This document shows, one piece after another, positions 1-64,000 of a stretch of 64,000 nt of DNA (position 1 is its first letter; every line of letters begins with the position of its first letter). The position numbers were made by a program, and so were the translations under genes. The DNA comes from an uncultured Eubacterium sp. (GTDB lineage: Bacteria > Bacillota > Clostridia > Peptostreptococcales > Anaerovoracaceae). The notes beneath the pieces were generated by a model, which did not search any database, was not told the origin of the DNA, and was given only the letters and a program-made list of their open reading frames with translations. The stretch spans positions 62,001 through 126,000 of the forward strand of contig CAMNSS010000007.1 of assembly GCA_946555345.1 (NCBI GenBank). The letters are read 5' to 3'.

Positions 1-471
1 GAGCAGCGCGAAAATGACGCCCAGGATTTTAATTTCCATATCGGGGGACCAGACGATGAGGCAGAGCCCTGCTAGGGAAATGATGACCGCCAGGATTTTT
101 ACCGCCCGTACTTTTTCCCTGCCGCGCAGCATTTCCACGGTGATGACCATAGCAGGGAAGGTAAAGGATATGATCGTAGCCAGTGAACCGCTTATGTACT
201 CAAACGAGAGGTAGAGCGTGGTGGCGATCCCAGCGTAAGCGGCCACGACAGCTAGCATTGGCTTTACTGCCTGCTTTTCAAGTCGGAATGGTATTTTTTT
301 TATGAAAATATAAGCCCACATCAAAATTGCCGCATAAAAAAACTTGTTAAACAGCAGCGTTTCGGAAACGACGCTTGTTTCAAACGCCATGAACGAAAGG
401 GATGGGACAAGCCCGTAGCAGATCGTCGTACCGACGATGCAGAGACTGCCAGCCAGTTTGGTATTTTTCAT
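1..471 (-). CDS. DMT/EamA-family permease (3' end cut by the window)
   Basis: Inner-membrane permease of the drug/metabolite transporter superfamily (EamA type). Substrate cannot be told; relatives export amino acids or other metabolites. The visible 157 residues hold about five hydrophobic helices (roughly residues 6-28, 37-57, 72-93, 96-114 and 124-142), half of the usual ten. The start is ATG at 471 with an AGGAGG-type site just upstream on the minus strand. The gene runs off the left edge, so its C-terminal half is not seen. It is divergent from dsdA, so the two may share control. Family assignment is from hydropathy and the N-terminal layout (short helix, Pro-containing loop). Confidence 0.8.
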   Translation of the reverse strand, partial: MKNTKLAGSLCIVGTTICYGLVPSLSFMAFETSVVSETLLFNKFFYAAILMWAYIFIKKIPFRLEKQAVKPMLAVVAAYAGIATTLYLSFEYISGSLATIISFTFPAMVITVEMLRGREKVRAVKILAVIISLAGLCLIVWSPDMEIKILGVIFALL

Positions 472-582
472 GATTCCTCCTGCAAAATGTTTTCGGGTGC
501 TGATTCCGGAATTTTGGGTTTTCATCAAAGCTATGGTTTCATTTCCGCAGCTTGCCGCGGGGTGGTGCATTCCGAATCCGTG

Positions 583-656
583 TCATGTATTGTAACATGA
601 AATGGCGGGTGGGTCACGCAAATCACTGTAAAAATGCGGTTGGATTATGCAAATCA
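583..656. promoter_or_regulatory. Candidate operator sites between permease and dsdA
   Basis: The divergent intergenic region has a perfect inverted repeat, TCATGT-6 nt-ACATGA, at 583-600. It also has a direct repeat GCAAATCA at 618-625 and 649-656, spaced 31 bp (about three helical turns). This spacing is typical of activator half-sites. No regulator gene is adjacent, so the role is inferred only. A possible dsdA promoter, TTGCCT-17-TATGAT (699-727), follows. Confidence 0.3.
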
Positions 657-734
657 TCAAATTAGTCGGAATTTTTTCGCAATATTATTATTTGTCATTT
701 GCCTGTTACGGAAAGCTGTAGTATGATAGAGGGC

Positions 735-2372
735 ATGGATAAGAATATGATAATAAAGAAGCATCCTCTTGTAGGGGACATTGCAAATTGCAAGGAAGTG
801 TTTTGGGAAAATCCCGCCGCAGTGCAGCGAAAAACGGGCGTTGATGTGAGGAGCAGCGTGCCGGGGCAGATCGATATCGACGATGCGGATGCGCGGCTTT
901 TGCGGTTTGCTCCGTTTATTGCAAAGCAGTTTCCGGATGCAAAGGACGGCGTGATCGAGTCGGAGTTCCGGGAAATCAGCCGCATGAAAGCGGCGCTTGC
1001 GATAGGCGGAGCATTTTTGCAAAATGCTGGCGAAACGGCGCCGCAGGACGGTGCGGGAGCAGAACAAACTGAATCGCAAGGACAAGCGCCGCAGGACGGT
1101 GCGATGCGGGTTATTGGAAAACCTGCAAAGGGTAGTATGCCAAACCAGGCGGCGGGGATCGGCGTGCTGAAAAAAGCGGCGCAGGAGTCGCGGGGGGCTA
1201 TGCCGTCTGCGGCCTCAGCTCCGGCGCCTGCGGCAGCAATGCAAAACGGCGAGCAGAATCAGGCCGCAGCGCCTGTAGCCGCCTGCTGGCCAAATCAAAG
1301 CGTAACGCCTGTCAATGTACGGGGCAGGCTGTTCTTAAAATGCGACAGCCACCTTCCCGTTTCAGGCTCGATCAAAGCGAGGGGCGGCATATACGAGGTC
1401 TTAAAACTGGCAGAAAAAATCGCAATGGAAAAAGGCGGGCTGAAAGCAACCGATGATTATTCCGTGCTGGCGGAGGAAAAATACCGCCGCATTTTTTCAG
1501 AATATAAAGTTTCGGTCGGCTCGACGGGAAACCTCGGTTTGAGCATTGGCATTATAAGTGCGGCGATCGGATTCCAGGTCACCGTCCATATGTCGGCCGA
1601 CGCCCGGAAGTGGAAAAAAGATATGCTGCGCTCCAAAGGCGTGACGGTGGTGGAATATCCCGATGATTACGAGGCGGCTGTAGCGCAAGGGCGCAAGGAA
1701 GCGCAGGCAGACCCAGCTTGTCATTTTATAGATGATGAAAACTCGCCAGACTTGTTTGAAGGCTATTCAGTCGCAGGAAAACGGCTCAAGAAGCAGCTTG
1801 ATGAGAAAGGCATTGTAATTGATGAAGAACACAGGTTATATGTTTATTTGCCGTGTGGCGTCGGCGGCGCGCCGGGCGGCGTCGCTTGGGGACTGAAACA
1901 ATACTTTGGCGATGACGTTTACTGCTTCTTTGCCGAACCGGTCCATGCGCCATGCATGATGCTGGGGCTTGTGACTGGCCTGAAAAACCAGATTGCCATA
2001 GGCGATATCGGGATAGACGGGAAGACCGAAGCGGATGGGCTGGCGGTGGGCAGGCCTTCCGCACTCGTTTCCGATATTATGCAAAAGCAGTTAACCGGTT
2101 GTTTTACAGTGGTGGATGAAAAGCTCTATACTTATCTTGCGATGCTAAAGGATTCCGAAGGTATTTTTATCGAGCCTTCCGCCTGTGCGGCGTTTGAAGG
2201 GCTTCGGCATATCAATGGCGGCGCGGGTGTTAGCGGCAATGCAGGACGGTATTTTCCAGCGCCTGATGAAAAATCCATCCATATTGTATGGGCGACAGGA
2301 GGAAGTATGGTGCCGGAGGATGAAAAGGTTTCGTATTATGACAGAGGCCGCAGTGCAGGCCAGATGCGCTAG
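735..2372 (+). CDS. dsdA: D-serine dehydratase with low-complexity insert
   Basis: PLP enzyme converting D-serine to pyruvate and ammonia in the cytoplasm (EC 4.3.1.18). Diagnostic blocks are SGSIKARGG (PLP lysine about residue 214), [21 protein letters not shown], a FIDDENS segment and the C-terminal WATGG. The protein is 545 residues against about 440 for E. coli DsdA. The excess is an Ala/Gln/Pro-rich stretch at roughly residues 92-191, between the N-terminal domain and the PLP-lysine block, where E. coli has only a short loop. An 18-nt exact repeat lies within it. Start uncertain: ATG at 723, 735 and 747 are all possible and none has a good Shine-Dalgarno site; 735 is a compromise. Confidence 0.9.
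1038..1103 (+). repeat. In-frame 18-nt direct repeat inside dsdA
   Basis: An identical 18-nt unit at 1038-1055 and 1086-1103 encodes APQDGA twice. The offset is 48 nt, exactly 16 codons, so the reading frame is kept. It lies in the part of DsdA that has no counterpart in E. coli. Confidence 0.85.
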
Positions 2373-2773
2373 ATAGATTAGCATGAAAAGGGAAGGGGCG
2401 AAAGCAGGAAGAAAAGCAAAGCGGCTGGAGGGGCGCGGGCGGGCATTGAGCGAAGAGCGTTCCGCCGCATATGCGGAGGCCGTCTTCTGTACCGTCCGCA
2501 TGGAGTATTTATTTTATATGCGTCTATATGCGCCGCTTAGCCCAGCTGCGCATATAGCCCGCTTGCGCCGCTGCGTGACTTTTCCATTTAAGCCGTTTCA
2601 GCGAATTTTCGGTGCACTGATGCAATAAAAGCAGGTTTACCGGGCGATTCAAGTGAATCGGAAATAAGGCAAGCCGGCCGCCCCTGTTTGGAAGGGAAAA
2701 GTACAGATAGGCGGAGCAGCGCAAAGATATGCCTATGCAGGCCACCCTGAAAACAGATGAAAGGAAACAGCAA
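2373..2773. other. Intergenic stretch, no supported gene
   Basis: About 400 nt between dsdA and the thioesterase gene. It has purine-rich sequence after dsdA and several short inverted segments around ATATGCG. An 81-codon open frame at 2383-2628 has no ribosome site and no recognisable protein character. I see no gene, terminator or RNA here that I can support. Confidence 0.5.
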
Positions 2774-3262
2774 ATGAGTGATATTTTGATGACAGGGCAG
2801 CAGCGTTTGGAAGCCCATGTGGATAAGACGCTGGCAGAAAACAATATCAAACAGCGCGATACCATAAACGGAATGATGAAATCCCACAAGGTGGATTGCT
2901 CTTATGCGGATAAGACCATAACCTTTGGCTTTCCCGTGCAGCCGTGGCAGGTTAACCGGGCGGGCAACCTGCACGGCGGCATGATCTGCGTGGCGTTTGA
3001 TTTGACGCTGGCAGCCTTGGCGCGCTTCTTTGCAAGGGAAGACTTTGCGCCGACCATCAGCCTGGATGTAAAGTACGTGCGCCCGGCAAGCGTAGGGGAT
3101 ACCCTGCTGGTGACGGCCAAGGCGACTGCGGCGGGGGCGCGGATCACGCAGCTTACGTGCGAAGCATATAGCGATGATAGCGGGAAATTGATCGCGACAG
3201 GCGCTTCCGTCTATTTGAATGCAGACACAGTGAAAGAACGTGCGCAAAAAACAGCAAATTAA
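2774..3262 (+). CDS. PaaI-type hotdog thioesterase
   Basis: Hotdog-fold acyl-CoA thioesterase of the PaaI/YdiI type, 162 residues, probably cytoplasmic. The signature is GNLHGGMI near the middle, where the conserved HGG loop precedes the long central helix, followed by strand SLDVKYVRPASVGDTLLV typical of the family. Substrate is unknown. Start is the ATG at 2774, preceded at about 8 nt by AAAGGAAA; an in-frame ATG at 2729 lacks such a site. It is a single gene: the downstream ABC operon has its own promoter. Confidence 0.8.
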   Translation: MSDILMTGQQRLEAHVDKTLAENNIKQRDTINGMMKSHKVDCSYADKTITFGFPVQPWQVNRAGNLHGGMICVAFDLTLAALARFFAREDFAPTISLDVKYVRPASVGDTLLVTAKATAAGARITQLTCEAYSDDSGKLIATGASVYLNADTVKERAQKTAN

Positions 3263-3275
3263 TGTATAAAAGTAT

Positions 3276-3289
3276 AATTGTATACAATT
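3276..3289. promoter_or_regulatory. Perfect 14-nt palindrome upstream of amino-acid ABC operon
   Basis: AATTGTATACAATT is a perfect palindrome ending 16 nt before the -35 box of the ABC operon. Its core, TTGTATACAA, resembles operators of FCD-type GntR regulators (general pattern TNGT-N-ACNA). No GntR gene is in the window, so the link is by motif only. Confidence 0.4.
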
Positions 3290-3305
3290 TATTAGCGCGA
3301 TAGCT

Positions 3306-3334
3306 TTGACTTTTTCGGTGTAAAGTAGTAAGAT
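3306..3334 (+). promoter_or_regulatory. SigmaA-type promoter for the amino-acid ABC operon
   Basis: TTGACT (3306-3311), 17-nt spacer, TAAGAT (3329-3334). The leader to the first start codon would be about 60 nt. Confidence 0.6.
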
Positions 3335-3402
3335 AGTAATATCGTTTTGTATTTTATTGGTACTTAACTTGAAATGAATATGTCAAAAAGGAGAAAAAAC
3401 AA

Positions 3403-4173
3403 ATGAAAAAAGTATTATTAACGGCGCTGGCGCTGATCATGTCACTGGCAATTTTGGCAGGCTGCGGCGGCTCATCAGATGACAACGAAGAGGCGAAGTC
3501 ATATGTCATCGCTACCGATACAACGTTCGCGCCATTTGAATTTACCAACGAGGACAATGAATTTGTGGGAATCGACGTTGATATCTTGGCTGCGGTTGCA
3601 GAAGACCAAGGCTTTGAATATGAACTCCAGTCATTGGGATTTGACGCCGCTTTGGCAGCAGTTGAATCAGGACAAGCAGACGGCATGATCGCCGGCATGA
3701 GCATTACGGATGAACGAAAAGAAACGTATGACTTTTCAGAAGCATATTTTGACTCCACTGTATGTGCGGCTGTTAAGGCAGATAGCACAGCGGCATCCTT
3801 GGATGACATCAAGGGCAATAAAGTAGCCGTTAAGAATGGGACGCAGAGCGCAAGCTGGGCAGAATCCATCGCAGAAGAATATGAGCTGGAACTCGTTTAT
3901 TTCGATGATTCCGCTATGATGTACCAGAATGTTCTTTCCGGACAGGCTGTGGCCTGCTTCGAGGATTATCCGGTTATGGCTTACGGCGTGACGCAGGACA
4001 ATGGCATGAAGCTTCTGGTTGAGGAAAAGGACGATTATGCGACGCCTTACGGATTCGCAGTTCAGAAGGGCAAGAACGCAGACCTTCTCGAAATGTTCAA
4101 TAAAGGCCTTGCGAACATCAAGGAAAACGGCACTTACGACGAAATCCTGGCGAAGTATACAGAAGCAGAATAA
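3403..4173 (+). CDS. Amino-acid ABC transporter substrate-binding lipoprotein
   Basis: Extracytoplasmic receptor of a polar amino-acid importer (GlnH/HisJ family, SBP_bac_3 fold), 256 residues. It has a lipoprotein signal with lipobox LAGC, so Cys21 is the likely lipidated residue, followed by a Ser/Asp/Glu linker. The mature start YVIATDTTFAPFEF and the GIDVDI segment are typical ligand-binding elements of this family. It is the first gene of a three-gene operon with permease and ATPase; the ribosome site is AAAGGAG. Ligand is unknown; glutamine, cystine or arginine-type amino acids are possible. Confidence 0.92.
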   Translation: MKKVLLTALALIMSLAILAGCGGSSDDNEEAKSYVIATDTTFAPFEFTNEDNEFVGIDVDILAAVAEDQGFEYELQSLGFDAALAAVESGQADGMIAGMSITDERKETYDFSEAYFDSTVCAAVKADSTAASLDDIKGNKVAVKNGTQSASWAESIAEEYELELVYFDDSAMMYQNVLSGQAVACFEDYPVMAYGVTQDNGMKLLVEEKDDYATPYGFAVQKGKNADLLEMFNKGLANIKENGTYDEILAKYTEAE

Positions 4174-4205
4174 GCAAAAAATAATTAACAGTTAAAGGAA
4201 ACGAT

Positions 4206-4877
4206 ATGAATTTGTTCGGAGTATTAGGCGATGCATATCCGTTACTGCTGCAAGGCTTGGGAATGACGCTCAAGGTAACGGTAATATCATTGGCTTTGGC
4301 CGTCGTAGTTGGCATTTTTACCTGCCTGTTTGGCATCTCGAAGATACCGCCGCTGCGCTGGCTTTCAAAATTTTATATTTGGCTGATCAGGGGTACGCCG
4401 ATGCTGGTGCAGGCAATGTATATTTACCTGGCGGTGCCGCAGCTCGTTCAGCTCATTACAGGTTCGGAGTTTACGATTTCAATTTTTACGGCTAGTATTG
4501 CGACGCTGACCCTGAACGCAGGCGCATATATGTCTGAAATTTTCAGGGGCGCGATCGAGGCGGTCAATAAAGGGCAGATGGAGGCGGCGAGGAGCTTGGG
4601 GATGTCCTACAGCCAGTCGATGGTAAAAGTCATCCTGCCGCAGGCAGTCCGCATTTGCCTGCCTTCGCTGGTGAACCAGTGCATCATTACCCTGAAAGAC
4701 TCGACGATCCTGTATGCCATCGGGCTTTCGGAAATCATGTATTTCGGCAAGATCTATGTAGGAAGGACTTTTGAAGTGTTTGCCACATATACATGGATCG
4801 CAGTATTCTTCCTTGTGATCATTACAATTCTTTCCGTTGTATCGAGGCGGATCGAAAGGAGGCTCAAGGGACAATGA
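4206..4877 (+). CDS. Amino-acid ABC transporter permease (HisM/GlnP type)
   Basis: Membrane-spanning subunit of the polar amino-acid importer, 223 residues, with about five helices. The cytoplasmic EAA loop that docks to the ATPase is visible as EAARSLGMS...ILPQA near residues 121-145. The upstream motif [14 protein letters not shown] is typical of the HisMQ family. Its stop codon overlaps the ATPase start by ATGA, so the two are translationally coupled. As only one permease is encoded, the transporter is expected to use a homodimer. Confidence 0.93.
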
Positions 4878-5617
4878 AGATCAGTTCAGAACCGAAAATC
4901 ATCACCAAAGATCTCGTGAAGAGCTTTGGCTCGCTGGAAGTGCTGAAGGGAATCAACGTGGAAATCGATAAAGGCGAAGTGATCTGCATCATAGGACCAT
5001 CGGGTTCAGGGAAATCCACGTTCCTGCGATGCATCAATCAGCTAGAGGAATCCACTTCGGGACAGATTTTCGTCGATGGGGAGGAAATCACGGCGAAGGG
5101 CGCCGACATCAACAAGATCAGGCGTCACATCGGCATGGTATTTCAGCAGTTCAACCTGTTTCCGCACATGACGGCAATGGAAAACATAACGCTTGCGCCG
5201 CTGACCTTGAAACTCAAGAGCAAGGAAGAAGCGGAGCAGAAGGCCAAGGAATTGATGGAACGGGTTGGGCTATCGGATAAACTCGATTCCAGGCCGTCGG
5301 ATCTTTCCGGCGGGCAGCAGCAGCGCGTGGCGATTGCCAGGGCGCTTGCGATGGAGCCGGATATCATGCTTTTCGATGAACCGACTTCCGCACTCGACCC
5401 TGAAATGGTCGGGGAAGTTCTTGCCGTTATGAAGGAGCTGGCGGCGATGGGCATGACGATGGTGGTCGTTACCCACGAAATGGGATTTGCCCGGGATGTT
5501 GCCGACAGGGTGCTTTTCATCGATGAAGGCATCGTCATGGAGGAAGGGACGCCCCAGGAAGTCTTTGGTGCGCCGAAGAATAAGCGGACGCAGGAATTTC
5601 TCAATAAGGTGCTTTAA
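4874..5617 (+). CDS. Amino-acid ABC transporter ATP-binding protein (GlnQ type)
   Basis: Cytoplasmic ATPase of the importer, 247 residues. Motifs in order: Walker [11 protein letters not shown]-loop VFQQFNLF, signature [15 protein letters not shown], Walker [12 protein letters not shown], and H-loop VVTHEMGFA. This is the standard GlnQ/HisP length and order. The start ATG at 4874 overlaps the permease stop by 4 nt; the track upstream of it in the same frame lies inside the permease gene and is not part of this protein. Last gene of the operon; a possible terminator lies at 5750-5780. Confidence 0.95.
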
Positions 5618-5749
5618 GGCGTATTCAGGCAAAAGGCGGGAAACGCCTGGCGGATGAAATCATTTGGGACAATGGATTTTTCCTCGGCGGACGGGTCATA
5701 AAACGAAAAAACGCCCGCAAAAATCACAAAAAACAGAATAACGTTTAAG

Positions 5750-5780
5750 CCCGCTGGATGTAAACTGGCGGGTATTTTTC
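5750..5780 (+). terminator. Probable rho-independent terminator after the ABC operon
   Basis: Stem CCCGC/GCGGG (5750-5754 with 5768-5772), 13-nt loop, then TATTTTTC. The stem is short, so confidence is moderate. The rest of the 5618-6028 gap is GC-rich with no supported gene except the short leader ORF at 5967. Confidence 0.45.
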
Positions 5781-5966
5781 TAATGAGGGCGGTTGTGCGC
5801 TGGCTTTTTTCTGAATTGGTTTGGCGCCGGGCAAGCCGTTTGTAACATTTTTGTGGCAATTCTGTGGCGTTTTTGCGCAGGAAAGCGGGCGGCGGGGTAG
5901 GATCGGGCTGTCACTGGATGCGGAAAAGGCGGAAAAACCAGCTCGAAGAAAAAGGAGGAGAATGAG

Positions 5967-6032
5967 ATGAAAAGCAAAAAGGGGAAGGCGCAGACGGAAA
6001 TGAGAGACCGGAAAAGGAGGAAAGGACGATGA
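5967..6032 (+). CDS. Possible 21-residue basic leader peptide before tlpA-like gene
   Basis: A 21-codon frame with an ideal ribosome site (AAGGAGG at 5952-5958, 8-nt spacing). Its stop TGA overlaps the ATG of the next gene at 6029 (ATGA). About half of the residues are Lys or Arg. The good initiation signal and overlap suggest it is translated and couples to the lipoprotein gene. It may equally be a chance frame; I know no homologue. Confidence 0.35.
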   Translation: MKSKKGKAQTEMRDRKRRKGR

Positions 6033-6652
6033 GAAAAAAACAGGGGAGAAAGCGGATCGTGCTGATCGCAATGGTTTTGATAATCGGAGCATTTGCCAGC
6101 GGTTGCAGCGCCGGGAACGGAGCATCTGATTCCACAGGCGGAATGCAGGATGGCGGAGCAAAAGGCGATGATGGCATAGCGGGACAGACGGCCATTTTGC
6201 AGGAATTTGAAGCGGAGACTTTGGATGGCGGCGTTTTTACGCAAGAGAATTTAGCGGAAAAGGATGTGACGGTTCTCAATTTCTGGACGACGTGGTGCGG
6301 ACCGTGCATTGCGGAAATGCCGGACATCGCAGCATTTGAAAAATCACTGCCTGACAATATCGGGCTGGTCACGGTTTGCCTGGACGGCAGTACCGATGCG
6401 GAGACGGCGAAACAGATCTTGTCGGAAGCGGGCTATGAAGGCGTTACCTTGCTTACAGGCAACGGCGATTTCAAGAAATGCAGCGATGCGATCCAGTATA
6501 CGCCGACGACAATCGTGGTGGACAAAGACGGTAATATGACTTGCGAGGCGATTATCGGCGGGCAGGCGGATCTAGAAAAGACGCTTACGGATGCGGTAAA
6601 CGCCGCATTAAAGTCGATGGGAAAGGCGGAGATGAGCCATGCAGGGAATTAA
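6029..6652 (+). CDS. TlpA-like thioredoxin-fold lipoprotein
   Basis: Membrane-anchored thiol-disulfide oxidoreductase of the TlpA/ResA type, 207 residues. An N-terminal basic segment, a hydrophobic helix and lipobox ASGC (Cys26) are followed by a Gly/Ser/Asp linker. The thioredoxin fold starts near residue 58 with active site WCGPC (Cys90, Cys93) and cis-Pro motif TPTTIVVDKDG. Expected to act outside the membrane. Its 3' end overlaps the next small gene. No CcdA/DsbD is seen, so reducing power may come from the two following membrane proteins. Confidence 0.9.
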   Translation: MRKKQGRKRIVLIAMVLIIGAFASGCSAGNGASDSTGGMQDGGAKGDDGIAGQTAILQEFEAETLDGGVFTQENLAEKDVTVLNFWTTWCGPCIAEMPDIAAFEKSLPDNIGLVTVCLDGSTDAETAKQILSEAGYEGVTLLTGNGDFKKCSDAIQYTPTTIVVDKDGNMTCEAIIGGQADLEKTLTDAVNAALKSMGKAEMSHAGN

Positions 6653-6797
6653 ACGCACGAAAACGCTCTCCTGCATCCGCTGGGGCGTATTGCTCGTTTC
6701 GCTCCTGTTTCTTGCGATCGGGATTGCGAAGCAGGAATATCTGGAGGTATTACAAAAGGCGGTAAAGATATGTCTGGAATGCATCGGAATCGGATAG
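6639..6797 (+). CDS. Small CXXC membrane protein (CD1871A-like)
   Basis: A 52-residue protein with one hydrophobic helix (residues 16-30) and a C-terminal KICLECIGIG tail carrying Cys45-X-X-Cys48. It resembles the clostridial CD1871A family of CXXC proteins, which is typically found between a TlpA gene and a 4Fe-4S membrane protein gene, exactly as here. It overlaps the end of the TlpA-like gene by 14 nt and the start of the next gene by 28 nt, so the three should be translated together. Likely role (inference): passes electrons or thiol exchange between the iron-sulfur protein and the TlpA-like protein. Confidence 0.8.
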   Translation: MQGIKRTKTLSCIRWGVLLVSLLFLAIGIAKQEYLEVLQKAVKICLECIGIG

Positions 6798-7708
6798 CGA
6801 AGAAGCCCCGCAGGAAAAGAATCTCCTTCCAGCGCATGGTTCAGTTGGTTTCTGCTGCTATTTTGAACGGATATGCGGCAGGGTTTGCAAAGGGCAGTAT
6901 TTTTGCGGGACCGAGCAAAGCGGTATGCGTCCCGGTACTCAACTGTTATTCCTGTCCCGGCGCATTGGGGGCTTGCCCGGTCGGCGCTTTGCAAATGACG
7001 CTGGGAACGCGGCGCAGTTTTCCATTTTATGTGCTGGGAACGCTCATGCTGTTTGGGGTTGTGTTTGGGCGGCTTGCCTGCGGGCTGCTGTGTCCCTTCG
7101 GTCTGGTGCAGGATTTGATTCATAAAATCCCAACGCCGAAACGGACTGTTCCAAAGAAGCTTGATCGAGCGGCGCGGTTTTTGAAATACGTGATGCTGTT
7201 TGGGGTTGTGGTTTTGCTCTCCGTCTTCGTATCTACGAGTGCAGGAATCACGCCGCCTTATTTTTGTAAATACATTTGCCCGGCGGGAACGCTTGGCGGG
7301 GGAATCCCACTGATGATTTCCAATCCAGCCCTGCGGGAATTGGCAGGCGCATTGTTTGACTGGAAAGTTTTCGTGCTGGCGGTGATCTTGGCGGCTTGCC
7401 TGTTCATTCATCGTCCGTTTTGCCGTTACCTCTGTCCGCTAGGTGCACTTTATGCCCTGTTCAATCGGTTCAGCTTTTACCGGATGAGTTTGGATCATGA
7501 AAAATGTACGGGCTGTAAAGAATGCGAGCGTCTTTGCCCGATGGCGGTAGAGGTCACGCGGGAGATCAATAGCCCTGAATGTATCCGTTGCGGGAGATGT
7601 AAAGCTTCCTGCCCGGCGCAGGCGATCTCATGCGGGCTTTCAGGAAATGCGTCCGGCAAAATAAAAACACAAAAAATACCATCTGCACCATTGCATAAAA
7701 ATGAATAA
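6770..7708 (+). CDS. Polyferredoxin-like 4Fe-4S membrane protein (NapH/CcoG-like)
   Basis: Membrane iron-sulfur protein of 312 residues. Paired cysteine motifs near helices are visible (CPVLNCYSCP, LLCPFG, YICPAG, RYLCPLG), which is the pattern of NapH/MauN-type proteins. The C-terminus is a bacterial dicluster ferredoxin domain (CTGCKECERLCP and CIRCGRCKASCP). About five transmembrane helices. Expected to move electrons from a cytoplasmic donor across the membrane. Start ATG at 6770; ATG 6779 is also possible. Third gene of the TlpA/CXXC operon. Partner assignment is inference from gene order. Confidence 0.85.
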   Translation: MSGMHRNRIAKKPRRKRISFQRMVQLVSAAILNGYAAGFAKGSIFAGPSKAVCVPVLNCYSCPGALGACPVGALQMTLGTRRSFPFYVLGTLMLFGVVFGRLACGLLCPFGLVQDLIHKIPTPKRTVPKKLDRAARFLKYVMLFGVVVLLSVFVSTSAGITPPYFCKYICPAGTLGGGIPLMISNPALRELAGALFDWKVFVLAVILAACLFIHRPFCRYLCPLGALYALFNRFSFYRMSLDHEKCTGCKECERLCPMAVEVTREINSPECIRCGRCKASCPAQAISCGLSGNASGKIKTQKIPSAPLHKNE

Positions 7709-7719
7709 TGATGTATAAT
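7691..7719 (+). promoter_or_regulatory. carAB promoter with overlapping ArgR box
   Basis: A perfect TATAAT at 7714-7719 lies 17 nt after a weak TTGCAT (7691-7696). An ARG-box-like sequence, ATGAATAATGATGTATAAT (7701-7719), covers the -10 region. It matches the element upstream of argG at 17 of 19 positions. Repression by ArgR is expected for carbamoyl-phosphate synthetase when arginine is present. Confidence 0.6.
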
Positions 7720-7721
7720 TA

Positions 7722-7750
7722 TCAATAAGCGGCGGACTGCCGCTTATTGA
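7722..7750 (+). promoter_or_regulatory. Perfect 12-bp hairpin at the 5' end of the car transcript
   Basis: TCAATAAGCGGC (7722-7733) pairs with GCCGCTTATTGA (7739-7750) around a 5-nt loop. It begins about at the predicted transcription start and ends just before the ribosome site AAGGAG (7757-7762). There is no T tract, so it is not a terminator. It could stabilise the mRNA 5' end or be a DNA operator. Confidence 0.7.
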
Positions 7751-7766
7751 ATGTGTAAGGAGTTAA

Positions 7767-8951
7767 ATGCAGATTATGGTGAAAACGATTGAAAAAATGG
7801 AAGGGCTGATTTATCTGGAGGATGGGACTGTGTTTAAGGGCGTTGGCTTCGGCGCACGGCGCACGGCGGTGGGCGAGCTTGTCTTCAACACATCCATGAC
7901 GGGCTACCAGGAGATTCTCACAGACCCTTCTTATAAAGGGCAGATTATCAATATGACATATCCGCTGATCGGAAATTATGGCATCAGCGATGTAGACAAT
8001 GAATCGCAGGGCATTCACGCTTTCGGCCTGGTCATCCGCGATTTGTGCGATGCGCCTTCGAACAGTATGTGCGTGAAGACGCTGGACCAGTGGCTGTGCG
8101 AGCATCATGTTCCCGGCGTTTTTGGCGTGGATACCAGGCAGATCACGAAGCGTATCAGGAAAAACGGTACGGTTAAGTGCCTGATCAGCACGGAAGGGAT
8201 CTCCCTGGGCAAAGCCAGGGAGCTGTGCGAGCAAGCCAGCTTGCGGGATGATTGGATGAAGGATGCGGGCGTTTCGGAGAAGCTCGTGTTAGAACCGCTG
8301 TCCGGTGCGGCCGATATGGCAAATGGAGCGGCGGCTGTCACGGATACAACTTCCGCAACCGCCCTCACTACATATAACGTGGCGGTGATGGATTTCGGCG
8401 TGAAGGAGAGCATCCTCACCTGCCTGCGGCGAAGGGGATGCAGGCTCACGGTCTACCCGTACGGCACATCGGCCGCAGAAATCCTGGCGGGAAAGCCTGA
8501 CGGCATCTTTTTAACGAACGGGCCGGGAGACCCGGAGGAAGCGGCAGAAGCAATCAAAGCGGTCAAGAACATCATCGCCAAAAGCGATATCCCAATGTTT
8601 GGCGTATGCATGGGACACCAGATCCTCGCGCTTGCGCTGGGCGGCAAAACTTATAAACTGAAATACGGTCACCGTGGCGGAAACCACGGGGTATACGATA
8701 AAGACACGAAGCGTTCCTATATTACTGCGCAAAATCACGGGTATGCCGTGCAGCACGAGAGCATCATCCTCAAAGGCATGGAAGTGACGCACCTGAACTT
8801 AAATGACGGCACGGTGGAAGGCATGGAGCATCGGGACTTGCCGATTTTTTCCACCCAATTTCACCCAGAAGCCTCGCCGGGTGCGAACGACAGCGGTTAC
8901 TTGTTCGATAAATTTATCAGCTTGATGGAGGAGGAGAACCACAATGCCTAA
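7767..8951 (+). CDS. carA: Carbamoyl-phosphate synthase small subunit
   Basis: Glutaminase subunit supplying ammonia to CarB for carbamoyl phosphate (arginine and pyrimidine synthesis); 394 residues. The class I amidotransferase domain has FLTNGPGDP, the catalytic Cys in GVCMGHQ and the catalytic His in FHPEASPG. An extra segment of about 20 Ala/Thr-rich residues joins the N-terminal domain to the amidotransferase domain. Start ATG 7767 has AAGGAG only 4 nt upstream; ATG 7776 is 13 nt away and less likely. The 3' end overlaps carB by 8 nt. Confidence 0.96.
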   Translation: MQIMVKTIEKMEGLIYLEDGTVFKGVGFGARRTAVGELVFNTSMTGYQEILTDPSYKGQIINMTYPLIGNYGISDVDNESQGIHAFGLVIRDLCDAPSNSMCVKTLDQWLCEHHVPGVFGVDTRQITKRIRKNGTVKCLISTEGISLGKARELCEQASLRDDWMKDAGVSEKLVLEPLSGAADMANGAAAVTDTTSATALTTYNVAVMDFGVKESILTCLRRRGCRLTVYPYGTSAAEILAGKPDGIFLTNGPGDPEEAAEAIKAVKNIIAKSDIPMFGVCMGHQILALALGGKTYKLKYGHRGGNHGVYDKDTKRSYITAQNHGYAVQHESIILKGMEVTHLNLNDGTVEGMEHRDLPIFSTQFHPEASPGANDSGYLFDKFISLMEEENHNA

Positions 8952-11900
8952 GAAGACATCGCTTAACAAAATACTGATTATCGGCTCTGGCCCGATCGTG
9001 ATTGGCCAGGCGGCGGAATTCGACTATGCGGGAACGCAGGCCTGCAAAGCAATCAAAGAAGAAGGAATCGAGACGGTGCTGGTAAACAGCAACCCGGCGA
9101 CGATCATGACGGATAAAGGGATTGCAGACAGGGTATACATGGAACCTTTGATGGAGGAAGCTCTGGAGCGTATCTTGGAAAAGGAACACCCGGACGGAAT
9201 GCTTGCCGGATTTGGCGGGCAGACAGGCCTGAACCTTGCGATGGAGATGGAAGAAAAGGGCATTTTGCAAAAGTACGGCACGGCGTTGCTTGGGGTGAAT
9301 CGGGAGAGCATTAAGAAGGCGGAAGACCGGGAAGCCTTCAAGGCGCTGATGCAGGAAATCAACGAGCCGATTCCGAGCAGCATCATCGCCACCAGCATTG
9401 AGGAATGCTATGATTTCGTGGAAAAAGAGGGCTATCCTGTGATCATCAGGCCTGCCTATACGCTGGGCGGCACGGGCGGCGGCATCGCGGAGACGGAGGA
9501 GCAGCTTGAGGAGCTGTGCCATAAGGGCATGGAAAGCAGCGCCATCGGGCAGATTTTGCTGGAAAAGTCGGTAGCGGGCTGGAAGGAAATCGAGTTCGAG
9601 GTGATGCGGGACAGGAGAAATAACTGCATCATCATTTGCAGCATGGAAAACCTCGATCCCGTCGGCGTGCATACGGGCGACAGCATTGTCGTCGCGCCGG
9701 TTCAGACGCTGCGCGACGAGGAATTTCAGATGCTTCGGGATGCGTCGATCAAGATCATCAGAAGCCTTCAAATCGAAGGCGGGTGCAATATCCAGTTTGC
9801 GCTCAATCCCGATAACGGCGAATACATCGTCATCGAGGTAAACCCAAGGGTAAGCCGTTCCTCGGCCTTGGCATCTAAAGCGGCGGGCTACCCGATCGCC
9901 AAGATTGCGGCCAAGATCGCCCTCGGATATACGCTAGATGAGCTTTACAATTATGTGACGCAGACGACGAGCGCATGCTTTGAGCCGACCATCGACTATA
10001 TCGTGGTCAAGTTCCCGAAGTGGCCGTTTGACAAATTCAGGACCGCTTCGAGGAAGCTGGGGACGCAGATGAAGGCGACCGGGGAAGTGATGTCCATCGA
10101 CCGTACTTTTGAAAGCGCACTGCTCAAGGCGCTCACGTCCATTGAAATCAAGTGCGACGGGCTTCATACCGAATTCGTTTCGGGGCTTGACGATGCGCGT
10201 CTGATGCAAAAACTGGCGGACTGCGACGACGAGCGGATCTTTTGCATTGCAGAGGCGATGCGGAGGGAACTTGCGGACGTCGAAGAACTCTACGGCCTGA
10301 CGAAGATCGACCGCTGGTTTCTTTACAAAATCCGTGGCATCATAGACTTGGAAAACACGTTAAAAAACGAAAAGCTGACCAAAGACTTGGTGTATGAGGC
10401 GGAGTCGAGGGGCTTTACCGATACCGACATTATCGCGCTTTCGGGCGTGTCGCGTGACGTTTTGCAGGATATCCGTGTCTACAACGACATCTATCCTGTG
10501 TACAAGATGGTAGATACCTGCGGCGGGGAATTCGACGCATTGACGCCGTACTATTATTCCTGCTACGATGAGGAAGACGAAAGCATCAGAAGCCCGGAGG
10601 AGAAGATTCTCGTCATCGGCTCTGGCCCGATCAGGATTGGGCAGGGGATCGAGTTCGATTACTGCTGTGTGCAGGGCGTTTGGGCGATTAAGGAGCTGGG
10701 CTATGAGGCCATCATCATGAACAACAACCCGGAAACCGTCAGCACCGACTTCGATACCTCCGACAAGCTGTATTTTGAATCTTTGCATATCGACAATGTG
10801 ATGAACGTGATTAAGAGGGAGCGTCCTTACGGCGTGATCCTGCAATTCGGCGGGCAGACCTCCCTGAACCTGGCGGAAAAGCTCAACAGCAGGAGCATCA
10901 AGATCCTGGGGACTTCCTTTGAAGATATCGACCTGGCGGAGGACCGGGAAAAGTTCTGTGCGCTTTTGGATGAGCTGGGGATTGCCGTTCCAGAGGGCGT
11001 TGCGGTCACAGACGAGGCGGAGGCGTTCGAGGCGGTAGAGCGGCTCGGGTATCCGCTGGTGGTGCGTCCGTCGTATGTCATCGGCGGCCGTGCGATGCAG
11101 GTGGTCTATAACGATGTGGAGCTGAAGCGTTATCTGAAGGAATCGGTGTCCTTGTCCACGGAGCATCCTGTCCTCATCGACCAGTATATCCAGGGCAAGG
11201 AAATCGAGGTGGATGCGATTGCCGACGGGGAGGATATCCTGATTCCGGGCATCATGGAGCATGTGGAGCGGGCAGGCGTCCATTCCGGGGACAGCATTTC
11301 CGTTTATCCGAATTATTCGCTCTCGGCGGAGGTGGAAAACACGCTTCTCGATTATACGAAGCGGATTGCAAAGGCGCTGAACGTCGTGGGGCTTGTCAAC
11401 ATCCAGTATGCGTACGATGGCGAGAAGATCTATGTCATCGAGGCCAATCCGAGGGCTTCCCGTACCGTGCCGATTCTCAGCAAGGTCACGAGAGTGCCGA
11501 TGGTGAAGCTGGCCGTTGCCGCGATGCTGGGACATAAGCTGGCGGACAGCCAGTACGGCACAGGGCTTTACCGGAAGACGAAGGAATTTGCGGTCAAGGT
11601 TCCGGTCTTTTCCAGCGCAAAGCTGACCGATATGGATATTGCGCTCGGCCCTGAAATGAAGTCAACGGGAGAGGTGCTTGGCATCGATGAAGATCTGGAT
11701 AAGGCGCTGTATAAGGGATTTTTAGGCGCGGGGATGGATATTCCGACGGGCGGCAATATCTTCGTCACGCTGAGAGAGCCGGACCAGAACCAGTATACGG
11801 CGGATATCCTGGCGGATTATTGCCAAAATGGGTTCAAGCTCTATGCGACGGAGGACACGATCGGTTTTATCAAGGCGCACGGCATCGACGCTGCGCCGAT

Positions 11901-12144
11901 GGATTACGATACGGCGCAGGAGTGGATCATGAACCTGGATGATGACGGCGAGCAGCGGATCGACCTTGTGATCAATGTGCCGACCGTGGCGAACCGGAAG
12001 GAAAACGACAGCTTCCCGGTAAGGCGGAAGGCGATCGAATGGGGCGTTTCCGTCATGACCTGTATGGATACGGCGCGGGTGTTCCTGAAAGCGATCAAGC
12101 TGAAGCAACAGGGGGCAGCGCTTTCGTATCAGAGTTTGAAATAG
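8944..12144 (+). CDS. carB: Carbamoyl-phosphate synthase large subunit
   Basis: Large synthetase subunit, 1066 residues, the usual length. It has two homologous ATP-grasp halves, each opening with a glycine-rich IIGSGPI/VIGSGPI segment and a GQAAEFDYAG/GQGIEFDYCC motif, then the allosteric MGS-like domain in the last about 130 residues. It makes carbamoyl phosphate from bicarbonate, ammonia and 2 ATP, with ammonia tunnelled from CarA. Start ATG at 8944 overlaps carA; the ribosome site GGAGGAG is inside carA. No terminator is obvious after the stop. Confidence 0.97.
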   Translation: MPKKTSLNKILIIGSGPIVIGQAAEFDYAGTQACKAIKEEGIETVLVNSNPATIMTDKGIADRVYMEPLMEEALERILEKEHPDGMLAGFGGQTGLNLAMEMEEKGILQKYGTALLGVNRESIKKAEDREAFKALMQEINEPIPSSIIATSIEECYDFVEKEGYPVIIRPAYTLGGTGGGIAETEEQLEELCHKGMESSAIGQILLEKSVAGWKEIEFEVMRDRRNNCIIICSMENLDPVGVHTGDSIVVAPVQTLRDEEFQMLRDASIKIIRSLQIEGGCNIQFALNPDNGEYIVIEVNPRVSRSSALASKAAGYPIAKIAAKIALGYTLDELYNYVTQTTSACFEPTIDYIVVKFPKWPFDKFRTASRKLGTQMKATGEVMSIDRTFESALLKALTSIEIKCDGLHTEFVSGLDDARLMQKLADCDDERIFCIAEAMRRELADVEELYGLTKIDRWFLYKIRGIIDLENTLKNEKLTKDLVYEAESRGFTDTDIIALSGVSRDVLQDIRVYNDIYPVYKMVDTCGGEFDALTPYYYSCYDEEDESIRSPEEKILVIGSGPIRIGQGIEFDYCCVQGVWAIKELGYEAIIMNNNPETVSTDFDTSDKLYFESLHIDNVMNVIKRERPYGVILQFGGQTSLNLAEKLNSRSIKILGTSFEDIDLAEDREKFCALLDELGIAVPEGVAVTDEAEAFEAVERLGYPLVVRPSYVIGGRAMQVVYNDVELKRYLKESVSLSTEHPVLIDQYIQGKEIEVDAIADGEDILIPGIMEHVERAGVHSGDSISVYPNYSLSAEVENTLLDYTKRIAKALNVVGLVNIQYAYDGEKIYVIEANPRASRTVPILSKVTRVPMVKLAVAAMLGHKLADSQYGTGLYRKTKEFAVKVPVFSSAKLTDMDIALGPEMKSTGEVLGIDEDLDKALYKGFLGAGMDIPTGGNIFVTLREPDQNQYTADILADYCQNGFKLYATEDTIGFIKAHGIDAAPMDYDTAQEWIMNLDDDGEQRIDLVINVPTVANRKENDSFPVRRKAIEWGVSVMTCMDTARVFLKAIKLKQQGAALSYQSLK

Positions 12145-12900
12145 CGATTTGGGGCAGGGCGGCGGGTCGGGGTCGCCCGCGCGTGGACGATTGCTCGGCG
12201 GGCGGCATGAGCCGCCTGCCCGCAGGCTGATTTGGATGCATGGCTTGACGGGTGACTTTGCGGGCGGGCTACGACTTGTTGCCGCCCTGGCAGGCGAGAG
12301 GCCGCCTGCGCCTTTTGGAATTAACAGCAATCTGGAATCGAAGGAAGCGAGGCGGGGCGGGTGGCGGGGCAGGCCAACGGTCGATTGATGGGATGCAGCC
12401 GCATCGGCTGGCAGCCTGCAATCAATGGAATCGAAAGAAGTGAGGCGGGGCGGAACGGCTGGGCAGGGCCGCCCGCGCATGGACGATTGCTCGGCGGGCG
12501 GCCGATGGAAATGGAGCTGGCGGGCGGAAACGGAGTAAAACGTGCGGCTCGGCAGACAGCAAGAGCCGCCTGCTTGTAGGCTGATTTGGATGCATGGTCT
12601 TGCGGGCGGGGTGCGGCTTGTTGCCGCCCTGGCAGAAGAGGTCGTCTACGGCTTGCAAGTAGTGGCCGCCAGTTCGTTACCGCCTTGACACAGATACGCC
12701 CGCCTGCGCTTTGCATTTGCTTTGATGGTTTGCGGGTGGTGGCTAGCTTTTGCCGCCCTGGCAGACGAGAGACCGCCTGCGCCTTGCATTTACCCAGGAC
12801 AGGGACGGCGGGCGGGAAGCGCCGCTTGCAGATTTGGAAGTGCGGCTTCACGCCCTGGCAGGCAGTCCGTACCACCCGCATTCAAAAAGAATGCGGCCGC
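12145..12900. repeat. GC-rich degenerate repeat region after carB
   Basis: About 750 nt with no supported gene but clear internal duplication. A 33-nt segment at 12174-12206 recurs at 12470-12502 with one mismatch. A 20-nt unit, AGGCTGATTTGGATGCATGG, occurs at 12224-12243 and 12578-12597. CTTGTTGCCGCCCTGGCAG occurs at 12275-12293 and 12617-12635, with a shorter copy at 12750-12764. Spacing of about 300-350 nt suggests duplication of a composite unit followed by decay. Open frames here are shadows of the high GC content. No transposase or RNA gene is recognised. Confidence 0.75.
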
Positions 12901-12977
12901 CCATGCGCATCAGCAGGTTTTGTGCGAGAGACCATCTGTTTGCCCCTTTTGCAAAACAAAACACGCAGATAATTCAC

Positions 12978-13006
12978 TGGACTAAGATGTAACAATATGG
13001 TATGAT
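12978..13006 (+). promoter_or_regulatory. SigmaA-type promoter for the small membrane-protein gene
   Basis: TGGACT (12978-12983), 17-nt spacer, TATGAT (13001-13006), giving a leader of about 25 nt to the ATG at 13039. Confidence 0.55.
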
Positions 13007-13038
13007 ACAAAGGTAATAATTGTTGAAAGGGCGAAAAA

Positions 13039-13230
13039 ATGATACTATTGGTTTTAGCATTGATATTCGGAGCGGCTGTGGCGATCTTCCTGATTGCCAG
13101 CATGATCTGGGCGAAGCGCAGGGGGAAAAGCAGCAAGCTGTTATTGGTTTTGAAGTTGATTGTTCTTCTTGAGACGGTCGCTTTTCTGATATTGTTCGTG
13201 GTGGTATTGCTTAAAACCATGGCGATGTGA
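13039..13230 (+). CDS. Small two-helix membrane protein, unknown function
   Basis: A 63-residue protein made of two hydrophobic helices (about residues 2-24 and 35-61) joined by a basic loop (KRRGKSSK). This arrangement predicts a cytoplasmic loop with both ends outside. I do not recognise a family. Support for it being real: a promoter at 12978-13006, a GAAAGGG ribosome site, and an intrinsic terminator right after it at 13250-13286. It is therefore a monocistronic unit. Confidence 0.6.
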   Translation: MILLVLALIFGAAVAIFLIASMIWAKRRGKSSKLLLVLKLIVLLETVAFLILFVVVLLKTMAM

Positions 13231-13249
13231 TGCTTATGTCATGAAAAGC

Positions 13250-13286
13250 ACGGCGTGATCCTGTAGTATGGATTGCGCCGTTTTTT
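13250..13286 (+). terminator. Rho-independent terminator after the small membrane protein gene
   Basis: Stem ACGGCG-TG-ATCC with GGAT-TG-CGCCGT (one 2-nt internal mismatch), then TTTTTT at 13281-13286. Confidence 0.8.
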
Positions 13287-13388
13287 GTTATGCAGGAAAT
13301 ATCGTTTTCGTAAGAAACGGGGAACGGGTAATGGGCAAAGAGGCGGGAGAAAGAAAAGGCAGATGCCTGTCCCGGCCGTTCCCGCAAC

Positions 13389-13420
13389 AAAAAGGAGACG
13401 CTTTCTTGCGAGGCGTCTCC
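13389..13420 (-). terminator. Rho-independent terminator of the MFS operon
   Basis: Read on the minus strand: perfect 8-bp stem GGAGACGC/GCGTCTCC (13413-13420 with 13394-13401) with an 11-nt loop, then a T run (13389-13393). It ends the luxR-like/amidohydrolase/MFS group. Confidence 0.85.
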
Positions 13421-13465
13421 TGGGCGGCAACGATGTTGTTGGAACTGCTTGCCGTTGATTTTTGT

Positions 13466-14767
13466 TTAGTCGCTTTCGGTAACTTGTGGTTCCAGTTTTG
13501 CAGGCTTGTATTGCAATTTCTTTGAAGTAGCGAAGAACCTTATGATGGCGCATACAAGCAGCACGCCTGCCATGACGAGCCAAGGGATCTGGTAGCTGCC
13601 AAACTTGACGAGCATCGTGCTCACGCCGACAGCGCCCATTGCGCCGCCTATACTGATGAACATATTGAGCCAGCTCAAAAGCTTGTTCATGGACTTTTCC
13701 CCGAAGAGGAAGCTCATAATGACAGGGGAAATGATGTTGATGGAAGCGACGCCGAATAAGTAGAAGAAGCAGAATATAGGAACGCCCAAGGCAGGGTTTG
13801 TGGTAATCATGGACAGCCCTGCGCAGGAGAGGACAAAGCAGAGTGCAGAACCAAATGCAGCGACTCGTAGTGGTGCTTTATCCATGATGACGCCGATAAT
13901 CGGACCTGTAAATAGCATGATGGTTGACACTATGGATACGATTCCCGTTGCTTTTTCGGGCGTGTAGCCACCGTAGACCATAGTCGGGATCTGGTGTTGC
14001 AAGATGGAGCTGGAAGCGATAACCGCCAGCGTAGCGGAGAGGAAGACCAGCCATGTGATCGGTCTTTTGATCGCATCCTTGAAGTCGATGCCAGAAGTCA
14101 GTGAATTTTTCATTTGCATTGCCGCCAGTTCTTCTTCGGTCAAATCGCCCATTCGCTTCACGCCTTTGTCTTCCGGGGACCACTTGATGAAGAACACGCA
14201 GATAATGGCGACGACGATGCCTGCACCCAGCAAATAGTAGCCTGCCCGCCAGCCGGATGTTGTTACCACTTTTTGCAGGATGTTCAGCTCCCCGACATAG
14301 ACGAGCGTCATGCCGGTCAGGAAGATGCTCATCGCCCTGCCCTTTGCTTTCGTGCCAAACCAGTTGGATACCAAAAGCTGGCACGGCGTCATCGTCATAG
14401 CCGTAAAGCAGAAGCCCTGCGGAATCGAGAAGATGTAAAACATCGTGATGTTATTTGCCATGGCGAAGCCGATGAAGGAAACGACGCCGCAGATCCCGGC
14501 AATCAGCATGATTTTTTTAATGTTCTGCTTGGTGAAGAACCGCTGAACGAGAAGCAACGTGATGATGCCGGTAATGGACATGATCGTCAGGTAGAGTGAG
14601 AATGCCGGCGGCTCGAAGGCCATTTCGGTAATGACCGGCAGCATCATAACGCCGGTGGTGGATACGATGCCGTTGTAGACAAGGCCTGTTATAATGGCCG
14701 CCAATACGGCGATGACCCAGCCGTAATAAAGCTTGCCGTTTTCATCTTTTAATGAGAATGCTTTCAT
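13466..14767 (-). CDS. MFS transporter (OFA-like)
   Basis: Major facilitator with about 12 hydrophobic segments, 433 residues, with a central cytoplasmic loop near residues 205-230 (EDKGVKRMGDLTEEEL). The opening YYGWVIAVLAAII and the general layout resemble the oxalate:formate antiporter-like group, which carry monocarboxylates and other small acids. Substrate is not readable. It lies 34 nt downstream of the amidohydrolase gene in the same direction, so it probably imports that enzyme's substrate or exports its product. Ribosome site AAGGAGAT. Followed by a strong terminator. Confidence 0.85.
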   Translation of the reverse strand: MKAFSLKDENGKLYYGWVIAVLAAIITGLVYNGIVSTTGVMMLPVITEMAFEPPAFSLYLTIMSITGIITLLLVQRFFTKQNIKKIMLIAGICGVVSFIGFAMANNITMFYIFSIPQGFCFTAMTMTPCQLLVSNWFGTKAKGRAMSIFLTGMTLVYVGELNILQKVVTTSGWRAGYYLLGAGIVVAIICVFFIKWSPEDKGVKRMGDLTEEELAAMQMKNSLTSGIDFKDAIKRPITWLVFLSATLAVIASSSILQHQIPTMVYGGYTPEKATGIVSIVSTIMLFTGPIIGVIMDKAPLRVAAFGSALCFVLSCAGLSMITTNPALGVPIFCFFYLFGVASINIISPVIMSFLFGEKSMNKLLSWLNMFISIGGAMGAVGVSTMLVKFGSYQIPWLVMAGVLLVCAIIRFFATSKKLQYKPAKLEPQVTESD

Positions 14768-14801
14768 AAATTAAAATCTCCTTCTGAATTGGGAATGTTG
14801 G

Positions 14802-16442
14802 TTAATATAGCTGATTATGCGTAATGACGCCGTCTATCATGGTCAGTTTTACTTGCGTCTTTAAGATGCCGCTGTGCGGGATATCGAAGAGATTTTGGTC
14901 TAATACGATGATGTCCGCTAGTTTTCCGCTTTGGAGCGTTCCCAGCCTGTCGTCCATGCCGACGCAGTAAGCGCCGCCTGCGGTGTGTGCTGTCAGAGCC
15001 TGCGCCATGGTGATCTGCTGGGTCGGGTTTTCTTCGATTTGGGTTCCATCTTTGTCGCATCGGGTTACAGAAACGTATATATTTACCATTGGGTCAAATT
15101 CCGCTACGGGATAATCGCTGCTGAAGGCTACGTTGATTCCGCTTTCGATCATGCTTTTCAGCGCAAATTCGTATTGGGCTCGTTCCGGTCCCAGAATGGA
15201 GTGCAGGATGTATCCTTCACATGTCAGATGGAGCGGCTGTATGGTCGCAGTTACATCATTATCGATGAACCGTTGGTTGTTTTTCGGATTCAGTGTTTCC
15301 ACATGTTCGATGGAATTTCTCAGATCTGAAAACCCGTTTTTCTTTTTTGAATTTTCATATGCGTCGAGCGCCCATATGACAGCGCCTTCCCCGCAGCAGT
15401 GGAGTTTTACGGCAAAGCCTGCGCGGTTGGCTGCTTCAACTTGTTTCATGTAATGTGCGTGGCTGTAAAAGGATTCCCCGATTTTGTCCGGCTCATCCAG
15501 ATAGGGTTCTGTCAAAAGGGCGGTGTGGCTGCCGTGAACGCCATCTATGAAACCTTTTAGTCCGGCGATGCGGAGCTTGTCAGATGTGAAGGTTTTCCGA
15601 TATTCTTCCGCAATGGAGAAATCATCTGTAGTCCCCATGGATGGGTACAGGTTCAGCCTGATCGGAAAGCGCCCCTCATCTTCCAAAGCGGCAACTGCTT
15701 TGACATCTTCCGGAATCGCAATCGGTTCCGGGAGTATGGTTACATCTGTCGTAGAAGTAATCCCAACCCGCATCAGGGCGTCCGTGAAATCCAGGATCAT
15801 TTCTTCCCGTTGGTCTTCTGGGAGTTTCTGGGCGTTGACAGCGCATATGGCGCAGGCATCCAGTTCATGCATAAGCCCGGTTGTTTCACCGTTTTCATCT
15901 GTAACGATTTCACCATAAAGAAGTTTTTTGCCAGGGTCGATTTGGCATTCTTCCATCGCTTTGCTGTTAAGCCAGAAAGAGTGTCCGTCTGCGCACATCA
16001 GGTATACGGGCCTGTCAGGCTCTATCGCATCCAGCATTTGTTTTGTCGGGGGTGCAGGATCTTCCCATAAAGGAATATACCAGCCGATCCCTGTGATGGT
16101 TTTGTAATCAGGGTGCGCCTGGGCAAAGGCGGCGATGGTTTCGACGCATTCTGCGGCCGATTTGCATGGAAATAAATCCCTGCACATGAATTTGCTGTTC
16201 TGGAAGATTCCGTCGAAGAAATGCATATGGGCGTCTATCATTCCAGGCATGATGAGACCGTCTCCGCAATCGATGATTTTCGTGTGGCTGTCTGTAAAAC
16301 TTTTGCACGCTTCATCGGAATCGCTGCTTTCCTGGACTGCGAGAATCCGGTTTTCCTTTACGGCTACGAAACCTGCAAAGGGGGCGGAAGAGGCCGCATC
16401 GAATATCGCGTTTCCTTTCAGGATATAATCGGCAGTTGTCAT
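14802..16442 (-). CDS. Amidohydrolase family 3 protein (YtcJ-like)
   Basis: Metal-dependent hydrolase of the amidohydrolase superfamily (Amidohydro_3), 546 residues. The metal-binding strand-1 motif is DAHMHFF after GLIMPGMI, followed by KGFIDGVHG, IEHVET and the C-terminal FSSDYPV block carrying the last metal ligand. The C-terminal GTLQSGKLADIIVLDQN belongs to the small beta-sandwich domain. Substrate is unknown; relatives hydrolyse amides or formamides. GGAGG lies before the ATG at 16442. It is flanked upstream by a LuxR-type regulator and downstream by an MFS transporter, suggesting a small uptake-and-degrade operon. Confidence 0.88.
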   Translation of the reverse strand: MTTADYILKGNAIFDAASSAPFAGFVAVKENRILAVQESSDSDEACKSFTDSHTKIIDCGDGLIMPGMIDAHMHFFDGIFQNSKFMCRDLFPCKSAAECVETIAAFAQAHPDYKTITGIGWYIPLWEDPAPPTKQMLDAIEPDRPVYLMCADGHSFWLNSKAMEECQIDPGKKLLYGEIVTDENGETTGLMHELDACAICAVNAQKLPEDQREEMILDFTDALMRVGITSTTDVTILPEPIAIPEDVKAVAALEDEGRFPIRLNLYPSMGTTDDFSIAEEYRKTFTSDKLRIAGLKGFIDGVHGSHTALLTEPYLDEPDKIGESFYSHAHYMKQVEAANRAGFAVKLHCCGEGAVIWALDAYENSKKKNGFSDLRNSIEHVETLNPKNNQRFIDNDVTATIQPLHLTCEGYILHSILGPERAQYEFALKSMIESGINVAFSSDYPVAEFDPMVNIYVSVTRCDKDGTQIEENPTQQITMAQALTAHTAGGAYCVGMDDRLGTLQSGKLADIIVLDQNLFDIPHSGILKTQVKLTMIDGVITHNQLY

Positions 16443-16519
16443 AGTGTAATCCTCCTTGTGTTATAATCTTTATTCCGGGCATCGGTTCGGTGCTTGGCCG
16501 GATGTTTTTTTTATAATAA

Positions 16520-16543
16520 AAAAAAGCGCTTCATTATGAAACA
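16520..16543 (-). terminator. Terminator after the LuxR-type regulator gene
   Basis: On the minus strand GTGTTTC-ATAAT-GAAGCGC (two G-U pairs) is followed by TTTTTTTT. It lies between the regulator and the amidohydrolase gene, so the two may be separately transcribed. Confidence 0.6.
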
Positions 16544-16638
16544 CCTTTTATGATTATTTCGATTATGCTGTTTTCCCTTTTTGGTAAGCGAATATAATTC
16601 TTTTGCAGTAGTTTTGATGCGGCTGTAATTCTTTGCGG

Positions 16639-17421
16639 TTATTCTGCGTTTATTATTTTTAATAATTCCACGCGGCTGTTGATTTCTAACTTTCTGAAAA
16701 TATTGCTAATATGCTTTTTTAATGTGTTGTTGGAGATAAAGAGATGGTCGCAGATTTCGCAGTCGGTGAAGCCCTTGATCCACAGGGAAATAACATCGCA
16801 TTCCCTGTTGGTCAGGGCGTATTGATCACTTATCTTTTGAATTGGCGGCGTATGCGGCTTGCCGGCATTTTCCCGTTCTGCGTTTTGCTTCTCCTGAAAA
16901 CACTTTTCCCGCCACAGGCGCGTCTGGAGGTGCTGGCGCAGGATATTGGTAATTTCCATTTCTATTTCAGTGAAATCATTTTTGTCGCTGCTTCGAAAAA
17001 GGTTGACCGATCCCAGCCAGCTTTTGTTGACGGAAAGGGGCATCAGGAGGGAATATTTGATGTTTTTCGGCTTCCACACCAGGCGATAATATTTCGTGTT
17101 TTCAATGTTTGCCGTGAACGTGCAGTCACTGGAGCGGAAAGTCGTATTGGCGTCCAGAAAGACTCCCAGAAAAGGGGTATAAGGATCTGTGCCGGAATAT
17201 TTATCGATATAATCCGTCAAGTCTTTTTGCGATAGGTTAATGCCGAGAGGCGAGCCGTAAGGGTTTTCATTTTCCTGTATATAGAAGGAAGCGTGGTCGA
17301 ACTCCAGCAAAACACTGAGTACAGATAAAAAATGCTTTCTCATTTCAGTCACATCGTCCGTTAAATGGATCATCAATGCAATTTCATTGATCAGGGTCCA
17401 TTGCTTTTCCGTGAGCTTCAT
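16639..17421 (-). CDS. LuxR-type transcriptional regulator with GAF-like sensor
   Basis: DNA-binding regulator, 260 residues. The C-terminal about 60 residues are a LuxR/FixJ helix-turn-helix (LTNRECDVISLWIKGFTDCEICDHL...NTLKKHISNIFRKL). The N-terminal about 170 residues look like a GAF-type sensor. The start is taken at ATG 17421, with AGGAG 7-9 nt upstream; an in-frame extension to 17496 has no ribosome site. It lies next to and in the same direction as the amidohydrolase/MFS genes, and is the likely regulator of them. No receiver domain is visible, so it is not a response regulator. Confidence 0.82.
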   Translation of the reverse strand: MKLTEKQWTLINEIALMIHLTDDVTEMRKHFLSVLSVLLEFDHASFYIQENENPYGSPLGINLSQKDLTDYIDKYSGTDPYTPFLGVFLDANTTFRSSDCTFTANIENTKYYRLVWKPKNIKYSLLMPLSVNKSWLGSVNLFRSSDKNDFTEIEMEITNILRQHLQTRLWREKCFQEKQNAERENAGKPHTPPIQKISDQYALTNRECDVISLWIKGFTDCEICDHLFISNNTLKKHISNIFRKLEINSRVELLKIINAE

Positions 17422-17542
17422 CAGTCTCTCCTTTTTTATGGATTTTAGGCGCATCATATCATATTTTTGCAAAAAGCTGCCTGGCTTTTGTATCATCGGC
17501 GTTTGCCTGCTTGCATGATTGCCATCCGTCCGTCCGGCTGTG

Positions 17543-18091
17543 CTAAAACCTGTCGCTGTAGTTTAACAGATTGCGGATGTAGCCTGCCTGCGTTTTCCTG
17601 CGGCCGCCCATGATGGTGGAGTAATAGACGATGGATGCGTCGAGACTCTCTTCCGTGGTGCGCACGATGGCATAAGAACCGTCGCTGCCATCCCTTGGAT
17701 GTGTCAGGCTGCCGGGATTGATGAAATGTACCCCGTTTGCTTCCTTGATGAGCGCCTGGTGGGTATGTCCGAACAAGACGGTCTTGCATTCGTTTTCCAT
17801 CGCCTTGTACATCAGGTTCGATAATTGGAGCTTGACGTTTTCCATGTGGCCGTGCGTGAGCAGGAGGTTGCCGTATTCCGTTTCGATGATCTGAAAGTCG
17901 TTGCTCGAAAAGCTCCCGTCGCAGTTTCCCTTGACGGCGGCCACGGGAACATGAAATTCCTGGGAGAGCGCTTGCGCATCCCGCAGGTAATCGCCCGTGT
18001 GGGCAATCAAGTCGATGTTTTTTAGTTTGGGGTAAATATCCCGCACTTTATTCAATTTTCCGTGCGTATCGCCGATTACGAATATTTTCAT
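17543..18091 (-). CDS. YfcE/MJ0936-family phosphodiesterase
   Basis: Small cytoplasmic metallophosphoesterase, 182 residues. All five family motifs are present: GDTHG near the start, HTGDYL, GNCDG, LTHGH and FGHTH. The C-terminal INPGSLTHPRDGSDGSY is typical of the YfcE/YsnB group. Members hydrolyse phosphodiester model substrates with Mn2+; the cellular substrate is unknown. In Bacillota this gene commonly lies next to the RdgB-type NTP pyrophosphatase gene, which is not seen here. Transcribed divergently from the Fic-like gene. Confidence 0.88.
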   Translation of the reverse strand: MKIFVIGDTHGKLNKVRDIYPKLKNIDLIAHTGDYLRDAQALSQEFHVPVAAVKGNCDGSFSSNDFQIIETEYGNLLLTHGHMENVKLQLSNLMYKAMENECKTVLFGHTHQALIKEANGVHFINPGSLTHPRDGSDGSYAIVRTTEESLDASIVYYSTIMGGRRKTQAGYIRNLLNYSDRF

Positions 18092-18119
18092 GGCTTTAGT
18101 TTACCATAATCCGTTCATC

Positions 18120-18148
18120 TTGACTAGCCCATGATTTTACAGTAAAAT
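18120..18148 (+). promoter_or_regulatory. SigmaA-type promoter for the Fic-like gene
   Basis: TTGACT (18120-18125), 17-nt spacer, TAAAAT (18143-18148). A ribosome site AGGAG lies before the ATG at 18179. Confidence 0.75.
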
Positions 18149-18178
18149 GAATGAAAAGGATGAACTAGGAGATGTCTT

Positions 18179-18925
18179 ATGCATGAACAATTATACGAGA
18201 TGAGGAAAGAACTGGCTGCGATGATGAAGCGCGACCATCTGCTCAAATCCGCGGTCAGGGAAGTGAACAAGGTAGATATGATAAGGGGATCGCTGATCGT
18301 AAGGACTGCCAACCATGAAAAGATTAAAATTGAAGAGATCTTGAACGGCGGCGATTTGCAAAAGGACGTTTCCATAGGAGATTATGTTTTTATTGGGAAT
18401 TTTGGCAATGTAACCAGGGTTGCGTATAACTGCCTGGAGATGGGCAATTACTTGGACAAGTATTTGCTCATCAGCGCTTATAAAATTTTGTCGCAGGATG
18501 AAGATGGGTATTTTCGTAAATCCAACCCCGTCGTCTATGCCTTTAATCATGTCCCGGCGCACTCTTCCGATGTGGAAGAAAAGCTGGACGATGCGATGCG
18601 CAGGATCTACAGCCCGGAAGCGGGGGATAACGTGATTTTAAAGGCGATGTATGTACATAATAAGCTGATCGATATCTATCCGTTTCAGGAGTTCAGCGGG
18701 GAGCTTGCCATATTCGCCATGAACTATTACTTGATGGAAAACGGCCTTGCGCCGATTAATATGCCGATTGGGCGGCAGGACTATTTTACGATCGTGGGCG
18801 AATGCTTGAAGGGACACAGGCAGGAGGAGTTTTACCATTTCCTCTGCAAGGCCGTCTATGATAAGATGCAGGGGACGATCGATGCTTGCAGGGAATATCT
18901 GAACAACAACCAGCAAGGGGCGTAA
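18179..18925 (+). CDS. Fic-fold protein with degenerate active site
   Basis: A 248-residue protein whose C-terminal half aligns by eye to a Fic domain, including the helices around the motif (KAMYVHNKLIDI before it and MNYYLMENGLAPINM after it). The catalytic motif HPFxDGNGRxxR reads YPFQEFSGELAI at residues 167-178. The catalytic His is Tyr, and the Gly-Asn-X-Arg phosphate-binding positions are lost; only Pro, Phe, an acidic residue and one Gly remain. AMPylation is therefore not expected. The N-terminal about 100 residues are not recognised. It has its own good promoter and ribosome site, so it seems to be maintained and expressed rather than decaying. Confidence 0.7.
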   Translation: MHEQLYEMRKELAAMMKRDHLLKSAVREVNKVDMIRGSLIVRTANHEKIKIEEILNGGDLQKDVSIGDYVFIGNFGNVTRVAYNCLEMGNYLDKYLLISAYKILSQDEDGYFRKSNPVVYAFNHVPAHSSDVEEKLDDAMRRIYSPEAGDNVILKAMYVHNKLIDIYPFQEFSGELAIFAMNYYLMENGLAPINMPIGRQDYFTIVGECLKGHRQEEFYHFLCKAVYDKMQGTIDACREYLNNNQQGA

Positions 18926-19151
18926 AGCCTAGGTTGTGTGAATGGGCTTGCGTATGGGAATTTTGGGCTGGAACGCTTGCGGCGGGCGGCCAGCGTAAAC
19001 CTATCGTTTCGGTATGCGGGCAGCCGCAGGGCTTGGCGGCGTGCGTGGAAAGCAGGCGGCTTGAACGTGCATTTTGGGATGCAAACTTGCCTCGCTGGCG
19101 ATAGAATGCAATAGAGCACAGACGTGCCTCGCTCATCGCATTTCCTGCAAA

Positions 19152-19194
19152 AAAGAAAGAACGCAAGGGACATTTCACCTTGCGTTCTTTCTTT
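19152..19194. terminator. Strong bidirectional terminator
   Basis: A perfect 17-bp stem (19152-19168 with 19178-19194) and 9-nt loop, with A and T runs on both sides. It ends argH on the minus strand (stop at 19204) and can stop read-through from the Fic-like gene. Between 18926 and 19150 I see GC-rich intergenic sequence and no gene. Confidence 0.9.
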
Positions 19195-19203
19195 TTTGAG
19201 GAA

Positions 19204-20574
19204 TTATTTGGATGATTTCTCGATTGTGCGAAGCTGCGCCTTTACGCTTTCAAAGGAGGTAGAACCCTTTGATTTCTTTGCTTTGATACAGCTTCTGACT
19301 GCGATTTTTTCATAGATGTCTTCTTCAAATTTCTCCGAGAAGGATTTAAATTCTTCCATCGTCATTTCCTCGATGGCAATGCCCTTGCCGATGCAGTAAA
19401 GCACGATCCTGCCGATGATTTCATGGCAGTCCCGGAACGGGATGCCCTTGGAAACCAGGTAGTCGGCGGCGTCGGTGGCATTCATGTAGCCGTATTTGGC
19501 CGCATTCTCCATTTCCTCTTTCCGGACCTTCATGGTGAGAATCATCTCGGTGAAGATTCCGAGGGAAGCTTTGAGCGTGTCGGAAGCGTCGAATACGGGC
19601 AGCTTATCCTCCTGCAAGTCTTTGTTGTATGCCAGCGGCAGCCCTTTGCAGATAGTCAGAAGGCTCATCAAATCGCCGTAGACCCTTCCCGTCTTGCCGC
19701 GGATCAGCTCCGCCATATCGGGGTTCTTTTTCTGCGGCATGATGCTGCTTCCCGTGGAATAAGCATCGTCCATTTCGATGAAGCTGAACTCCACGCTGCT
19801 CCAGAGAATCAGTTCTTCGCAGAACCGGGACAGATGCATCATGGCGATGGCACAGCAATCGATAAATTCGATGGCAAAATCCCTGTCGGCCACAGCGTCC
19901 ATGCCGTTCGGAAGGACGCTGGCAAAGCCCAGTTTTTCGGCGAGAAAATCCCTGTCGGTATCATATGTAGTGCCTGCCAGCGCACCGCTTCCGAGCGGAA
20001 GCCTGTCGATGCGCGCAAGGCAGTCAGAAAACCGTTCCTGATCCCGCGCGAACATCTGGTAGTAGGCCAGCAGGTGGTAGGCCAGCGTCACGGGCTGCGC
20101 CCTTTGCAGGTGCGTATATCCCGGCATCACCGTATCGGTATGCTCTTTTGCCAGCTTTTCGAGGGCATCCATCAGCTCCTGCAAGAGCGTATCGATGGCG
20201 GCGGTTTCCTTCTTCATGTAAAGCCTGATATCCACCGCTACCTGGTCGTTCCTGCTCCTCGCCGTGTGGAGCTTCTTGCCCGTATCGCCGATCCGCTCTG
20301 TGAGGACGGTTTCGATGTTCATGTGGATATCTTCCGCTTCGATGGTAAATTCGATCTTGCCAGCTTCGATATCCGCCAGGATTTCGTTCAGCGTTTTGAC
20401 GATGAGCTGTGACTCCGCATCCGTGAGAATGCCTTGTTTGCCCAGCATTTGGGCGTGGGCGATGCTGCCTGCGATATCCTCCCGGTACATCCGCTGGTCA
20501 AATTCGATGGAGGCATTAAATTCATCAGCCGACGAAGTCGATGCCTTTGAGAACCTTCCTTTCCAAAGCTTCAT
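19204..20574 (-). CDS. argH: Argininosuccinate lyase
   Basis: Last enzyme of arginine synthesis: argininosuccinate to arginine and fumarate. 456 residues. The fumarase/aspartase superfamily signature [12 protein letters not shown] is intact, as are HTARSRNDQ and the [14 protein letters not shown] block with the catalytic histidine. Start is ATG 20574, preceded by AGGAGG. This start lies 50 nt inside the end of argG, so the two genes overlap in different frames. Followed by a strong terminator. Confidence 0.96.
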
Positions 20575-21793
20575 GTTCCTTAGCTCCTCCTTCCACCGTT
20601 TGTTTCTGTATTGCGCGGATCTTGAGCGGCAGTGAGAACAGGTTGATGAACCCTTCTGCATCGCTCTGGTCATATACGTCGTCCTTGCTGAATGTAGCGA
20701 ATTCTTCATTATAAAGCGAGTAAGGCGATTTCCTGCCCGCAACCGTGGCAGAACCTTTATAGAGCTTCATCTTCACCGTCCCGGTCACTTGCTTTTGCGT
20801 TACGTCCACGAAAGCGCTGATCGCTTCGCGCACTGGCGTATACCAGAGACCGTCGTACACGAGCTGGGCGAATTTCTGGGCGACGATATTTTTGTACTGC
20901 GTGGTGTCCCTGTCCAAAATCAGTTGTTCAAGGCCTGTATGTGCGGCAAAGAGGATCGTTCCACCCGGCGTTTCGTATACGCCCCTGGACTTCATGCCCA
21001 CGAGGCGGTTTTCGATGATGTCCGCCGTGCCGACGCCGTTTTTGCTCCCCAGTTCATTCAGCTTTGTCAGAAGCTCGATCGGCTTCATCTTCTGTCCGTT
21101 TAGGCCAACGGGGATGCCTTGTTCAAACTCGATATCCACGTATGTGATTTCGTCCGGCGCATCCTCCGGCGGCACGCTCAGCACGTGGATGGTCTTGTAA
21201 TGTTCGTTCCATGGGTTTTCCAGTTCGCCGCCTTCGTGGCTGATGTGCCAGATGTTTTCGTCGCGGCTGTAGATCTTGGCTTCCGTCTGGTTGATCGGAA
21301 TGTTGTGGGACTTGGCGTAAGCGATCAGCTCTTCACGGGATTGGAGGTCCCAGAACCGCCAAGGGGCGATGATCTTGATCGCAGGGTCGAGCGCTTGAAT
21401 GGTGGTTTCAAAACGAACCTGGTCGTTTCCCTTTCCCGTGCAGCCGTGGGCGATGTAAAACGCTTCTTCCTTCTGGGCGATTTCCACTAGCTTTTTCGCC
21501 ATCAGCGGCCTCGCCATGGAGGTTCCCAGCATATATTGCCCTTCGTAGATTGCGCCCGCTTTCAGCGTAGGCCAGATAAAATCGGTGATGAACTCTTCCC
21601 GCATATCGATGGTGTATGCCTTGGAAGCGCCTGTGGCGATCGCTTTCTTTTCAATCGCTTTGAAGTCTTCCTTCTGCCCTGCGTTACAGCATACGGCAAT
21701 CACGTCATAGTCGTAATTCTCTTTTAGCCATGTCATGATGATGGATGTATCCAGTCCACCTGAATAGGCCAATACTACCTTTTCTTTCGCCAT
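20525..21793 (-). CDS. argG: Argininosuccinate synthase
   Basis: Joins citrulline and aspartate using ATP; 422 residues. N-terminal ATP-pyrophosphatase P-loop AYSGGLDTS and the later [10 protein letters not shown] and [14 protein letters not shown] blocks are typical. Start ATG 21793 has AGGAGG upstream; an in-frame extension to 21823 lacks one. First gene of argGH, behind a promoter with ArgR-like boxes. Its 3' end overlaps argH by 50 nt, which suggests translational coupling. Confidence 0.96.
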
Positions 21794-21832
21794 TTTTATA
21801 ATCCTCCTGAAACTTGGTGACATCCGTATAGG

Positions 21833-21862
21833 GATGAATATTTATGAATAAATATGTATAAT
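21833..21862. promoter_or_regulatory. ArgR operator (two overlapping ARG boxes) at argG
   Basis: GATGAATATTTATGAATA (21833-21850) and ATGAATAAATATGTATAAT (21844-21862) resemble the ArgR/AhrC box consensus. They lie at about +1 to +32 of the argG transcript, an effective repressor position. The second differs from the carA element at only 2 of 19 positions. No argR gene is in the window. Confidence 0.65.
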
Positions 21863-21870
21863 ATGTTATT

Positions 21871-21898
21871 ATTATACACCATAAGATGGTAAATTCAA
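21871..21898 (-). promoter_or_regulatory. argGH promoter
   Basis: On the minus strand TTGAAT (21898-21893), 16-nt spacer, TATAAT (21876-21871). Confidence 0.7.
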
Positions 21899-21995
21899 CC
21901 CTAAACAGCGAAAAAAATAAATTTTTTAGAAGAAACGAAAAATAGGAAGACTTTATATATAAATTATTGTAAAATATAACAATAGAGGTGGTTTC

Positions 21996-23252
21996 ATGAA
22001 GATACGTCTGGACGAGCGGCATATCAAGGCTGGCGTGACTGCATTTGTTGTAATTTTATGCAGTATTCTTATATTTTTTGCCGTGTACAGGATCAAAGCG
22101 GTCGAGGAAATCTTCGGGATGCTCGCCGGGGTATTGATGCCCTTTATCTATGGTTTAATCATGGCGTATTTATTGTGTCCCGTCTATAATTTTACGGTGC
22201 GGAACACGTATGTTTTGTTGGAGCGGGGAAAGCGCAGGTTTCCCCGGGCGCTGACCGTTTCCAAAGCGATGGGAACCATCGTTGCGGTGATTCTGCTATT
22301 TGTTGTGGTAGTCGGCGTGCTGTGGATGATCGTGCCGGGGCTGATTGACAGCATCATGAAAATCATCGAGATGCTGCCTTCGAGCATGAGCGTATTGCAA
22401 GATTGGCTGGATGAGAAACTGGCAAACTTTCCGCAGGCGCGCATCATGGCGGACGGGCTGATCGATAATTTTATCGATTACGCCACCGTTTTTGTGACGG
22501 AAACCCTGCTTCCGGAATATACGTCCATTGCGATCGGCATTTCCGAAGGTGTCCTGGGCATTCTCAACATCATCAAGAACCTGTTTATCGCGGTGATCAT
22601 CTGTGCTTATTTCCTCAACAGCAAGGATACCTTCGCCGCCCAGATTAAAAAGATGATCATTGCGGTGTGCAGGGAGGAAACGGCGGAAGAAATTTTGCAG
22701 GGGGCGTCTTTTACCAACCGCACGTTCGGCAGCTTCATTAACGGCAAGGTTATCGACTCGGCGATTATCGGCGTGATCTGTTTTGTATGTATGAGCATTT
22801 TTGATTGGGAATATACTTTACTGATCAGTTGTATCGTCGCCATCACGAATATCATCCCGTTTTTCGGTCCGTTCATCGGCGCTGTCCCTTCGGCGCTCCT
22901 GCTTTTGATGGTGGATGTGCACCAATGCCTGTGGTTTCTGGTATTCATCCTCTGCTTGCAGCAGTTCGACGGCAATATCCTCGGACCGAAGATCTTGGGC
23001 GAGTCAACGGGAATCGGCAGCTTCTGGGTGCTTTTTGCAGTACTCATCGGGGGCGGTTTGTTCGGCTTCATCGGCATGATCGTAGGCATTCCGGTTTTCG
23101 TGGTGCTCTATGCGTATCTGTCGCGCGCCGTTAACCGGAAATTAGAAAAACGCGGGTTTTCAACGAATTTGGCCGATTATAAGGTCGATAAATACAGGGC
23201 GAAACGGGAAAAGGGAGAGCGGCGGAAAAGAGGAAGGCAAAAAAGGCGGTAA
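21996..23252 (+). CDS. AI-2E family transporter
   Basis: Polytopic membrane protein of the AI-2E/PerM family, 418 residues. About seven or eight hydrophobic segments; the conserved C-terminal half includes FGSFINGKVIDSAIIGVICF, NIIPFFGPFIGAVPS and the LGPKILGESTGIGSFWVL block. Members include small-molecule exporters and Na+/H+ antiporters; substrate cannot be read. The last about 16 residues are almost all Lys, Arg, Gly and Glu and are encoded by a repeat that continues past the stop. Ribosome site AGAGGTGG. Confidence 0.88.
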   Translation: MKIRLDERHIKAGVTAFVVILCSILIFFAVYRIKAVEEIFGMLAGVLMPFIYGLIMAYLLCPVYNFTVRNTYVLLERGKRRFPRALTVSKAMGTIVAVILLFVVVVGVLWMIVPGLIDSIMKIIEMLPSSMSVLQDWLDEKLANFPQARIMADGLIDNFIDYATVFVTETLLPEYTSIAIGISEGVLGILNIIKNLFIAVIICAYFLNSKDTFAAQIKKMIIAVCREETAEEILQGASFTNRTFGSFINGKVIDSAIIGVICFVCMSIFDWEYTLLISCIVAITNIIPFFGPFIGAVPSALLLLMVDVHQCLWFLVFILCLQQFDGNILGPKILGESTGIGSFWVLFAVLIGGGLFGFIGMIVGIPVFVVLYAYLSRAVNRKLEKRGFSTNLADYKVDKYRAKREKGERRKRGRQKRR

Positions 23253-23336
23253 ACGAAATGGCGGCGGAAAAGCGGCAAGAGTGAGGGTGACAAAAAGGCG
23301 GTAAACGAGAGGGAGACAGAAAAAGGTGGTAACTGA
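23238..23336 (+). repeat. Three copies of a ribosome-site-like repeat before murB
   Basis: Copies at 23238-23256, 23291-23308 and about 23317-23336 share AAAAAGG(C/T)GGTAA(A)C. The first contains the stop codon of the AI-2E-type gene, and the third contains the ribosome site of murB. It looks like duplication of the gene's 3' end, giving a new initiation region. Confidence 0.75.
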
Positions 23337-23339
23337 AAA

Positions 23340-24260
23340 ATGGGCTTAAAAGAAATCAAAAAACTTCTTAAAAATATATTGGCGGAGGAATTTCTGCTGG
23401 AGGATGTGCCGATGGCGCAGCATACGTCTTTTCGGGCGGGCGGCCATGCGGAGATGATGGTCATTGTCCAGGAACTGGAGGATTTGAAGGCTGTCCTGGC
23501 GCTTTTGGCAGACGAAAAGTACCGCTATCCATTCATGGTACTGGGAAACGGATCGAATGTGCTGGTCAAGGATGGCGGCTATAGAGGGATTATCATCAAG
23601 ACAGGCGAAGCATTCAATTATGCGATCCCGACGGAAAACAAGCTCCTGTGCGGCGCGGGAACGCCGATGGCGGCGGTTTCCAAGGCGGCGGCTGATGCTG
23701 GCCTTTCCGGTTTTGAATTTGCATCGGGGATTCCGGGCAGCATTGGCGGCGCAGTATTCATGAACGCCGGGGCGTATGGCGGGGAAATGGCGCATGTGCT
23801 GGAGAAGGCCCACCTGGTGTCAAGGGACGGCAGCCGGGACTTTTACCTCACGGCGGAGGAACTCCAGATGGGATACCGGCATACGCTTTTGCATGAGAGC
23901 GGGGATATCGTGGCCGATGTGGCGCTTGCGCTTTCCGAAGGGAATAAGGATGCGATACGGGCGCAGATCACCGACTTTACGAAGCGGCGCAACGAGAAGC
24001 AGCCGGTGAACTTTCCGAGTGCAGGGAGCTTTTTCAAACGGCCGGAGGGGCATTTTGCGGGCAAGCTGATCCAGGACGCTGGACTAAAGGGGCTTACGGT
24101 AGGCGGCGCACAGGTATCGGAGCTGCACAGCGGGTTTATCATCAACAGGGGCGGCGCAACTGCGGCGGATATCCTGCAGCTGATGGAAATCGTGCAGGCG
24201 AAGGTGTTGGATGAATTTGGGGTAATGTTGGAACCGGAGGTAAGGATAATTGGAGAATAA
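23340..24260 (+). CDS. murB: UDP-N-acetylenolpyruvoylglucosamine reductase
   Basis: FAD enzyme of peptidoglycan precursor synthesis that reduces UDP-GlcNAc-enolpyruvate to UDP-MurNAc; 306 residues, type II length. Motifs: HTSFRAGG at the FAD domain start, LGNGSNVLVKDGGYRG, GIPGSIGGAVFMNAGAYGGE, and the proton-donor serine in FPSAGSFFKRP. Ribosome site AAGGTGG. Its stop overlaps the TTG start of the next gene, and the cluster murB-PHP-rapZ-whiA is typical of Bacillota. Confidence 0.96.
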   Translation: MGLKEIKKLLKNILAEEFLLEDVPMAQHTSFRAGGHAEMMVIVQELEDLKAVLALLADEKYRYPFMVLGNGSNVLVKDGGYRGIIIKTGEAFNYAIPTENKLLCGAGTPMAAVSKAAADAGLSGFEFASGIPGSIGGAVFMNAGAYGGEMAHVLEKAHLVSRDGSRDFYLTAEELQMGYRHTLLHESGDIVADVALALSEGNKDAIRAQITDFTKRRNEKQPVNFPSAGSFFKRPEGHFAGKLIQDAGLKGLTVGGAQVSELHSGFIINRGGATAADILQLMEIVQAKVLDEFGVMLEPEVRIIGE

Positions 24261-25011
24261 TCTGGAGAGGATAGCAGACAGATATGAGATGGTCTATGAT
24301 CTGCATACCCATACGACGTATTCCCACGGCAAAGGGAGCGTGGAAGACAATGTGAGACAGGCATTCAACCAGAATATGGAGTTCGTGGCGATTTCGGATC
24401 ACGGGCCGGGACACCTGTTTTATGGAATTAATAGAAACGACTTTTCCAATCTGCGCAATGATGTGGAAAAGATGAATGTCAAGTACCCGAAAATGAGCGT
24501 CAAGATGAGCGTCGAAGCGAATATCATCAAGGATGGCAACGGGCTTGATATCAGGCCGGAAGAGTTTGAAGAATTTGATTTTGTCATTGCGGGGTATCAT
24601 TACGGCTTGTTTGGGTGTTGCTGCGTGCGTAACTGGCTGTGGAGCAAGGGCATAAAATGGGGTGAGGATGCCTTGCGGGAGACGAATACGCAAATGGTAG
24701 TAAATGCGCTGCGCAAAAATGATATTTCGATTCTTACGCACCCGGGTGACAAAGGTCCTTTTGATATCGAGGCGATTGCTGAGGCTTGCGCTGAGACGGA
24801 TACGCTGATGGAGATCAATACATGGCACGGGCATTTGACGGAGGAAGAGATCAAGATTGCCGCACAGGTAAGCGATGTGAAATTCATTATCAGCAGCGAC
24901 GCCCACAGCCCGGATCGGGTAGGGGATTTCAAGGAAGGGCTAGAACGGGCGGTGCGGGCAGGGCTTGACTTGAAACGCATCGTGAACATCAGGGAAAAGG
25001 AGGAAGGATGA
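24250..25011 (+). CDS. PHP-domain phosphoesterase (YcdX-like)
   Basis: Metal-dependent phosphoesterase of the polymerase and histidinol phosphatase (PHP) family, 253 residues. Metal ligands are visible in DLHTHTTYSHGKG, ISDHGPGH, ILTHPGD and SSDAHSPDRVG. Start is TTG at 24250, placed by the GGAGG site 7-8 nt upstream and by overlap with the murB stop. It overlaps rapZ by ATGA. Family members near rapZ and whiA are annotated as PHP phosphatases; the substrate is unknown. Confidence 0.85.
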   Translation: MENNLERIADRYEMVYDLHTHTTYSHGKGSVEDNVRQAFNQNMEFVAISDHGPGHLFYGINRNDFSNLRNDVEKMNVKYPKMSVKMSVEANIIKDGNGLDIRPEEFEEFDFVIAGYHYGLFGCCCVRNWLWSKGIKWGEDALRETNTQMVVNALRKNDISILTHPGDKGPFDIEAIAEACAETDTLMEINTWHGHLTEEEIKIAAQVSDVKFIISSDAHSPDRVGDFKEGLERAVRAGLDLKRIVNIREKEEG

Positions 25012-25853
25012 AGGCGATCATCATAACGGGGCTTTCAGGAGCGGGAAAAACGCAGGCGATCGACTGCTTGGAGGACATGGGCTATTATTGTATCGACAAT
25101 ATGCCGCCTGCGCTAATCAAGAGCTTTATCGACCTGACGGCGAACGGCAAGGGCATCGATAAGGCGGCTTTTATCATAGACGTAAGGGGCGGCAGGCTTT
25201 TCGACGATTTGAAGGAATCCCTCGATGAGCTGAAAAAGGACGATATCGATTATAAGATCCTCTATCTGGAAGCTTCGGACAGCACGCTTCTGCGGCGGTA
25301 CAATGAAACGAGGAGAAGCCATCCGCTTTCCGAGGGCGGCACGGTGGCTGCCGGGCTGAAAAAGGAACGGGAAATGCTCGGCGAGCTGCGAAAGCAGGCG
25401 GACTATATCATCGATACTTCCAATATGAAGACCGCACAGCTCTGGGAAGAAATCAAGCATCTGATTACGTCGGCGGAGAGCCGCAGGACGTTCATGGTCA
25501 ATATCATGTCGTTTGGCTACAAGCGGGGGACGCCGATGGCTGCCGACATGGTATTCGATATGCGTTTTATTCCTAATCCCTATTATGTGAAATCCCTGCG
25601 GCCGTTTACGGGCAATAACGCCAAGGTGAGCAAATACGTGCTGCGTCACCAGGTGACGCAGGATTTTCTGGTGAAGGCTGTCGAAATGATCGATATGCTG
25701 ATTCCGTTTTATATGCAGGAGGGAAAGTTCAGCCTGAACATATGCATCGGCTGCACGGGCGGCCACCACAGGTCGGTGGCTGTTGCTAACGAGCTGAACA
25801 AGAGATTGCAGGAGCAAGGGCGGCGCACGACGCTGGAACACCGGGATTTGTAG
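25008..25853 (+). CDS. rapZ: RapZ/YvcJ-family P-loop nucleotide-binding protein
   Basis: Cytoplasmic nucleotide-binding protein, 281 residues, the usual length. Walker A is GLSGAGKT near the N-terminus; the C-terminal domain has the diagnostic CIGCTGGHHRSVAVAN and the FKRGTPMAADMVFDMRFIPNPY-like segment. In E. coli RapZ is an RNase E adaptor controlling glmS small RNAs; in Bacillota YvcJ binds and hydrolyses GTP, with a role in competence in B. subtilis. Start overlaps the PHP gene stop. Confidence 0.93.
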   Translation: MKAIIITGLSGAGKTQAIDCLEDMGYYCIDNMPPALIKSFIDLTANGKGIDKAAFIIDVRGGRLFDDLKESLDELKKDDIDYKILYLEASDSTLLRRYNETRRSHPLSEGGTVAAGLKKEREMLGELRKQADYIIDTSNMKTAQLWEEIKHLITSAESRRTFMVNIMSFGYKRGTPMAADMVFDMRFIPNPYYVKSLRPFTGNNAKVSKYVLRHQVTQDFLVKAVEMIDMLIPFYMQEGKFSLNICIGCTGGHHRSVAVANELNKRLQEQGRRTTLEHRDL

Positions 25854-26228
25854 CGGCTGTGCAGTGTTGCCCATTTTGGCGTGGCAAAATGCAAGCCTTG
25901 TGCATGGAAGGGGCGCATGGACATTCGAAGCGGTGTGCAGCGCCGGACCGGAAATGGAGCGGTCTGGTGAGTGCGCCTGCGGCGCTTGCGACGGGTAAGG
26001 ATGTGCAAGACGGTGTAATGTGACAGGGTTTCGGCGTGACGCATTGAAAATGCGGCGGCCGGGCGAATGCATTGGATGCGCTTGCGGCGTCTGCGGCGGA
26101 CAAGCGCACGTGACGCTCCGATGAAATCGTTTGATGCGCGAAAGGCTTTGCGGATTTTGCAAGAGGCTTTTGTGTTTTGATAGGTGTATGAAATGATGTC
26201 AGGATTTTAATGAAAAGGAGAAGAAACG
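25854..26228. other. Intergenic GC-rich stretch at the expected yvcK position
   Basis: About 375 nt with no supported gene. It is rich in short GCGGC/CTTGCG words similar to those of other long gaps in this window. The site lies where yvcK normally sits between rapZ and whiA in Bacillota. I see no YvcK-like peptide in any frame. Confidence 0.5.
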
Positions 26229-27053
26229 ATGTCAAAGCTGATTATTGCTGCTGCGATATGCGGCGCAGAGGTGATGAAGGAACACAATCCGGCTGTTCCT
26301 TATACGGTGCAGGAAGTGGCAAGGGAAGCCAAATCGGCGTATGATGCGGGTGCGGCTGTCATTCACCTCCATGTGCGGGAGGATGACGGGACGCCGACCC
26401 AGCGGCACGGGAGGTTCCAGGAGTGCGTGAGCGCGATTTTGGAGGTATGCCCTGACGTAATCATCCAGCCGTCTACGGGCGGCGCAGTGGGCATGAGCGA
26501 TGCGGAACGCCTTGATTCCACGAATATCACGCCGGCGCCGGAGTTCGTGACGCTGGACTGCGGGACGTGCAATTTCGGATACGATGAAATTTTCGTCAAC
26601 ACGGAGAAGACCATCGAAAATTTTGCGAAGGTGATGCAGGAAAAAGGGATGAAGCCTGAGCTCGAATGTTTTGACAAGGGGATGCTGGACATTGCGATGA
26701 AGGTTTATAAAAAGGGTCTTTTGAACGATCCGTTGCACTTTGATTTCGTGTTAGGCGTACAGATGGCGGCAACGGTGCGGGATCTTTCATTTTGCGTGGA
26801 GTCCCTTCCGCCGGGTGCAACCTGGACGGGCTGTGCGATCGGAAAGGATGCCTTTAAGATTGCGGCCGCGTCTATCGTCATGGGCGGCCATGTGCGGGTA
26901 GGCTTTGAGGATAATCTTTATATCGAAAAGGGCGTTCTGGCAAAGAGCAACGGCGAGCTTGTGGATAAGGCGGCGAAGATCGCCGGGCTTTTAGGCAGGC
27001 AGATTGCAACGCCTGATGAAGCAAGGGAAATTTTGCATATCAGGAAAAGATAG
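26229..27053 (+). CDS. BKACE-family enzyme (3-keto-5-aminohexanoate cleavage-like)
   Basis: Zn-dependent beta-keto acid cleavage enzyme, 274 residues. Family features: N-terminal IIAAAICGAE, metal ligands in IHLHVRE, QPSTGG, the acidic ECFD and the C-terminal VRVGFEDNLY. The type reaction condenses a beta-keto acid with acetyl-CoA, as in lysine fermentation (Kce), but the family has many substrates and the residues seen do not settle which. No other lysine fermentation genes are in the window. It has its own AAGGAG site and a terminator afterwards, so it appears inserted as a unit between rapZ and whiA. Confidence 0.85.
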   Translation: MSKLIIAAAICGAEVMKEHNPAVPYTVQEVAREAKSAYDAGAAVIHLHVREDDGTPTQRHGRFQECVSAILEVCPDVIIQPSTGGAVGMSDAERLDSTNITPAPEFVTLDCGTCNFGYDEIFVNTEKTIENFAKVMQEKGMKPELECFDKGMLDIAMKVYKKGLLNDPLHFDFVLGVQMAATVRDLSFCVESLPPGATWTGCAIGKDAFKIAAASIVMGGHVRVGFEDNLYIEKGVLAKSNGELVDKAAKIAGLLGRQIATPDEAREILHIRKR

Positions 27054-27066
27054 GGAAATTATTTGC

Positions 27067-27102
27067 GCCTCTTCGGATGATCGGAGAGGCTTTCCCTTTT
27101 TT
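27067..27102 (+). terminator. Terminator after the BKACE gene
   Basis: Stem GCCTCT/AGAGGC (27067-27072 with 27085-27090), followed by TTTCCCTTTTTT. Confidence 0.75.
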
Positions 27103-27315
27103 GGGGAAATTTGGGTTTCTTTTGGGTTTGCGGAGCGGAAAACTTAGGTTCTGCAGGGGAAAATTCAGATTTGCGGGGAAATTTTAGGTTTGTTTGCGGG
27201 CAAATTCAGATTTATACGGCAAGGCGGCAGCTTGGATTTGTGAGGAGGATTCCGGGTTGCGGGGAGACTTTGGATTTGTAAATAAAATCTGGATTCATGA
27301 AAGGGAAAATTTGGA
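27103..27315 (+). repeat. Degenerate tandem array upstream of whiA
   Basis: About eight imperfect units of roughly 24-29 nt that follow the pattern (A/G)AATT(C/T)(A/G)G(A/G)TTTG-CGGGGA. No gene is supported inside. The array ends at the whiA ribosome site. Confidence 0.65.
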
Positions 27316-27327
27316 AGGAGGGGCGGT

Positions 27328-28299
27328 ATGTCCTTTGCATCGGAAACGAAAAACGAACTGGCGCGGATCATCCCGGAAAAAAAGTGCTGTATGCTGGCGG
27401 AAATCGCTGGGTTCATGCGGATCGCCGGCAGTATCAAGCTGGCGGGCGGCGGGAAATTCAGGATCGCCATGGTTACTTCAAACCCGGCCGTCGCCAGGCA
27501 TTACAAGACATTGATCAAAACGTATTTTTCCGTGGATACGACGGTGGAAATGGGACAGGCACAGTCGCTCAAAAAGGGCAATGCGTACATCCTTTCCATC
27601 GGGCCTGCGGATTTGAGCGAGCAGATTTTGCGGGAAACGGGCATACTCATGGTAAAGGAAGGGATGAATTTCATCAGCGACGGCATTTACGATGGGCTGA
27701 TTCGGACGAAATGTTGCCGGAAGGCTTACCTGCGCGGCGCGTTTTTAGCGGCAGGCACGGTCAATAATCCCGAAAAGGAATATCATTTTGAAATCAATAC
27801 GGGGACGGAAACACTGGCGAAGGAAGTGCGGCGGCTTTTTAACAGCTTCGATGATATTGCGGCGAAAATCGTCAGGCGGAAAAAAGGCTTTGGCGTTTAC
27901 CTGAAAATAGGGGAGCAGGTCAAGGATATGCTGGCGATCATGGGCGCATCCCAGCAGTTTTTTAAGTTCGATGAGGCGATGATGATGAAGGAGCTTCGTT
28001 CCGAGGCGTACCGAATGAATAATCTCGACAATGCGAACATCGACAAGGCGTTGAAAGCGGCTGAAAACCAGATGAATGCGATCGAGAAAATAAAGCGGCA
28101 AAAAGGTCTGGGCGTTCTTTCCCCGAAGTTGCGGGAAGCGGCCGAGGCGAGGATGAAGCACCCAGATGCAGGGCTTGAAGAGCTGGGGAAGCTGATGCGC
28201 CCTGCGCTTTCCAAATCAGGAATTAATAACAGGCTTCGGCGGATCGAGAAGATCGCCGAAGGGTTACAGGAGGAGACGAATGGCAAAGAGAAAATTTGA
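27328..28299 (+). CDS. whiA: Sporulation/cell-division regulator WhiA
   Basis: DNA-binding protein, 323 residues, with a degenerate LAGLIDADG homing-endonuclease-like N-terminal domain (start MSFASETKNELAR; LRGAFLAAGTVNNPEKEYHFE) and a C-terminal helix-turn-helix (LGKLMRPALSKSGINNRLRRI). In Bacillota it influences cell division and chromosome segregation. AAGGAGG lies before ATG 27328. It overlaps the next gene by 20 nt. Confidence 0.95.
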   Translation: MSFASETKNELARIIPEKKCCMLAEIAGFMRIAGSIKLAGGGKFRIAMVTSNPAVARHYKTLIKTYFSVDTTVEMGQAQSLKKGNAYILSIGPADLSEQILRETGILMVKEGMNFISDGIYDGLIRTKCCRKAYLRGAFLAAGTVNNPEKEYHFEINTGTETLAKEVRRLFNSFDDIAAKIVRRKKGFGVYLKIGEQVKDMLAIMGASQQFFKFDEAMMMKELRSEAYRMNNLDNANIDKALKAAENQMNAIEKIKRQKGLGVLSPKLREAAEARMKHPDAGLEELGKLMRPALSKSGINNRLRRIEKIAEGLQEETNGKEKI

Positions 28300-28711
28300 A
28301 TCGAAGATCAGGGTACAGTATCATGAGACGGATGCGATGGGCATTGTGCATCATTCCAATTATGTGCGGTATTTTGAGGCGGCGCGGACGGAGATGATGC
28401 GGCAATGCGGCTATTCTTATGATGAGATGGAAAAGGCGGGCGTGTGGATGCCTGTTCTTTCGGTCAATGTGTCGTATAAGATGCCGGCGGTTTACGATGA
28501 AATCCTCACGCTGTGTTGCTGGGTGGAACGGCTGAAGGGGGCTTCCATTGAGCTGGGCTATGAGGTGCGGGGCGCAGACGGCAGGCTGTGTGCGGCGGGA
28601 AACAGCAGCCATGGCTTTACGGATAAGAAATTGCGGCCTTTGCGGATGAAGCGGCAAGCGCCGGAGCTGTATGCGTTCTTTAAGGGATTGGAAAAGGCGG
28701 AGGCCGAGTGA
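28280..28711 (+). CDS. YbgC/FadM-type acyl-CoA thioesterase
   Basis: Hotdog-fold thioesterase of the 4-hydroxybenzoyl-CoA type, 143 residues. The signature at the N-terminus is VQYHETDAMGIVHHSNYVRYFEAAR, with the catalytic Asp in the ETDAMG loop. The substrate is a CoA (or ACP) thioester; chain length unknown. It starts within the whiA 3' end with GGAGG, so it is translated with whiA. Confidence 0.88.
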   Translation: MAKRKFESKIRVQYHETDAMGIVHHSNYVRYFEAARTEMMRQCGYSYDEMEKAGVWMPVLSVNVSYKMPAVYDEILTLCCWVERLKGASIELGYEVRGADGRLCAAGNSSHGFTDKKLRPLRMKRQAPELYAFFKGLEKAEAE

Positions 28712-29233
28712 GCTTGTCTGGCGGCCGAGTGGTGCTGGGTGCAGAGTGAGCGGATGGGTGCAAAAGCTTGACGGAAACTTGTGCAGATGAAATTCTTGTG
28801 GCGGGGAAATTTGGGTGAAAAGACTTGAAAATGAGCGGTGCAAGACTGATGGAGGGGAATGGGTGCGGGGAGCGGCGGAAATATGTGAAACAAAAGCGGC
28901 GGAGGACAAATGAAAAAATACAGCAAATAAGAGCGGCCGCCATGAACCTGGGCGATGGGAAACTGCGTACTTTGCGAAAGTGGCAAGCTGATGTGGAAAG
29001 GGTGCAGGATTGCGGGAATGCGGAGTTTGCGGAAGCCTGCGCAGATGAAATTCCTGTGGCGGGGAAATTTGAGTGAAAAGGCTTGAAGAGGGGAAATTTG
29101 AGTGAAAAGGCTTGAAAATGAATGGCGAAAAACTGGATGGCGGACAATGGCGAAAGAGGAAAATGTTTGAAAACCGCCGCTGGGAAAAACAGCAGATATG
29201 AAAATAACCGCCGGGAAAAAAGGAAGGCTAGAA
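28712..29233 (+). repeat. Repeat-rich intergenic region after the thioesterase gene
   Basis: About 520 nt with no supported gene. A unit of about 50 nt at 28783-28834 recurs at 29041-29087, and its 3' part again at 29090-29124 (core GGGGAAATTTGAGTGAAAAG). Near the start, GGCCGAGTG from the thioesterase stop region is repeated. This resembles serial duplication followed by point mutation. Open frames here (for example 28825-29076) show no protein character. Confidence 0.7.
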
Positions 29234-29248
29234 AAGGAGGACTGTGAA

Positions 29249-30124
29249 TTGATCGTAGCGGATGGCAGCGTTAAATTGTTGACTGCGGATGAGCTGAAAA
29301 AGGATTATAAACAGATTGCGGGACACCGGATTTTCATGGAGATGCTGGAGCATAGCAGGAATTGCAGCGCCAATGCGCTTGGGAATTGTGTGGCCGGCGT
29401 ATTGGTGATACCGGACAAGGAACGGCTGTCGCAGCCGCCTTTGCGCTTCGGGTTCTTCCTGGATGAGGAGCAGCTTCTGCTCGTGTGCGATGATGAACGC
29501 CTGACGGAGGTCTTTAATGAAATGATTCCTGCGCTTGATCCGGAGTCGTCCGAGATGGGGATGATATTCTTTGAGCTTTTGGAATACTTAATCAAGGACG
29601 ATATGGCGTTTATTGAAACGTATGAAAAGCGGCTGGCGGCTTTTGAGGACAGCATGGCGGAGGATATCCAGGATATCCCGGAAGATTTTGACGGGTTTAT
29701 TTCGCGGCAGCGGAAGGATTTGCGGAAACTGATGGGCTATTATAAGCTGCTCAATGAGGTTGCGCACGTCATGAACGAGGCGCTGCTGCGGGCGGAGAAG
29801 CACCAGAGCAGACAACTATTCGTTTATTTGGAAAACAGGATCGGCAGGCTTTACAGCGATGTGGAGGGGATCGCCGCATATGCGATGCAGATCCGGGATG
29901 TTTATACGTCGCGGGTGAATATGCGGCAGAACCAGGTGATGCAGACGCTTACCATCGTAACGGCTATTTTCATGCCGCTGACGCTTCTGGCGGGGTGGTA
30001 CGGAATGAATTTCAGCACGATGCCGGAGCTGACTTATCGTTACGGGTATTTGGCCGCGGTGGTCGTGGCGGTAGTCGTGGTCGTGGCGGAGATTATTCTG
30101 TTTAAGCGGAAGAAATGGTTTTGA
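29249..30124 (+). CDS. CorA-like divalent metal transporter
   Basis: CorA-family Mg2+/Co2+ channel, 291 residues. The cytoplasmic domain is mostly helical and acidic; the C-terminus has two membrane helices (about residues 230-252 and 265-287) with the pore signature YGMNF between them. Start: TTG 29249 has an excellent AAGGAGG site at 29234-29240. The ATG at 29198 has no ribosome site, and its extra 17 residues are encoded through that Shine-Dalgarno sequence, so TTG is preferred. Confidence 0.86.
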   Translation: MIVADGSVKLLTADELKKDYKQIAGHRIFMEMLEHSRNCSANALGNCVAGVLVIPDKERLSQPPLRFGFFLDEEQLLLVCDDERLTEVFNEMIPALDPESSEMGMIFFELLEYLIKDDMAFIETYEKRLAAFEDSMAEDIQDIPEDFDGFISRQRKDLRKLMGYYKLLNEVAHVMNEALLRAEKHQSRQLFVYLENRIGRLYSDVEGIAAYAMQIRDVYTSRVNMRQNQVMQTLTIVTAIFMPLTLLAGWYGMNFSTMPELTYRYGYLAAVVVAVVVVVAEIILFKRKKWF

Positions 30125-30357
30125 GAGCGCTGGGACTGGATAGAAAAGCAGATGTGTAAAAGCCTCGGAAAAGGGCATGGACTGAACGAAAAAATTATGG
30201 GCAAGAGCAGGTGAAAAATGAAAGGGATTCAATGTGAATGGAACGAAGCGGATGCGTAAAAGCTTTAGAAATGAGCGCAGTCAAATGAAAAAATAATTGT
30301 GGGTGGAAATCGCAGGCGTGAAAACGAATGGAATGGAAAAGCAGAAAAGGTTAAAAA
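30125..30357. other. Intergenic stretch with imperfect duplication
   Basis: Two related segments, around 30147-30190 and 30247-30290, share GC(A/G)GATG(T/C)GTAAAAGC. No gene or terminator is recognised. Confidence 0.5.
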
Positions 30358-32604
30358 ATGAATCAGGAACAAGTGAAAGAAAAAAGTAATTTTCAGCGTG
30401 AAGCAGGGCAGGTCGTTGAAGTGAAAATAGAGGATATGAGCCGCGAAGGGCAGGGCATTGGCCGTGCTGGCGGCTTGGTGATTTTCGTGCCGGGGGCAGT
30501 GGCAGGCGATGTGGTCCGGGCGGAACTGACGAAGGTGAAAAAGAATTACGCGTTTTCGAGGCTCTTGGAGATCCTTGAGCTGTCCCCTTGGCGCGGGCAA
30601 TCGTCCATAGAAAGCATTTGTGCGTCTTTTGCAAAATGCTGCGGCGGATGCCCTTATGGCGGGCTTGTCTACGAAGCGCAGCTTTGGATCAAAGAACGGC
30701 AGGTTCGCCAAGTTTTGCAGCGGATTGCGGGGGTTGATGACCCGTTGGTGCGTCCGATTGTTGGGATGTCTGCGGAGGATAACGAGGGCTTTGGTCCGTA
30801 CCGCTATCGGAATAAGGCGCAGTTTCCTGTCAGTACCGGCGGGATTATCACGCGGAAAGGCGGCATCGTGGAAAATCTGGGCGACCCGATGGTAGGGTTT
30901 TATCGTGCAAAGAGCCACGAGGTGGTGGACTGCGGGGATTGCTATTTGCAATCCATGGCGGCGATGGCTGCGGCTGATGCGTTGCGGGCGTTTATGGAGG
31001 AGGATCATATTACGGCTTGGGACCCGAAATGGGGCAAGGGGCTGATCCGTCATTTGATCGTCAAGACGGCGTTTGCGACCAGAGAGGTGATGGTGATTCT
31101 GGTGATAAACGGCAAGGGCATTCCCAATGGGCAGAAGCTGGTCGAAATGCTGGATGAGGCGATTTATGAGACTGGGTATTCGCTGGAAAGCGTCGTATTG
31201 AGCATGAAAAAGGGAGGCGGGCCTGCTTGTCCAGGCGGCGTTATCAAGGCTAACGGGGCGGCTGGGAATCGTGGAGGTGCTAAGGGTAATAGAGCTTCCC
31301 GAGGCGGTGGAAAAAAGGCAAAGAAGAACGGGCGGGGGCAGATGTCGCTATCTTCTGTGTCCAGCGGTGCGGGGCGAACTTCACTGCCTGCTGCGCTTGG
31401 CGGCGAGGTCATGGGGGATGAAAATATCGTCCTTGCGGGAAAGCCTGTCATTCGTGATATGGTGGGCGGTCTGGCATTTGAGATTTCGCCGGCGAGCTTT
31501 TATCAGGTGAACCCGGTGCAGATGCAACGGCTGTATGAGAAGGTGCGGGCGTATTGCGGGTTTGCGGGAAGTGAAGGAGAAAAGGAAAATTTAGTAGGCG
31601 AGGAAAGAGCTTTAGGAGAAAAGCGAGAAAGCTTAGAAAGTAAAAGAGAAGGTTTCTCGGGCAGAGGGGGAAATTTAAGAGACGAAAGAGAAGCTTTAGC
31701 GAAAGAAAAATGGTATTTAGAAAGCACAAAAGAAAATTTAGAGAATGAAAAGACCGAAAAAAGTGCAGGTAGCGGCGGAAGCGGCGTGGATGCAGAAGGC
31801 AGGCGATGTGAAGCGGGCGTTTATGATAGCGGAAGCGGTTCGGATGCGGCCGGCAGGTATGAATTTGATGCGGGCGGCGGGCGATGCACCCTGAATGCGG
31901 CCAGTGGCCGAAGCGTTCTGAATGAGGACGGCGGGCGATGTGAGATGGACGTTTGTGGCGGCCGGAAGCCTGTGATTTTGGATTTGTATTGTGGCGTTGG
32001 GTCTATTGGGCTTTTTTGTGCAGATGAAGCGGAAATGGTCATTGGCATTGAGCGTGTGAAGGAGGCGGTCGTAGATGCTAACCGGAATGCTGTGATTAAT
32101 GGCATCGTCAATGCCCGGTATTTGTGCGGCAAGGCAGAGGATATTTTACCAACGTATGCGGGGTATGGGAAAGGCAAGAGGGCTGGTGAGGCTGCCGGGG
32201 GTGCTGATGGAGAAGCGCCTACGGAAGAAACTCTTTTGAAAGCTGGCGGAGATGCCATCAGAAACCTTGCTGGGAAAATGTCTGTGGCAGGATCTGACGG
32301 TCAAACGGGCAAAGCTGTTGCTGGCGGGCAAAGAATCGATGCGGAATTGGCTGAATTTGTGCAGCGGGCTGATATCGCAATCCTCGATCCACCGCGGGCG
32401 GGATGTAAGCCGGAGCTGTTAGAAGCGGTGGCGGGGACAGGCGTAGACCGCATTGTGTATGTTTCCTGTGATCCGGCGACGCTGGCGCGGGATATTAAGC
32501 TGTTAGGCGGGATGGGATATGAATTTGTGGAAGCGACGCCGGTGGATATGTTTCCGGGGACGGGAAGCGTGGAGGTGGTGTCGTTGCTACAAAAAGTAAA
32601 ATAG
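30358..32604 (+). CDS. 23S rRNA (uracil-5)-methyltransferase with three large inserts
   Basis: TrmA/RumA-family rRNA methyltransferase (RlmD/RlmCD group). The core is complete: TRAM domain (18-75), iron-sulfur cysteines CASFAKCCGGC (88-98) with C195, the FYQVNPVQ block (381-387), SAM motif LDLYCGVGSIGL (541-552), AILDPPRAG (674-682), and the catalytic Cys in YVSCDP (701-706). It is 748 residues against about 450 in relatives. The excess is three low-complexity inserts: about 286-350 (Gly/Lys/Ser), 402-537 (seven-residue then nine-residue repeats) and 600-665 (Gly/Ala). All lie at surface joints between conserved blocks, so activity may survive. Confidence 0.88.
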   Translation: MNQEQVKEKSNFQREAGQVVEVKIEDMSREGQGIGRAGGLVIFVPGAVAGDVVRAELTKVKKNYAFSRLLEILELSPWRGQSSIESICASFAKCCGGCPYGGLVYEAQLWIKERQVRQVLQRIAGVDDPLVRPIVGMSAEDNEGFGPYRYRNKAQFPVSTGGIITRKGGIVENLGDPMVGFYRAKSHEVVDCGDCYLQSMAAMAAADALRAFMEEDHITAWDPKWGKGLIRHLIVKTAFATREVMVILVINGKGIPNGQKLVEMLDEAIYETGYSLESVVLSMKKGGGPACPGGVIKANGAAGNRGGAKGNRASRGGGKKAKKNGRGQMSLSSVSSGAGRTSLPAALGGEVMGDENIVLAGKPVIRDMVGGLAFEISPASFYQVNPVQMQRLYEKVRAYCGFAGSEGEKENLVGEERALGEKRESLESKREGFSGRGGNLRDEREALAKEKWYLESTKENLENEKTEKSAGSGGSGVDAEGRRCEAGVYDSGSGSDAAGRYEFDAGGGRCTLNAASGRSVLNEDGGRCEMDVCGGRKPVILDLYCGVGSIGLFCADEAEMVIGIERVKEAVVDANRNAVINGIVNARYLCGKAEDILPTYAGYGKGKRAGEAAGGADGEAPTEETLLKAGGDAIRNLAGKMSVAGSDGQTGKAVAGGQRIDAELAEFVQRADIAILDPPRAGCKPELLEAVAGTGVDRIVYVSCDPATLARDIKLLGGMGYEFVEATPVDMFPGTGSVEVVSLLQKVK
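31579..31965 (+). repeat. 21-nt and 27-nt coding repeats in the methyltransferase
   Basis: 31579-31746 (residues 408-463) is eight seven-residue units of the form (E/K)(K/R)E(N/A/S)L, for example EERALGE and EREALAK, expected to form a short coiled coil. 31849-31965 (residues 498-536) shows GR every nine residues, in units such as GGRCTLNAA and GGRCEMDVC. Periods of 21 and 27 nt keep the frame. Confidence 0.85.
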
Positions 32605-32764
32605 TGTAAACCCTTTGTTTTCAAGGGATTCAGCGATTCTATCAAAAAATAGAAACGACTAAAAAACAGCAAAAAATCGCCCTTTTCACAGAAATTTAGA
32701 TTTTGTGGTTTTTCAACTGGTATCAGGGGACACAAAATTTGCGATTAGGAAAATAAATCCCACC

Positions 32765-32806
32765 CCCCTACAATCAACGCATGGAAAGGTTTTAGGGGAG
32801 TTTTTT
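32765..32806 (+). terminator. Possible terminator downstream of the methyltransferase gene
   Basis: CCCCTA (32765-32770) pairs with TAGGGG (32793-32798) across a 22-nt loop, followed by TTTTTT (32801-32806 after AG). The large loop lowers confidence. The rest of 32605-32870 is AT-rich and holds a small hairpin (CCCTT/AAGGG) but no gene that I can support. Confidence 0.4.
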
Positions 32807-32875
32807 ATATAAACAGAATTGTATCCCCGATGCGTACCCGCATATCACTAACACGGGGTTTTCTCAATACAAAAA

Positions 32876-32911
32876 GGCAGCAGAAATAGATTGATATCCA
32901 TATCTGCTGCC
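32876..32911 (-). terminator. Terminator of the dehydratase/NhaC operon
   Basis: On the minus strand a 9-bp stem, GGCAGCAGA/TCTGCTGCC, with an 18-nt loop is followed by TTTTTG. It is placed 31 nt after the dehydratase stop. Confidence 0.8.
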
Positions 32912-32941
32912 TTATGTTATCCCGAAAAAACCTTGCAGGAT

Positions 32942-33913
32942 TTAGGCTTCATTTAGTATTTGCACCATGAGATATCCATCAATATTTCCGCCGCTTATAA
33001 TCAAAGCAACATTTTTGCCGCCGATGCGCTCTGGGTAGTCCATTACAGCAGCGGCAACAGTAGCGCTGCCGCCTTCTGCGACGATTTTTTCTTTTTTGAT
33101 CAGATGTTTTACAGCGCGGCGAATCGAGGATTCTTTGACAGAAATGATATCGGTGAGATATGCAGGCAGCATGGCGTATGCCAATTCACCTACGCCGCCG
33201 ACCAGACAGTCGCAGATCGTGTCGCCTGTAATCGGATAGGTATCATAACATTTTTTGTCCTCGATGGAGCGAACCATAGCAGGGCATGCGTCGGTCTGTA
33301 CGCCGATGATGCGGATGTCCGGGTTAATTTGTTTGGCAGCAACTGAAACGCCTGTAATGAGTGACCCGCCGCCGATAGGCGTTACGATTGTGTCAATATC
33401 CGGGTTTTGTTTTAGAATTTCCAGGCCTACGGTACCTTGACCGGCATAGACGAAAGGGTCCTTGTCGTAAGAGTCAATATAGACCATTTTTTTGTCTTCG
33501 ATATAGCGCAAACCCAGAAGGTGCGCTTCATCGTAATTGCTTCCCAGCTTGATGACGGTTTCGCCGAATTTGGCAATTTTATCAACCTTTGGCTGCGGAC
33601 AGTTTTCTGGCACGATAATGATTGCATTTTTGATGCCAAGAAGGCTTGTCCCATAGCTGACAGCCGCGCCGTGGTTGCCGGAAGAAATGGTGGCTACGCC
33701 TCTGCTTCTTTCTTCTGCGGTAAGCTGAAGCATTCTGTTGAGTGCGCCGCGGAGTTTAAAGGCTTTTACTTTCTTTTGCTGACATTCAAGCTTCAGGAAA
33801 TACCGTCTGGTGTCATCGCCCAAATAAAGGGCTTCTTCCAGTGGTGTCTGATAAACGAAATCTTTGATATTTTCGTATGCGTTAGATATGTCTTGTGCAA
33901 CAAACAGATTCAT
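32942..33913 (-). CDS. Threonine/serine dehydratase-like PLP enzyme (EutB/BhcB-like)
   Basis: Fold-type II PLP enzyme, 323 residues. PLP lysine in KAFKLRGA (Lys53), SSGNHGAA (phosphate loop after it) and GGGSLITG near residue 181. It lacks the ACT regulatory domain of biosynthetic IlvA, so it belongs to the catabolic dehydratase/racemase group that includes EutB and beta-hydroxyaspartate dehydratase. Substrate is not readable. The start overlaps almost with the carrier gene end (3-nt gap), with AAAGGAG inside the carrier gene, so the two form one operon. A remnant of a close paralogue lies at 40387. Confidence 0.85.
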   Translation of the reverse strand: MNLFVAQDISNAYENIKDFVYQTPLEEALYLGDDTRRYFLKLECQQKKVKAFKLRGALNRMLQLTAEERSRGVATISSGNHGAAVSYGTSLLGIKNAIIIVPENCPQPKVDKIAKFGETVIKLGSNYDEAHLLGLRYIEDKKMVYIDSYDKDPFVYAGQGTVGLEILKQNPDIDTIVTPIGGGSLITGVSVAAKQINPDIRIIGVQTDACPAMVRSIEDKKCYDTYPITGDTICDCLVGGVGELAYAMLPAYLTDIISVKESSIRRAVKHLIKKEKIVAEGGSATVAAAVMDYPERIGGKNVALIISGGNIDGYLMVQILNEA

Positions 33914-33916
33914 ATT

Positions 33917-35509
33917 TTAAATCTCCTTTGTTTGCGATGATAAAATTTTTGGATCTGTGGATTTTCCGACAAACCGTACAATCAGAAGGACAATGATAGC
34001 GCCGGCAATCAAAGGCAGCAGTGCGCTTATGCCTGTAAATCCAATTATCAGATAGCTGAGCAGCGCAACACCGGCAGGAACCAGTGCGTACGGAATCTGC
34101 GTCTTGACATGGCTAATGACATCACATCCCGAAGTGGCGGAAGATAAAATGGAAGAATCAGAGATTGGAGAAGTCTGATCGCCAAAAGTGCTTCCTGACA
34201 GGACTGCCGCAATGGTCGCAATGACAAGATGAGAGTTGGCCGGATCCTGTACAAATGCGGCAACCAGAGGAATTGCGATCGGAAATACGATTGGCATGGT
34301 TCCCCAGGAGGTGCCGGAGCAGAACGATATGATGCAGGAAATTAAAAAAATGCACGCCGGGAAAATGGCAACGGGAACGCCGTCCGAAACGACACTGATT
34401 AAATAATCAGCAGTGTGCAGATCTGTAATCACATTGCCAAGGCTCCAGGCGATGACAATGACGATGCCTACTTCACATAATCCCAAGAAGCCGCTGAGCC
34501 AGGTCTGGTATACTTTTTTCACAGGGATTTTTACGAATGCCTTCGCGATGATAGTCGCAACCAGCGTTGCCAGCATTGCTGCCCAAACGATTGGCGGCAT
34601 TGGGTCTGCCTCACCAATACAATCTCTGAAGCCGGACAGTGTGAACGGATCGACGTCACTGCCCAGGCTTTTTGCGCCGCTATACCAAATGCCGAAGAAA
34701 ATAGTAAGAACCATAGTCAGAATTGGAACCAGGGCATACCAAACTTTCCCATTTTTGCCGATTTCAATTTCGCTTGCTGCTTCTGCCGCAGGTTTTTTGA
34801 CGGGGTTAACCGGTGTTCCCAGTCTTGCGGCGCGTTCTGCATGGTACATTGGACCAAAGTCGCGCATCATCAGCGCAACGGCAAAGGAAATCACAATGGC
34901 CATAATATTATAGAACATATAAGGAATATTTTTGACAATCATCATAAATCCGTTGACATTTTCATATCCCATATTGTTGAAAGCGTCAGTGACAAGACCG
35001 ATTTCAAACCCGATCCACGTGGTCATAATCGCGATGCCGGATACAATGCCTGCTGTAGTATGTACGATGTATGTCAGCTTTTCTCTTGAAACGCGCAGCT
35101 TATCGCACAGTGGCTGCATGGTCGGTCCTACGATCAGGATATTTGCGTAGTCATCAAAAAATACCAGACAGCCGACCAGAGAAGTGATTACCTGCGCGCC
35201 GCGGGAAGACTCTACTTTCTTACTGAACGATGTAGCGATTGCGCTGGTGCCTCCGGTCAAATTCAGAATCGAGACCATACCGGCGATGGTGAGGGTAAAA
35301 ATGAGAATAGATGCGTGGCCGGCATTGGTAATTGCGCCGGTCACATAAGTTGCAAATGTGTCCATAAATGCGGTTACTATGTTGCCGTTATCTATGACCA
35401 GGGCGCCGGCAAACACGCCGATTAGCAAAGAGATGACAACTTGCCGCGTTCCGATTGCAAGCCCGATGGCTATAACAGCCGGAAGCAGGCTGATGATTCC
35501 ATAGTCCAT
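33917..35509 (-). CDS. NhaC-family Na+/H+ antiporter-like carrier
   Basis: Membrane carrier of the NhaC superfamily, 530 residues with about 12-13 helices. Typical features: FFDDYAN about residue 115, SGTSWGTMPIVFP about 380 and SGSTFGDQTSPISDS about 420. Many members in anaerobes exchange amino acids or organic acids rather than only Na+/H+. Start is ATG 35509 with AAGGAGGT; the in-frame extension to 35584 crosses the promoter. It is the first gene of an operon with the dehydratase, so it may bring in that enzyme's substrate. Confidence 0.85.
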   Translation of the reverse strand: MDYGIISLLPAVIAIGLAIGTRQVVISLLIGVFAGALVIDNGNIVTAFMDTFATYVTGAITNAGHASILIFTLTIAGMVSILNLTGGTSAIATSFSKKVESSRGAQVITSLVGCLVFFDDYANILIVGPTMQPLCDKLRVSREKLTYIVHTTAGIVSGIAIMTTWIGFEIGLVTDAFNNMGYENVNGFMMIVKNIPYMFYNIMAIVISFAVALMMRDFGPMYHAERAARLGTPVNPVKKPAAEAASEIEIGKNGKVWYALVPILTMVLTIFFGIWYSGAKSLGSDVDPFTLSGFRDCIGEADPMPPIVWAAMLATLVATIIAKAFVKIPVKKVYQTWLSGFLGLCEVGIVIVIAWSLGNVITDLHTADYLISVVSDGVPVAIFPACIFLISCIISFCSGTSWGTMPIVFPIAIPLVAAFVQDPANSHLVIATIAAVLSGSTFGDQTSPISDSSILSSATSGCDVISHVKTQIPYALVPAGVALLSYLIIGFTGISALLPLIAGAIIVLLIVRFVGKSTDPKILSSQTKEI

Positions 35510-35543
35510 ATGAAATACCTCCTTCATAAAAATAGTCGCTTTT

Positions 35544-35620
35544 ATTATAGTAAACATATGGAACGGCGGGCTTAAAGTTTTCACAAAATGCGAAGGGTCT
35601 TTTTTGTATATCTCACAAAA
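35544..35620 (-). promoter_or_regulatory. Carrier operon promoter with spaced TTTTGTGA repeats
   Basis: On the minus strand a TATAAT lies at 35549-35544 but no -35 box matches. TTTTGTGA occurs at 35588-35581 and 35620-35613, spaced 32 bp. This fits an activator-dependent promoter. The adjacent PucR-type gene is the natural candidate regulator. Confidence 0.4.
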
Positions 35621-36755
35621 GCGTCAGACGGTGCGCTTTCATGGCAGTGGACAGGCATTCGTAGAATTCAAAATCGGATAAATCTTCCATACCGGTCATT
35701 TCACGTATTTTGTTCAGGCGGTAGCGGACCGTATTCAAGTGACACTTACACAGAGCAGCAGCCATATCACCGCCGCTGAAAATGAATGCTTCTGCAGCTT
35801 CCCGCAAGATTTTTTTATCTGCAATAACATTGTAGATTTCTTCATAGAAATTTTTTAAATCAGTGCTTTCCAAAAGTGGAATCAGATAGCGGTAAGTCCC
35901 TATTTTGCTGTACTCACTGAAATCTCTCCTGGAAGCTCTGCTGGCGAGATAGGTTTGATAACTTTCGCGAATGCAGTGGTCAAATTCCTCATGGGAAAGG
36001 TGTACACGGCTTTGGTAAAGATTGATTTTATCAATTTGAACTGGGCAGGTTTCGAGCAAATGATGAGCCATGATTTGAAATTGCTGCGCATCGTCAAATG
36101 CGCCGGTCATAATCAGAAAAATCTCATTGCCGTATTTCGCCATAATTGTTTTTGTATGCATGTGCTTGTTAGAATAGGTGCATTGTAAGATACGGCTGAT
36201 ATCCATATTTTCATTGGAGGTGATGAAGGCTGCCATAGCGTATCGTTTTAATGTCAGTGAAATGCCGCGTGTAATTTTCTGCAGTTCATAGTTCGAGATA
36301 CGGTTTTGTATCATGCAGAGCAGATTTTCTTCGGATAACAATTGATTGTCGTCTTTTGAGACCGCTTCTGCAATCCGAAGGATGAAGTCCTCAGAATGAA
36401 TATCTTTATCATAAGCAAAAATTGGAAAGCTATTTTCGTTGGCAAAAGCAACTGCTTCTGGTGGTAATTCCTGAAACAGAACTTTTTTAAACGTCAGGCC
36501 TGACACGTTGCTGCGGTGAAGCCATTTTAGGGATTCAAGAATTTTTTCCGGATGCCCCTGCGCAAAGAGCAGGCTGGACACTACAAAACAATCTGATTCA
36601 AATTCGTCTTCCGCAGTATAATCAAAATCGTCGAGAAATTCGTAATCGACAATTCCTACCGAATAAACGGGACGTTCAAGGCCATTTTTCCCTGCAACAA
36701 AAGAAATCTTTTCTTTCGCGATAAGATTTGGAATTTCTTTTACTTTCAGCGTCAT
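35613..36755 (-). CDS. PucR-family transcriptional regulator 1
   Basis: Regulator of 380 residues with an N-terminal PucR domain (about 1-125) and a C-terminal PucR-type helix-turn-helix (HTH_30; CHLNTVRYRLNKIREMTG, about 341-360). PucR proteins activate catabolic operons for purines, GABA or amino acids. ATG 36755 has GGAGG before it. It is similar in sequence along its length to the second PucR gene at 36976 (e.g. shared KKVLFQ-LP-EA block), so the two are paralogues. It is upstream of the carrier/dehydratase operon. Confidence 0.87.
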   Translation of the reverse strand: MTLKVKEIPNLIAKEKISFVAGKNGLERPVYSVGIVDYEFLDDFDYTAEDEFESDCFVVSSLLFAQGHPEKILESLKWLHRSNVSGLTFKKVLFQELPPEAVAFANENSFPIFAYDKDIHSEDFILRIAEAVSKDDNQLLSEENLLCMIQNRISNYELQKITRGISLTLKRYAMAAFITSNENMDISRILQCTYSNKHMHTKTIMAKYGNEIFLIMTGAFDDAQQFQIMAHHLLETCPVQIDKINLYQSRVHLSHEEFDHCIRESYQTYLASRASRRDFSEYSKIGTYRYLIPLLESTDLKNFYEEIYNVIADKKILREAAEAFIFSGGDMAAALCKCHLNTVRYRLNKIREMTGMEDLSDFEFYECLSTAMKAHRLTLL

Positions 36756-36796
36756 AGTACCTCCGGAGGATTACCTTTTCATTGGATTAAATCACT

Positions 36797-36964
36797 TTAA
36801 GCATAGCATAGAACGACAGGGATTTCTATAGATTTTATGCGCTTTTTATTGCCTCCTCGTTTGCTTGTGAACACCTTTCTGCCATACAGTATCCTCCCAC
36901 CCTCGCGATGGCTACGCTCTGCCTTGCCGTTCTGCCACGGCGAATACGGTCTTGTCTGCTGATG
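36797..36964 (-). pseudogene. Remnant of an IS3/IS481-type DDE transposase (C-terminal piece)
   Basis: On the minus strand a frame reads RPYSPWQNGKAERSHREGG... through YGRKVFTSK before ending at TAA 36797-36799. PYSPWQNGKAERSHR is the conserved segment around the last catalytic Glu of rve-type (integrase core) transposases. Only about 55 codons remain, the N-terminal DDE core is missing and no terminal repeats are evident. It lies between the two pucR genes and marks an old insertion. Confidence 0.75.
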
Positions 36965-36975
36965 TAAAATCGCAC

Positions 36976-38112
36976 TTAGCTCTTTTCGTGTGATTTTCGC
37001 ACAAGATAGGCGATGGACAGATCACGAAATAATTCGTGGTCCGTTTCATTTGGCGCATCGGCAAGCGTCTTCATTTTATTGAGGCGGTAACGAACCGTAT
37101 TGGCGTGGCAATGCAGGTCCAAGGAGGTGGCCACCACATCGCCGCCGTTATGAATGTAGGCTTTTATGGTATCCGCATAGCCGCTCAGCTTATCGAGATA
37201 GCTATTTGCATACGACTTTAACTCCGGTGTACCGGCAAGGGGCAGGATGGCTGAATAAGCCCCCATTGCCTCATAGGAGGATATCTTGCGGTGGGAAACC
37301 AGGCCTGCCGTCCATGCATAGTAAGCCTCCCGAAAAGCCTTGTCAAGCTCCTGCGCAGGATGCAGGCGGCTCAGCGCAAGGTCAGGTGCACTGACGGGCA
37401 AAGACAAGGCTTGGCAGGCTTCATCGAGGATGATGCGATGTGACGTTTCGTTCCATTTCGAAGTGGTAATCAAGATAAAAATCCCATCTTCATATTTTGC
37501 TGCGAGAAGCTTTTCCCGCAGGTTTTTGCTCAGGTAATAGGCGCGGAAAACGCGCACCGCATCCAGCTGCGGCGTTTTGATGTAAGCGGCGGAGATGCTT
37601 TTGTCCAGCAGCAGGGAGATTCCCCGGCGGATGTTATCGATTTCCTCTTGGGATGCGGCGGCCTGGATCATTTTTTCGATGTGCGTTTCGGAAAGATACC
37701 GCGCATCATCCCGTTCCACCGCCGTCATTACGTCGAAGATGATGTTTTCAAACCATGTGCCGTCCTGATAAGAAAAAATGGGGAAGTCGTTTTCTTCGGC
37801 ATAGGATATTGCTTCTTGCGGCAATGTTTGAAAGAGGACTTTTTTATAAGCAAAGGCGGAAACTCCGGATTCTTTCAGCAGCTTAATCGCAGGGAGGATC
37901 AGGGAAGGCGCACCCTTTGCAAAAAGAAGGCTGGAAATCACCAGGCTGTCCCGTTCAAACGCATGGGACAGGTCGTAGTCGATCCCTTCTGCAAACTCAT
38001 AGTCTGCGATTCCCGCAGAAATGATCGCATTGTCAAGCCCGCCTGCTCCGGTCACAAGGGAAAACTTTTTCAGACTGGGCAGTTTCAAAATATCTTTTAC
38101 GGTAAGCGCCAT
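36976..38112 (-). CDS. PucR-family transcriptional regulator 2
   Basis: 378 residues, N-terminal PucR domain and C-terminal HTH_30 (CHANTVRYRLNKMKTLADAP near 340-360). Start ATG 38112 has GGAGG; an overlapping TTG at 38115 is less likely. It is divergent from the aminotransferase operon starting at 38228, the usual arrangement for a regulator of its neighbours. Higher GC than paralogue 1, suggesting that this is the older resident copy (inference). Confidence 0.87.
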   Translation of the reverse strand: MALTVKDILKLPSLKKFSLVTGAGGLDNAIISAGIADYEFAEGIDYDLSHAFERDSLVISSLLFAKGAPSLILPAIKLLKESGVSAFAYKKVLFQTLPQEAISYAEENDFPIFSYQDGTWFENIIFDVMTAVERDDARYLSETHIEKMIQAAASQEEIDNIRRGISLLLDKSISAAYIKTPQLDAVRVFRAYYLSKNLREKLLAAKYEDGIFILITTSKWNETSHRIILDEACQALSLPVSAPDLALSRLHPAQELDKAFREAYYAWTAGLVSHRKISSYEAMGAYSAILPLAGTPELKSYANSYLDKLSGYADTIKAYIHNGGDVVATSLDLHCHANTVRYRLNKMKTLADAPNETDHELFRDLSIAYLVRKSHEKS

Positions 38113-38227
38113 CAACTTGCCTCCTTTGGATAATCTACAAATATCATAGCATATATTTTTGCTTTACACAATGCATACGCAGCGAAAAAGCATTACAATA
38201 GAAGCATCAAAATACAAGGAGGTCGTT

Positions 38228-39349
38228 ATGGACATCAAAACATTTAAAGTAGAACGCTGGATGAATGATTATGAGGAAGAATGCGCCTATAATCTGGCGG
38301 AAACCTGCATCGATTCGCTTACCGTGAGGGAGCTTTTGGAATTATCCGGCGAGGATGTGGAGGAGTATATGGTAAAACTGGCGGATACGAGGCTGACCTA
38401 CGGCCATATCTACGGTTCGCCTGAACTGCTAAGAGGCCTTGCCGGCCTTTATAAAACGATCGCCCCGGCACAGATCATCCCGACCCATGGCGCAATCGGC
38501 GCAAACCATCTGGCGATCAGCACCGTGATCAGTGCCGGCGACAATATGATTTCCGTGCTGCCGACGTACCAGCAGCATTATTCCATCCCGGAATCCATCG
38601 GCGCGGAGGTGCGGATCATCAGCCTGAACCTGGATAATCATTTTTTGCCTGACATGGAGCAGCTAAAAAGCCTCGTCGACGGGAACACGAAGATGATCAC
38701 CATTAACAACCCCAACAATCCTTCCGGCTCGCTGATTCCCGCCGGGCAGATGGAGGAGATTGTCGAAATCGCCGAAAGCGTGGGCGCGTACGTCCTCTGC
38801 GACGAAGTGTACCGGGGGATTTCCGAAGATGGCGGGTATATGCCTTCCATCGTGGACCTTTACGACAAAGGGATTTCGGTGTGCAGCATGTCTAAGACCT
38901 TTTCCATGGCGGGCGTCAGGCTTGGCTGGCTCGCGACCCGTGATGAAGGCCTGCTGGAACGCTGCAAGGAAAGGAGGGATTACGATACCATCAGCTGTGG
39001 CGTGATCGATGACAAGCTGGCCGCACTGGCGCTGAAACACAAGGAGAAGATATTGGAACGAAATCGCAAGATTTTGCTGGACAACAGGAAAATCCTCGAT
39101 GATTGGGTCAATGCGACCCCGGAGGTCTATTACCAGAAGCCGGAGGCAGGCACGACAGCCCTCGTGTATTACAAAAAGGATATGCCGTCCCATGAATTGT
39201 GCGTCGAGCTGCTAAAGCGCAAGGGTGTACTATTCACGCCGGGGGAATGTTTTGAGATGGAAGGGGCGGTCCGCATCGGGTATGCCTTTGACTCGAAGCT
39301 TTTAAAGCAAGGGCTGGATCTGTTCACTGAATTTTTGCGGGAGGAATGA
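38228..39349 (+). CDS. Class I/II PLP aminotransferase
   Basis: Fold-type I aminotransferase, 373 residues. Motifs: TYGHIYGSPELL, NNPNNPSGSLIP (about 160-170), CDEVYRG, and the PLP lysine (Lys223) in SMSKTFSMAGVRLGW. Substrate unknown. Start ATG 38228 with AAGGAGG; an upstream in-frame ATG at 38159 lies in the regulatory region and has no ribosome site. First gene of an operon with the ornithine cyclodeaminase-family gene, which it overlaps by ATGA or 1-3 nt depending on the start. Controlled probably by the divergent PucR. Confidence 0.88.
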   Translation: MDIKTFKVERWMNDYEEECAYNLAETCIDSLTVRELLELSGEDVEEYMVKLADTRLTYGHIYGSPELLRGLAGLYKTIAPAQIIPTHGAIGANHLAISTVISAGDNMISVLPTYQQHYSIPESIGAEVRIISLNLDNHFLPDMEQLKSLVDGNTKMITINNPNNPSGSLIPAGQMEEIVEIAESVGAYVLCDEVYRGISEDGGYMPSIVDLYDKGISVCSMSKTFSMAGVRLGWLATRDEGLLERCKERRDYDTISCGVIDDKLAALALKHKEKILERNRKILLDNRKILDDWVNATPEVYYQKPEAGTTALVYYKKDMPSHELCVELLKRKGVLFTPGECFEMEGAVRIGYAFDSKLLKQGLDLFTEFLREE

Positions 39350-39351
39350 CA

Positions 39352-40365
39352 ATGAAGATGAGGGTTTTAAGCACGGAAGATGTGAAGAAGGTCGTGGAAA
39401 TGAAGCCGGTGATCGAAGCGGTGGAACAGGTCTATATGCAAAAGGGCAGAAACGAGGCGGTGGTTTGGCCTACGGTCTTCTATGAATTTGAGCCGGGCGT
39501 TTCGGACATGGATATCAAGTCGGGCTACCTAAAAGATGCCGGGCTGTTCGGGCATAAGACGGTGTCCCTGTTTACGCAGAATCAGGAAAAAGGACTGCCG
39601 GAGCTGCTTGGTTGCATCATGGTGTTCGATGCAGCAACGGGCGCGCCGCTCGGGCTTTTAGACGGGTCGTATATCACGGGCGTGCGCACGGGAGCAGCCG
39701 GTGCAATCGGTGCAAAGTACCTGGCGAGAAAGGATTCCAAAACGCTCTTTATCCTAGGCGCAGGGCATCAGGCAACATTCCAGGTTGCCGCCATGCTGAC
39801 GGAATTTCCGCAGCTGGAAACGATCTATGTGGCAGACCCGATCGATCATGAAAACGCCGTATCCTTCGTAAATTCCCTGCCGCAGCGGTTAAAGGACGGA
39901 TTCGGCATCGATGTATCGGGCATTTCCGTGCGGGCGGCGGAAGACCTTGCGGAAACCGTCTCGGAAAGCGATATCATCATTACGGTGACGCCATCGAAAG
40001 AGCCGCGCATCAAAAAGGAATGGGTCAGCCCGGGCACGCATTTTTCCTGCATCGGCGCAGACATGGCGGGAAAGGAAGAGATTGACCCTGCGCTGTTTGC
40101 GGGGGCGGTGGTCTTCGTGGATGATAAGTTTCACTGCATCGAGGCAGGGGAGCTTGAAATTCCGCTGAAAAAAGATATGATCAAGGAAGAGGATATCGCC
40201 GGTGAAATCGGCAGCCTTATTCTGGGCGATGCAAAGGGGCGCATTTCCGATGAGCAGATCACCATCTATGACGCTACGGGCATGGCGCTCCTCGATATCG
40301 CGGCGGCGAAAGCGGCGTTGGAGCTGGCAGAGGAAAAAGGGATTGGGCAAGTGGTGGAGATTTAA
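39352..40365 (+). CDS. Ornithine cyclodeaminase/mu-crystallin family enzyme
   Basis: NAD(P)-binding enzyme, 337 residues, with Rossmann motif LGAGHQA near residue 138 and family blocks LLGCIMVFDAATGAPLGLLDG and TGVRTGAAGAIGAKYLAR. The family includes ornithine cyclodeaminase, alanine dehydrogenase, EutC and iminosuccinate reductase; the exact reaction cannot be read. Start: ATG 39352 lies 6 nt after GGGAGGA; ATG 39346 is too close. It is in an operon with an aminotransferase and the remnant dehydratase, a gene mix like that of EutB/EutC or beta-hydroxyaspartate pathways. Confidence 0.85.
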   Translation: MKMRVLSTEDVKKVVEMKPVIEAVEQVYMQKGRNEAVVWPTVFYEFEPGVSDMDIKSGYLKDAGLFGHKTVSLFTQNQEKGLPELLGCIMVFDAATGAPLGLLDGSYITGVRTGAAGAIGAKYLARKDSKTLFILGAGHQATFQVAAMLTEFPQLETIYVADPIDHENAVSFVNSLPQRLKDGFGIDVSGISVRAAEDLAETVSESDIIITVTPSKEPRIKKEWVSPGTHFSCIGADMAGKEEIDPALFAGAVVFVDDKFHCIEAGELEIPLKKDMIKEEDIAGEIGSLILGDAKGRISDEQITIYDATGMALLDIAAAKAALELAEEKGIGQVVEI

Positions 40366-40386
40366 TGGAAGCAACAGAGGAGGCAG

Positions 40387-40518
40387 ATGTGGCTGGTTTA
40401 TGATGAAGTAAACGCGGCATATGGACGTATCAAGCCGTACATACCCGACGCGCCGCTGGTGCAGGCGGAAGCGTGTCCTGCGATGATAAAGTCTTACGAA
40501 GACAAGGAGACTGTACGA
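40387..40518 (+). pseudogene. Internally deleted threonine-dehydratase remnant
   Basis: These 44 codons have their own start and an AGGAGG site. Residues 1-24 match the N-terminus of a dehydratase (DEVNAAYGRIKPYIPDAPL). Residues 25-43 match a central part: VQAEACPAMIKSYEDKE here against VQTDACPAMVRSIEDKK at residues 205-221 of the intact paralogue at 32942. About 180 codons, including the PLP lysine, have been lost between. The frame continues into the following aminotransferase, which has its own ribosome site, so read-through may give a short fusion, but this piece cannot be functional. Confidence 0.75.
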
Positions 40519-41694
40519 ATGAAACATAGATTTATTGCGAAAAGATATTGGAAGGATAAAAGCACCGCGATGGGGCAATCCGATGTGTTGGCCCGAAGCT
40601 TTGATGACTGCATTGATTTAAGCCTGGGCGACCCGGATCTGACGACCCACCAATTGGTTATTGAGAAGTCATACGAAGACGCGAAAGCAGGGCATACGAA
40701 ATATACGGATTTCAGAGGAGACCCGGAGTTGCGGAAAGAGGTGTGCAGATTTTACAAGGAAGAGTACCATATGGATATCGTAGACAGTGAAGTGTTTATC
40801 TGCGCTTCGGGATGTCTGGGAATGTATCTGGCGCTGGAAGCAATTCTGGACGATGCTGACGAAGTTATTTTACAGGCGCCCTTTTTTACGCCTTACCCGC
40901 AGCAGGTTGAACTTGCAAGGGGCATTCCGATTGAACTTCCAACCTATGAAGAAGAAAATTTTCAAATCGATATCAGTAGGCTTGAGGAGTTAATCACAGA
41001 GAGGACAAAGGCATTGGTCATTAACTCACCGTCTAATCCAACGGGAAATTGTTTGACTGTGGATACGATGAAGCGCATTGCAGAGATCGCGGAAAAATAT
41101 GACTTGCTCGTTATAGCCGACGATATTTATACTGCTTTTAGTTATGAACATGATTTTATTCCGTTCGCATCCTTGCCGGGCATGAAGGAACGTACAATTA
41201 TTATAAATTCCTTCTCTAAGAATTTTACGATGACAGGGTGGCGTGTAGGAAATATCATTGCCCCTGATTATATCATCAAAATCATTCAGCAAATTAACGA
41301 GAATGTAGTATTTACCGCTCCGTCCATCTCGCAACGAGCGGCGCTTTATGCGCTTCGGTACAGAAAAGAGGTGCAGCTTGAAATGGTACGGGAGTATAGA
41401 GAGCGGATGTTCTATGCGGCGAAAAGAATTAACGACATTCCCAATATGCACGTAATTTATCCGCCAAAAGGCAGTATTTACCTGTTCGTCAACATTCAGG
41501 CGACAGGGCTTTCCTCCGTGGAGGCAGCAGATGCAATTCTAAAGGAGGCTCATGTTTTGACACTTCCGGGCAATGCTTTCGGCCGATGTGGAGAAGGGTT
41601 TGTGAGGATGGCGTGTACGGTCGGGAAGGAGATACTCAAAGATGCCTTTGACAGAATTGAGAAAATGAAGATTTTCAGATTGGTGGAAAAATGA
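40519..41694 (+). CDS. Class I/II PLP aminotransferase 2
   Basis: Fold-type I aminotransferase, 391 residues. Motifs: LSLGDPDLTTH, FRGDPELRKEV, NSPSNPTGN, ADDIYTAF, and the PLP lysine (Lys234) in SFSKNFTMTGWRVG. Related to AspC-like enzymes of group I-beta/gamma; substrate unknown. Start ATG 40519 with AAGGAG 9 nt upstream; the longer in-frame start at 40387 belongs to the dehydratase remnant. Lower GC than the preceding two genes, in line with the carrier/dehydratase block, suggesting a different origin (inference). Confidence 0.88.
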   Translation: MKHRFIAKRYWKDKSTAMGQSDVLARSFDDCIDLSLGDPDLTTHQLVIEKSYEDAKAGHTKYTDFRGDPELRKEVCRFYKEEYHMDIVDSEVFICASGCLGMYLALEAILDDADEVILQAPFFTPYPQQVELARGIPIELPTYEEENFQIDISRLEELITERTKALVINSPSNPTGNCLTVDTMKRIAEIAEKYDLLVIADDIYTAFSYEHDFIPFASLPGMKERTIIINSFSKNFTMTGWRVGNIIAPDYIIKIIQQINENVVFTAPSISQRAALYALRYRKEVQLEMVREYRERMFYAAKRINDIPNMHVIYPPKGSIYLFVNIQATGLSSVEAADAILKEAHVLTLPGNAFGRCGEGFVRMACTVGKEILKDAFDRIEKMKIFRLVEK

Positions 41695-41792
41695 AAATGA
41701 CTTTGCATGAACGGCGGGGTTATAGCCTGGGCGGGGCAACAGATGCGATCAGCTTTTCTTTTATGAGTACCCGTCTCATGCTCTTTATGTAG
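41691..41792 (+). pseudogene. Stub of a transporter gene (GPH/MFS-like N-terminus)
   Basis: Begins with ATG overlapping the aminotransferase stop (ATGA), and encodes 33 residues up to TAG 41790. The sequence LHERRGYSLGGATDAISF, followed by hydrophobic residues, looks like the N-terminus of a sugar/carboxylate symporter of the GPH or MFS type. The rest of the gene is missing. The coupled start suggests it was once the next operon gene. Confidence 0.45.
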
Positions 41793-42253
41793 AACATGAC
41801 GATGGTGATGGCCAATTGTGTCAGCCCGAAAGCAAAGAAACGAAAGTATAACGATCAAATAAAATTTTCATCAGCAGTCAGTATAACGAAAAATCTCTTG
41901 GCTGGAGGGGTATGCCCTCCAGCTGTAAAAATTCTTTTAACGAGACACATATCCCTGTTCGCCCAAACAGAAATTACCCCCCGTAAAAAAAGTACACAAA
42001 AAAACACCTGTAGATTTCATGTATAGAATAGCATGAAAACTGAATTTATGAAGCCATGGCAGCAACGTCTGTCTATTTTGTTGTGCGGATTATTAGATGC
42101 ATGATGAGAGCATAATAGCATTCTGCCTGTAAAACAGGATATAGATAAGATGTCATTGGTTCTCAAAAACCTTCACTTCATGACATTGGCGTGAGACGCG
42201 GGGATGCTTTTTTTAAGTTGTTAATGTTTTTCAGATAGTTTCTTTACATAATA
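41793..42253 (+). other. Intergenic region with a hairpin, no supported gene
   Basis: Holds a perfect stem GCTGGAGGG/CCCTCCAGC (41901-41909 with 41915-41923) without a good T tract, possibly a terminator for the aminotransferase operon. The rest is AT-rich. A 76-codon frame at 41796-42026 crosses the hairpin and looks non-coding. Confidence 0.5.
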
Positions 42254-42262
42254 TGCTATAAT
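42254..42262 (+). promoter_or_regulatory. Extended -10 promoter before the zinc-ribbon/rhuM genes
   Basis: TGCTATAAT: consensus -10 with TGn extension. No convincing -35 is present, as is usual for such promoters. Confidence 0.5.
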
Positions 42263-42276
42263 TAAGTTGCATAATG

Positions 42277-42521
42277 ATGAAAGAACGGAACATGATTTTG
42301 ATGTGTAAGAGCATCAAAAATTGTATCCTTTAAGCCAATGCGACAAGTGTGGAAGTCGTGTGTTTGCTTTCTCAACTGAAATCGGGTAAACATCTAGAGA
42401 TAGAAAAGGAAGATATTATTTCAAAGGCAGGCGTTATGGCGGAAAATATGCAAATAAAGCAGATATGCTCAGTGTGGTTTTGCTTGAAAAGACAGTAAAG
42501 CAGCGGAGGGAAGCGATATGA
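42277..42521 (+). pseudogene. Broken small zinc-ribbon gene upstream of rhuM
   Basis: Reading the frame that ends at TGA 42519-42521 gives SQCDKCGSRVFAFSTEIG, an in-frame TAA (42387-42389), then SRDRKGRYYFKGRRYGG and on to VKQRREAI. The stop overlaps the rhuM ATG (ATGA), as in real operons. TAA is one base from AAA (Lys). The N-terminal part continues in another frame from ATG 42277, so a frameshift near 42325-42335 is also likely. CxxC suggests a zinc-binding finger. I do not recognise the family. Confidence 0.5.
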
Positions 42522-43522
42522 ACGGGAAAGATATATCGAGCCAAAAATCAGATATGATTATCTACATAACAGAAGATGGGCTAACCAAAATCGAAACAAC
42601 TTTTGATGGTGATACAGTATGGCTGTCAAAGGCACAGATGGCAGAATTATTCCAAAGAGATAAATCGACGATTTCAAGGCATATAAAAAATGTTTTTTCC
42701 GAGGGAGAACTAGTGAGAGAATCAGTTGTTGCAAATTTTGCAACAACTGCGGCAGACGGAAAAACCTATCAGGTTGACTATTATAATCTGGATGTTATTA
42801 TCTCTGTAGGGTATCGAGTGAAATCTAAGCGTGGTACACAGTTTAGAATTTGGGCAACCAATATATTGAAAGAGTATATGCGAAAAGGCTTTGCTCTGGA
42901 TGATGAACGATTGAAAAATCTGGGTGGCGGCGGTTATTTTCAGGAACTGTTGGAACGTATCCGTGACATTCGTGCTTCTGAAAAGGTCTTTTACAGGCAA
43001 GTTTTAGAAATTTATACTACAAGCATTGACTATGATCCAAAAGCAGAAATCTCCATCCAGTTTTTTAAAAAAGTTCAGAACAAAATTCATTATGCGATTC
43101 ATGGACAAACAGCGGCAGAGGTGATTTATAACAGAGCTGATGCAGAAAAAGAATTTATGGGGCTTGCCGCATTTATGGGGAAGCAGCCAACATTGAAAGA
43201 AGCAATCGTTGCGAAAAACTATCTGGATGAAAAAGAGCTTCGGGCAATGGGGCAGCTAGTATCTGGGTATTTGGATTTTGCAGAGCGTCAGGCGGAATGC
43301 GGGCAGGTGATGACCATGCAGGATTAGGCAGAGCATCTTGATCGGATTTTGACGATGAGCGGTGAGCAATTACTGATTGGAAACGGGAGCATCAGCCACA
43401 AGCAAGCGGTCGATAAGGCAACAGATGAATATAAAAAATATAAAGCGAATACATTAAGTGATGTTGAAGAAGATTATTTGAATGCCATTAAAATGTTGGG
43501 GAAAAAGGCAGATATGAAATAA
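42518..43522 (+). pseudogene. RhuM-family protein gene with in-frame amber stop
   Basis: The first 269 codons give a RhuM (virulence_RhuM) type protein: wHTH-like N-terminus (VWLSKAQMAELFQRDKSTISRHIKNVF), VDYYNLDVIISVGYRVKSKRGTQFRIWAT and IHYAIHGQTAAEVIYNRADAEKEFMGLAAF. TAG at 43325-43327 stops it, but the same frame continues with 64 residues of normal RhuM ending (AEHLDRILTMSGEQLL...) to TAA 43522. Family members have Trp at this place, so TGG to TAG is the simplest cause. The shortened protein may or may not work; its role (known only as associated with restriction or pathogenicity loci) is unclear. Confidence 0.75.
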
Positions 43523-43560
43523 AGAAAACCAGGGAACACAAATCAGAAAGGGTAAGCAAT

Positions 43561-45168
43561 ATGGCAAAAAAGAAAACCGCTGAAAAGACACTCAATATCG
43601 ATAACATTTTATTTAATTGCAGGGATATCCTGCGTGCGGCGCGCAATTCAGGCTCATTCTTTGAAAAGAGGGATATGATGCTCACGCTTGTTTTCTTGCG
43701 CTTTATCGGCGAGAAGTACGAAGATGGCGTCGAAAAACTTCGCCAGACGTTGATCGAGCAGGGTCTTGACCTAGAAGATGAAAATATCAGGGCGGCATTC
43801 TTCGATGATGCTACTTTTACAGACGGGACATACAACTTGCCATATGAAGCGAGGTGGCAGACCATTATCAATACGCCTGCGCCGGGGCTTAATGTTGCGC
43901 TTGATACGGCGCTTCACAGCATTGCAGCAGGGTCGGATGATTTGAAGGGATGTTTTGTTGAAGGCACGTTTACAACCAGGAATCTTGCGCCCAATGACAT
44001 CAAGAAGCTTGTGGACGAAGTAAACAAAATCAGCCATAAGGCATTCGGTGAAGAAAAAGACCTGATCGGCCGTGTTTACGAATACTTCCTCAAAGAATTT
44101 GCGGTGAACGCAACAAAGGAAGAAGGCGAATTTTACACGCCGCACGACGTGGTTTCGCTGATCGCATCCATGATCGAGCCTTATGATGGCACGTTATATG
44201 ATCCTTGCTGCGGTTCGGGTGGTATGTTTGTTCAGAGCGCTGCTCTTGTAAAAGCCAGACAGGGGGATATCAACCGCATCAACATTTATGGGCAGGAAAA
44301 GGATGCCGCCACCTACCGCCTTGCAAAAATGAACCTTGCGCTTCGCAGTCTCAGCCACCACCTGGGGGAGACGAATGATTCATCCTTTACGCACGATTTG
44401 CACAAGGGGCTGTACTTCAATTATATTATGGCAAATCCGCCCTTTAACCTGAAAGGCTGGTATGACGCTAACCTGAAAAATGATGTTCGCTGGGCTGATT
44501 ATCAAACACCGCCGGAGGGCAACGCAAACTATGCCTGGATTTTGCATATGCTTTCCCATTTAAAACCTGCCGATGGCGTTGCGGGATTCCTTCTCGCAAA
44601 CGGCGCATTGAACGATAGTGATACGTTGGAAATCCGCAAAAAACTGATTCAGAATGACAAGGTGGAAGCCATTATCGTTTTGCCGAGGGAATTGTTCATC
44701 ACGACTGATATCAGCGTTACCCTTTGGATTTTGAACCAGAATAAAAAAGGCGGAAACTACCATGGCAGAAATCTCCGCAATCGTGAGCATGAAATACTCT
44801 TTGTGGATTTGCGCCAGTGGAGGAATCATCCTGTCAAGGGTGAAAATAAAAAGAAAGTGCGTTTGGCTGCAGAACAGATTGAACGAGCCGCAGAGATATA
44901 CCATGCATGGCAAAGGGAAGGTACCGATGGGACAAACTATGAAACACCGGAACTTTACCGCAGTGTAGGGATTCTTGAAATCGAAAGCAAGGGCTGGACG
45001 CTTACGCCGAGCAAATACATTGAATTTATCGACCATGATTTAGAGATTGACTACGAAAAGGAAATGGCACGCATTCAAGCGGAAATGAAAGAAGTGATGA
45101 AACAGGAAAAGAAATCCCAGCAGATGCTGGAAGACGCATTTAGGGGGATTGGCTATGGGATTGACTAA
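43561..45168 (+). CDS. hsdM: Type I restriction-modification system methyltransferase subunit
   Basis: N6-adenine methyltransferase subunit, 535 residues. N-terminal HsdM helical domain, then SAM-binding DPCCGSGGMF (214-223) and catalytic NPPF (292-295). With HsdS it methylates the host site; with HsdR it forms the restriction complex. Start ATG with AGAAAGGG. It overlaps hsdS by 14 nt. No damage is visible. Confidence 0.95.
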   Translation: MAKKKTAEKTLNIDNILFNCRDILRAARNSGSFFEKRDMMLTLVFLRFIGEKYEDGVEKLRQTLIEQGLDLEDENIRAAFFDDATFTDGTYNLPYEARWQTIINTPAPGLNVALDTALHSIAAGSDDLKGCFVEGTFTTRNLAPNDIKKLVDEVNKISHKAFGEEKDLIGRVYEYFLKEFAVNATKEEGEFYTPHDVVSLIASMIEPYDGTLYDPCCGSGGMFVQSAALVKARQGDINRINIYGQEKDAATYRLAKMNLALRSLSHHLGETNDSSFTHDLHKGLYFNYIMANPPFNLKGWYDANLKNDVRWADYQTPPEGNANYAWILHMLSHLKPADGVAGFLLANGALNDSDTLEIRKKLIQNDKVEAIIVLPRELFITTDISVTLWILNQNKKGGNYHGRNLRNREHEILFVDLRQWRNHPVKGENKKKVRLAAEQIERAAEIYHAWQREGTDGTNYETPELYRSVGILEIESKGWTLTPSKYIEFIDHDLEIDYEKEMARIQAEMKEVMKQEKKSQQMLEDAFRGIGYGID

Positions 45169-46291
45169 ATATAAACTTGGGGAATTGATTGAGCAATGCG
45201 ATGACAGAAATGAAGATTTACGGTATGGCATGGGTGATGTAAAAGGAATCTCCATCCAGAAGATTTTTATTGAAACGAAAGCAAATATGAAAGGTGTGTC
45301 CCTAAGCCCTTATAAACTGGTAAAACCGGACGATTTTGCCTGTGTTACCGTGACCTCCCGAAACGGGGAAAAGATTACATTAGCGCATAATACGACTGAA
45401 AATACTTATATTGTTTCTTCATCGTATGTGGTGTTCCGGGTCAAGCAAACCGATACGCTTTTATCTGACTACCTGTTCATGTACTTCAACCGGCCGGAAT
45501 TTGACCGATACGCGCGGTTTCATTCATGGGGTTCGGCACGGGAAACCTTTCGCTGGGAAGATCTGTGTGACATGGATATTGTCCTTCCGCCGCTTCCAAT
45601 CCAGCAAAAGTACGTTGATGTATACAATGCCATGATTGAAAACCAGGAAAGCTACGAACGTGGACTTGCGGATTTGAAGCTCTCATTTGAAGCATTAATC
45701 GATGAATACAAGCATAAAGCTTGCAAGAGAACAGTTGGCGCAATTCTGGAGGAAATAGATTGCCGTAATACAGATGGGACAATCACTGATGTGCAAGGAA
45801 TCAATATAACGAAGCAGTTCATGCCGTCTGTTGCAAATACATACAATGTCAATCTATCTAAATATAAAGTAGTAAAAAAGGGTCAGTTTGCTTTCTCAGG
45901 AATGCAGACTGGCAGGGATGAATGCATCCGAATCGCATTATTTAATGAGAATGAACCGATTGTTATCTCTCCAGCATACACAGTTTTAGGGATGAAAGAT
46001 CATACAGTTCTTGCTGAATACATCATGATGTGGTTTTCCCGAAAAGAAGTAGACAGGCTTGGTTGGTTTATGAGCGATGCAAGCATCAGGACAAATTTGG
46101 ACATGGATCGATTTTATGAAATAGAAATTCCTGTCCCCGGCTTAAAGGTTCAAGAATCAATTATAGGAATTTATGATGCGTACAATGCACGCAAGTCCAT
46201 TAACGAAAAACTCAAAGCACAGATCAAAGACATCTGCCCCATTCTCATCAAAGGCTCTCTTGAAGAGGCGAGAAATACAGAGGAGGCATAA
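45155..46291 (+). CDS. hsdS: Type I restriction-modification system specificity subunit
   Basis: DNA-recognition subunit, 378 residues, with two target-recognition domains (about 1-150 and 190-345), each followed by a helical spacer (LPPLPIQQKYVDVYNAMIENQESYE and VPGLKVQESIIGIYDAYNARKSI). Recognition sequence cannot be read. Start is ATG 45155, 8 nt after AGGGGG; a TTG 6 nt earlier is possible. Lies between hsdM and hsdR as usual. Confidence 0.92.
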   Translation: MGLTKYKLGELIEQCDDRNEDLRYGMGDVKGISIQKIFIETKANMKGVSLSPYKLVKPDDFACVTVTSRNGEKITLAHNTTENTYIVSSSYVVFRVKQTDTLLSDYLFMYFNRPEFDRYARFHSWGSARETFRWEDLCDMDIVLPPLPIQQKYVDVYNAMIENQESYERGLADLKLSFEALIDEYKHKACKRTVGAILEEIDCRNTDGTITDVQGINITKQFMPSVANTYNVNLSKYKVVKKGQFAFSGMQTGRDECIRIALFNENEPIVISPAYTVLGMKDHTVLAEYIMMWFSRKEVDRLGWFMSDASIRTNLDMDRFYEIEIPVPGLKVQESIIGIYDAYNARKSINEKLKAQIKDICPILIKGSLEEARNTEEA

Positions 46292-46294
46292 TCC

Positions 46295-49200
46295 ATGGCA
46301 AAGCTCAAAAATTACAACGGCCGTTACTGTGAATCGGAATATGAATCTGCCTTTATCGCCTTTTTAGAGGCGGAGGGCTGGACATATTCTTACGGTGGCA
46401 GCATCTCCCGCGCCAGCAAGAGGGATGTGCTGATTGCTGGTGATTTTAAGAACTTCATAACCGTTGCCGCCCCGGACTTAACAGCAGATGAAGTGATGCA
46501 AATTTTTGATCACGTCCGTCTTGCAGGCGCTGAAAGTGATTTTGCTGCTTTGCATAAAGTGTATGGCTGGATGGCCTGCGGCGTCCAGTTTATTCCGCAG
46601 GATGGATTGGCAAAGATAATCCCGCTCATTGATTTTGAAAACCCGCATAAGAACATATTCCGCGTGGTAAACCAGCTTGCGGTAGAATATACAAATAACG
46701 GCAAAAAGGAAAATCGCAGGCCGGATGTATTGTTGTATGTCAATGGGATGCCGTTATGTGTCATTGAACTAAAAAATCCTGCCGATGCAAATGCGACCAT
46801 TCACGATGCGTGGAAGCAAATCAATATCCGTTATTGGAGAGACATTCCGCACCTGTTGCATTATTGCCCTTTGGCGTGCATTTCCGATGGCGTGAAGACA
46901 AGGCTTGGGACTGTCCGCACGCCTTATGAGCATTTTTACGCTTGGCGCAGGGTGAATGACGGGGATAAAATATCCACGATGCCTTTTGAGGAAACGGAAA
47001 CGATGATCAAGGGCGTGTACAGTCCCGCTCGGTTTTTGGAAATCTTCAGGGATTACATTTATTTTCAAGACAGCATTTATGATAGTTCCGAGGTCGAAAT
47101 TGTGTGCCGTTATCCGCAGTTCTTTGCTGCAAGGCTGTTAAAGCAAAGCATCATCAATTCCGTTATCGAAAAGAGCGGCAAAGGCGGTACCTATTTTGGC
47201 GCGACAGGATGCGGGAAAACATACGCGATGGCTTTTCTTGCCCGCCAGCTTGCGCTTCGCTGCACCGATATCCCGGAAATCGGTTCACCGACCATTATCT
47301 TGATTGTCGATCGTGATGAATTGCAAAAGCAAGGCGCAAAGCTATTCACAAGGAGCAAGGAATTTTTAAACCTCGGTGAGGTTTCCGTCGTAAAAAACAG
47401 GGCAGAGCTGCGACAGGAACTTGGTACAAGGCAAAGCGGCGGTTTCTATATTTGCACCATCCAGAAGTTTTGTGACCGGGAGGATGATAAAATAGGCCTG
47501 ATCAACGGTCGGCGGAATATTATTTGTTTCTCCGATGAAGCCCACAGAACCCAGCTCGAACACTCGAAAAAGATCCGCTTCAGCAAGGATACTGATGAAA
47601 ACATGAGAGCCATGGTCTCAAAGCCATATGCCAAGGTATTAAAAGAAGCCTTCCCGCAGGCGACTTTCGTGGGTTTTACGGGAACGCCGATTGCAGAAAC
47701 CTATCAGACCTTTGGTGAGGAAATTGACCGCTATACCATGGATCAAGCGGTCGCTGACGGATTAACGGTATCAATCAAATATCACCCTCGCATTGCAAAG
47801 GTTTTATTGGATAAAGAAAAAGCAAAGCAAATTGAAGGTTACTATAAAAAATGCGCCGATGACGGTGCGGCATATGAGGATATCGAAGCAAGCAAAAAAG
47901 CGATGAGTTCCATGGAGGTGATTTTGGGCGAACCTTCCAGACTTGCGCGTTTAGCGGCGGATATCCATGACCACTACGTTTCTTCCTGTGCGGCAGATCC
48001 GGACAGAATCCAGAAAGCCATGGTAACTTGTTCAAATAGAAAAATCGCCTACGCATTATTGCAAAAATTTAAAGATAAATACCCGGAATGGTTTGAAGAA
48101 AAGAAATCCCCTGACGGTGTGTCTGTAACCGAAGCGGAGTTAAAGGAACTGAAACCGATGCCTTTCATGGCGATGGTATCGAGCGTCGGAAGCAATGACG
48201 AAGTTGATATGTACAATTACCTCGGCGGCGTGAAAAATGATAAACGCAGTGAAGACCTGGACGCCGCTTTCAAACAGGAAAAATCAAATTTCCATATCGT
48301 TATTGTTGTCGATATGTGGATCACCGGATTTGATGTGCCATCCCTTACATATTTATACAATGATAAACCGCTCAAAAAGCATTTGCTGATCCAGACCATC
48401 AGCCGGGTAAACCGAAAATATCCCGGCAAAGAATTTGGCATGGTGGTCGATTATATCGGCATTCGTGACAATATGCGGGAAGCGATGAAGGTTTATGGCG
48501 GCGATCTGTCTGTCGCCCCAACCGCTGATGATGTCGAACAGGCCGCATCCATGTTTCGGGAAGAATTGGAAATCCTGAAAACACTGTTTGCCGATTATGA
48601 TTTGACGCTGTTTTTGAACCCCGAATGCGATCCCGTGCAGCGTTACAGGCTTCTTGCAAAGGCGGCAGAATACGTATTTGCATCGACACTAGTATTGCAG
48701 ACGGAAGGAGATCGGGGGATTCAAAAGGTTTCCTTCAGGACTTACTTTCTAAAGACGGTGAAACGAATGCGGGCTGCTTTTGATCTCTGCCAGCCTTCCG
48801 GCAGCCTGCGTGAAGAAGAATCCGCCCTTGCACAGTGTTTTATGGCGATCGCGGGCTTTGTGCGCAAAATGAGCGGAACGAGCGAAGTGGACGCCGACAC
48901 CATGAACCGTGCAGTATCGAAAATGGTCGAAGAAGCGCTCAAGTACAACCAGGTAGAAAGCGTCCTGGAAAGCGGCGAGGAAGAAGACCTCTTTTCTCCT
49001 GAATACTTCGAGAAATTATCAGACGTTCAAATGCCCGCAACGAAGCTGGAACTTCTTGTAAAAATGCTCCGTAAGCAGATTCAGGAGTATGGAAAGGTCA
49101 ACCAGCTTGCTGCAAAGTCATTCCAGGAAATGCTGGAAAAAACGATTGCAGAATACCATGAAAGGCGCAAAGCTCTTCTTGCCGAAGAAGCTGGGCAGGC

Positions 49201-49681
49201 GCAGGAACAAGCCTCTGAGGATATTATTAAGACTGCTACCGGCCAGGCTCTGGCAATTTTGCATCAGATGAAGGAAAGCAGGGAAAGTTTTCGTAAGCTC
49301 GGGCTAACCTTTGAGGAAAAAGCATTCTATGATATTTTGATGGCTTTATGCAGTCAATACGGTTTTGAATACGGAACAGACCAAGAGTCTGGCGGTGTTG
49401 TTGTCAACGGCAAGTGCAAAGCCTTGGCGAAAAAAGTAAAGGAAATCATCGATGCGAAATCTTCCTTTGCCGATTGGCTGAATAACCAGAATGTGCGCAA
49501 CCAGTTAAAACTTGAGATCAAGATTTGCCTGGTGAAGAACGGCTATCCGCCGCAGTACAGCCCCGAGGTGTTTCGCAAAGTGATGGAGCAGGTGGAAAAT
49601 TTTGAGGAGCATTCGGATGCTGGCAGCATATTTGATGATTCAGCAAAGGGTGCGGTTTTACCAAAGGCGGGGGAATCATGA
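46295..49681 (+). CDS. hsdR: Type I restriction-modification system endonuclease subunit
   Basis: Restriction/translocation subunit, 1128 residues. N-terminal PD-(D/E)xK nuclease with Asp144, Glu158 and Lys160 (VIELKNP). Helicase motor: Walker A GATGCGKT (302-309), DEAH (414-417), SAT-like GFTGTPI, and motif VI TISRVNRKYPGKE. The C-terminal about 250 residues are helical, for complex assembly. Intact reading frame. It follows hsdS by 3 nt, so one operon hsdMSR. Confidence 0.95.
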   Translation: MAKLKNYNGRYCESEYESAFIAFLEAEGWTYSYGGSISRASKRDVLIAGDFKNFITVAAPDLTADEVMQIFDHVRLAGAESDFAALHKVYGWMACGVQFIPQDGLAKIIPLIDFENPHKNIFRVVNQLAVEYTNNGKKENRRPDVLLYVNGMPLCVIELKNPADANATIHDAWKQINIRYWRDIPHLLHYCPLACISDGVKTRLGTVRTPYEHFYAWRRVNDGDKISTMPFEETETMIKGVYSPARFLEIFRDYIYFQDSIYDSSEVEIVCRYPQFFAARLLKQSIINSVIEKSGKGGTYFGATGCGKTYAMAFLARQLALRCTDIPEIGSPTIILIVDRDELQKQGAKLFTRSKEFLNLGEVSVVKNRAELRQELGTRQSGGFYICTIQKFCDREDDKIGLINGRRNIICFSDEAHRTQLEHSKKIRFSKDTDENMRAMVSKPYAKVLKEAFPQATFVGFTGTPIAETYQTFGEEIDRYTMDQAVADGLTVSIKYHPRIAKVLLDKEKAKQIEGYYKKCADDGAAYEDIEASKKAMSSMEVILGEPSRLARLAADIHDHYVSSCAADPDRIQKAMVTCSNRKIAYALLQKFKDKYPEWFEEKKSPDGVSVTEAELKELKPMPFMAMVSSVGSNDEVDMYNYLGGVKNDKRSEDLDAAFKQEKSNFHIVIVVDMWITGFDVPSLTYLYNDKPLKKHLLIQTISRVNRKYPGKEFGMVVDYIGIRDNMREAMKVYGGDLSVAPTADDVEQAASMFREELEILKTLFADYDLTLFLNPECDPVQRYRLLAKAAEYVFASTLVLQTEGDRGIQKVSFRTYFLKTVKRMRAAFDLCQPSGSLREEESALAQCFMAIAGFVRKMSGTSEVDADTMNRAVSKMVEEALKYNQVESVLESGEEEDLFSPEYFEKLSDVQMPATKLELLVKMLRKQIQEYGKVNQLAAKSFQEMLEKTIAEYHERRKALLAEEAGQAQEQASEDIIKTATGQALAILHQMKESRESFRKLGLTFEEKAFYDILMALCSQYGFEYGTDQESGGVVVNGKCKALAKKVKEIIDAKSSFADWLNNQNVRNQLKLEIKICLVKNGYPPQYSPEVFRKVMEQVENFEEHSDAGSIFDDSAKGAVLPKAGES

Positions 49682-49896
49682 TTGATCAATAAAAGTTAGA
49701 TGGAGAGGCAATTTACCGAATCTTTTGATGAATGGAAAAGCATTTTGAAAAGCATCTGCATAAAGATAAAGGGGTGGAAAATGCAAAGCAAAATGTTATA
49801 ATAATTGTGTAATAAGCGCCTGGGAAAAGGCGCGGCGATTGCTCATCAGCGTGCAAACGCAAATCAAACGAAAAAGTATACATAAGGAGGTTTTTT

Positions 49897-50100
49897 ATGT
49901 TATCAAAAAATCTTGCCCATTTTGACCGGCTGGCATGCGTAGCGTGCGGCACCTGTGTCAAGGAATGCCCCCGCAGTGCAGTCAAGGTTTACAAAGGCTG
50001 TTATGCTGTTGTTGAGGCAGAACGCTGTGTGGGGTGCGGGAAATGTGCGAAGGCCTGCCCGGCAGGCTGTATTGTGGTTGAGGAAAGAAAGGAACGGTAA
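49897..50100 (+). CDS. Small 2[4Fe-4S] ferredoxin
   Basis: A 67-residue dicluster ferredoxin with two CxxCxxCxxxCP motifs (CVACGTCVKECP and CVGCGKCAKACP). Acts as a soluble low-potential electron carrier. AAGGAGG lies upstream, and the stop overlaps the following gene. The pair probably forms one redox unit. The 215 nt before it (49682-49896) hold no supported gene; a TATAAT at 49797-49802 may be its promoter. Confidence 0.88.
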   Translation: MLSKNLAHFDRLACVACGTCVKECPRSAVKVYKGCYAVVEAERCVGCGKCAKACPAGCIVVEERKER

Positions 50101-50687
50101 TGGCAAACAATAAAAAGCGCTGGTATGATTATCTGTGGATCTGGTCTATCATTTATTTTTCGCTGGGATTTTTTAATATTTTATTTGCATGGCTGGGCAT
50201 GGTTGATTTTCTTTTGCCGCTGTTAATTGCGCTGATCGGCGGGAATAAGTGGTTTTGCAACAATCTCTGTGGAAGGGGACAGCTGTTTTCCCTGCTTGGC
50301 GGAAAGCTCGGATTCTCTTTGAAAAGACCGACGCCAAAGTGGATGTCATCGAAATGGTTCCGGTATGGATTTTTGGTTTTCTTTTTGGCGATGTTCGGAA
50401 ACATGGTATTTCAAACTTATTTGATTTTTGCCGGGGCGGATTCCCTGCGAGAAGTGATTAAATTGTTTTGGACGATCAAAGTGCCTTGGGGATGGACTTA
50501 TACGGCTGGCCTGGCGCCTGGCTGGGTGGCGCAGTTCAGCTTCGGTTTTTACAGCCTGATGCTGACTTCGTTGCTGTTGGGCTTGCTCGCCATGGTTTTC
50601 TTCAGGCCTCGTTCCTGGTGTGCATTTTGTCCGATGGGAACGATGACGCAGGGTATTTGCAAGCTGAAAAACAAAGTCCGTAAATAA
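50100..50687 (+). CDS. 4Fe-4S membrane protein (NapH/CcoG-like, short)
   Basis: Membrane protein of 195 residues with about four hydrophobic helices and two cysteine pairs at helix ends (CNNLCGRG near 53-60 and WCAFCPMG near 177-184). This is the 4Fe-4S binding pattern of the NapH/NosR polyferredoxin family without its own ferredoxin domain; the preceding gene supplies one in trans. Electron donor and acceptor are not known. Overlaps the ferredoxin stop. Confidence 0.78.
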   Translation: MANNKKRWYDYLWIWSIIYFSLGFFNILFAWLGMVDFLLPLLIALIGGNKWFCNNLCGRGQLFSLLGGKLGFSLKRPTPKWMSSKWFRYGFLVFFLAMFGNMVFQTYLIFAGADSLREVIKLFWTIKVPWGWTYTAGLAPGWVAQFSFGFYSLMLTSLLLGLLAMVFFRPRSWCAFCPMGTMTQGICKLKNKVRK

Positions 50688-50758
50688 GGGGAGAAACAGC
50701 AAATGGCTTAAGATAGGATGCTCTAGGCGAAGCATATTATCTGTGGTCATGGCTATCA

Positions 50759-50787
50759 TTGAGAGAATCGAAATATTGTGATAAAAT
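50759..50787 (+). promoter_or_regulatory. SigmaA-type promoter for the 854-residue protein gene
   Basis: TTGAGA (50759-50764), 17-nt spacer, TAAAAT (50782-50787). Leader of about 145 nt. The gene is therefore probably transcribed separately from the restriction and ferredoxin genes. Confidence 0.75.
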
Positions 50788-50938
50788 AACAGTAAACTAT
50801 GATTTTTGTTAAAGGCAGGGCATATAAGCGTGGACCATAACAATTAGCGCAGGTGAATTTGTACATGATGTTTGCTTTTGTCCTGTCAGCACAAATTGAT
50901 TCATGCAAGCTTACCAATATACAACAAGAAAGGCGGCA

Positions 50939-53503
50939 ATGTCCATGGCTAAGAAATGTTCAATATGTGGGAAAAAACTGGGGTTTCTGGATGGAAAAAT
51001 AGTGATATCAGATGGCGTGGTCTGTACATCGTGCTGGGCAAGTGCTGGGTTAGATATGAGTTTTCGGGCGATGTATTCCGCATCGAACAAAACAACGAAC
51101 CAGATTCGGGATTTAATTGAGATTGAAATATTAAAGCGGGAGGCGGCGAAAGCTGGATTAAAACAGGAAATCGCTTCTGCCAATCAAGCAAAGCTAGGAG
51201 AACGGCCAAACCAGCCGACGGCAAAACAGAAAAAAGCTTCCCCGGAAAGCAAGGCAAAAAGCGTTGAAAAAGACATTACAAAACCAGTTGATATTATTTT
51301 AGCGGTAGATGCAAATAAAGGTGTGGGTTTTGCTTGTGAGGGAAAACCCGTGATAAACTTTGACGATTTGATCAATGGACGGGAAATGATTATCGGGGAT
51401 GGCTTCATTCATAATGAAAGCAATGAAGCCCTTCCTGAAATCAGGATCGTATGCGAATTTGAGCCGCCAATCATTGATGCCGGGCTTATTTATTATGAGG
51501 CTGGTACTTTTGCTGCTGGAGCAGAGGGACGATTTGAAATCGATGATCCGCCGATAAATCTTGAAGAATATGCGAAAATAAAAAGAACGAGAAATGGAAA
51601 ATTCAGGCTTACGATGTTCCTGGGAGAGCAGGAAATCCATACAGAAGAATGCGGGATGAAAATCAAACCTGCACCAGCAGAAGATATGCAAAAACTGATG
51701 AATGCCGTTATGTATGAAGAAGAAAAAAATGCATCTGGCTCGGTTAACATATTTCTCTATGCGAGGGAAACCGGCTCATACGACATTGACCTTATGAGAA
51801 ATCCGGAGTTGCTTTATTCTATGTATTCTAATGGGAAAGAGCAAATTATCGGGGATGTTTTTGTAACGAATGAGTTAAACCATGCACTGAATAATGTACA
51901 GTTCGAGGCAAGGTATGCTTCTGATATATTATCTCCTGTCGATGTGCTTTTGGGGAATGTCCCAGCAGGAGAAAATATTTCGTTTGAAGTAGATGATCCT
52001 GCGATCGATGTGGAGAAACTCGAAATGCTCACGGAAATTGAATCCTGCACAGCCACATATAGGATTTTGGTTGACGGAAGACCTGTTGCCGAATCAATCG
52101 GGAGAATTACGATATGTCCATATAATCAGTGGAATGCGGCATTGATCTTATTGCCCGCATACATGACGCCCAATCATCCGAATATTATTTCTGTGTTACA
52201 GAATGCCTCCCAATGGATGCTGGTTAATGGCATGAACCCTTCCCTTGAAGGCTATCAGAGCGATGCCCGCCGGGTGGAGGAAATGGTTAAAGCTGTGTAT
52301 CATGCCGTAAAAGAAGCAAATATTATTTATTCAAATCCTCCGGCAAGTTTCTTTGGACCGCAGCGGATCAGGCTTTGTGAAACGGTTTTTGAACAAAAAT
52401 TTGCTACATGCATGGACATGACGATTTTGTTTGCTTCCTGTTTAGAATCCTTTGGCTTGCATCCTGTCCTCATTACTGCGCCAGGACATATTTTTGCAGG
52501 CGTATGGCTGACAGCAACGGGAAGGCTGCAAGAGCCTGTGATTTCAGATGCAAAGCTGATCCAAAAACATATCAAGGAAAAAAAGCTTGTCGCGATCGAG
52601 TGTACTGCCATGAATGCTGGAAAAGATACAGGCTATGATAAGGCAAAACAAATTGCGAGCAATACGATCAAGGATATGGCGGAAAATGATATCTCGGATC
52701 ATGAATGCATTGATGTTCAGATTGTAAGGGCGATCGGGGTGAGGCCGCTTCCGATGAGAATGCACCGCCCTGCTCCGGCCGACGCTTTAACCGCAGTGGA
52801 GGGGACGCCGTTTTTTGCAGAGAAAACGGCATTGGAGACAAAAAATGCCGTGCCAAAGAAACCCGTTGCCTCAGAAGAAGCCATAAAAGAAGTATCGAAT
52901 GATGAACCAGGCATTGGAACAAAACAGACGGCAAACAGTGTGCGTACATACTATACGAAAGAAGCATATCAATCCTTTGATAAAGATTTAGCGGATATAT
53001 CGATCGACAATTTTTATGATAAGCAGAGCAAAAAGATTATAAAGAACGCTATCGTGGAAATTGTAGCGGTTGAAGGTCCAATCAGCCAGCCTTCTTTGAT
53101 TAGGGTCATCATCAACAAAACAAGCCTCGGAAGGGCAAGCAAGCAGATTACAGAGCATCTGGATAAGCTTGTTGCAGCTGCCGATGTCAAAATTACAAGA
53201 CAAAACGGCATAAGATTCTTATGGAGTCAGGGAACAGAGCCATCGCAATATACTGCATATAGGATGAAGGAACAGAGACCCCCGGATGAAATCTGCAAGT
53301 ATGAGTTAAAAAATGCAGTCTGCTATCTGATTCAGGAAAATGGTCCAATGGCAAAAGAAGAGATTGGAAAGGATATGGTTCGCTTGCTTGGATATAATCG
53401 TTCTAGCAAAAAAATTGAAGATGGCGCGGCCGCCGCAATCAAAGCCGCAAAAGAACTGAAAGCCATCAGGCAGAATGAAGAACGGAACTTTGTCCTAGCA
53501 TGA
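50939..53503 (+). CDS. Multi-domain protein: zinc ribbon, two Ig-like, transglutaminase-like, two DUF3320-like wHTH
   Basis: Unusual 854-residue protein. Order: DUF4428-like zinc ribbon (Cys7, 10, 29, 32), basic linker (70-115), two similar beta-rich domains (about 115-255 and 267-395, each with IIGD-(G/V)F-(H/T)NE), a transglutaminase-like domain (about 400-620; likely Cys491, His517, Glu554 in TCMDMT, GHIFAG and IECT), a linker, and two DUF3320-like winged-helix units (about 685-755, 780-854). The Ig-transglutaminase-DUF3320 series is known to me as the accessory part of DUF4011 helicase-nuclease proteins such as Hhe. No Walker A, helicase or nuclease motif is seen. Start ATG 50939; ATG 50945 is also possible. 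Confidence 0.75.
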   Translation: MSMAKKCSICGKKLGFLDGKIVISDGVVCTSCWASAGLDMSFRAMYSASNKTTNQIRDLIEIEILKREAAKAGLKQEIASANQAKLGERPNQPTAKQKKASPESKAKSVEKDITKPVDIILAVDANKGVGFACEGKPVINFDDLINGREMIIGDGFIHNESNEALPEIRIVCEFEPPIIDAGLIYYEAGTFAAGAEGRFEIDDPPINLEEYAKIKRTRNGKFRLTMFLGEQEIHTEECGMKIKPAPAEDMQKLMNAVMYEEEKNASGSVNIFLYARETGSYDIDLMRNPELLYSMYSNGKEQIIGDVFVTNELNHALNNVQFEARYASDILSPVDVLLGNVPAGENISFEVDDPAIDVEKLEMLTEIESCTATYRILVDGRPVAESIGRITICPYNQWNAALILLPAYMTPNHPNIISVLQNASQWMLVNGMNPSLEGYQSDARRVEEMVKAVYHAVKEANIIYSNPPASFFGPQRIRLCETVFEQKFATCMDMTILFASCLESFGLHPVLITAPGHIFAGVWLTATGRLQEPVISDAKLIQKHIKEKKLVAIECTAMNAGKDTGYDKAKQIASNTIKDMAENDISDHECIDVQIVRAIGVRPLPMRMHRPAPADALTAVEGTPFFAEKTALETKNAVPKKPVASEEAIKEVSNDEPGIGTKQTANSVRTYYTKEAYQSFDKDLADISIDNFYDKQSKKIIKNAIVEIVAVEGPISQPSLIRVIINKTSLGRASKQITEHLDKLVAAADVKITRQNGIRFLWSQGTEPSQYTAYRMKEQRPPDEICKYELKNAVCYLIQENGPMAKEEIGKDMVRLLGYNRSSKKIEDGAAAAIKAAKELKAIRQNEERNFVLA

Positions 53504-53619
53504 AGCAAGACGCAAGGGTGCGAAGGCGCATGGAAGCTAGCCTAGGATTTTGCTGCCAGCGGCAGGGGTGGCGTTTACGCTGTTGGGACTTCTTTTTTCA
53601 GCGTGGTGAGGACGGGAAA

Positions 53620-54048
53620 ATGATTTACACGGAAATGACGAAAAAGGCAATGAAATTATGTTTTGCAGCGCACAAAGACCAGACAGATAAGAGCGGCGTG
53701 CCGTATGTATTCCATCCGATCCACCTTGCGGAGCAGATGGAGAGCGAAGAGGCGGTAATCATCGCGCTTTTGCATGATGTGGTGGAAGATACGGCGTATA
53801 CGCTGGCGGATCTGGCGGAGATGGGATTTTCCCGGCGGATTACCGATGCCCTGGCATTGCTGGCCCACGACGAGTCGGTCCCGTATCTGGAATACGTTTC
53901 CCAGGTGAAGGAAAATGCGCTCGCCAGGGCGGTCAAGCTGGTGGATTTGAAACACAATAGCGACCTGTCCCGTTTGGACGAAGTGAGTGAGGAGGCGCTT
54001 TTGCGCATGAAACAGTATGAAAAGGCGATCGCGCTGCTTGCAGAATAG
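53620..54048 (+). CDS. HD-domain phosphohydrolase (RelA/SpoT-hydrolase-like)
   Basis: HD-superfamily protein, 142 residues. Metal motif in LLHDVVEDT, with PIHLAEQM before it and VKLVDLKHNSDLSR after it, the layout of SpoT/MESH1-type ppGpp hydrolases. It may hydrolyse (p)ppGpp or another nucleotide. Start ATG 53620, with GGTGAGG; a longer frame from 53500 overlaps the previous gene's end and gives 40 residues without family similarity. Confidence 0.78.
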   Translation: MIYTEMTKKAMKLCFAAHKDQTDKSGVPYVFHPIHLAEQMESEEAVIIALLHDVVEDTAYTLADLAEMGFSRRITDALALLAHDESVPYLEYVSQVKENALARAVKLVDLKHNSDLSRLDEVSEEALLRMKQYEKAIALLAE

Positions 54049-54353
54049 ATGAAGCCTGATGGGAATCGGCGCTTTGCGGGACAGCGATTCAAAGCGGATG
54101 ACATATGTGTAAAGAAAATTTTTGATGGCGTCCTGCGGAGAGCGGCGTTCGCTGCCAGCGGCATTTTTGTGTTGCGAAAATTTGCCATATTTTTGTATTT
54201 TCCTATTCCGCCGATGCGCAGGATGGCTTTCAAATCGAAGGGGAAGGAGTTTGCGATTCACACGATCGTGCGCCGAGACAAAACTCGGCCGGGCAAAACG
54301 CCGCCAGGCGCTTGCGAAACGTGCGCCATATGCGAAAAAAGTTGTGGAACTGC
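54049..54353. other. Intergenic stretch, no supported gene
   Basis: Mixed AT- and GC-rich sequence after the HD gene. A 114-codon frame runs from ATG 54049 but has no ribosome site and passes through the purC promoter, so I do not accept it. Confidence 0.5.
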
Positions 54354-54382
54354 TTGCGAAATCCCCCTAGCCGATGTACAAT
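54354..54382 (+). promoter_or_regulatory. purC operon promoter
   Basis: TTGCGA (54354-54359), 17-nt spacer, TACAAT (54377-54382). Predicted start about 54388. Confidence 0.65.
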
Positions 54383-54391
54383 ATACTAGTT

Positions 54392-54443
54392 AAAGGCAAA
54401 GGCGTCTTTCATGTTTCGTACGGCAAGGCATCTTTGCCTTTTT
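54392..54443 (+). terminator. Attenuator-like terminator in the purC leader
   Basis: AAAGGCAAAG (54392-54401) pairs perfectly with CTTTGCCTTT (54432-54441), followed by T residues. It begins a few bases after the predicted transcription start and ends 28 nt before purC. A terminator placed in a leader suggests control by attenuation or a riboswitch. It is not a recognisable purine riboswitch. Confidence 0.7.
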
Positions 54444-54471
54444 GTGAGCAGAGAAGGTGAGGAAGGTTACG

Positions 54472-55188
54472 ATGATGGAAAAGAGAGGACAACTATACGA
54501 AGGAAAAGCGAAACGGGTTTTCAAAACCGACGACGAAAACCTGCTGATCGTTTCGTACAAGGATGATGCGACGGCGTTTAACGGGCTGAAAAAGGGAACG
54601 ATTACAGGCAAGGGCGAAATCAACAACCAAATGAGCAACCTGTTGATGCAGTACCTGGAAAAGAAGGGGATACCAACCCACTTTGTGGAGGAGCTGAATC
54701 CGCGGGAGACGCTGGTGCGGAAGGTTTCCATCGTTCCCCTGGAGGTGATCGTGCGCAATCTTTCCGCCGGCTCTTTTTCCAAACGGTACGGGATTGAAGA
54801 AGGAATTGTCTTCGATGCGCCGACGATCGAATTTTCCTATAAAAACGACGACCTGGGCGACCCGCTCATCAATGCCTATCATGCGCTGGCGTTAAAGCTG
54901 GCGGAGGCTTCGGAAATCGAGCAGATCAAGCGGTATGCCTTTGCAATCAACGACAGCCTGAAAGCGTTCTGGGCTTCTTGCGGCGTTACGCTGGTGGATT
55001 TTAAGCTGGAATTTGGCAGGCTCGCAGGCGGCGGCATCGTGCTTGCGGATGAAATCAGCCCTGACACTTGCAGGCTATGGGATGCGGAAACAGGGGAAAA
55101 GCTGGATAAGGACAGGTTTCGCCGCGACTTGGGCGGCGTAGAGGACGCTTACGTAGAAGTAATGAAACGGCTTACGGACAAGCTGTAG
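54472..55188 (+). CDS. purC: SAICAR synthetase
   Basis: Purine pathway step that joins CAIR and aspartate using ATP; 238 residues. Motifs: YEGKAKRVF at the N-terminus, KGTITGKGEINNQMS, the RNLSAGSFSKRYG block and the LAGGGIVLADEISPDTCRLWD block. Start ATG 54472 (54475 also possible), with GGAAGG at 5-6 nt. First gene of purC-purA-guaA. Confidence 0.96.
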   Translation: MMEKRGQLYEGKAKRVFKTDDENLLIVSYKDDATAFNGLKKGTITGKGEINNQMSNLLMQYLEKKGIPTHFVEELNPRETLVRKVSIVPLEVIVRNLSAGSFSKRYGIEEGIVFDAPTIEFSYKNDDLGDPLINAYHALALKLAEASEIEQIKRYAFAINDSLKAFWASCGVTLVDFKLEFGRLAGGGIVLADEISPDTCRLWDAETGEKLDKDRFRRDLGGVEDAYVEVMKRLTDKL

Positions 55189-55199
55189 GAGGGGATCAT

Positions 55200-56477
55200 A
55201 TGTCAAACTGTGCAATCGTTGGAATCAACTGGGGTGATGAAGGAAAAGGCAGGATGGTGGATCTGCTGACCGAAAATTTCGATGTTGTCGTGCGTTACCA
55301 GGGCGGCGGCAATGCGGGGCATACCGTCATCAACGAATATGGAAAGTTTGCCCTGCATCTGCTTCCTTCGGGGATTTTCCGGGAGGGCGTTGTCAACATC
55401 CTCGGAAACGGCGTGGCGCTCGATCCGCAAAACCTGTGGCTGGAAATGCAGGAGGTGATACGGCAAGGGATTGCGCTTACTCCTGATAATTTGAAAATCA
55501 GCGACCGTGCTTCCCTTTTGCTTCCGTGGCACCGGGCTTTGGATGAACTGGAAGAAATGCGGCTTGCGGATAAAAAATACGGTTCGACAAAACAGGGCAT
55601 TGCGCCTTTTTATGCGGACAAATACCAGAAAAAAACGGTTTTGGCGGGGGAACTGTTTTACCCGCAAAAGCTCAAAAGCCATTTGGCGGAGCTGATGGAG
55701 TGGAAAAACCTCACGCTGGCAGGCGTGTATGGCGCAGAGCCGTACACGGTGGAGCAGTTAAACGAATGGATTGAGGCTTATTGTGAGAACGTGAAGCCGT
55801 ATATCTGCGATACGGGTAAGGTGCTAAAGGATGCGCAGCATGGGGGCAAGAGCATTCTCTTTGAAGCACAGCTAGGTGCGCTTCGCGACCTCGATTATGG
55901 CATCCACCCTTACACCACCTCGTCAAATACCACAGCGGCTTATGCACCGATCGGTTCTGGCCTTCCATCAGCGAAAATCGATGCTGTGATCGGGGTCGTG
56001 AAAGCGTATTCAACCTGCGTCGGGGAAGGTCCTTTTGTCTGCGAAATGTTTGGCGAGGAGGCAGAAATGCTGCGGAAGGCAGGGGCTGAATACGGCGCTA
56101 AAACCGGCAGGCCGCGCAGGGTAGGCCCGCTCGATATCGTGGCGACGCGGTACGGCACAGAAGTGCAGGGTACAACGGAAATCGCCTTGACGAAGCTGGA
56201 TGTGCTCAGCGGGATGGAAAAGATCCCGGTATGCACGCATTATTTGGTAAACGGCGAAGAAATGGATGAGTTTCCATTCCCAGCGGCGCTGGCGGATGCG
56301 AAACCTGTCATCCGGGATTTTGACGGCTGGCAGTGCGACATTTCTGGCGTGCGAAACTGGGAAGAGCTTCCAGCAGAGGCGAGGGCTTATGTCTCCTTTA
56401 TCGAAGAAGCGATCGGCTGCCGCATCAGCTATGTATCGGTCGGCCCTGAACGGGACAGCATCATCATCAGGAAGTGA
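55200..56477 (+). CDS. purA: Adenylosuccinate synthetase
   Basis: GTP-dependent enzyme from IMP and aspartate towards AMP, 425 residues. The P-loop-like N-terminus GINWGDEGKGRMVDLL (the typical form is GxQWGDEGKGK), GGGNAGHTV, the GTRRGIGP-like segment (GSTKQGIAP) and GRPRRVGPLD are present. The N-terminus and some blocks differ from the E. coli/B. subtilis type, as in other Clostridia. AGGAGG precedes the ATG. Eleven nt after purC. Confidence 0.93.
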   Translation: MSNCAIVGINWGDEGKGRMVDLLTENFDVVVRYQGGGNAGHTVINEYGKFALHLLPSGIFREGVVNILGNGVALDPQNLWLEMQEVIRQGIALTPDNLKISDRASLLLPWHRALDELEEMRLADKKYGSTKQGIAPFYADKYQKKTVLAGELFYPQKLKSHLAELMEWKNLTLAGVYGAEPYTVEQLNEWIEAYCENVKPYICDTGKVLKDAQHGGKSILFEAQLGALRDLDYGIHPYTTSSNTTAAYAPIGSGLPSAKIDAVIGVVKAYSTCVGEGPFVCEMFGEEAEMLRKAGAEYGAKTGRPRRVGPLDIVATRYGTEVQGTTEIALTKLDVLSGMEKIPVCTHYLVNGEEMDEFPFPAALADAKPVIRDFDGWQCDISGVRNWEELPAEARAYVSFIEEAIGCRISYVSVGPERDSIIIRK

Positions 56478-56531
56478 ATTTAGCGTAGGTTGCGTGTGAG
56501 CTCTGCGTAACTTTAAAGTGAATTTAGCGTA
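56472..56531 (+). repeat. 16-nt direct repeat spanning the purA stop codon
   Basis: AAGTGAATTTAGCGTA occurs at 56472-56487 (including the purA TGA) and again at 56516-56531, offset 44 nt. It looks like a duplication of the gene's end into the purA-guaA gap. Confidence 0.85.
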
Positions 56532-56559
56532 ACATAGAGTGATTTTGGGAGGAAACATC

Positions 56560-58107
56560 GTGGAAAAAATCCTTGTGCTGGATTTTGGCGGCCAGTATAA
56601 TCAGTTGATCGCACGCAGGGTGCGGGAGCAGCATGTCTATGCGGAAATCAAACCGTGCGATAGAATTTCCGTAGAGGAAATCAAAGCGGCTGGCTATCAA
56701 GGCATCATCTTTACGGGCGGGCCGGGCAGCGTCTATGATGCGGATTCGCCCCATTATGACCCAGCTATTTTAAATGTGGGAATCCCCGTTCTCGGGATCT
56801 GTTACGGCGTCCAGTTAATGGCATATATGGAGGACGGCGAGATTTGCGGTGCGGAAAATAGCAGCGAATACGGGAAAACAATGGTGACGGCATCGCAGAA
56901 TGTTTTGTTTGCGGATGTCTCGGCGGAAAGCGTTTGCTGGATGAGCCATACGGATTATGTCAAAACACCGCCGGAAGGATTTAAGGTGATTGCACATACC
57001 GATAAGTGTCCCTGTGCCGCAATGTGCGATGAGGACAGGAAGCTATATGGGGTGCAGTTTCACCCGGAGGTCGTCCATACTGATTATGGCAAACAGATCC
57101 TTTCCAATTTCCTCTTTCGGATTTGCCGTTGCAAGGGCGATTGGCGGATGGAGGATTTTGCCGTGCAGACGGTGGAAACCTACAGGAAAAAGCTTGCGGG
57201 GAAAAAAGTCTTGCTGGCGTTGTCGGGCGGCGTGGATTCTTCGGTGGCGGCGGTGTTGCTCCATCAGGCGATTGGCGAAAATCTGGTTTGTGTATTCGTC
57301 GATCATGGCCTATTGCGAAAGGATGAAGGCGATTTTGTCGAGCAAGTCTTTCGCCGCCAGTTTGGCATGAATTTAATCCGGGTCAACGCTAAGGAGCGGT
57401 TTTTGGAAAGGCTGCAGGGCGTGACTGAGCCGGAACGCAAGCGCAAGATCATCGGCGAAGAATTTATCCGGGTGTTTGAGGATGAAGCAAAGAGCCTCGG
57501 CAAGATCGATGTGCTGGCGCAGGGGACGATTTACCCTGATGTCATCGAAAGCGGCAAGGGTGATGCGGCGGTGATTAAGAGCCATCACAATGTAGGTGGG
57601 CTTCCTGACGTGATGTCCTTTGAGGAAATTGTCGAACCGCTGCGGGATCTCTTCAAGGATGAGGTTAGAAGCGTAGGCGAACAGCTTGGCATTCCCCATG
57701 CGCTCGTGTGGCGGCAGCCGTTCCCAGGTCCTGGCCTTGCGGTAAGGGTGATCGGGGAAATTACGGATGAAAAGCTGGAAATTTTACGGGATGCCGATGC
57801 TATTTTCCGCGAGGAGGTCGAGCGGGCAGAGCTTGCGGCCGATGCAGCGGCTTCGGCGGCGAACCAGTATTTTGCAGTCCTGACCGGCATTCGCAGCGTC
57901 GGCGTGAAGGGCGACGCCAGGACGTATGGCTATACCGTGGCGCTTAGGTGCGTGAGCACGGACGATTTCATGACGGCTACGTGGACGAGACTGCCGTATG
58001 AAGCGCTGGAGCGGGCGAGTAGCAGGATTACGAATGAAGTGAAGGGCATTACCCGGGTTGTTTACGATATCACCTCGAAGCCGCCGGCAACGGTGGAGTG
58101 GGAATAG
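56560..58107 (+). CDS. guaA: GMP synthase (glutamine-hydrolysing)
   Basis: Converts XMP to GMP; 515 residues. Amidotransferase domain: [16 protein letters not shown], catalytic Cys in GICYGVQ, and [12 protein letters not shown]-pyrophosphatase domain: [13 protein letters not shown], followed by the C-terminal dimerisation domain with RIPYE-like [10 protein letters not shown] and the KPPATVEWE end. Start GTG 56560, with GGGAGGAA 6-7 nt upstream; no better in-frame start is present. Followed by a strong terminator. Confidence 0.96.
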
Positions 58108-58192
58108 GGCTTTCAAACAAAAAAACCATTGCAAATACTGGATGATAACGGTTATAGAACACAGGGTGGCGCTGTTTTGATACTGTCAGCAC

Positions 58193-58241
58193 AATCAGCC
58201 GGGAGTCCGCTTATTATGCGGATTCCCGGCTGATTCTTGTT
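58193..58241 (+). terminator. Strong terminator after guaA
   Basis: Near-perfect 18-bp stem: 58193-58210 pairs with 58218-58235 (one G-U), 7-nt loop TTATTAT, then CTTGTTTT. Ends the purC-purA-guaA operon. Confidence 0.9.
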
Positions 58242-58282
58242 TTAAGCGGATTTGCAAGCCGCACTATGATGAAGGTTCAGTT

Positions 58283-60709
58283 TCATATGATAACAGTTCC
58301 TTGGATTTTCTTAGCTTTATGGAGCATTTCATCCGCTTTTTCCAGAAGCGCCGATGGAACGTCCGGGCCGATTGCGCCGCCAATGCTGACGGTAATATGC
58401 TGCCCTTCAACGCCTTCTATGGAAAGATTGGAGACAGCATCACATATATTGTGCAGCTTTTCATGAAAAGCGCCGGCGGCAATGGATTCAAAAATTATTA
58501 CAAATTCATCTCCGTCGTATCGCACGAGTGTATCCGGCGTGCGGATTACTTCACTGATCGCTTTTGCGATGTGCATGAGAATATTGTCTCCGGTCGTGCG
58601 CCCGTATGTATCGTTGATGCTCTTGAAATCATCTACATTGACGATCGCCAGGGCGCAGATATTTTTCGGCTCATTTACCTTTGCATTATAATAGCGCCGA
58701 TTATACACATTGGTAAGCGGATCGAGGTATAATTTGTTGTTCAAGTCGGAAATAGAGCTGCTGGATAATGTATTGCCGTTTTTATCGATCATCGCATCAT
58801 TCGTTATGCGGATCAGCCCCTCTAGTACAAGCGGCGTATTGTCAACTTTAATATATTGGGAAACCACATAAAATACTTCGCTGTCAAAAAATACGATTTT
58901 TGAAAACTTCTTTTGTGATTTCAGGCACTTGATGGAAGTACAGTTGGCACATTTCCGGTCCTGCTTCCAAAGTTCATAACAATAATGATCGCTTTTAAAG
59001 AGCTTCCCGCTGCTATCAAATTCGACAATCCTTTGGCTTAAAGGATCAACCAACCGGACGTTGTATATCATAAATTTGAGGGTATTGACCAGATGCCAAG
59101 CTTCCATGCCGGTCATTGTATTGCTTGCTGCATAGAACGCTTCTCCTTCGTCAGCGGTAGCTTTGCTTGCTTCTTCGTCCATAGGAATCAGCCTGCCCGC
59201 TACTTCTGCGTAATGCCGGGCGTCCGCCGAGTCCCAGATCGTCTGCATCACGCATTGGTATTGCTGAGGCGTTTCCCCATGCAAATTTAGCAAAATCTCT
59301 TCTTTTACCAGAGGATGTTCATTTGTTGCCGCCGCGAGTTTGTCCTTTAGGCGTTCTAGCGTATGAAGGTCATATCCTGCGTAAGCATCCAGTTCTTTAT
59401 TGGAATCAACAATAAACTCCTCTTCACCGAAAAGCTTTCTGCCAGCCTTGTTGAGATGAAGGGAGGGCGGCGATACCGTATAGTAAAACGCAGGGCTTGA
59501 ATCGTTAAAAAAGAACTTAGCCCGCAAACGCTCGCGCATCAGCATTTGCGTGATCTTGCCAGAAGAAAACAGCCCGTTCTCCTGGGAATGCGCCAGGGCA
59601 TCCACAACCAGAAGATGATTGGAATCTTTGTCGGCTTCCGTTATGCTTTCCTGGGCAGGAGACAAATCTTCCAGTTTATCTAATATCCCGCAAAGGCAGT
59701 CCAGCAGCAAAGGATTAAACGCCCCGCACTCTCCGGCACAGATCATCCGCATCGCTTCTTCTGGCGGATACATTGGTTTATAGCATCGTTCGCTGGTCAG
59801 TGCGTCGTACACATCAGCGACAGATACCACTTGCGCCGCAATCGGAATTTCGTCTCCTTTCAGTCCGTCCGGATAGCCGTAGCCGTCATATCGTTCATGA
59901 TGCCAGCGGCATATTTCATATGTCATCCGAATCAACGGGTTTGCATCTTTCTTATGAAGCAGGGGTTCAACCATATTAGCGCCTGTTATGGCATGGCCTT
60001 TCATTATCTGAAATTCCTCGTCCGTGAGCCTGCCTGGCTTATTCAAAATTTCTTCGGGAACAGACATTTTCCCGATGTCATGCAAAGCAGATGCGGTGAC
60101 GATCCGAAGCATTTCTTCTTTTGTCAACGGATAACGATCAGTTGTTTTTATTAGCTTTTTCAATAAAAGCCCGGTAATATAGCGGATGTTTTGGACGTGC
60201 GCCCCGCTTTCGCCGTTGCGGGTTTCGACAATGTGCGAAAGAATGGAGATCATGGCTTCATTGCTTTGGTTTTCTTTAATGACTTCATCAGCCAAAGCGT
60301 TTGACAGCTTCCGGTGCTTGCTTGATAGCGCAATTGTGTTGGTGATACGGTGGCAGATGACCCTTTCGTCATATGGGCGCCGTATCAAATCACTGGCGCC
60401 CAGGCGGTAAGAGCGTTCAATATTTTCAGGCGTATATTCCGAAGATATCATGATCACGGGCAGAAATTCCAGCCATCCGCATTCTTCCATATGCTTGAGG
60501 AATGCAAAACCGTCCATATTGGGCATAACAATGTCTAAGAGTATTAGGGAGAACTCTTCCAAGCGGTCTTGCAAGATCAGCATCGCTTCTTTTCCGTCGC
60601 AGGCCTCTTCGACGATATAATCGTTTGCCAGCATACTCGTCATTACCAGACGGTTAAATCTCGAATCATCGACAATCAGGATCTTGTATTTCTTTTCTAT
60701 TTCCAACAT
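58283..60709 (-). CDS. REC - HD-GYP - GGDEF signalling protein
   Basis: 808-residue regulator of cyclic-di-GMP. REC receiver (about 8-125; phospho-Asp59 in LLDIVMPNMDG, conserved Lys replaced by Arg in IRRPYD). HD-GYP phosphodiesterase (about 150-330; HD at 210-211, HHERYDGYGYPDGL). A middle part (370-560) of unknown type. A Cys-rich PAS-like region (570-640; C577, C587, C590, C595). GGDEF-type domain (655-805) whose signature reads DGDEF, so cyclase activity is doubtful. Start ATG 60709, with GGAGG 7-11 nt upstream; TTG 60724 is inside that site. Confidence 0.9.
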   Translation of the reverse strand: MLEIEKKYKILIVDDSRFNRLVMTSMLANDYIVEEACDGKEAMLILQDRLEEFSLILLDIVMPNMDGFAFLKHMEECGWLEFLPVIMISSEYTPENIERSYRLGASDLIRRPYDERVICHRITNTIALSSKHRKLSNALADEVIKENQSNEAMISILSHIVETRNGESGAHVQNIRYITGLLLKKLIKTTDRYPLTKEEMLRIVTASALHDIGKMSVPEEILNKPGRLTDEEFQIMKGHAITGANMVEPLLHKKDANPLIRMTYEICRWHHERYDGYGYPDGLKGDEIPIAAQVVSVADVYDALTSERCYKPMYPPEEAMRMICAGECGAFNPLLLDCLCGILDKLEDLSPAQESITEADKDSNHLLVVDALAHSQENGLFSSGKITQMLMRERLRAKFFFNDSSPAFYYTVSPPSLHLNKAGRKLFGEEEFIVDSNKELDAYAGYDLHTLERLKDKLAAATNEHPLVKEEILLNLHGETPQQYQCVMQTIWDSADARHYAEVAGRLIPMDEEASKATADEGEAFYAASNTMTGMEAWHLVNTLKFMIYNVRLVDPLSQRIVEFDSSGKLFKSDHYCYELWKQDRKCANCTSIKCLKSQKKFSKIVFFDSEVFYVVSQYIKVDNTPLVLEGLIRITNDAMIDKNGNTLSSSSISDLNNKLYLDPLTNVYNRRYYNAKVNEPKNICALAIVNVDDFKSINDTYGRTTGDNILMHIAKAISEVIRTPDTLVRYDGDEFVIIFESIAAGAFHEKLHNICDAVSNLSIEGVEGQHITVSIGGAIGPDVPSALLEKADEMLHKAKKIQGTVII

Positions 60710-60724
60710 TGTATTTTCCTCCAA

Positions 60725-61081
60725 AGATTTGGGATAATCTCGTAGCTTCGCGATTTCAGGCTTCCCTGAGCCAGCCTAAATTGTTTTGCCTTCCGGTAGG
60801 TGTGTGGCGTGGAAGGAATGTCATTTGAATTAATTTTTTGCTGGTTTCTGGGTGATCCGGGAAAAATCCTTCCCAAATGGCTTGCATTATTTTTCCTTTT
60901 GCAAACGCACAGAATTTATCTTACGTTGCCGATATTTAGACGGCTGGGCAGATCATGCCCAAAAAATAACATGAAAAATCCCTGCCAGGGGCTGGCGGAT
61001 GCAAAAAGGCATACAAAAATAAGGCGGCAGAAAGATTGGATTTGCGACCTGTAATTTTTGTGCATATTCATTTATATGCCC
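60725..61081. other. Intergenic stretch, no supported gene
   Basis: Between the signalling gene's start and the recombinase gene's end. It includes an 84-codon frame (60800-61054) without a ribosome site or protein character. No other signal seen until the elements at 61082-61134. Confidence 0.5.
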
Positions 61082-61111
61082 TTGCAATTTTTAGATTCCC
61101 TGTGCTATAAT
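61082..61111 (+). promoter_or_regulatory. Orphan promoter pointing into the recombinase 3' end
   Basis: TTGCAA (61082-61087), 18-nt spacer, TATAAT (61106-61111), with a TG in front of the -10. No plus-strand gene follows, so any transcript is antisense to the recombinase gene or a small RNA. Confidence 0.4.
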
Positions 61112-61134
61112 GAGAAAAATTTTTATTTCATTAT
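61107..61134. repeat. 28-bp imperfect palindrome next to the tyrosine recombinase
   Basis: ATAATGA and TCATTAT form the outer arms, with an AT-only core. The total of 28 bp can be drawn as 11-6-11, like Xer/dif-type recombination sites. It overlaps the orphan promoter's -10. Could also be a weak terminator of the recombinase gene. Confidence 0.4.
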
Positions 61135-61168
61135 ATGCGCCCGGAAACATTAGATAAATTTCGTTGCG

Positions 61169-62014
61169 CTAACTTACCAATCCCAGCCGTTCCAAACAAC
61201 GCAAGTGTTCCGCCCCAGTTGTCATGAGGTAGATGCGGGTGGTGTCGATAGAGCTATGCCCCAGGACGTCAGCTAGCTTTGCGATGTCCCGGGTCGAGCG
61301 GTAAAAGGTGACGGCAAACAGATGGCGCAGGTTGTGGGGGAATACCTTAGATGATTCTACTCCGGCCTTTTTGCAAAGCGATTTCATAGCTCTCCAGATC
61401 TGAAAGCGGGTAAGGGGATTTCTGTCTCTGGCCCGGAAGATTGCGCCGGAGGCGATTTTTTGTTTTTGGGCATATTTACGCAGCTTCCGGGCTAGTTTTC
61501 CCGGAAGAAGAATCGTGCGGATTTTTCCTTTCAGGATCACATTCGCCTGGCTTGCGGCTGCGGCCTCTACCGTGATATAGCGCAGTTCCGACACACGGAT
61601 GCCAGTGGCGCAGATCGTTTCCATCGCCAGAGCCAGCCATTCTTGGCGTAACGCGCGGGCCGTTTCTACCAGGCGTTGGTACTCAGGGCGGGTGAGTTCC
61701 CTTGCTGTTTCCCGGAATGTGCGCCGCTGGATTTTCAGGAATTTTACCCGGCAGTCCTCCCAGCCCAAAAATCGAAACAGGCTGTTGATGGCAGAGAGCT
61801 TGGCATTGATGGTAGCGGGCGCCTGTTCTTGGCCTGAAAGGAAATTTTTATATTGGGATGCGGTTTCTTTCGTGACTGGTTTTTCGCCCAGCCAGCTGGA
61901 AAAGCCCCGGACATCCCGCAGGTATTTCTCTATCGTAGCCCCGGCGTGTTCTGCGGTGCGGAGATGGGCGGCATAATTGTTGATTTGTGCGTAAGTCAGT
62001 ATACGGTTTTTCAT
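61169..62014 (-). CDS. Tyrosine recombinase/integrase (XerD-like)
   Basis: Site-specific recombinase of 281 residues. N-terminal SAM-like DNA-binding domain (about 8-95), catalytic domain with Arg in ATGIRVSELR, HNLRH (His-x-x-Arg), LGHSS and the nucleophile Tyr in TRIYLMTT. All are intact. The length is near XerC/D, yet no other mobile genes surround it. AAGGAGG before ATG 62014. Could be a stand-alone recombinase common in Clostridia; the target site is unknown. Confidence 0.87.
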   Translation of the reverse strand: MKNRILTYAQINNYAAHLRTAEHAGATIEKYLRDVRGFSSWLGEKPVTKETASQYKNFLSGQEQAPATINAKLSAINSLFRFLGWEDCRVKFLKIQRRTFRETARELTRPEYQRLVETARALRQEWLALAMETICATGIRVSELRYITVEAAAASQANVILKGKIRTILLPGKLARKLRKYAQKQKIASGAIFRARDRNPLTRFQIWRAMKSLCKKAGVESSKVFPHNLRHLFAVTFYRSTRDIAKLADVLGHSSIDTTRIYLMTTGAEHLRCLERLGLVS

Positions 62015-62293
62015 GATGCTCCTCCTTGCGTAAGTAATGGGTTTATTTTACCTTTTATCGGGAGAATGTACCATATTTATTATTGAGGGGAATCGAAAAG
62101 ATGACAAGGCGGAGGGGACAAACGAAAAAGCGAAAGAAGGGATCACTGTCTGCAAGCTCTGTTTCCAGCAGATTCTGGACAGGATAATTGCAAGGATGTT
62201 CCGCATGGCGCAGCGTATGAAATGAGGAAATTAGAAGAATACAAAACGGCCGGATACAAATAATAATAACATCAAAACAAAGGAGATTTGAAG

Positions 62294-62971
62294 ATGTTTA
62301 AACATGAAAAACCATTATTCCATCCGGTAGAGGTTGAAGGTCCTAACCCGCAGTACGCAGTATTGATGCAAGAACAACTGGGCGGCGGCAATGGCGAGCT
62401 AAAGGCTGCTTTGCAGTATATGTCCCAGAGCTTCCGCATTAAAAACCCTGAAATCAAGGATTTGTTCCTGGATATCGCCGCAGAGGAGCTTGGGCATTTG
62501 GAGATGGTAGCGCAGACGATCAACCTGCTCAACGGCCATGATGTGGATGCCAGGGCAGTCGGGTCTGGCGAAATACAGACGCACGTGATGTTCGGGCTTA
62601 CGCCAGGGCTTGTCAACTCGTCAGGCGCGCCGTGGACTGCCGATTACGTCACCGTGACAGGGGATCTGTGTGCGGATCTGCTGGCTGATATCGCCTCGGA
62701 GCAAAGGGCCAAAGTGGTCTATGAATACCTTTACAGGCAGATCGATGACAAGAAGGTAAGGGCGACCATCGATTTCCTGCTCAACAGGGAAGAAGCGCAC
62801 AATGCGATGTTCCGGGAAGCGTTCAACATGGTGCAGGAGACAGGCTCGAATCAAGATTTCGGCACGACCAAGGCGGCTAAGATGTATTTCAGCATGTCCG
62901 AGCCGTCGCCAACGCCTGATTTTAAAAACGTATTTGAAAAGAACGGCGTGCAGCCGCCATCTTTTAGCTAA
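62294..62971 (+). CDS. CotJC-like manganese catalase family protein
   Basis: Ferritin-like di-manganese protein, 225 residues. Metal-ligand pattern in AAEELGHLEM (about residue 60), SEQRAKVVYEYLY and NREEAHNAMFREAFN (about 165-175). It matches the CotJC spore-coat/Mn-catalase family by length and ending. cotJA and cotJB, the usual partners, are not present upstream. Start ATG 62294 with AAGGAG at 8 nt; TTG 62288 less likely. Possible roles: peroxide removal or coat protein. Confidence 0.87.
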   Translation: MFKHEKPLFHPVEVEGPNPQYAVLMQEQLGGGNGELKAALQYMSQSFRIKNPEIKDLFLDIAAEELGHLEMVAQTINLLNGHDVDARAVGSGEIQTHVMFGLTPGLVNSSGAPWTADYVTVTGDLCADLLADIASEQRAKVVYEYLYRQIDDKKVRATIDFLLNREEAHNAMFREAFNMVQETGSNQDFGTTKAAKMYFSMSEPSPTPDFKNVFEKNGVQPPSFS

Positions 62972-63347
62972 GGGATAAAGAATATTTGCGAGGACGGCTT
63001 GTAAAAGGCCGATCGTTTTGAACCCGTGCGAAAGCGGCTTGCGAATGGCTTGCGGAGTATGCAGGACGTTTTGCGAAAGGCGCTGTGTGAGGCTTGCGAA
63101 AAGGAGCGCTTTGGTGAAGGGCGGATTGCGTGCTTGCGCAGGACAGCGCTTTGCATATGGAAATAGCAGAACCCTGGCGAATAGAGGGCGCTTTGCATGG
63201 CAATCGGTAAATAGCGGGCGGCTTGCTTCATGCAAAGGGGCGGGCATTACCGTAAAGATGGGCGTTTTGCGTCGAAATTTGCATGATGAATTGCATTGCC
63301 GCAGGAATTTTGCCATGGTAATCTTTCTTTTGGGGGAAGGAGATAAA
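62972..63347. repeat. Intergenic region with short repeats
   Basis: GC-rich stretch in which CTTGCGAA, GCGCTTTG and similar words recur at irregular spacing. The frame that extends the following gene back to 63018 runs through this and has no protein character. No RNA gene or terminator seen. Confidence 0.5.
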
Positions 63348-63848
63348 ATGATGGACAAGATTTCTGCGGCTTTAATTTGCGGGATTATCGGGCTGGTTTT
63401 AATCAACGCCGCAATCATATACAATACGTGGATCGTGGAAAAAACGCCGGATAGCCCGGCGCAGGAGACGCTTATTTTCAATGACGATACATCCGTGACC
63501 AACAATTCCGCAAGCAATTTGTGGCTTCGGGTAAAGGTTGCTGAAACGGAAGGGTATGAAGAAGCTGAGGTAATATCGCGCTATATCGACGGCGACTTTT
63601 GGATTGATGGGCATGATGGCTGGTATTATTATAACGAGCCGATCGGATTTGCCAGAAGCACCAAGCCCTTTGCGGAGGAAATCCGTTATGCGCCGGAGCA
63701 TGCAAAGGGCAATGGCGGAAATGGCTGTTTCCAGCTTAACGTGGAGGCTGTGGATCAGGAATGGCTCTTTACGGTGCCTGCGGACGGCAAGGAGGCCTTC
63801 GAGCTTTTTAGAAGAGCGAATGAAGACCCAGAACTGATAGCTTTATGA
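63348..63848 (+). CDS. Small exported/anchored protein, unknown function
   Basis: 166 residues with an N-terminal membrane helix (residues 5-27), then a beta-rich region containing NNSASNLWLRVKV and the aromatic DGWYYYNEPI. This layout resembles SipW-dependent/TasA-CalY-like exported proteins, though similarity is weak. Cell-surface location is expected. Start ATG 63348, with AAGGAG 5 nt upstream. Its last 41 nt overlap the feoB end on the opposite strand. Confidence 0.65.
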   Translation: MMDKISAALICGIIGLVLINAAIIYNTWIVEKTPDSPAQETLIFNDDTSVTNNSASNLWLRVKVAETEGYEEAEVISRYIDGDFWIDGHDGWYYYNEPIGFARSTKPFAEEIRYAPEHAKGNGGNGCFQLNVEAVDQEWLFTVPADGKEAFELFRRANEDPELIAL

Positions 63849-64000
63849 GAAAACAAAATACGATGCCGATTGCGGTTGGCAGTGCAAATGCGAGGGCGGT
63901 CCATTTCAGGCTGCCCGTTTCTTTTTTGATCGTCAGGCATGTCGTGCCGCAAGGGAAGTGGAACAGGCAGAGGATCAGCACGCATAGGGCTGTCTGGGCG
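63808..64000 (-). CDS. feoB: Ferrous iron transporter FeoB, C-terminal end (partial)
   Basis: The last 63 codons of a membrane protein, running off the right edge. The sequence LCLFHFPCGTTCLTIKKETGSLKW is the conserved C-terminal gate segment of FeoB, followed by a final hydrophobic helix. FeoB takes up Fe(II) with a G-protein domain that is outside the window. The stop at 63808-63810 lies inside the convergent plus-strand gene. Confidence 0.82.
   Translation of the reverse strand, partial: AQTALCVLILCLFHFPCGTTCLTIKKETGSLKWTALAFALPTAIGIVFCFLIKLSVLGLHSLF

What the first reader, a model, noticed from the sequence alone, without database searches (positions are those of the whole stretch)
50939..53503. 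Helicase-free relative of DUF4011/DUF3320 (Hhe-like) defence proteins beside a type I R-M system
The 854-residue protein has a DUF4428-like zinc ribbon, two Ig-like domains, a transglutaminase-like domain with Cys491/His517/Glu554 and two DUF3320-like winged helices. In Hhe-type proteins, as I recall them, these frame a DUF4011 helicase and a Vsr-like nuclease. Here both are missing, yet the gene has a good promoter, a good frame and lies in a restriction island. It may be a sensor/adaptor that uses a helicase in trans, or a new system of its own, with the zinc ribbon and doubled Ig and DUF3320 units as innovations.
Basis: partly seen in the sequence, partly recalled or inferred. Interest (0 to 1): 0.72.

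Follow-up and report, generated by a model that had tools for sequence, protein, structure and literature searches.

The report
Helicase-free relative of ProA defence protein
A bacterium carries a small relative of a known giant anti-virus protein that has its protease-like and DNA-binding-like ends but not the helicase and nuclease in the middle, so it may be a stripped-down, protease-driven defence protein, although nothing here tests that directly.

Summary
The 854-aa ORF at 50939-53503 has a DUF4428 zinc ribbon, an internal domain repeat (called Ig-like; unverified), a transglutaminase-like domain (Cys491/His517/Glu554) and a DUF3320-type winged-helix pair, and no helicase or nuclease. Its closest named kin are the giant ProA proteins (NCBIfam NF058533), not Hhe: residues 302-617 match ProA 10-325 (E 3.8e-102) and the winged-helix pair matches the giants' C-terminus. 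The DUF4011/AAA/MTES_1575 core between them is absent. At 343 bits against a cut-off of 1500 it is not a ProA by that test. It is not a broken gene: five intact copies (62-70% identical to the window's, purifying selection, triad kept) occur in four genera of one family, with two decayed copies. None of the five carrier genomes has a DUF4011 helicase, which argues against such a helicase in trans. Three of five copies lie among defence genes (type I R-M; type III R-M; Druantia-like); two, on short contigs, show none. Best reading: a stand-alone, patchily inherited immune protein whose only recognisable enzyme is the protease-like domain. Function is untested and no structure model could be obtained. 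New variant of a known kind.

The parts
50939..53503 (+). 854-aa protein P0001, helicase-free ProA-like protein (start may be the second Met at 50945)
50954..51115 (+). DUF4428 zinc ribbon, residues 6-59; C7, C10, C29, C32 invariant in the 5 aligned proteins
51722..52129 (+). second unit of the internal repeat, about residues 262-397; aligns with the region before the TG domain of giants
52130..52774 (+). transglutaminase-like domain, residues 398-612, with C491, H517, E554
52775..52966 (+). variable linker, residues 613-676, where giants carry DUF4011, AAA helicase and MTES_1575 nuclease
52967..53266 (+). winged helix 1 (DUF3320), about residues 677-776
53267..53500 (+). winged helix 2, about residues 777-854
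43561..49681 (+). neighbouring type I restriction-modification genes (M 43561-45168, S 45149-46291, R 46295-49681); context, not shown to be functionally coupled
42518..43327 (+). RhuM-family gene upstream of the R-M genes (context)

Best explanation
A horizontally moved, single-gene immunity protein, related to ProA giants but without (probably having lost) their helicase-nuclease core. Shown by sequence: domain order, conservation of the Cys-His-Glu triad, purifying selection, intact copies in four genera, absence of DUF4011 helicases from the same genomes, defence-gene context at three of five loci. Inferred: the winged-helix pair (and perhaps the zinc ribbon and the repeated N-terminal units) senses an invader's nucleic acid or protein and releases the transglutaminase-like domain, which acts as the effector by cleaving or otherwise modifying a host or phage protein. 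In the giants this domain would be one of several arms; here it is the only recognisable enzyme.
For: ProA match 302-617 E 3.8e-102 and PDC-S37 C-terminal match E 2e-16. Four of four giants scanned carry DUF4011, AAA_11/12 and MTES_1575; with the short-family profile, both shared ends were found in 10 of 11 giants (weakly in L069) and the TG end alone in L068, whose frame stops soon after the nuclease. Five intact relatives. dN/dS 0.08-0.27 in the six domains and 0.28-0.32 in the two linkers for P0002/G555, a pair not saturated at synonymous sites. Triad kept in 5 of 5 short proteins and 21 of 25 giants; the 4 without the Cys (L019, L022, L024, L069) still have 1,873-1,918-aa frames, though their helicase domains were not scanned. 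DUF4011 absent from 5 of 5 carrier genomes; MTES_1575 absent from the window's genome. Defence neighbours at 3 of 5 loci. GC3 of 0.415 against 0.61-0.66 in the four genes downstream. Patchy: 5 of 349 family genomes, with decayed copies in G532 and G024.
Against: No functional data and no structure. The TG assignment is below Pfam's cut-off for P0001 and no solved structure matches credibly. The five short proteins are close relatives, so their triad is not five independent observations. Two of five loci show no defence genes, on short contigs. L004 and L005 share the upstream flank but only L004 has the type III genes between, so the gene is not tied to that R-M system. Loss of the core is not proven: the first tree, with all 30 rows, put the short clade beside the fast-evolving Cys-less giants (support 0.90), and only without those rows did it move beside L054/L068 (UFBoot 68). 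Upstream genes have intermediate GC3 (hsdM 0.526, hsdR 0.518, aminotransferase 0.498). TG-like proteins of seemingly other kinds exist, e.g. a lipoprotein-like one in L026 (my reading).
Confidence: 0.45

Rival explanations
1. Sensor/adaptor that recruits a partner enzyme (a helicase or the neighbouring R-M complex) in trans.
For: Neighbouring R-M genes in the window and in L004; winged helices and a zinc ribbon suit binding roles.
Against: No DUF4011 helicase in 5 of 5 carrier genomes, no MTES_1575 in the window's genome (not searched in the other four). The neighbours differ at each locus (type I, type III, Druantia-like), and L005 has the same upstream flank as L004 without the type III genes. 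The triad is kept. Partners of other families were not excluded.
Confidence: 0.2
2. Regulator, decoy or immunity-like derivative of a giant, which binds the giant's trigger or partners and dampens them, without enzymatic action of its own.
For: Shares both ends with giants; with fast-evolving rows left out, both shared parts place it beside giant L054 of the same family (UFBoot 68 with L054+L068; 88 with L054), though the 30-row tree does not.
Against: No carrier genome shows a giant: one match each to the short-family profile and no DUF4011. Triad kept.
Confidence: 0.1
3. Not a defence protein: a housekeeping or stress-related TG-like peptidase that happens to lie in variable regions.
For: Two of five loci without visible defence genes; a TG-like protein with a lipoprotein-type N-terminus exists (L026, my reading); two ferredoxin-type genes lie between it and the R-M genes.
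Against: Sparse (5 of 349) and decaying distribution, base composition unlike the genes downstream, three different defence neighbourhoods, nearest named family is anti-phage.
Confidence: 0.2
4. Degenerate remnant of a giant whose core was deleted by chance or by assembly error.
For: The core of giants would lie exactly at the variable linker.
Against: The same layout in five genome assemblies from four genera, low dN/dS in every domain, a zinc ribbon and an extra N-terminal unit not found in giants at E 1e-3.
Confidence: 0.05

Closest known systems
ProA anti-phage protein (NCBIfam NF058533); PADLOC candidate PDC-S37
   Same: N-terminal unit plus TG-like domain (ProA 10-325) and C-terminal winged-helix pair
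   Different: No DUF4011, AAA_11/12 or MTES_1575; 343 bits against cut-off 1500; adds DUF4428 and a second copy of the N-terminal unit
Hhe (NCBIfam NF042953, PADLOC Hhe)
   Same: Linked to it only through the giants, whose best Hhe matches lie in the helicase-nuclease part
   Different: P0001 lacks that part and matched no Hhe model
HEPN-transglutaminase-SF1 helicase-Vsr-2 wHTH giants of Anantharaman et al. 2013 (PMC3710099; section 10 read in full, other passages)
   Same: TG-like domain and two winged helices overlapping DUF3320; the authors suggest the wHTHs recognise invading DNA and the TG domain may cleave proteins
   Different: No HEPN, helicase or Vsr domain here
SNIPE homologues with an N-terminal DUF4428 (PMC13190303; figure-legend passages only)
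   Same: DUF4428 as the N-terminal unit of a defence protein
   Different: A different effector (a nuclease, by the paper's title)

Membership tests
ProA (NF058533) | Whole-protein score over the curated cut-off of 1500 bits | tested here: not met
   342.9 bits, profile 10-325 of 1903 for the best stretch
ProA (NF058533) | DUF4011 + AAA helicase + MTES_1575 core | tested here: not met
   absent in P0001, present in 4 of 4 giants scanned
ProA (NF058533) | N-terminal unit and TG region with Cys-His-Glu | tested here: met
ProA (NF058533) | C-terminal DUF3320 winged-helix pair | tested here: met
ProA (NF058533) | Anti-phage activity | not testable with these tools
   needs phage challenge
Hhe (NF042953) | Match to the Hhe model | tested here: not met
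   no Hhe hit up to E 1 in NCBIfam or PADLOC
Transglutaminase-like superfamily | Cys-His-acid catalytic residues | tested here: met
   C491, H517, E554 invariant; the acid is Glu
Transglutaminase-like superfamily | Profile match over cut-off or fold match | tested here: inconclusive
   Transglut_core E 0.13 below cut-off; relatives match DUF553 weakly; no credible PDB match; no model obtained
Ig-like domain | Ig fold | tested here: inconclusive
   repeat shown; no Pfam Ig hit; structure prediction never ran (last try)
Type I R-M system | Part of the R-M operon | tested here: not met
   1,257 bases and two ferredoxin-type genes separate it from hsdR; relatives have other R-M genes or none seen. 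Transcription itself was not tested

The most novel reading that the evidence does not exclude
A minimal, protease-only immune protein: a ProA-type giant stripped of its helicase and nuclease, with a zinc ribbon and a doubled N-terminal unit added, in which invader sensing by the winged helices directly unleashes a transglutaminase-like cysteine enzyme. If so, the TG domain is an effector in its own right, and the same may hold as a hidden second arm in the giants.
Probability: 0.35. Interest if true: 0.7.

Novelty: new variant of a known kind. Interest (0 to 1): 0.5.

Why it matters
In the giants, the role of the TG-like domain is masked by the helicase and nuclease. A natural protein that keeps the triad but lacks both isolates that question: a single 2.6-kb gene and one Cys change would show whether the TG-like domain is an immune effector.

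Tried and rejected
Tried without result: no relative at all in IMG/VR (by peptide patterns); in plasmids 78 records with partial matches, none covering 80% or more (20 of 78 listed); in phages 1 record, partial. Some plasmid hits seemed to run from TG into DUF3320 (residues 293-724); the one I checked, H1, is a giant gene of about 1,994 aa. The PDB match of the winged-helix region to ribosomal protein eL31 (E 0.001) is taken as chance. The TG-domain alignment found only two PDB entries, at E 0.6 and 1.1, taken as chance. Searching for the empty insertion site failed: in the 5 genus-mates whose 18-19 kb upstream of purC was fetched, none of the window genes tested from 39346 to 54048 was found there at E 1e-8 (purA and guaA were, in 2 of 5, in another order). 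The neighbouring HD gene is itself patchy: 44 of 49 genus genomes match, but apart from the window's only 4 over 119 or more of its 143 residues, most others being the HD part of a ~735-aa protein. Constraint trees computed were not compared and are not used. No paper that describes ProA under that name as anti-phage was seen in the listings (listings only, papers not opened for this); the name rests on NCBIfam alone. A DUF4011 helicase in trans was tested and not supported.

Full report
What is there. Window 50939-53503 encodes an 854-aa protein. Pfam finds a DUF4428 zinc ribbon (6-59) and DUF3320 (690-738), both over cut-off, and a sub-threshold Transglut_core hit. NCBIfam places residues 302-617 on positions 10-325 of the 1903-position anti-phage ProA model (E 3.8e-102; whole protein 342.9 bits, cut-off 1500). 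PADLOC places 654-847 on the C-terminus of PDC-S37 (E 2e-16). No helicase, ATPase or nuclease domain was found in these three scans.

Anatomy. The TG-like domain has C491, H517 and E554 invariant across 16 aligned sequences. Weak matches of relatives to DUF553 (6 of 16) and Transglut_core (2 of 16) back the name. The two C-terminal winged-helix units resemble each other (hhalign probability 96%, E 4.5e-9).

Relation to the giants. Four giants of 1,814-2,435 aa scanned with Pfam all carry DUF4011, AAA_11, AAA_12 and MTES_1575; three of them also DUF3320, while the fourth (L068) stops soon after the nuclease. With a profile of the short family, 11 giants were examined: the TG part, mostly with the unit before it, aligns in 11 of 11 and the winged-helix part in 10 of 11, weakly in L069. 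Four of four giants tested pass the ProA cut-off; their Hhe scores are 717-833 against a cut-off of 2000. The short protein is therefore ProA-like at both ends, without the core, plus a zinc ribbon and an extra N-terminal unit. Those two were found in no giant among 34 loci at E 1e-3; one giant, L068, has a weak match to residues 68-162 (E 0.0018).

Did it arise by loss? Evidence is mixed. A FastTree of the TG part with all 30 rows long enough to use placed the short clade beside three divergent, Cys-less giants (support 0.90). After dropping 6 of the 30 rows (the 3 divergent ones, the two copies of the contig-end locus L040/L057, and the near-duplicate L073), an IQ-TREE of 24 placed it beside giants L054 and L068 (UFBoot 68), and a winged-helix tree of 15 (2 of 17 rows dropped) placed it beside L054 (UFBoot 88), L054 being from the same bacterial family. 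The trees are unrooted. I read this as probable loss of the core, not as proof.

Is it a real, maintained gene? They come from 5 of 349 genomes of the family, in four genera. The other 8 of the 13 matching genomes hold a decayed copy (G532: zinc ribbon, second unit and TG missing, and a frame change), a wHTH remnant (G024), a distant wHTH-pair protein (G610), giants (G680; G587, cut by the contig end) or hits to the first ~47 residues only (G461, G674, G731). Outside this family no full-length short relative was seen in 391 class-level and 398 phylum-level genomes, two samples that overlap. A scan of the 84,980-species collection by exact peptide patterns returned L004 and L005 only; G555 and G408 were not returned and may not be held there, so this is a lower bound. 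dN/dS is low: 0.08-0.27 in the six domains and 0.28-0.32 in the linkers for P0002/G555 (pairs with the window are saturated at synonymous sites).

Active site. One search has 35 rows from 34 distinct loci (L040 and L057 are one). Cys, His and Glu are kept in 5 of 5 short proteins and 21 of 25 giants, some seen only in part. Four giants (L019, L022, L024, L069) have lost the Cys; one of them (L019) keeps the His. The remaining 4 rows are other TG-like proteins, which keep Cys and His, with the Glu position not aligned. So ProA-length proteins can do without this Cys, while no short protein seen has lost it. The short proteins are closely related, so this is suggestive only.

Neighbourhood. In the window the gene lies 1,257 bases downstream of a type I R-M set, with two ferredoxin-type genes between. 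In L004 it follows a type III R-M pair and an OLD-like ATPase; in L050 a Druantia DruE1-like gene, a type II methyltransferase and a type I M/S-like gene lie within about 15 kb, beside a 1,134-aa gene without a PADLOC hit. L005, with a near-identical upstream flank to L004, lacks the type III genes. L049 has a serine recombinase and no defence gene that I recognised on its 8.6-kb contig. So 3 of 5 loci are among defence genes of different kinds, and 2 of 5, on short contigs, show none; no control frequency of such neighbours was computed. GC3 of the gene is 0.415, against 0.61-0.66 in the four genes downstream and 0.36-0.53 in the genes from 40387 to 50687 upstream.

Helicase in trans? DUF4011 is absent from 5 of 5 carrier genomes and present in both giant-bearing genomes, G680 and G337, put in as positive controls. 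MTES_1575 is absent from the window's genome; the other four were not searched for it.

Mechanism. Shown: domain content, conservation, distribution, absence of a DUF4011 helicase. From the literature: Anantharaman et al. 2013 (PMC3710099, section 10 read) propose for related giants that the wHTH domains recognise invading DNA and that the TG-like domain may cleave proteins. Inferred here: in the short protein the TG-like domain is the only recognisable enzyme and hence the likely effector, with the winged helices, zinc ribbon or N-terminal units as sensors. DUF4428 also occurs at the N-terminus of some SNIPE homologues that lack a membrane segment (PMC13190303, legend passages). Frames L044 and L084, found by the zinc-ribbon part of the profile, continue into what I recall as PH/SHOCT-like sequence (no library search). 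What DUF4428 binds is unknown.

Verdict. A genuine, conserved, helicase- and nuclease-free variant of ProA-type proteins. Interesting because it isolates the TG-like arm; function and fold remain to be tested.

Noticed in passing
L019, L022, L024, L069 (frames of 1,873-1,918 aa): Four divergent ProA-length proteins have lost the TG cysteine (Ser or Pro in its place), so the TG-like domain seems dispensable or structural there.
   Followed up: partly
L052:1177-2912 (-), genome G610 of the window's genus: A 240-aa protein made of a linker and a DUF3320-type winged-helix pair overlaps by 4 bases a 338-aa gene with no Pfam match: possibly a two-gene unit that uses the wHTH pair alone.
   Followed up: partly
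L081 (672-aa frame, genome G1098): Another helicase-free protein with an N-terminal Cys-rich ribbon-like stretch (my reading) and a C-terminal TG-like domain, no winged-helix match; short contig piece, no context.
   Followed up: partly
L065 and L067: Two related giants both lie directly downstream of a DNA polymerase III alpha gene, perhaps a shared insertion site.
   Followed up: no
L054 (G680, 2,435 aa): ProA-like giant with an N-terminal TerB_N domain in the same family as the window.
   Followed up: no
L073 (MT836269.1, 'Bacteriophage sp.', human faeces): An 11.4-kb record deposited as phage encodes a ProA-like giant (2,026-aa frame), closely similar in the TG part to that on a Bacteroides finegoldii plasmid (L071); it may be a misassigned mobile element.
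   Followed up: no
window 53500-54048: A frame that overlaps the stop codon by four bases leads into a small HD-domain protein (more likely start near 53620); patchy in the genus and with core-like GC3, so probably unrelated.
   Followed up: partly
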